From Planctomycetota bacterium (GTDB taxonomy: Bacteria; Planctomycetota; Phycisphaerae; Sedimentisphaerales; Anaerohalosphaeraceae): 14,284 bases of DNA. This document shows positions 1 through 14,284 of this stretch, piece after piece. The notes under the pieces are model-generated. The model had not been told where the DNA came from, searched no databases, and saw only the letters and a program-made list of their open reading frames with translations. The stretch spans positions 1 through 14,284 of the forward strand of contig QNBS01000022.1 in NCBI GenBank assembly GCA_003644175.1, given 5' to 3'. Position 1 is the stretch's first letter; every line of letters starts with the position of its first letter. Position numbers and translations under genes: made by a program.

Positions 1-311
1 GCAGGAGTGCTCAGATAAGCCAGACCCGCCAACCCGTCATTGTGGTCGCATGGCTCTGTCGTCCGCAGGAAACTGTGCTTTTCGCTCGCCGCATTGGTCT
101 GAGTTTTCTATCGGGCTTTATCAAGTACACTATCTCAAACACCTTCTCTTAAAACATAAGAAACGTTCGAGATGCGTGCAAATCGCCCGACCTTCGTCGA
201 GAGCCGCAAAGCAACGTCCGGGAAAGTCGGCGCACGGCATCGCGGTATTCGGGTTTTTATCCGACAAGGCGTCGGCGTTGAGGAGGGAATGAGGTCATCG
301 GTGGGCGGCCG
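1..311. other. Gene-free left margin
   Basis: No convincing coding region was found on either strand. The short open frames here have no recognisable motif, signal peptide or ribosome-binding site, and minus-strand frames are interrupted repeatedly by stops (for example at 108, 118, 130, 135, 149 and 257). The segment lies downstream of a decayed minus-strand gene, so it could be further decayed sequence. I see no strong terminator hairpin. Confidence 0.5.
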
Positions 312-1121
312 TTACTCGAACCGCGTCCGCCGGCTATGGTGGGCGTCTTCTTTCTTTGGGGTCGCCCGGGTGACCGAATCCACAGGGATGCTCTTGGAGC
401 CGCGAACCGCCCTGATAATCGCGCCGGCGGGCGCCTTGACCGGGCCTGTTATCAACTCCGGGACATTGTACAGCCTGAGAAATGAATCATAAAATGCCGG
501 GTCTTTCTGCGGCAGGACAAACGGCTTGCGACTGGCGCCGGTCTCGTCAATATAGGTAATGAACAGCCGCGTAAATATTCCAGTATCGCGCTTGCTGCTG
601 AAGACCATCCACCTGCCGTTGCTCGACCAGCAGTGCCATGATTCGGCGAAATCACTGTTGCAGGATAACTTGCTGTACTCTCCCGTCTGGAGATCGAGCA
701 TGTAAAGATCGCTGTCGGGCTGATAGAGGGCAAAGCAACTGTAATCGCACATCGCAAGCGCAACAAACCTGCCGTCGGGAGAAAGCCGCGGTGTCAGTAT
801 ACTTAGGCCCGTATCTTTCGCCGCCAGCACCGTTTCCGGTTGGCCCCATGTATCCGTCCGCACGTCATAGGCGATGCGCTTGAGGTCGTACTTTACCTCG
901 GCAAAGCGCTCCGGCGGGAACTCGGTGCTCGACCAGAGTTTCGGCGCACTGACAAAGTACAGATACTTCCCGTCGGGACTCCATGTCGGCTGGGTTTCCG
1001 ACTGCGCCTTATCCGATATGCCCGGTATCGTCTGGACCTGTATCGAGCCCTGATTTTGAGAAATCTCGCGAATCGCTCCTGTGTCTGCCTGCTTATCTTG
1101 CGGCCGTAAAGATCCACCCCT
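312..1121 (-). pseudogene. 5'-truncated PD40/TolB-like beta-propeller protein
   Basis: The minus-strand frame is open from just after a TAA at 1122-1124 to the TAA at 312-314, about 269 codons. It has no ATG, GTG or TTG before the GTG at 863, although clear protein homology starts well upstream of that codon. Two PD40-type blade motifs are visible (PTWSPDGKYLYF and PRLSPDGRFVAL), followed by a third (WHCWSSNGRWMVFSSKR) and a conserved C-terminal part (LPQKDPAFYDSF, YNVPELITGPV). This matches, from memory, the C-terminal half of periplasmic TolB-like propeller proteins of Bacteroidetes and Planctomycetes that sit beside DUF6057 genes. The expected signal peptide and N-terminal part are absent, and the sequence just upstream is AT-rich and non-coding. 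I read it as a deletion remnant. An internal start at 863 giving 183 residues is possible but would cut through the propeller. Confidence 0.7.
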
Positions 1122-1146
1122 TTATACTACTATCCGTCAACTTCTT

Positions 1147-1170
1147 GTTTTTTATGCACGTTTTTTATGC
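1147..1170. repeat. Tandem 11-bp direct repeat in AT-rich gap
   Basis: GTTTTTTATGC occurs at 1147-1157 and again at 1160-1170, a 13-base period. It lies in the AT-rich stretch (about 1122-1241) between two decayed genes, at or near the place where the 5' end of the downstream gene is missing. It may be a deletion scar or a remnant of a promoter region; the sequence does not decide between these. Confidence 0.5.
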
Positions 1171-1241
1171 CGCAATTTCTGTAAATCCTTTTATATCAGT
1201 TGCTAAAGCTCTCTCATTAAAAAACCCGCCAGGTTCCGAAT

Positions 1242-1832
1242 CTATCCAGTCCACATATGGCTTGCGCAGGCGCCCTCACAACATGCTGTTGGCCCCAATG
1301 CGATAAACTCCAGCCGCAAAGCGGCTGCTTTGATTGCGGCTTCGGGCCAAAGACCCGACGCCGCGCCAAGTCTGCTTCCGTATACCAGAATCGCCTCCTC
1401 CCAGTGCCGCGGTATGTGATCATAGCCGACGTCATCGAGCCGGTGAAGGTTTGCGGCAAGCTTGTCCAGGTTATGCGCCAGAAGGTAAACGACCATGAGG
1501 TATTCCGGCACCATTGGATTATTCGGGTTTGCTTCCAGCAGATCCAGCAGCAACTTTTCGGGGTTGGACTGAGGGGGCGCCTTGTCATCGGCTTTGCTGC
1601 GAACAATTCATAAATCGCGGCAAGAAGCGCAAAGACAAGGCTCGCGCCGGCGGCGGCATAATACAAGGCCGCGAACATCACCGCAAAGATCGCCAAAGGA
1701 AAAATACACGAGCCCCGGCTCGACAGCCAGAAACAACCACAGAAAACAACCGATAAAGAATAATGCGGCAATGAGGAAGACGTCCCATTGTTGCATTTGC
1801 AAGGAGTTATGTCTGTCCGCAGTTTCGTTCAT
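1242..1832 (-). pseudogene. Frameshifted DUF6057-like membrane protein remnant
   Basis: The start is ATG at 1832 with AGGA directly upstream, 32 bases after the stop of the preceding gene. The first about 42 residues include a membrane helix (VFLIAALFFIGCFLWLFL). Coding then moves to another frame, which encodes a second helix (LAIFAVMFAALYYAAAGASL), and returns to the first frame for a soluble C-terminal part (LLLDLLEANPNNPMVPEYLM, RLDDVGYDHIPRHWEEAILV). That tail resembles the C-terminal region of DUF6057 proteins (recognised from memory). The first shift fits one extra T in the T5 run at 1700-1704, and the second fits a lost base near the A3 run at 1593-1595. Read unrepaired, the first frame stops at TGA 1608-1610. 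Even repaired, the product is about 190 residues against an expected 500 or more, so the middle is missing as well. Confidence 0.65.
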
Positions 1833-1864
1833 TCCTGCTTTCCAAGAACTGCTGATACTTCATC

Positions 1865-4105
1865 TTATCTTAGTTTACCCGCTTGCCTGACCTTATTCAA
1901 CAACATAAGCAACTGGGGGGAACTCGGGTTGGCCTTTTGGGCGAGTTGCAAGACCTCGGCGGCCTCATCGAAGCGTTTTTGCCTGGCCAGGAAAAGAGCA
2001 AAATTGTAGTTAAGCGTCACATCACCGGCAGCGAAAGTTAGTCCTTTGCGGTAAACTTCTTCGGCTTTGTCGGGCTCGTCCCGCCCGTCCAGTATTATCG
2101 CCATTCTGTTGTATCCCTGTGCATGGTCGGGGCGGATTTGAACTTCCCTGGAAAAATGTTTCAAGGCGTTATCGGTATCGCCCCTATTAAGACACGAAAC
2201 TCCCATGACATGGTATGCGTCCGCACAGTCGGGCCTGATTCGCAGAGCTTTCTGGCTGGCGATGACGGCGGCATCGGCGTTTCCCAACTTGAGCAGAGAC
2301 AATCCGTATGTTGCATGGGCCAAATACGAACCGGGCATAAGTTCGGTTACAATACGATATTGCTCGGCAGCGCCCTGCGGTTTCTTCATGACATCCGTCA
2401 GAAACCTGGCATATTTCCAATGCAGCCACCAGTCGGATGGAGCATTCCGGATAGCTTCGACATACTGCTTTTGTATCGATTCCAGGGCCGGGTAGTCGAG
2501 TGACTTTCTGAGATCGGCGGCGTTTTGCTCCATATGCCTGACAAGGGCGTCGTTGTCCAGCCTGTTCGTAAATGGCGCCTTCCTAAGAAACGTACCGAGA
2601 AGTTTTTGAGTGATCCTGTATTTATCCCACTCGGTGTAGGCGAGTCTTTCTGCGCACTGCTTGCGGCTGATGATGGACAGAGCGGCCCTTTGGCTCTTAA
2701 TCCAGGTCGGCAGGATGTCCTCTATCCGCCGAAAGACTGTTTCCGCCAGGACGTAATTTCCTTTGAAATTCAGGTGCACATGTTCGTAGAAGAGTTCCTC
2801 GCCGGGCGTGTCATGCAAGCTGTTCTCTTCAAAAGTCTTGACGGAATCCACGAAATAGACGCCCTTGCCTGTGAAGCTTTCGGCTACTTCACGCACGATT
2901 TGATTTATCCGGTTGTCGGCGCGCAGCCGCAGGGCATCGCTTTGGCGCGCAAGGATGTATTCAATACGGGCTTTTTCAAAGAGGCCTGATTGCTCATACG
3001 CCCTTGCGATCCTGAAATGAAGTTCGGCATAGGCGCTGTCAATATCGCCGGCGGCCAGGTAGCTCTGAAGCGCCAGGTCATTGTCGCCCGATACGGCGTG
3101 TTCCGCTCCCTGCCGGTAGAAGTTGTCCCATTTTTCTTTTTCGGCGTCGGTCAGGTCCGTGCGATGGAGAGACGCAAATGGGGGACAGTCTTTTATATTG
3201 CCGCCGACGGAGCATAGAATGGCGTCTGCGCCTCCTTTGCGGATGATTCCTGCGATATCTTCGAGGTTCTTTCTAAAGTGTTTGTAAACAACATCAAGGT
3301 CGGCATCGTCTTCCCGGATGAGGTTTTCCATGAACATCGCGGTTCCGGCCCATGTAGCCGGGGCGGTCTTTTGGGACTGTTTAGTCTGCAGGCTGTTCTT
3401 GAGCAGTTGACCGATCCTGGTGGTCTGCATTGCTTTGTCGAAACGGATAAAGTTCATATTATCCGAAAGCGGCGCAAAGATCGTGCCGGCGCCATAGGGG
3501 CCTATGACTTCATTGTTGCCCAGATATACAACAAACAGGTTGCCGCCATGACGAACACAGTCCCTTGCGATGGGTAGTACGACATGTGAATTGGCGGCGG
3601 TGATCGCAATGTTTATTACTTCGAAATTGACTTGTGGATATTGGTTCCTGAGCATGACTTCCAGACAACGGGCAAACGAGTATGAGGGTTCAGGAGTTCC
3701 CAGCGCCGCCGAGCCGCCCAAGATAAAGATGCGGTACGTTTCGGCTGGTTTCCTGGCGGCAAATATGAACGGTTCGAATTCGCGGGCAATAGTCCGCGGC
3801 CAGAAGCGCCGTCCAAACTGATAGTTTTCGCAGTATGACGCCTGCCCATTCAACGTGGTCTTTCTAAAAGCGCTCGCCGAATAGCCGTATCCAACAATTC
3901 GCAGGGATATTTCGATGGCAAGCAGCACAACAGCAGGAATAACTGTAGCGGCGACAAGCCTGAACAACCACAGACGCCGACGTGAAATGGAACCGGCGGT
4001 TTTGATTCGTTGTTCAACTTTTCCAGCCGCTTTATCACCGGCGCAATCGGGGCGACGGGATTGGATATTTGAATCCGTTGTTCTGACGTTATCTTCCGCT
4101 GTCAT
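1865..4105 (-). CDS. Membrane-anchored SGNH/GDSL hydrolase-like protein with TPR domain
   Basis: A 746-residue protein. The ATG at 4105 is preceded by GGGGAAG at good spacing. Residues 1-43 are charged and cytoplasmic in character, and one signal-anchor helix covers about 45-70. The rest is predicted to be periplasmic. SGNH-type blocks are visible: GGSA at 130-133 (candidate nucleophile Ser132), GNNE at 196-199 (block III Asn), and EHVHLNFKGNY at 441-451, where His444 is the candidate catalytic His. A helical TPR-like insert lies at about 330-400, within the hydrolase domain. After a linker, four to five TPRs fill about 555-730 (for example AYHVMGVSCLNRGDTDNALK). Such proteins may act on acylated or glycosylated envelope polymers; the substrate is unknown. 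It lies 49 bases after the twelve-haem cytochrome and before the two decayed genes, probably co-transcribed with them. Confidence 0.8.
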   Translation of the reverse strand: MTAEDNVRTTDSNIQSRRPDCAGDKAAGKVEQRIKTAGSISRRRLWLFRLVAATVIPAVVLLAIEISLRIVGYGYSASAFRKTTLNGQASYCENYQFGRRFWPRTIAREFEPFIFAARKPAETYRIFILGGSAALGTPEPSYSFARCLEVMLRNQYPQVNFEVINIAITAANSHVVLPIARDCVRHGGNLFVVYLGNNEVIGPYGAGTIFAPLSDNMNFIRFDKAMQTTRIGQLLKNSLQTKQSQKTAPATWAGTAMFMENLIREDDADLDVVYKHFRKNLEDIAGIIRKGGADAILCSVGGNIKDCPPFASLHRTDLTDAEKEKWDNFYRQGAEHAVSGDNDLALQSYLAAGDIDSAYAELHFRIARAYEQSGLFEKARIEYILARQSDALRLRADNRINQIVREVAESFTGKGVYFVDSVKTFEENSLHDTPGEELFYEHVHLNFKGNYVLAETVFRRIEDILPTWIKSQRAALSIISRKQCAERLAYTEWDKYRITQKLLGTFLRKAPFTNRLDNDALVRHMEQNAADLRKSLDYPALESIQKQYVEAIRNAPSDWWLHWKYARFLTDVMKKPQGAAEQYRIVTELMPGSYLAHATYGLSLLKLGNADAAVIASQKALRIRPDCADAYHVMGVSCLNRGDTDNALKHFSREVQIRPDHAQGYNRMAIILDGRDEPDKAEEVYRKGLTFAAGDVTLNYNFALFLARQKRFDEAAEVLQLAQKANPSSPQLLMLLNKVRQAGKLR

Positions 4106-4154
4106 TTCATGCTTCCCCGGTTAGTCGATATCTGCACAGCCGGTTCGTTTGATC

Positions 4155-5840
4155 TTAACCAGAATGGCCACTCTTGCGATACCTCTTCGGTGAATGTTTC
4201 TTGTTGTGACACTCGAGATAACACCGGCCCCGGAAGAGTCCCTCGTCTTCGAATTGCAGCAGACCCGTGTCGGGGTCGGGGAACACTATGGAAGTGTCAA
4301 AGTTGATGAGATTGCTGTTATTCACAGAGTTGCCCTGGACCGAATTGATACCGTGTGGATCATGACATGCCGAACATGGCATCTTCTTATTAATGTGCTT
4401 GCCATGATGCTTGAAGCTCTCATTATTCAAAATGCTCTCGCGATCGTGACAGCGGTAACACAGTTCATAAGCCATAGGGCTCTCCTCTGTATCATCGTCT
4501 GTCTCGTATCGATAAGCTAAAAGATACGGATTTTGCGAGCCGTGCGGTCCTTTCACCGGTGAAGACAAATCGGAATTATGGCAGTCCGTACAATAGATTA
4601 TAGTCGATTCATCCATCCCTTCGAGCAAGCTTGGGACGTTTAGATTAACCCCCGCCACGGTTACCGGATGGTAGGAAGGATTGGACTGGTCAAACTCCAT
4701 AAGTGTATTAGTCTGTGTAATCCGGCGCGAAATATCGGAATCGATACGGTTGGGATTGTTCCCGTGGCACTTGAAACATATCTCATACTCGTAACTGGCC
4801 TGTTCGATTACACTCCCTCCCGATGTTACACCGGAAACATATCTCATCGAACCACGAACCTGCGGCGCCTGCTCAATACCGGTACTCTGTACAACAGCAT
4901 GAGGATTGTGGCAGTCCACACACTCAACGTGCCGATCCGAACTTTCCGTCGCCTCCTCCATATCGTGCACACCCTCGTAATCTTTCACAAAATGACCGCT
5001 GTACTTTTCGAACTCGTTAACCAGATTTGTCGTGGCGACCTGACCGTTATGGCAGCTAAGGCAGTTATTTTCCTCTTCTGCGAAGTGAAGAAGCCGCTGC
5101 TTGCCCCCTGCCGAATGAGGCTGATGGCACGAAAGACAGCCATTATCTTCAACGGTCGTGTATCCGGTATTTGTCAGGAAATCATCGTCGGCGTTTTTGA
5201 CATCCGCGGTGGAGCCGGCATGGACACCGGCCGACCATCCGAATATGTCATGGCACTGCATACACAAATTAGAACGCAAATTGGTCGTTACCAGAAAATT
5301 CCCGTGAGTATCATCGTGCGGATCATGGCAGGTAACACATTGCATTTCATCGAGATGGTCAAGGTGAAACTCTTCAGGCAGAGAATCCGGCGATTTTATC
5401 TGCGGATCTTTGTCGGACAACCCGGACGAATACACGAAACTCACCGGGTGGTCATCCGATAGATCTGTCCCAAAATTCGTCGAACCCGGCGGCATATACG
5501 TATTGCCCCCGCCTCCGCCGCGAACCGTCGCATCTAAAGCAACCGTGCCATCGTGACAACTCAGACAGAGTTTGCTCGAACCGGTCGGCTGACCGACATC
5601 TGCGTCCAGCGACGTGCTCCAGTAGATTTCGTATGTTCTGTCGGAAAGTTTATGATTCCACAACGGGGTACCCGACAAAGCCATGTGCGGCGTATGGCAA
5701 TACTGGCAGGCCATGCTGCCGTCCTTTCCCGGCGAGAAATCATGGGCTGTACCCGTGACACCGCCAAAAGCACGCGGCGATGTCAGGCAAACAATAACCG
5801 GAACGCCCAATAACAATATGCTTGATAATTTCATTTTCAT
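4155..5840 (-). CDS. Secreted dodecahaem c-type cytochrome (doubled-CXXCH family)
   Basis: A 561-residue protein. Residues 1-26 form a Sec signal peptide ending in AFG. Eleven canonical CXXCH motifs begin at Cys45, 92, 168, 193, 235, 260, 307, 355, 417, 461 and 489, many followed by a near His (CHTPH, CHDPH, CHQPH, CHNPH) as in doubled-CXXCH cytochromes. A twelfth site at 540-545, CYLECH, is CX3CH. The many extra His residues would allow bis-His ligation. The ATG overlaps the stop of the upstream NHL gene (ATGA), with GGAGG ten bases ahead inside that gene, so the two are probably translationally coupled. A likely role is electron transfer at or outside the outer membrane with the adjacent barrel and pentahaem lipoprotein (inference). 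Its N-terminal three-haem part resembles the tetrahaem cytochrome at 11453-12292. It has no lipobox. Confidence 0.9.
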   Translation of the reverse strand: MKMKLSSILLLGVPVIVCLTSPRAFGGVTGTAHDFSPGKDGSMACQYCHTPHMALSGTPLWNHKLSDRTYEIYWSTSLDADVGQPTGSSKLCLSCHDGTVALDATVRGGGGGNTYMPPGSTNFGTDLSDDHPVSFVYSSGLSDKDPQIKSPDSLPEEFHLDHLDEMQCVTCHDPHDDTHGNFLVTTNLRSNLCMQCHDIFGWSAGVHAGSTADVKNADDDFLTNTGYTTVEDNGCLSCHQPHSAGGKQRLLHFAEEENNCLSCHNGQVATTNLVNEFEKYSGHFVKDYEGVHDMEEATESSDRHVECVDCHNPHAVVQSTGIEQAPQVRGSMRYVSGVTSGGSVIEQASYEYEICFKCHGNNPNRIDSDISRRITQTNTLMEFDQSNPSYHPVTVAGVNLNVPSLLEGMDESTIIYCTDCHNSDLSSPVKGPHGSQNPYLLAYRYETDDDTEESPMAYELCYRCHDRESILNNESFKHHGKHINKKMPCSACHDPHGINSVQGNSVNNSNLINFDTSIVFPDPDTGLLQFEDEGLFRGRCYLECHNKKHSPKRYRKSGHSG

Positions 5841-6913
5841 GGCTTTTCAACCTCCAACAACTGGAGAACCTGTATTCTCTTATTGAACGAATCGGCCACA
5901 AATATTCGGTTGTTATCGTCAATGAAGATACCCGCCGGCAGCCAGAACTGTCCCGGACCATGACCCTCACCCCCGACCGCCATCAGTATCTGCCCGGCGC
6001 TGTTGAATATCTGAATATTCTCGAATTGCTTGTCGCTCACATAAATATTACCATGGCTGTCCGTAGCTACACCGCAGGGATGAGCAAAATAACCCGGTCG
6101 ATTGCCGTGTTTTCCGATCGATCGCAAAAATTTCCCGTCCGCCCCGAATATCTGGACGCGGTAATTCAAAGTATCGCTCACATAAAGCCTTCCCTTCTTA
6201 TCGATCCATATATACGTCGGAAAGCTGAACATCCCGTTGCCCCCGCCGTGCCCGCCCATCGTCAGCACATGGCGACCGCGCATGCTGAAGATATCAATCG
6301 AATGCCTCTTGGCGTCGGCAACGTAAATCGTCCCCTGCACGCCGTTGTAAGCTATACCCGAAGGCCTCTGCAATGTATCCGAGCCGAACGAAAACTTGTA
6401 TTTGCCTTCCGTGCTGAAAACGCAAACCTTACCCAAGCCGCTGTCCGTAACATAAATATCCTGGCCAACCACAACTGCACCAACAGGCGACAACAATGTC
6501 TCATCACCCTCTAACTTCGAAAACTGCCCATATTTGCGTCCGTCCAGGTCCATCATATGCACCACGCCCCCCGAGGCATCGGCGATAAACAGCCTTTCCT
6601 CGTCGTCCATCGCTATCGCTCGCGGGCTCACAAGGACACCTATGTCTTCCCGCCCAAAGATGAATCGGCCAAAAGCCGCCATCCCGGACACTTCCCGCTT
6701 TAGATCATCTTCGGTGGACAACTCCCCCAGATACTGTATCCGGGCCTGCTCCGGAGGTTCAGGCCAGACTATGGTCGCCTCCAACTCGCCAAATAGCTTG
6801 CCCCGACTGCTCCCGCAGCCGCAACAAAGCATTAGCACCAGCGCCAGGGACAAAACAAATTGCCCCGTCCTCCCCGGCAATTTCAGATGAATGTGGTTTC
6901 TGGAAGCCAACAT
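5837..6913 (-). CDS. NHL-repeat beta-propeller lipoprotein (downstream copy)
   Basis: A 358-residue protein. ATG at 6913 has GAGG about eight bases upstream. A hydrophobic stretch (VLSLALVLML) ends in Cys30, Cys31 and Cys33; Cys33 after Gly is the likeliest lipidation site, although the lipobox is not classic. The mature start has the segment WPEPPEQARIQYLGEL, a short Pro-rich leader shared with the other NHL protein of the cluster. Six NHL blades follow at roughly 95-131, 141-176, 182-220, 228-268, 275-314 and 322-352, each with a G-I-A/Y-V-x-D core (for example YVSDTLNYRVQIF), enough for a closed propeller. There are no haem motifs. It overlaps the twelve-haem cytochrome gene by four bases and starts 15 bases after the barrel gene. 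Probably an envelope scaffold or partner-binding propeller for the conduit (inference). Confidence 0.88.
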   Translation of the reverse strand: MLASRNHIHLKLPGRTGQFVLSLALVLMLCCGCGSSRGKLFGELEATIVWPEPPEQARIQYLGELSTEDDLKREVSGMAAFGRFIFGREDIGVLVSPRAIAMDDEERLFIADASGGVVHMMDLDGRKYGQFSKLEGDETLLSPVGAVVVGQDIYVTDSGLGKVCVFSTEGKYKFSFGSDTLQRPSGIAYNGVQGTIYVADAKRHSIDIFSMRGRHVLTMGGHGGGNGMFSFPTYIWIDKKGRLYVSDTLNYRVQIFGADGKFLRSIGKHGNRPGYFAHPCGVATDSHGNIYVSDKQFENIQIFNSAGQILMAVGGEGHGPGQFWLPAGIFIDDNNRIFVADSFNKRIQVLQLLEVEKP

Positions 6914-6928
6914 GACCTTTTCCTCAAA

Positions 6929-8926
6929 TCAAAATCGCCTGGTCAATCTCAAATAGAATATCGTACCGGCTCTTTCGGTGTCGCGGCGTTGGAGTGTGTA
7001 ATAATCCAACCCGGCTCTTACGCTGAGTGAACGACGATTATATTGTAATGCAGCACCAAGTTTCCATCCATCCGTTGGGCCTATATCGCTGCTGTCTTCC
7101 TTGCGTAACTCCACATCGCCCGACAACTTCAGATACCTCGTTAAACGAGTCTTTATTCCTCCGTTCGCCCTAAAAAGAGACGTTTCGCGGGCAAGGTTCC
7201 CGGTCGAGTCAAGCCAGCTTTGCGAAACACGTCCGCGAAATGACGTCTTTGGCGTCAAAGGCCACACAATACTGGCCGCCAATCGGTCGCTCTTGGAGGA
7301 GTTCTGGTTCGATTTTGTCTCGCCATGCTCGGCGTTCAGTGAAATATAGTCATTGCTGTAGCCGGCCCCGAAACTGTTCGTCTCGTATTCGTCATCAAGG
7401 TTGACCGTTCCAGAGCCAGTCGAAGCGCCGAAGCGATTTTGACGGTTCAAATACGAATAGAATACCGAAAAACCGTTATTGAATTGCTGTTCTATACGGA
7501 AATCATGTTGGATATTCTCTATATCAGTTGAGGCATCCGTCTGAACAAGATAGTCCACCAGGATTTCCTGACCGTCGGAGATATTCGGAAGAGTATCGTC
7601 CAGCGGATATACTGTAAGCTCGATGCGTCCATCCACCTCCCTGACTGTATAATCGCCGTCAATACCTTCCGTATAAATCTCTGTGCCCGTACTGTCCGTG
7701 ACAACAATGCTGTCAACGACAATGTTTCTTCTTTCAAGCGTAACAGGATTTGGATCGTCCTCGTCAAAAATATGCGATTCACCGGTCACAAGGTCCGTTC
7801 CCGTTGCACCGCTGCTTTCCCGGGTCGTCATACGGACCGAGTATCTGCTCGTCAACAGCCCCCACGGATTATTCCTGTAGTAATCAAACCTCAGCTTCCC
7901 GCCGCGTCGTGTGGATTCGCTATTGGCGCCGAAATCACTCTTGCTGGCAAACGCACTGAAACTGGTGTTGAGATTATCGTATAACTGGTGGTAAAAACCT
8001 GCCGTAACCCCCGTTGTACGGCTTTCGCCCAACTCAAAAGTATTATCTACGACATAGGCGTTGTAGAACGTAGAAAACGTTGGCGAGTGATACAGCTTCA
8101 GACTTTCGTTCCAGTTAAAGGTCTTGTTCTCAAAGTCGCCGGTTCTGTCGGCAAGAGAAACAGAAGTGTTGAGGCTATGCTGATTGTTGCGTCCAAAATT
8201 ATAATCATGCAAGAGCCGGTGCTGGGTTGTTTTTATCTCGCGGGTAAAACTTCCTCCTGTCTGCGAGAGGTTACTCAGGTCGGATCTGAAGTACATGCGC
8301 GATCGTTCACTAAAATTGTGCCTCAGAGAATAGCCGAATCTTTCATCGGTTCTATCGTAAAGGTCTTCGGCGGAACCAATATCGGAACTCCTGGTCATCT
8401 CATCTTTGCTCCATGAAAAAGTCATGGGCCAATTTTCAAATCGCAATCTGCCAAGAAAGCTATTAGACGTATTCTCCATCTGCAAGGGGCTTTGAAATCG
8501 GCGAGAGCTGACAGATTCGCTTTTTCTTGTATTGACGCTGAACGGATAAAGTTTCCCGGACAGGAAATTCGCGCCAAAATTGTAACTGTTCAGGTTGCCG
8601 GAACTGCTCCCGGATTCTGTCTCCTGCTTGAACTTCTGCTGGTTCAAGCCCAGCCCCACACCGGCCACATACGTCATCAACTTCGGATCAAATACATCCC
8701 CCTGCGTGCCAAGAAACAGTTCCTCTTGCATTATCGTACTCTCACTTTTTCGACTCGTTCCGGAAGAATTCAATTCTTCCGTCCGCCGGCGCGCAGTCAA
8801 ATTCACACTACCATAAATACGTTCTGATTTCACAAAGGACCTTTCTCTTCCCCTTACCCGAACCGCGCAGCCGCTGGCTTGCAGCAAGGCCAGACCGGCG
8901 CCGACCAGCAGCAGAACTTTTATCAC
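6929..8926 (-). CDS. Outer-membrane beta-barrel of porin-cytochrome conduit type
   Basis: About 665 residues from GTG 8926, chosen because it gives a compact signal peptide (VIKVLLLVGAGLALLQASGC) with a possible lipobox ASGC. TTG 8974 would add 16 residues; neither start has a strong ribosome-binding site. The mature protein is Ser/Asn/Arg/Tyr-rich with alternating hydrophobic residues throughout, and ends YLRLTRRF, a C-terminal Phe typical of BAM substrates. Between candidate strands, about residues 405-478 (counted from 8974) look like a small all-beta soluble insert with a YTEGIDGDYTV motif and DGQEILVDYLV. There are no Cys residues after the signal and no haem motifs. It lies between the pentahaem lipoprotein and the second NHL gene. 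A role as the pore sheath of an outer-membrane electron conduit is inferred from context; no closer family was recognised. Confidence 0.8.
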   Translation of the reverse strand: MIKVLLLVGAGLALLQASGCAVRVRGRERSFVKSERIYGSVNLTARRRTEELNSSGTSRKSESTIMQEELFLGTQGDVFDPKLMTYVAGVGLGLNQQKFKQETESGSSSGNLNSYNFGANFLSGKLYPFSVNTRKSESVSSRRFQSPLQMENTSNSFLGRLRFENWPMTFSWSKDEMTRSSDIGSAEDLYDRTDERFGYSLRHNFSERSRMYFRSDLSNLSQTGGSFTREIKTTQHRLLHDYNFGRNNQHSLNTSVSLADRTGDFENKTFNWNESLKLYHSPTFSTFYNAYVVDNTFELGESRTTGVTAGFYHQLYDNLNTSFSAFASKSDFGANSESTRRGGKLRFDYYRNNPWGLLTSRYSVRMTTRESSGATGTDLVTGESHIFDEDDPNPVTLERRNIVVDSIVVTDSTGTEIYTEGIDGDYTVREVDGRIELTVYPLDDTLPNISDGQEILVDYLVQTDASTDIENIQHDFRIEQQFNNGFSVFYSYLNRQNRFGASTGSGTVNLDDEYETNSFGAGYSNDYISLNAEHGETKSNQNSSKSDRLAASIVWPLTPKTSFRGRVSQSWLDSTGNLARETSLFRANGGIKTRLTRYLKLSGDVELRKEDSSDIGPTDGWKLGAALQYNRRSLSVRAGLDYYTLQRRDTERAGTIFYLRLTRRF

Positions 8927-8978
8927 ATTGTTCAATCCATTGACACATTTATTTCTTCTGTGTCGAGTATGCAACAGA

Positions 8979-9731
8979 TTATTTACTCAAATTAACCGTA
9001 TTGGGGTCCTCTTTCAGCACTTCCACGCTGTCAACACTATTGGGATCCGACACCAACTGCCCTGCCGGTTTCAAGAGTTTTTCCATGGAACTTACATGCG
9101 GGTCATGACACTTTGTGCAGATCGCGTCCAGATTGTCGGCATGGCCGGATATGGTGGCTATGTCCTGCCGCGTGTGGCAGCGATAGCACAAATCCGGCAG
9201 CCTGGCCCTTTGGAGGTAAATATATGCACTTTGATGAGGATCGTGGCAAAACACGCATGCCCCAACCGCTATCGGGCCGTGCAGATAGACGCCCGCCGTC
9301 TCATAATTCTTATGGCAGGAATAACATAACTCAGGCAAGGGCTTAACCAACTCCCGTTGGCGTTGATTCATCGTGCCGGCATGGCAATTATTGCAGTCGC
9401 GAGCCGCTGCATGTATCGAACCGGCCTTTTGGCTCAAACTCCCCCCCATCTTCCTGCGCAAAGTGGCACTGCTTAACAAGTCCACGTTGGTTGTTCGGGT
9501 TATCCTGAGCCGTCTCGGCCCGGGGCCATCCGGATCGGGGACACCCTCAAAGAAAAAGGTTAATGCCTTGTGCCGCCCCTCCCTGCTGCAACTCGAAACG
9601 ACAAGGGCCGGCATGATCACTCCGGCTGTAATCAGGCACAAGACAATCCCGGTTTTCGGAACCCCTGCGTAATATGTTTGCTCTTTCTTTCCCATCAGCC
9701 CCATCCAGACCGAAATCAGCCTCAACCGCAA
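8979..9731 (-). CDS. Pentahaem c-type cytochrome lipoprotein
   Basis: 250 residues from TTG 9731, chosen because GGAGAG lies at ideal spacing and the codon starts two bases after the upstream stop. ATG codons 10 and 13 (9704 and 9695) are alternatives. A hydrophobic segment (IVLCLITAGVIMPALVV) leads to the lipobox VSSC, with Cys48 as the lipid anchor. The mature N terminus, CSREGRHKALTFFFEGVPDP, is a signature I know from small multihaem lipoproteins in electron-transfer clusters. Five CXXCH motifs begin at Cys113, 136, 159, 182 and 205, evenly spaced 23 residues apart, which suggests a repeated compact fold. Nearby His residues offer distal ligands. The tail after residue 215 is acidic and haem-free. 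It sits between the first NHL lipoprotein and the barrel, and is the best candidate for the haem protein that plugs or feeds the pore (inference). Confidence 0.88.
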   Translation of the reverse strand: MRLRLISVWMGLMGKKEQTYYAGVPKTGIVLCLITAGVIMPALVVSSCSREGRHKALTFFFEGVPDPDGPGPRRLRITRTTNVDLLSSATLRRKMGGSLSQKAGSIHAAARDCNNCHAGTMNQRQRELVKPLPELCYSCHKNYETAGVYLHGPIAVGACVFCHDPHQSAYIYLQRARLPDLCYRCHTRQDIATISGHADNLDAICTKCHDPHVSSMEKLLKPAGQLVSDPNSVDSVEVLKEDPNTVNLSK

Positions 9732-9733
9732 TG

Positions 9734-10927
9734 TTACTCTCCGGATGTCGGTTCCTTCGACTCATTGGTCTTTTCAACTTGCGACTTGTCGGATTCATCG
9801 CCAACAAACGGCTGGGAATACTTCTCCGGGAAATTTCCGAAACCGTAAACACTGACCATCTGGTCGCCGTATTGATTGGTTACCAGGACAATAAAGTCAA
9901 GCTTTGCGCCTTTGACGACATAGTCCTTGAACAAATCCACATTATCATAATCGATAATCACATCGGCGGGCATATACATCTGCCCCGGCTCTGTCCCGAG
10001 CAGGCCAAACAACATCAACAGCCGACCGTCTTCTCTGAATACTTTTACCGCCTGCGCCGGACCGGCGTCAACCACCCACACCCTGCTCTCTCTGTCAACG
10101 GCAATTCCCTTGACACGAACCAGGCTCGCCGGCGTACTGCCGGGCTGCCCGTATGAACGCAGGAATGCCCCGTTCGAACCGAACGTGGTCAACCGGCCCT
10201 TGAGTTTGTCCCCGACATAGATATTGCCTTCCTGATCCAGCGTCAGATCGGTAATCATGGAAAACTCGTCAGGCTGCCAGTTTGCCCTGTCCGCCAGAGG
10301 CTTGCCGATCCTCTCGATGAGTTCACCGCTTCGCTTATCCAACACCAGCACCTGATTGCTGTTCATGTCCGTCAAATACACCCGCCCGTCTCGAACATAA
10401 ACGTCGATAGGCCTGATCCCCAACTTATTGCCAAGGTAGGATGTGAGCTTGTCGTCGGCGTTAAACACAACTATCGCCCCCCCCGTAGAGTCGGCGACAT
10501 ATTTGGTCCCGTCGGGTTCAATAAACATGTTCACGGGCCTGGTCAATGACCTGCCCGAAGGGAAAATCGTAAACTTGTTGTTTACGAGGTCCATCACCTT
10601 GATGTTTGCATGGCCCACATCGCACACATATATCTTGCCCTCGTGGATCGCTACCCCGTATGGCTGGCCAATCGTGCCGACCTTAATCTCCGCATCGCCC
10701 AATACAAAAGTTTCCAGAAAGCCCGGCTTTTCTATATCGAATTTCTCACCTCCCTTAAACGAGGTTAGAAACTGCAGCTTCGGCTGGTTTGGAGGCGGCG
10801 GGAAAAACACCGGCCCCAAAACTTCTTCTTCGACAACGGCCTTGTTGCAGCCGCTCGAACCCAAAATGATGCAACCTGCCAAAACTGCCAGAAAACACTT
10901 CTTAGCCAACCCACAAACAGTCTTCAT
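9734..10927 (-). CDS. NHL-repeat beta-propeller lipoprotein (upstream copy)
   Basis: A 397-residue protein. ATG 10927 is chosen because AGGAG lies seven bases upstream and the signal peptide starts MKT; the frame is open further upstream without a good site. The lipobox SSGC puts the lipidated Cys at 27. A Pro-rich leader follows (FPPPPNQPKLQFL, residues 42-54), like that in the other NHL protein here. Six propeller blades lie at about 88-120, 130-158, 170-203, 224-258, 270-305 and 317-362, with cores such as GVAIHEGKIYVCDVG and GIAVDRESRVWVVD. The C-terminal 25 residues are charged and probably disordered. It is the first gene of the five-gene conduit block; the next gene starts two bases after its stop, so co-translation is likely. 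A G8 run at 10477-10484 lies in the second blade. Confidence 0.88.
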   Translation of the reverse strand: MKTVCGLAKKCFLAVLAGCIILGSSGCNKAVVEEEVLGPVFFPPPPNQPKLQFLTSFKGGEKFDIEKPGFLETFVLGDAEIKVGTIGQPYGVAIHEGKIYVCDVGHANIKVMDLVNNKFTIFPSGRSLTRPVNMFIEPDGTKYVADSTGGAIVVFNADDKLTSYLGNKLGIRPIDVYVRDGRVYLTDMNSNQVLVLDKRSGELIERIGKPLADRANWQPDEFSMITDLTLDQEGNIYVGDKLKGRLTTFGSNGAFLRSYGQPGSTPASLVRVKGIAVDRESRVWVVDAGPAQAVKVFREDGRLLMLFGLLGTEPGQMYMPADVIIDYDNVDLFKDYVVKGAKLDFIVLVTNQYGDQMVSVYGFGNFPEKYSQPFVGDESDKSQVEKTNESKEPTSGE

Positions 10928-11344
10928 GACAAAACTCCTGACCTTCTTAAAACTACTATGATTTCCAACACACAAGTAAATAATGTACATCGCAATTAAT
11001 CGCGTTGTTCACCAGGCCACCACACAGATTCACTCTTCTCAGCGCCACTCAGAACTGAATACCTTTTTATCGGCTAAAAACACACCCTTGTAAACGTGTT
11101 TGCACACTGGCAAGGCAATTATTACTCCTGTCCGGCAAGAGACCCTCCCGGGAACAAGCTGCCTGTAAAACACCCCCCAATATGTTGTAGAAATATCTGC
11201 GAATGCCAAACTTCAACTACCTCGTGCAACCAGCGGGAACCCGATGCGATGCAAATACTACCACATCCCCGCCAAAAAAGCAACACCAACCACCTCAGTG
11301 CCGATAAAATCACCCCAGCAGTACAGCCCGTATATAAAACCACC
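10928..11344. promoter_or_regulatory. Leader/promoter region of the five-gene conduit block
   Basis: About 420 bases lie between the conduit block and the terminator of the tetrahaem gene. I see no convincing gene on either strand. It must carry the promoter of the minus-strand block if that block is separate from the tetrahaem gene, as the terminator implies. No unambiguous -35/-10 pair was identified by eye. Small symmetric elements are present: CCTTG at 11086-11090 paired with CAAGG at 11111-11115, and the palindrome TCCCGGGA near 11147-11154. Confidence 0.4.
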
Positions 11345-11406
11345 GAAAAATCAAAAAAGAAGACCCGACCTGAAACGGAACCTAACACTCCTTCAGGCCG
11401 GGTCTT
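11345..11406 (-). terminator. Intrinsic terminator of the tetrahaem cytochrome gene
   Basis: On the minus strand a 15-base stem (arms 11392-11406 and 11360-11374, AAGACCC...CCTGAA, one mismatch) encloses a 17-base loop. It is followed by a T-rich tract (CTTTTTTGATTTTTC, 11345-11359). It begins about 47 bases after the tetrahaem stop codon. This is a textbook factor-independent terminator and makes the tetrahaem gene a separate transcription unit from the conduit block. Confidence 0.88.
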
Positions 11407-11452
11407 AAGTTGTACTGCTTAAAACTGCAAATTTGCATCTATCAAACAGATA

Positions 11453-12292
11453 CTACTTGATGTGGCATGTCTTGCACAGAACGCCATACTTGAGTTCGTA
11501 ATCATCCGCATTTGTGACGTCGGCGCCCCAACCCGCTGCCCACTCAATGCCGGGGATGTTGACAAGGTAAGGTATCCTGAAACTGTGTTCGCCCGTATCA
11601 GTGTGGTCGATGTAAGGTACGTTTCTGCCGCGGCTGTCCACATCAATTACACCATCAAGATCTACATCTGCCCAAATACGGTAGTCGCCAAAAGGAGCCG
11701 CAGGATCGTACAACTGACCAGCAGGAAGAGCAGAACCATCACCAACACCCTGAATATCCTGTGACCAGGCAACGGTCTCATCGCTGAGGCCCTGGATATG
11801 AATATCGTGGCAGCTCTGGCAGTTCACATAGCCATTACTTGGCGAGAGCAGATCTTCGGTAATAGTACCTTCGCCATTAACCTTTGTGCTGCTGCCCTGC
11901 GCATCAGGATCGACCAACTCTTTGTCGTCCGCAGCCAGAGTGCCGGTATAGGCAAACTCCATAGGGTGTGAACCTGTCAGATCGCCGGCGGCATCATTGA
12001 TGGCACGGTGAGGCTCCGAAGCTCCGGAGTCGTGACAAGCAAGGCACAAAAGACTCGGACCCACAGGGGTGCCGGCCGTAGCCTGCATCGTCTCGCTGTC
12101 ATAAGCGGTAAACCCGGGATGAGACCCAGGAAGCACAGTGTCGCTGTTCCACAGCGGCATATCCTCCAGGGTCCCGGCTTTATGCGGTATGTGGCAACTG
12201 TCGCACTCGTAGGACCTTCCTTCACGTGCATGGAACGCCATCGCCGGCGCCGCTATGGCCAACACAGCCATAATCACAATAAGTTTCTTCAT
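11453..12292 (-). CDS. Secreted tetrahaem cytochrome, OmcS/OmcE-like ends
   Basis: A 279-residue protein. ATG 12292 is preceded by GGAGGT at ideal spacing; an in-frame upstream codon lacks such a site and would spoil the signal peptide. Residues 1-19 (ending APAMA) form a clean Sec signal, giving a mature protein that starts Phe-His. Four CXXCH motifs begin at Cys30, 83, 158 and 273, the last only two residues from the C terminus. Residues 209-219 (DVDLDGVIDVD) match a calcium-binding D-x-D-x-D-G loop. At least eight further His residues could serve as distal ligands. The FH start, the first CXXCH soon after it and the CXXCH at the very end recall, from memory, Geobacter OmcS and OmcE, whose subunits stack into filaments. 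It has its own leader and terminator. An extracellular electron carrier is likely; filament formation is only a hypothesis. Confidence 0.9.
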   Translation of the reverse strand: MKKLIVIMAVLAIAAPAMAFHAREGRSYECDSCHIPHKAGTLEDMPLWNSDTVLPGSHPGFTAYDSETMQATAGTPVGPSLLCLACHDSGASEPHRAINDAAGDLTGSHPMEFAYTGTLAADDKELVDPDAQGSSTKVNGEGTITEDLLSPSNGYVNCQSCHDIHIQGLSDETVAWSQDIQGVGDGSALPAGQLYDPAAPFGDYRIWADVDLDGVIDVDSRGRNVPYIDHTDTGEHSFRIPYLVNIPGIEWAAGWGADVTNADDYELKYGVLCKTCHIK

Positions 12293-12300
12293 TTCAATGA

Positions 12301-12386
12301 CCTCCAACAAAAACACAACCAGTTAACGTTAACGGTTTAGACTACACAACCTAAACCATCCTATAGCAACCATTTGTATAGCAACC
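12301..12386 (-). promoter_or_regulatory. Promoter-proximal repeats upstream of the tetrahaem gene
   Basis: Several ordered elements lie just upstream of the start codon. The ribosome-binding segment is TTGTTGGAGG (12301-12310). GTTAACGTTAAC (12322-12333) is a perfect 12-base palindrome. GGTTTAG and CTAAACC (12334-12340 and 12351-12357) form an inverted repeat. The direct repeat TATAGCAACC appears at 12362-12371 and 12377-12386, a 15-base period. They look like operator half-sites around a promoter. Which protein binds, and the exact transcription start, cannot be read from the sequence. Confidence 0.5.
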
Positions 12387-12470
12387 GCCGTGCCTGCGAT
12401 GGATTTCTTAGGGACAAATGATGTTTTGGTCTTGTAAGCAGTTGGATATACGGCACTTATGTGCATTATG

Positions 12471-12506
12471 GAAACAAAAACCTCTCAGGGGCGGTGTAAT
12501 GAGAGG
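12471..12506 (-). terminator. Terminator-like hairpin 180 bases upstream of the tetrahaem gene
   Basis: On the minus strand CCTCTC (12501-12506) pairs with GAGAGG (12481-12486) around a 14-base loop and is followed at once by TTTTTGTTTC (12471-12480). It resembles a weak intrinsic terminator. No minus-strand gene ends just before it, so it may belong to an unseen short transcript or to an attenuated leader of the tetrahaem gene. A second small hairpin (CCCGA 12507-12511 with TCGGG 12523-12527) adjoins it. Confidence 0.45.
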
Positions 12507-12926
12507 CCCGATATTCTCAAATTCGGGACAAATCGGCGAATCGCATTATCAGTACTGAGAAAAAGGTTATTCCCGGCGGTAATGGGGTATTGTCGCCTCC
12601 GCACGGTAATTTGGCATTCGGCAATTTCGGCGGGCATGGTGCAAGGCCGGGAGTCTTGCTTTGCCGGGGCTGGAGCAACTTTCGAGCTGATTGCTCAGAA
12701 TCGAGAAAGTGGTCGGCTGCGGCAAGGGGGCCACTGCGGAAAAAATAAAAAAAGTCAGGGTGAAATTTGGCATGATATACGCGTCCGCCGGCGCAGGCCG
12801 ATAAAATATGGTGTTTTTGGGCGGGTTCTGCCGATCTCTGGCCTGTTTTTTGCTCAAGGGAATGCTGCGGCCGGGGAATGTGTGTGCTAATGGCCGGTGA
12901 TGTGATACTTTAGGCGGTCCTTTCAA
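12507..12926. other. Gene-free structured stretch
   Basis: There is no convincing protein. The open frames on both strands here lack motifs, plausible composition and ribosome-binding sites. The DNA contains several inverted repeats, for example ACTTTC with GAAAGT across about 12678-12710 and GAGCAA with TTGCTC across about 12673-12696. There is also an A-rich run near 12739-12753. It could encode a structured RNA or a long 5' leader. I compared it by eye with c-di-GMP (GEMM) and cobalamin riboswitch consensus elements and found no match. Confidence 0.35.
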
Positions 12927-12947
12927 GGCTCACGGTGGACCTGAGCC
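12927..12947 (+). promoter_or_regulatory. Leader hairpin before the small Cys-rich gene
   Basis: GGCTCA (12927-12932) and TGAGCC (12942-12947) form a six-base stem with a nine-base loop, ending 19 bases before the start codon. An overlapping alternative pairing, CACGG with CCGTG, is mutually exclusive with it. This could influence translation; evidence is the symmetry alone. Confidence 0.3.
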
Positions 12948-12966
12948 GTGCCGGCGGGAAGCTACA

Positions 12967-13293
12967 ATGAAGCAGGTGCCGAAAAGGCGAATACAAGAGA
13001 TTATGAGCAGAATCGACTGCCCGGAGGGCTTTGAGTGCTATAAGTCCGGGTTTGAGAATCTGTGCCCGCAGGAGATTACCGAATACGGCGGTCCGGCCGA
13101 GTGCAGACAGGCGCAGCGCGACCAGGAAAATGTTCGCCCTTGCACGATGAAAACGTCCTCCGGCAGGGATTACTGCTGCAGCTGCCCCTTGCGGGTTTAT
13201 GTGGTTACATACCTTAACAATCTCACCGCTTTGGAAGGTCCGATATCAGGATCAGGACCACGCGACAAGCAAGCCGACGACTCCGTGTCCTGA
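12967..13293 (+). CDS. Small eight-cysteine protein, function unknown
   Basis: A 108-residue protein. ATG 12967 is preceded by GGGAAG about six bases upstream. Eight cysteines lie at 18, 24, 33, 46, 59, 70, 71 and 73, in segments such as CPEGFECYKSGFENLCP and DYCCSCPLRVYV. There is no signal peptide, membrane segment or CXXCH, so a cytoplasmic metal- or Fe-S-binding or redox role is conceivable. From memory, the pattern resembles short uncharacterised proteins of anaerobic bacteria, and the first about 85 residues look conserved in style while the tail after about residue 90 looks loose. It is the only plus-strand gene in the window and is convergent with the hydrazine-synthase-alpha-like gene. 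I do not assign a function. Confidence 0.6.
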   Translation: MKQVPKRRIQEIMSRIDCPEGFECYKSGFENLCPQEITEYGGPAECRQAQRDQENVRPCTMKTSSGRDYCCSCPLRVYVVTYLNNLTALEGPISGSGPRDKQADDSVS

Positions 13294-13308
13294 CAGGCAT
13301 CATTGGAA

Positions 13309-13330
13309 TCGCCTTCGGCGATGGTTGTTT
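13309..13330 (+). terminator. Possible intrinsic terminator of the small Cys-rich gene
   Basis: TCGCC (13309-13313) pairs with GGCGA (13317-13321) around a three-base loop, followed by TGGTTGTTTT. It lies 16 bases after the stop of the plus-strand gene. The stem is short and the T tract imperfect, so this is tentative. Confidence 0.4.
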
Positions 13331-13335
13331 TAACA

Positions 13336-13406
13336 GATTCCTCGGCTTTGCTCGGAATGACAGTGGGTGGGGCCTTTTCGTGCCTCCGGTCGGAATGACA
13401 GGGGGG
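13336..13406. repeat. Dispersed palindromic (REP-like) repeat, one full and one partial copy
   Basis: A first unit at 13336-13363 contains ATTCC...GGAAT arms around a CTCGGCTTTGCTC core and continues TGACAG. A second, partial unit at 13390-13404 repeats TCGGAATGACAG followed by G's. This core (reverse strand: CTGTCATTCCGAGC) is, from general knowledge, a very common interspersed element in many bacterial genomes, usually placed between genes, and gives false peptides such as LSFRAKPRNLL. Here it sits between two convergent genes, as expected for such elements. Confidence 0.6.
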
Positions 13407-14284
13407 CTATTCGAGGGTGGGGTGGACGATTTCGCCTCGGAGCTGGGCCTGGCCGCCGGCCTTTTCATAAACGCCGTAGAAGATCGAGCATGAGTCGAGC
13501 CAGACAGCGATACGGTGCATGTCCTCGGGGGGTAGTTTCACATCGTGGTGGCCCTTTTTCAGCATGGCATAGAGCTTTGAGGCGCGTGCGCCGAACTTGC
13601 CGGGGATGGTGCGGTGGCGGTCGCCGTATTTCCAGAACCCGTACTCCGGCGCGAGGCTGAAGTAGGAGGCGTACCATTTCTGCCGGTCTTTGACGACCAC
13701 CTCGCGGTCCAGCCGGGGGGCCTTGTCGGGGTTCTTTTGATGACACTGTAAACAGTGTTTTTCCAGGACGGGCTGGACAAGTCGCGGATAGCTGAAGGGG
13801 TTGCTGCCGTCGGCATCGGCCTTGAGGTTTGACGGTTCGCGACGCATTGCCATGGGGATTTGCTCTTGTGCGTCGGGTGCACGAAGTTTGGGTTCGTGGC
13901 AGCCCTGGCAGACGAGTCGCTCGCCGGGCTGAAGATAGGTCGCCGAGCGCATCGACTGGACGGCGAGACCATCCTTATCCAGGGCCTGGAAGAACAATTC
14001 CTTCCTTGCCGGCACGGTGAAGTGTGCGCTTCCGTCGGCTTCGACGGGGACGGTTCCGAGCACGTATCGCGCCAGCACGACCGAATCGCCTGCGGTGGGT
14101 TCGCGCAGAGATGTCTCATGCGGCGGCGCGCCGGAGGGCACGGACATGGGAATTATCTGATAGATGCGCAGCGCTGTTATTTTGATGTTCTCGGGCCAGG
14201 GCGTCTTTGTGTCGTAAACATTGACCAATGCAAGGGTCGCCTGGGCGGGTTCGTCGGCGGCGAGGCGTATTGACTGGTCGGGTA
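13407..14284 (-). CDS. Hydrazine-synthase-alpha-like dihaem protein, 5' end outside window
   Basis: The frame is open from the right edge to the TAG at 13407-13409, showing the C-terminal 291 or so residues; the N-terminal part is missing only because the window ends. Two CXXCH motifs are visible: GERLVCQGCHEP (motif codons 13896-13910) and, 50 residues later, EKHCLQCHQK. The segment with ALRIYQIIP, YVLGTVPVEADGSAHFTVPA and LAVQSMRSATYLQPGE is typical of the middle region of the HZS-alpha family (hydrazine synthase alpha subunit and its many planctomycete homologues, recognised from memory). The C-terminal part HHDVKLPPEDMHRIAVWLD resembles a mono-haem cytochrome end. Family members usually have an N-terminal propeller. 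No beta/gamma subunit gene is visible, so anammox activity is not implied; the substrate is unknown. Confidence 0.82.
   Translation of the reverse strand, partial: PDQSIRLAADEPAQATLALVNVYDTKTPWPENIKITALRIYQIIPMSVPSGAPPHETSLREPTAGDSVVLARYVLGTVPVEADGSAHFTVPARKELFFQALDKDGLAVQSMRSATYLQPGERLVCQGCHEPKLRAPDAQEQIPMAMRREPSNLKADADGSNPFSYPRLVQPVLEKHCLQCHQKNPDKAPRLDREVVVKDRQKWYASYFSLAPEYGFWKYGDRHRTIPGKFGARASKLYAMLKKGHHDVKLPPEDMHRIAVWLDSCSIFYGVYEKAGGQAQLRGEIVHPTLE

Follow-up and report, generated by a model that had tools for sequence, protein, structure and literature searches.

In Geobacter, the OmbB-OmaB-OmcB complex consists of a barrel, a lipoprotein cytochrome and a large cytochrome, and this large outer cytochrome is itself a lipoprotein. 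To our knowledge, the way in which cytochrome filaments such as OmcE and OmcS join the electron transport of the cell is an open question. OmcE is described, in the available part of the source, as polymerising via inter-subunit histidine ligation; what cytochrome filaments do physiologically is under dispute (PMC11077965, in excerpt). According to the accessible text on Geobacter sulfurreducens, ExtEFG comprises a barrel, a pentahaem lipoprotein and a periplasmic dodecahaem protein. The undecahaem electron transfer (Uet) system is known from Tenderiales and some Gallionella (PMC10734462, sections available). In Desulfovibrio ferrophilus, the excerpted account states that porin-cytochrome conduits are not apparent at the DFE loci, and that three deletions among those cytochrome genes left Fe(III) oxide reduction unimpaired.

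Organization of the gene block

The window, i.e. the whole stretch of 14,284 nucleotides that was analysed, comes from an uncultured planctomycete. It carries a block of six adjacent minus-strand genes in the order Cyt4, NHL1, Cyt5, barrel, NHL2 and Cyt12 (Table 1). An earlier note on this DNA had described a unit of five tightly packed minus-strand genes. All five open reading frames (ORFs) were confirmed at their positions; however, the unit consists of six genes, and the one missed, the OmcE-type Cyt4 gene lying upstream on the same strand, is the most telling gene of the unit. For the ORFs as called, the intergenic gaps from NHL1 to NHL2 are 2, 4 and 15 bases, and NHL2 and Cyt12 overlap by 4 bases; later start codons would enlarge two of the three gaps. 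The start of NHL1 is an ATG internal to a longer ORF, and the true start of Cyt5 may be 9704 or 9695.

Table 1. Features of the gene block, with positions in the window.
Feature	Position	Strand	Basis
Cyt4, secreted tetrahaem cytochrome of the OmcE family, candidate filament subunit	11453..12292	-	4 CXXCH; profile A2 vs 7tfs_A
NHL1, NHL beta-propeller lipoprotein	9734..10927	-	Pfam NHL; paired with Cyt4 in relatives
Cyt5, pentahaem lipoprotein, MtrA-like	8979..9731	-	5 CXXCH; 6r2q_A match; Paired_CXXCH_1
Outer-membrane beta-barrel, lipobox-like signal and terminal Phe	6929..8974	-	
Inserted domain of the barrel, residues ~392-479, between long strands 17 and 18	7538..7801	-	AF2 secondary structure
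NHL2, NHL beta-propeller lipoprotein	5837..6913	-	Pfam NHL, E 9e-29
Cyt12, secreted dodecahaem cytochrome, no lipobox	4155..5840	-	11 CXXCH and 1 CX3CH
N-terminal OmcE-type four-haem domain of Cyt12	5247..5801	-	profile A3 and single-sequence match to 7tfs_A

Cytochromes of the block

The family profile of Cyt4 (A2, positions 1-202) matched the PDB chain 7tfs_A (1-232) from end to end with an E value of 1.1e-41; the single sequence reached only 0.0029. Cyt4 scored 85 bits against a profile built without Cyt4 and its nearest relative. It thus combines, through the family profile, full-length homology with four haem motifs, and by sequence it is a divergent member of the OmcE family. In the family alignment it carries a long insertion before haem 4. 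The protein ends two residues past its last CXXCH, and the same tail was found in all 53 free tetrahaem homologues and in the OmcE chain. Three His columns outside the motifs are invariant in A2 (H36, H108 and H164); Cyt4 also has an N-terminal His, in a column that is not invariant. Its sequence shows a plain secretion signal with no anchor.

Cyt12 contains 11 CXXCH motifs and one CX3CH, whereas 2000 shuffled versions of it had a mean of 0.08 CXXCH and a maximum of 2. It matched Pfam Paired_CXXCH_1. The first ~200 residues are OmcE-type, and they matched 7tfs_A both through profile A3 (positions 11-197, E 1.7e-36) and as a single sequence (E 1.2e-18). By eye, the sequence and alignment A3 show a plain signal peptide and no lipobox. 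The "twelve-haem secreted cytochrome" of the earlier note is therefore borne out as to secretion and the twelve motifs; however, the twelfth is non-canonical. The search with the Cyt12 profile was saturated, with 7971 of 7999 candidates passing, and it covered the best 120 of the 7971 rather than far relatives. A model of Cyt12 from alignment A3 was uninformative (pLDDT 29.8).

The five CXXCH motifs of Cyt5 compare with a mean of 0.03 and a maximum of 2 in 2000 shuffles, and the protein also matched Paired_CXXCH_1. Its sequence is similar to part of MtrA (PDB 6r2q_A, E 1.7e-12). Together with a lipobox-like signal seen by eye, these agree with the five-haem lipoprotein proposed before, and Cyt5 is predicted to be a haem chain within the barrel.

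Barrel and NHL propellers

The AF2 model of the barrel has 28 strands of at least 12 residues (pLDDT 81.6), and its longest structural alignment, nearly full length, was to MtrB of 6r2q. The Z score to MtrB (19.2) was tied with that to a siderophore receptor (19.1). No Pfam match was found at E 0.01, and no solved structure proved related in sequence (best E 0.65). A viral scan was negative for relatives. The C-terminal residue is Phe. The large beta-barrel ending in Phe thus agrees with the model, in which a wide barrel is predicted; judging by the strand count, a barrel that is not closed or is too narrow for a haem protein is unlikely.

The barrel has a lipobox-like signal of its own (...SGC), which is kept in nearly all close relatives with the N terminus present, but which a loose pattern recovers in no more than 29 of 59 wider homologues. 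A search with the wider barrel profile (A4) retrieved 51 proteins, of which just two were new (P0172 and P0173). The inserted domain was modelled with a pLDDT of mostly 61-70, and it holds D441 and Y475, two of the four residues that are invariant in the diverse alignment A4. This domain would be extracellular if the barrel N terminus is periplasmic. One barrel match is labelled Dehalococcoidales (P0003) and may be misbinned.

Pfam NHL was found in both NHL1 and NHL2, and lipobox-like signals were recognized by eye in both of them. In all 59 loci having both, NHL1 and the OmcE-type gene are same-strand neighbours (ORFs below 130 residues ignored), and NHL2 comes directly after the barrel gene in 54 of the 60 loci compared. 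In five loci, all without a pentahaem gene, a single fusion protein joins an NHL1-type propeller and an octahaem domain. These fusions indicate that the propellers are parts of the conduit, in line with the earlier claim that two propeller lipoproteins are built into it.

Distribution and synteny

Among 397 Phycisphaerae genomes, the barrel was found in 112, Cyt12 in 111 and an OmcE-type sequence in 114 (a count that includes the domain of Cyt12). All three occurred together in 110 genomes and none in 283. Every one of the 112 barrel genomes has an OmcE-type sequence, and two genomes have an OmcE-type sequence and no barrel. Two barrel genomes were tallied without Cyt12: G203 has Cyt12 beside the barrel, and G172 has a three-haem piece of one that is probably cut by the contig start (loci L128 and L129).

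Sixty barrel loci were compared, hand-picked rather than random from the barrel list as the best matches, some second copies and some distant homologues; a handful that were broken or close to contig ends were passed over (G005, G055, G297, G348 and G362), while several of the loci used are cut by contig ends. The gene order and the haem counts (4, 5 and 11+1) are strikingly constant, and the five-gene order proposed earlier holds across planctomycetes. The motif count of Cyt12 (11+1) is kept in 53 of the 60. In 13 of them, some cut by contig ends, no separate gene for a pentahaem Cyt5 was found. A protein with at least four haem motifs is present in all 60, which excludes that barrel homologues never co-occur with multihaem cytochromes. 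The ORF overlap filter drops genes (for example NHL2, L015/L065), and the 60-locus counts are therefore lower bounds. The same gene set also occurs outside Phycisphaerae. Among the ORFs listed around the barrel homologue at L020 there is no cytochrome, and the homologue at L021 lies in a different setting. At L115 the barrel is present though the locus script called none.

Clustering by chance was rejected with 20 control windows of 18 kb from seven cassette-bearing genomes, placed at round coordinates on large contigs and not at random. Nothing similar was found in them: the six profiles had no match there at E 1e-5, and each of the 1174 ORFs contained at most one CXXCH.

Other cytochrome genes were found in the host and its relatives. 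The genome of the window encodes a NapC-type cytochrome and a 13-haem cytochrome outside the block. At L011, genes for CcmE, CcmF, an ABC ATPase (CcmA-like) and CcmB lie downstream. Searches of 56 cassette-bearing genomes, half of the 112 barrel genomes, placed OmcA/MtrC (TIGR03507) above the cut-off in nine; the genome of the window was not above it. An MtrC/OmcA-type protein lies ~1.3 kb from the second barrel copy in G200 (C18), ~10 kb from the barrel in G145 and ~14 kb in G238. With nine such genomes and the proximity in G200, the outer partner may be of the MtrC/OmcA kind in some genomes.

Possible functions of the block

The gene content suggests, with a probability of about 0.6, that the block encodes an outer-membrane porin-cytochrome conduit dedicated to an OmcE-type cytochrome filament. 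The barrel would be a wide, lipid-anchored sheath, and Cyt5 an MtrA-like chain of five haems within it, of sufficient length for crossing the membrane. NHL1 and NHL2 might clamp the cytochromes at both barrel faces as lipoprotein propellers. Cyt12 would act as collector or adaptor, with its OmcE-type domain contacting the filament, and Cyt4 would be the repeating subunit of that filament. The quinol-linked NapC-type cytochrome and the periplasmic 13-haem cytochrome would link the conduit to the quinone pool. We infer the complex as such, the membrane side of each protein, the direction of electron flow and the formation of filaments. More tentatively, the OmcE-type domain of Cyt12 might be a permanently docked first subunit for the polymerisation of Cyt4, a socket by which the filament is plugged specifically into the conduit with its two propeller clamps; we consider this possible but doubtful.

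The same genes could also form a conduit without a filament, with Cyt5 as the wire, Cyt12 as a periplasmic donor and Cyt4 as a non-polymerising soluble or surface carrier. ExtEFG has the same numbers, and the dodecahaem proteins ExtA and ExtG are described as periplasmic donors in the available text. The plain, anchorless secretion signals of Cyt12 and Cyt4 would suit such roles. Nine of the 60 barrel loci, some cut by contig ends, yielded no free tetrahaem gene; however, this gene stands beside the barrel in at least 51, and the two-residue tail of Cyt4 is kept as in the OmcE chain. This makes a conduit that lacks a filament rather unlikely. The barrel might instead be a channel that serves to export or assemble extracellular cytochromes or their filaments and itself carries no electrons, with the propellers as export chaperones. 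MtrB is described as near the secretion barrels LptD and FimD in size (PMC7198977, in the part available), LptD and FimD are also among the Foldseek matches of the barrel, and the constant adjacency of NHL1 and the OmcE-type gene would fit as well. The MtrA-like pentahaem lipoprotein, or the propeller-octahaem fusion replacing it, would be hard to explain in an export channel, which we regard as improbable.

From the conserved block, extracellular electron exchange is predicted for 28% of the genomes sampled in the class (112/397), for which there are few descriptions of metal or electrode respiration. The conserved block also names concrete and directly testable candidates for the junction: the OmcE-type subunit, the Cyt12 domain, the MtrA-like wire and the barrel. 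If the socket is true, it would be the missing junction that links cytochrome filaments to transmembrane conduits, in a phylum not expected to have filaments.

Comparison with known systems

The earlier note had read its five genes as an electron conduit like OmbB-OmaB-OmcB. The conduit reading agrees with the wide barrel, the MtrA-like Cyt5, the synteny and the propellers; it required revision in the size of the unit, the nearest analogue and the novelty of the NHL proteins and the host. The general logic of OmbB-OmaB-OmcB is shared, but Cyt12 lacks a lipobox, and the block additionally encodes two propellers and an OmcE-type protein. By composition, as far as the descriptions go, Uet and ExtEFG are closer analogues.

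As published in the sections available, Uet has the barrel UetC, the NHL proteins UetHI, the extracellular tetrahaem UetA and UetJ with 11 or 12 motifs (PMC10734462); the same set, a barrel, two NHL proteins, a tetrahaem and an 11/12-haem cytochrome, lies in one cluster here. The peptidyl-prolyl isomerase UetB and the trihaem UetDEG were not found among the ten window proteins scanned, whereas the block has an MtrA-like pentahaem lipoprotein instead. The combination of barrel, pentahaem lipoprotein and dodecahaem cytochrome described for ExtEFG/ExtABCD in the accessible text is also present. However, the word NHL is absent from the main text of the Ext paper, and no OmcE-type subunit is listed in the Ext clusters as excerpted.

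With regard to MtrCAB/MtoAB, Cyt5 resembles part of MtrA and the barrel model aligns to MtrB almost throughout; but Cyt5 has five haems and MtrA ten. MtrB is 26-stranded, and the barrel is modelled with 28 long strands. Mtr/Mto membership by family model was rejected: the barrel falls outside MtrB_PioB (PF11854), which had no match at E 0.001 in any of the 56 cassette-bearing genomes, and Cyt5 scored 65.7 bits against TIGR03508 (decahaem MtrA/DmsE-type), below the cut-off of 192.2. No MtrC-type protein was found among the window proteins scanned.

There are precedents for NHL proteins next to cytochromes like those of the block, namely UetHI and also DFE_0451 and DFE_0463 in D. ferrophilus, where multihaem cytochromes are next to NHL proteins in DFE_0448-0451 and DFE_0461-0465 as here (sources in excerpt). 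The host is a planctomycete as suspected, but conduits there are less novel than assumed, since porin-cytochrome genes in Planctomycetota were already reported in 2023 (PMC10732223). A limited literature search, with most subscription papers outside it, found no description of an NHL/OmcE-type conduit in Planctomycetota; what is new, as far as it shows, is that the NHL/OmcE set is constant and broadly distributed and that Cyt12 contains an OmcE-type domain. The Cyt4 family shares with the nanowire cytochrome OmcE its full length, the four haems and the short C-terminal tail, whereas here the subunit gene shares a block with a putative conduit, and Cyt12 carries another OmcE-type domain in fusion with an eight-haem extension.

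The six-gene block and its OmcE-type proteins

The source MAG has a size of 2.5 Mb and is 77% complete, and the window is one entire contig (C22, 14,284 bases). The five ORFs of the earlier note were found by ORF calling at the positions it had given, and both propeller proteins matched the Pfam NHL family. The barrel had no Pfam or NCBIfam match at E 0.01. The haem count of five holds for Cyt5 (5 CXXCH), but the twelve of Cyt12 consist of 11 CXXCH plus one CX3CH; shuffled-protein controls of the cytochromes gave a mean of <0.1 CXXCH (maximum 2). The block of five genes is as stated, but in relatives it also includes a sixth gene, Cyt4, in the order Cyt4 - NHL1 - Cyt5 - barrel - NHL2 - Cyt12.

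Features of the window and of related loci
Feature	Location	Coordinates	Strand	Remarks
Cyt4, secreted tetrahaem protein	Window	11453-12292	minus	Upstream of five-gene core
NHL1	Window	9734-10927	minus	Propeller lipoprotein
Cyt5	Window	8979-9731	minus	MtrA-like pentahaem lipoprotein
Barrel	Window	6929-8974	minus	
NHL2	Window	5837-6913	minus	Propeller lipoprotein
Cyt12	Window	4155-5840	minus	Twelve-haem cytochrome
TPR protein	Window	1865-4105	minus	Weak GDSL/SGNH hydrolase match; N-terminal hydrophobic segment
Short Cys-rich ORF, 108 aa	Window	12967-13293	plus	No Pfam or NCBIfam match
Dihaem protein piece	Window	13407-14282	minus	Hydrazine synthase (HZS) alpha middle domain (PF18582, E 1e-23)
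Fuller dihaem homologue	L009	3934-6819		F5/8 type C domain; upstream of same block
Barrel homologue	L020	8507-11692		26% identity, within 1061-residue ORF
CcmE, CcmF, ABC ATPase, CcmB	L011	14783-19678		Cytochrome c maturation; downstream of block
Sigma-54 activating response regulator	L071	10649-12097		Upstream of 11/13-haem gene preceding block

The Cyt4 family profile, built from nine members, matched PDB 7tfs_A end to end (E 1.1e-41), which we take to be the OmcE filament (its database entry is named just 'Cytochrome c'). Further matches of the profile were 9yuq_N (E 1e-36) and a weak one to OmcS (E 1.1e-7). The Cyt4 of the window is a divergent copy with a long insertion ahead of haem 4, and its single-sequence match was weak (E 0.0029); it scored 85 bits against a profile without itself and its nearest relative. 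The last CXXCH lies exactly two residues from the C-terminus in all 53 free tetrahaem homologues (>60 bits, 60 loci), and the 7tfs and 9yuq chains have the same tail. The first ~200 residues of Cyt12 are also OmcE-type (single sequence E 1.2e-18; profile E 1.7e-36), followed by eight further haem motifs; structure prediction gave no usable model (pLDDT 29.8). A Cyt4 filament, and a socket role of Cyt12 as its docked first subunit, are predictions.

Conservation of the block

The relatives lie in planctomycetes: of 14 related loci from named genomes, 13 have Planctomycetota, Phycisphaerae (or -ales, -aceae) or Sedimentisphaerales in the title, and one has 'uncultured bacterium'. Within the class (397 genomes), the barrel was found in 112 (E <= 1e-10), Cyt12 in 111 (E <= 1e-80), and an OmcE-type sequence in 114 (E <= 1e-20), a tally not independent of Cyt12 because the profile also matches its N-terminus. 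Six of these 114 genomes had one OmcE-type match and the others two or more (read by eye). All three occurred together in 110 genomes and none in 283; all 112 barrel genomes had an OmcE-type sequence, which two genomes had without the barrel.

The counts over 60 barrel loci are lower bounds, because contig ends and the ORF filter lose genes: NHL2 directly follows the barrel in 54, a Cyt12-family gene lies within three genes after it in 57 (exactly 11+1 motifs in 53), and NHL1, the OmcE-type tetrahaem and Cyt5 occur in 53, 51 and 47, respectively. The neighbourhood search proposed in the earlier note showed that the gene order recurs, with the complete six-gene set in 37/60 loci and the canonical order in 29; in a second order (8/60), Cyt5 is divergent and Cyt12 - OmcE-type - NHL1 follow NHL2. 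In a phylum-wide sample, 19/392 genomes had the barrel (6 inside the class, 13 outside). The 13 outside-class loci, drawn from 12 of the 13 genomes, contained Cyt12 with 11+1 motifs (12), NHL2 (11), Cyt5 (10) and the tetrahaem OmcE-type gene (8). As controls, twenty windows of 18 kb were taken from seven cassette-bearing genomes; none of the six profiles matched there, and each ORF had at most one CXXCH.

The block is real and conserved. It is most likely an outer-membrane electron conduit, as previously suggested, tied to an OmcE-type protein.

In L014 (G055:C47) the barrel gene is in two pieces with stops between and Cyt12 is shortened; either this copy is decaying or the assembly is faulty there. 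No multihaem cytochrome was among the ORFs listed near the L020 barrel homologue, a possible control family.

Propellers and electron path

Across 74 loci, NHL1 adjoins the OmcE-type tetrahaem gene on the same strand wherever both occur (59/59), and NHL2 adjoins the barrel in 65 and Cyt12 in 64 of its 68 loci. In five loci (L098, L100, L104, L105 and L109) no pentahaem gene was found; a single protein there (652-686 residues) has an NHL1-type propeller ahead of eight haem motifs, and most copies begin with a lipobox-like sequence. These fusions are good evidence that the propeller physically belongs to the electron path rather than being a passenger. Other NHL-multihaem fusions lie beside the block in L065 (8 haems) and L078 (11 haems), and one in L021 has 23 haem motifs.

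The source genome also encodes a 490-residue, 13-haem cytochrome (C162), whose neighbours resemble by eye those of the 13-haem gene often preceding the block in relatives, and a NapC/NirT-type membrane cytochrome (C196). Upstream of the block, L011 encodes the 13-haem protein and a ten-haem one that carries a NapC domain. Electrons may pass from quinol through a NapC-type protein to the 13-haem protein, and then through Cyt5 in the barrel and Cyt12 to the predicted Cyt4 filament. The flow could be reversed, by analogy with Uet, for which an uptake role is described. Judged by size alone, L010 and L014 have genes similar to the L011 maturation genes. The L071 regulator makes two-component regulation likely; similar-looking regulator genes occur in L017 and L080.

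With 31.8 bits against a cut-off of 800, the dihaem piece fell well short of the HZS equivalog model, and seems likely to be an HZS-like family member without anammox function. A homologue of the TPR protein lies after the block in L008, but L009-L021 gave no hit, so this protein is probably not part of the block.

Comparison with known systems

Classical MtrB was not found in the 56 cassette-bearing genomes searched, and nine of them had an MtrC/OmcA-type protein above the cut-off, lying ~1.3 kb (G200:C18, second barrel copy), ~10 kb (G145:C2) and ~14 kb (G238:C66) from a barrel copy in three; in some genomes such a protein may serve as the outer partner instead. The study of the OFTM MAGs (PMC10732223) reported porin-cytochrome, Omc and D. 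ferrophilus-like genes from Planctomycetota MAGs, and the words NHL, nanowire and multiheme are absent from its main text; judging by their names, L018 and L019 are among the OFTM MAGs. ExtEFG is described as a barrel, a pentahaem lipoprotein and a periplasmic dodecahaem protein (PMC6148476). Uet is described with a barrel, two NHL proteins, a tetrahaem, an 11/12-haem protein, an isomerase and trihaems (PMC10734462). By these descriptions, the block shares the composition of Uet except its isomerase and trihaems, and has the MtrA-like pentahaem lipoprotein in addition.
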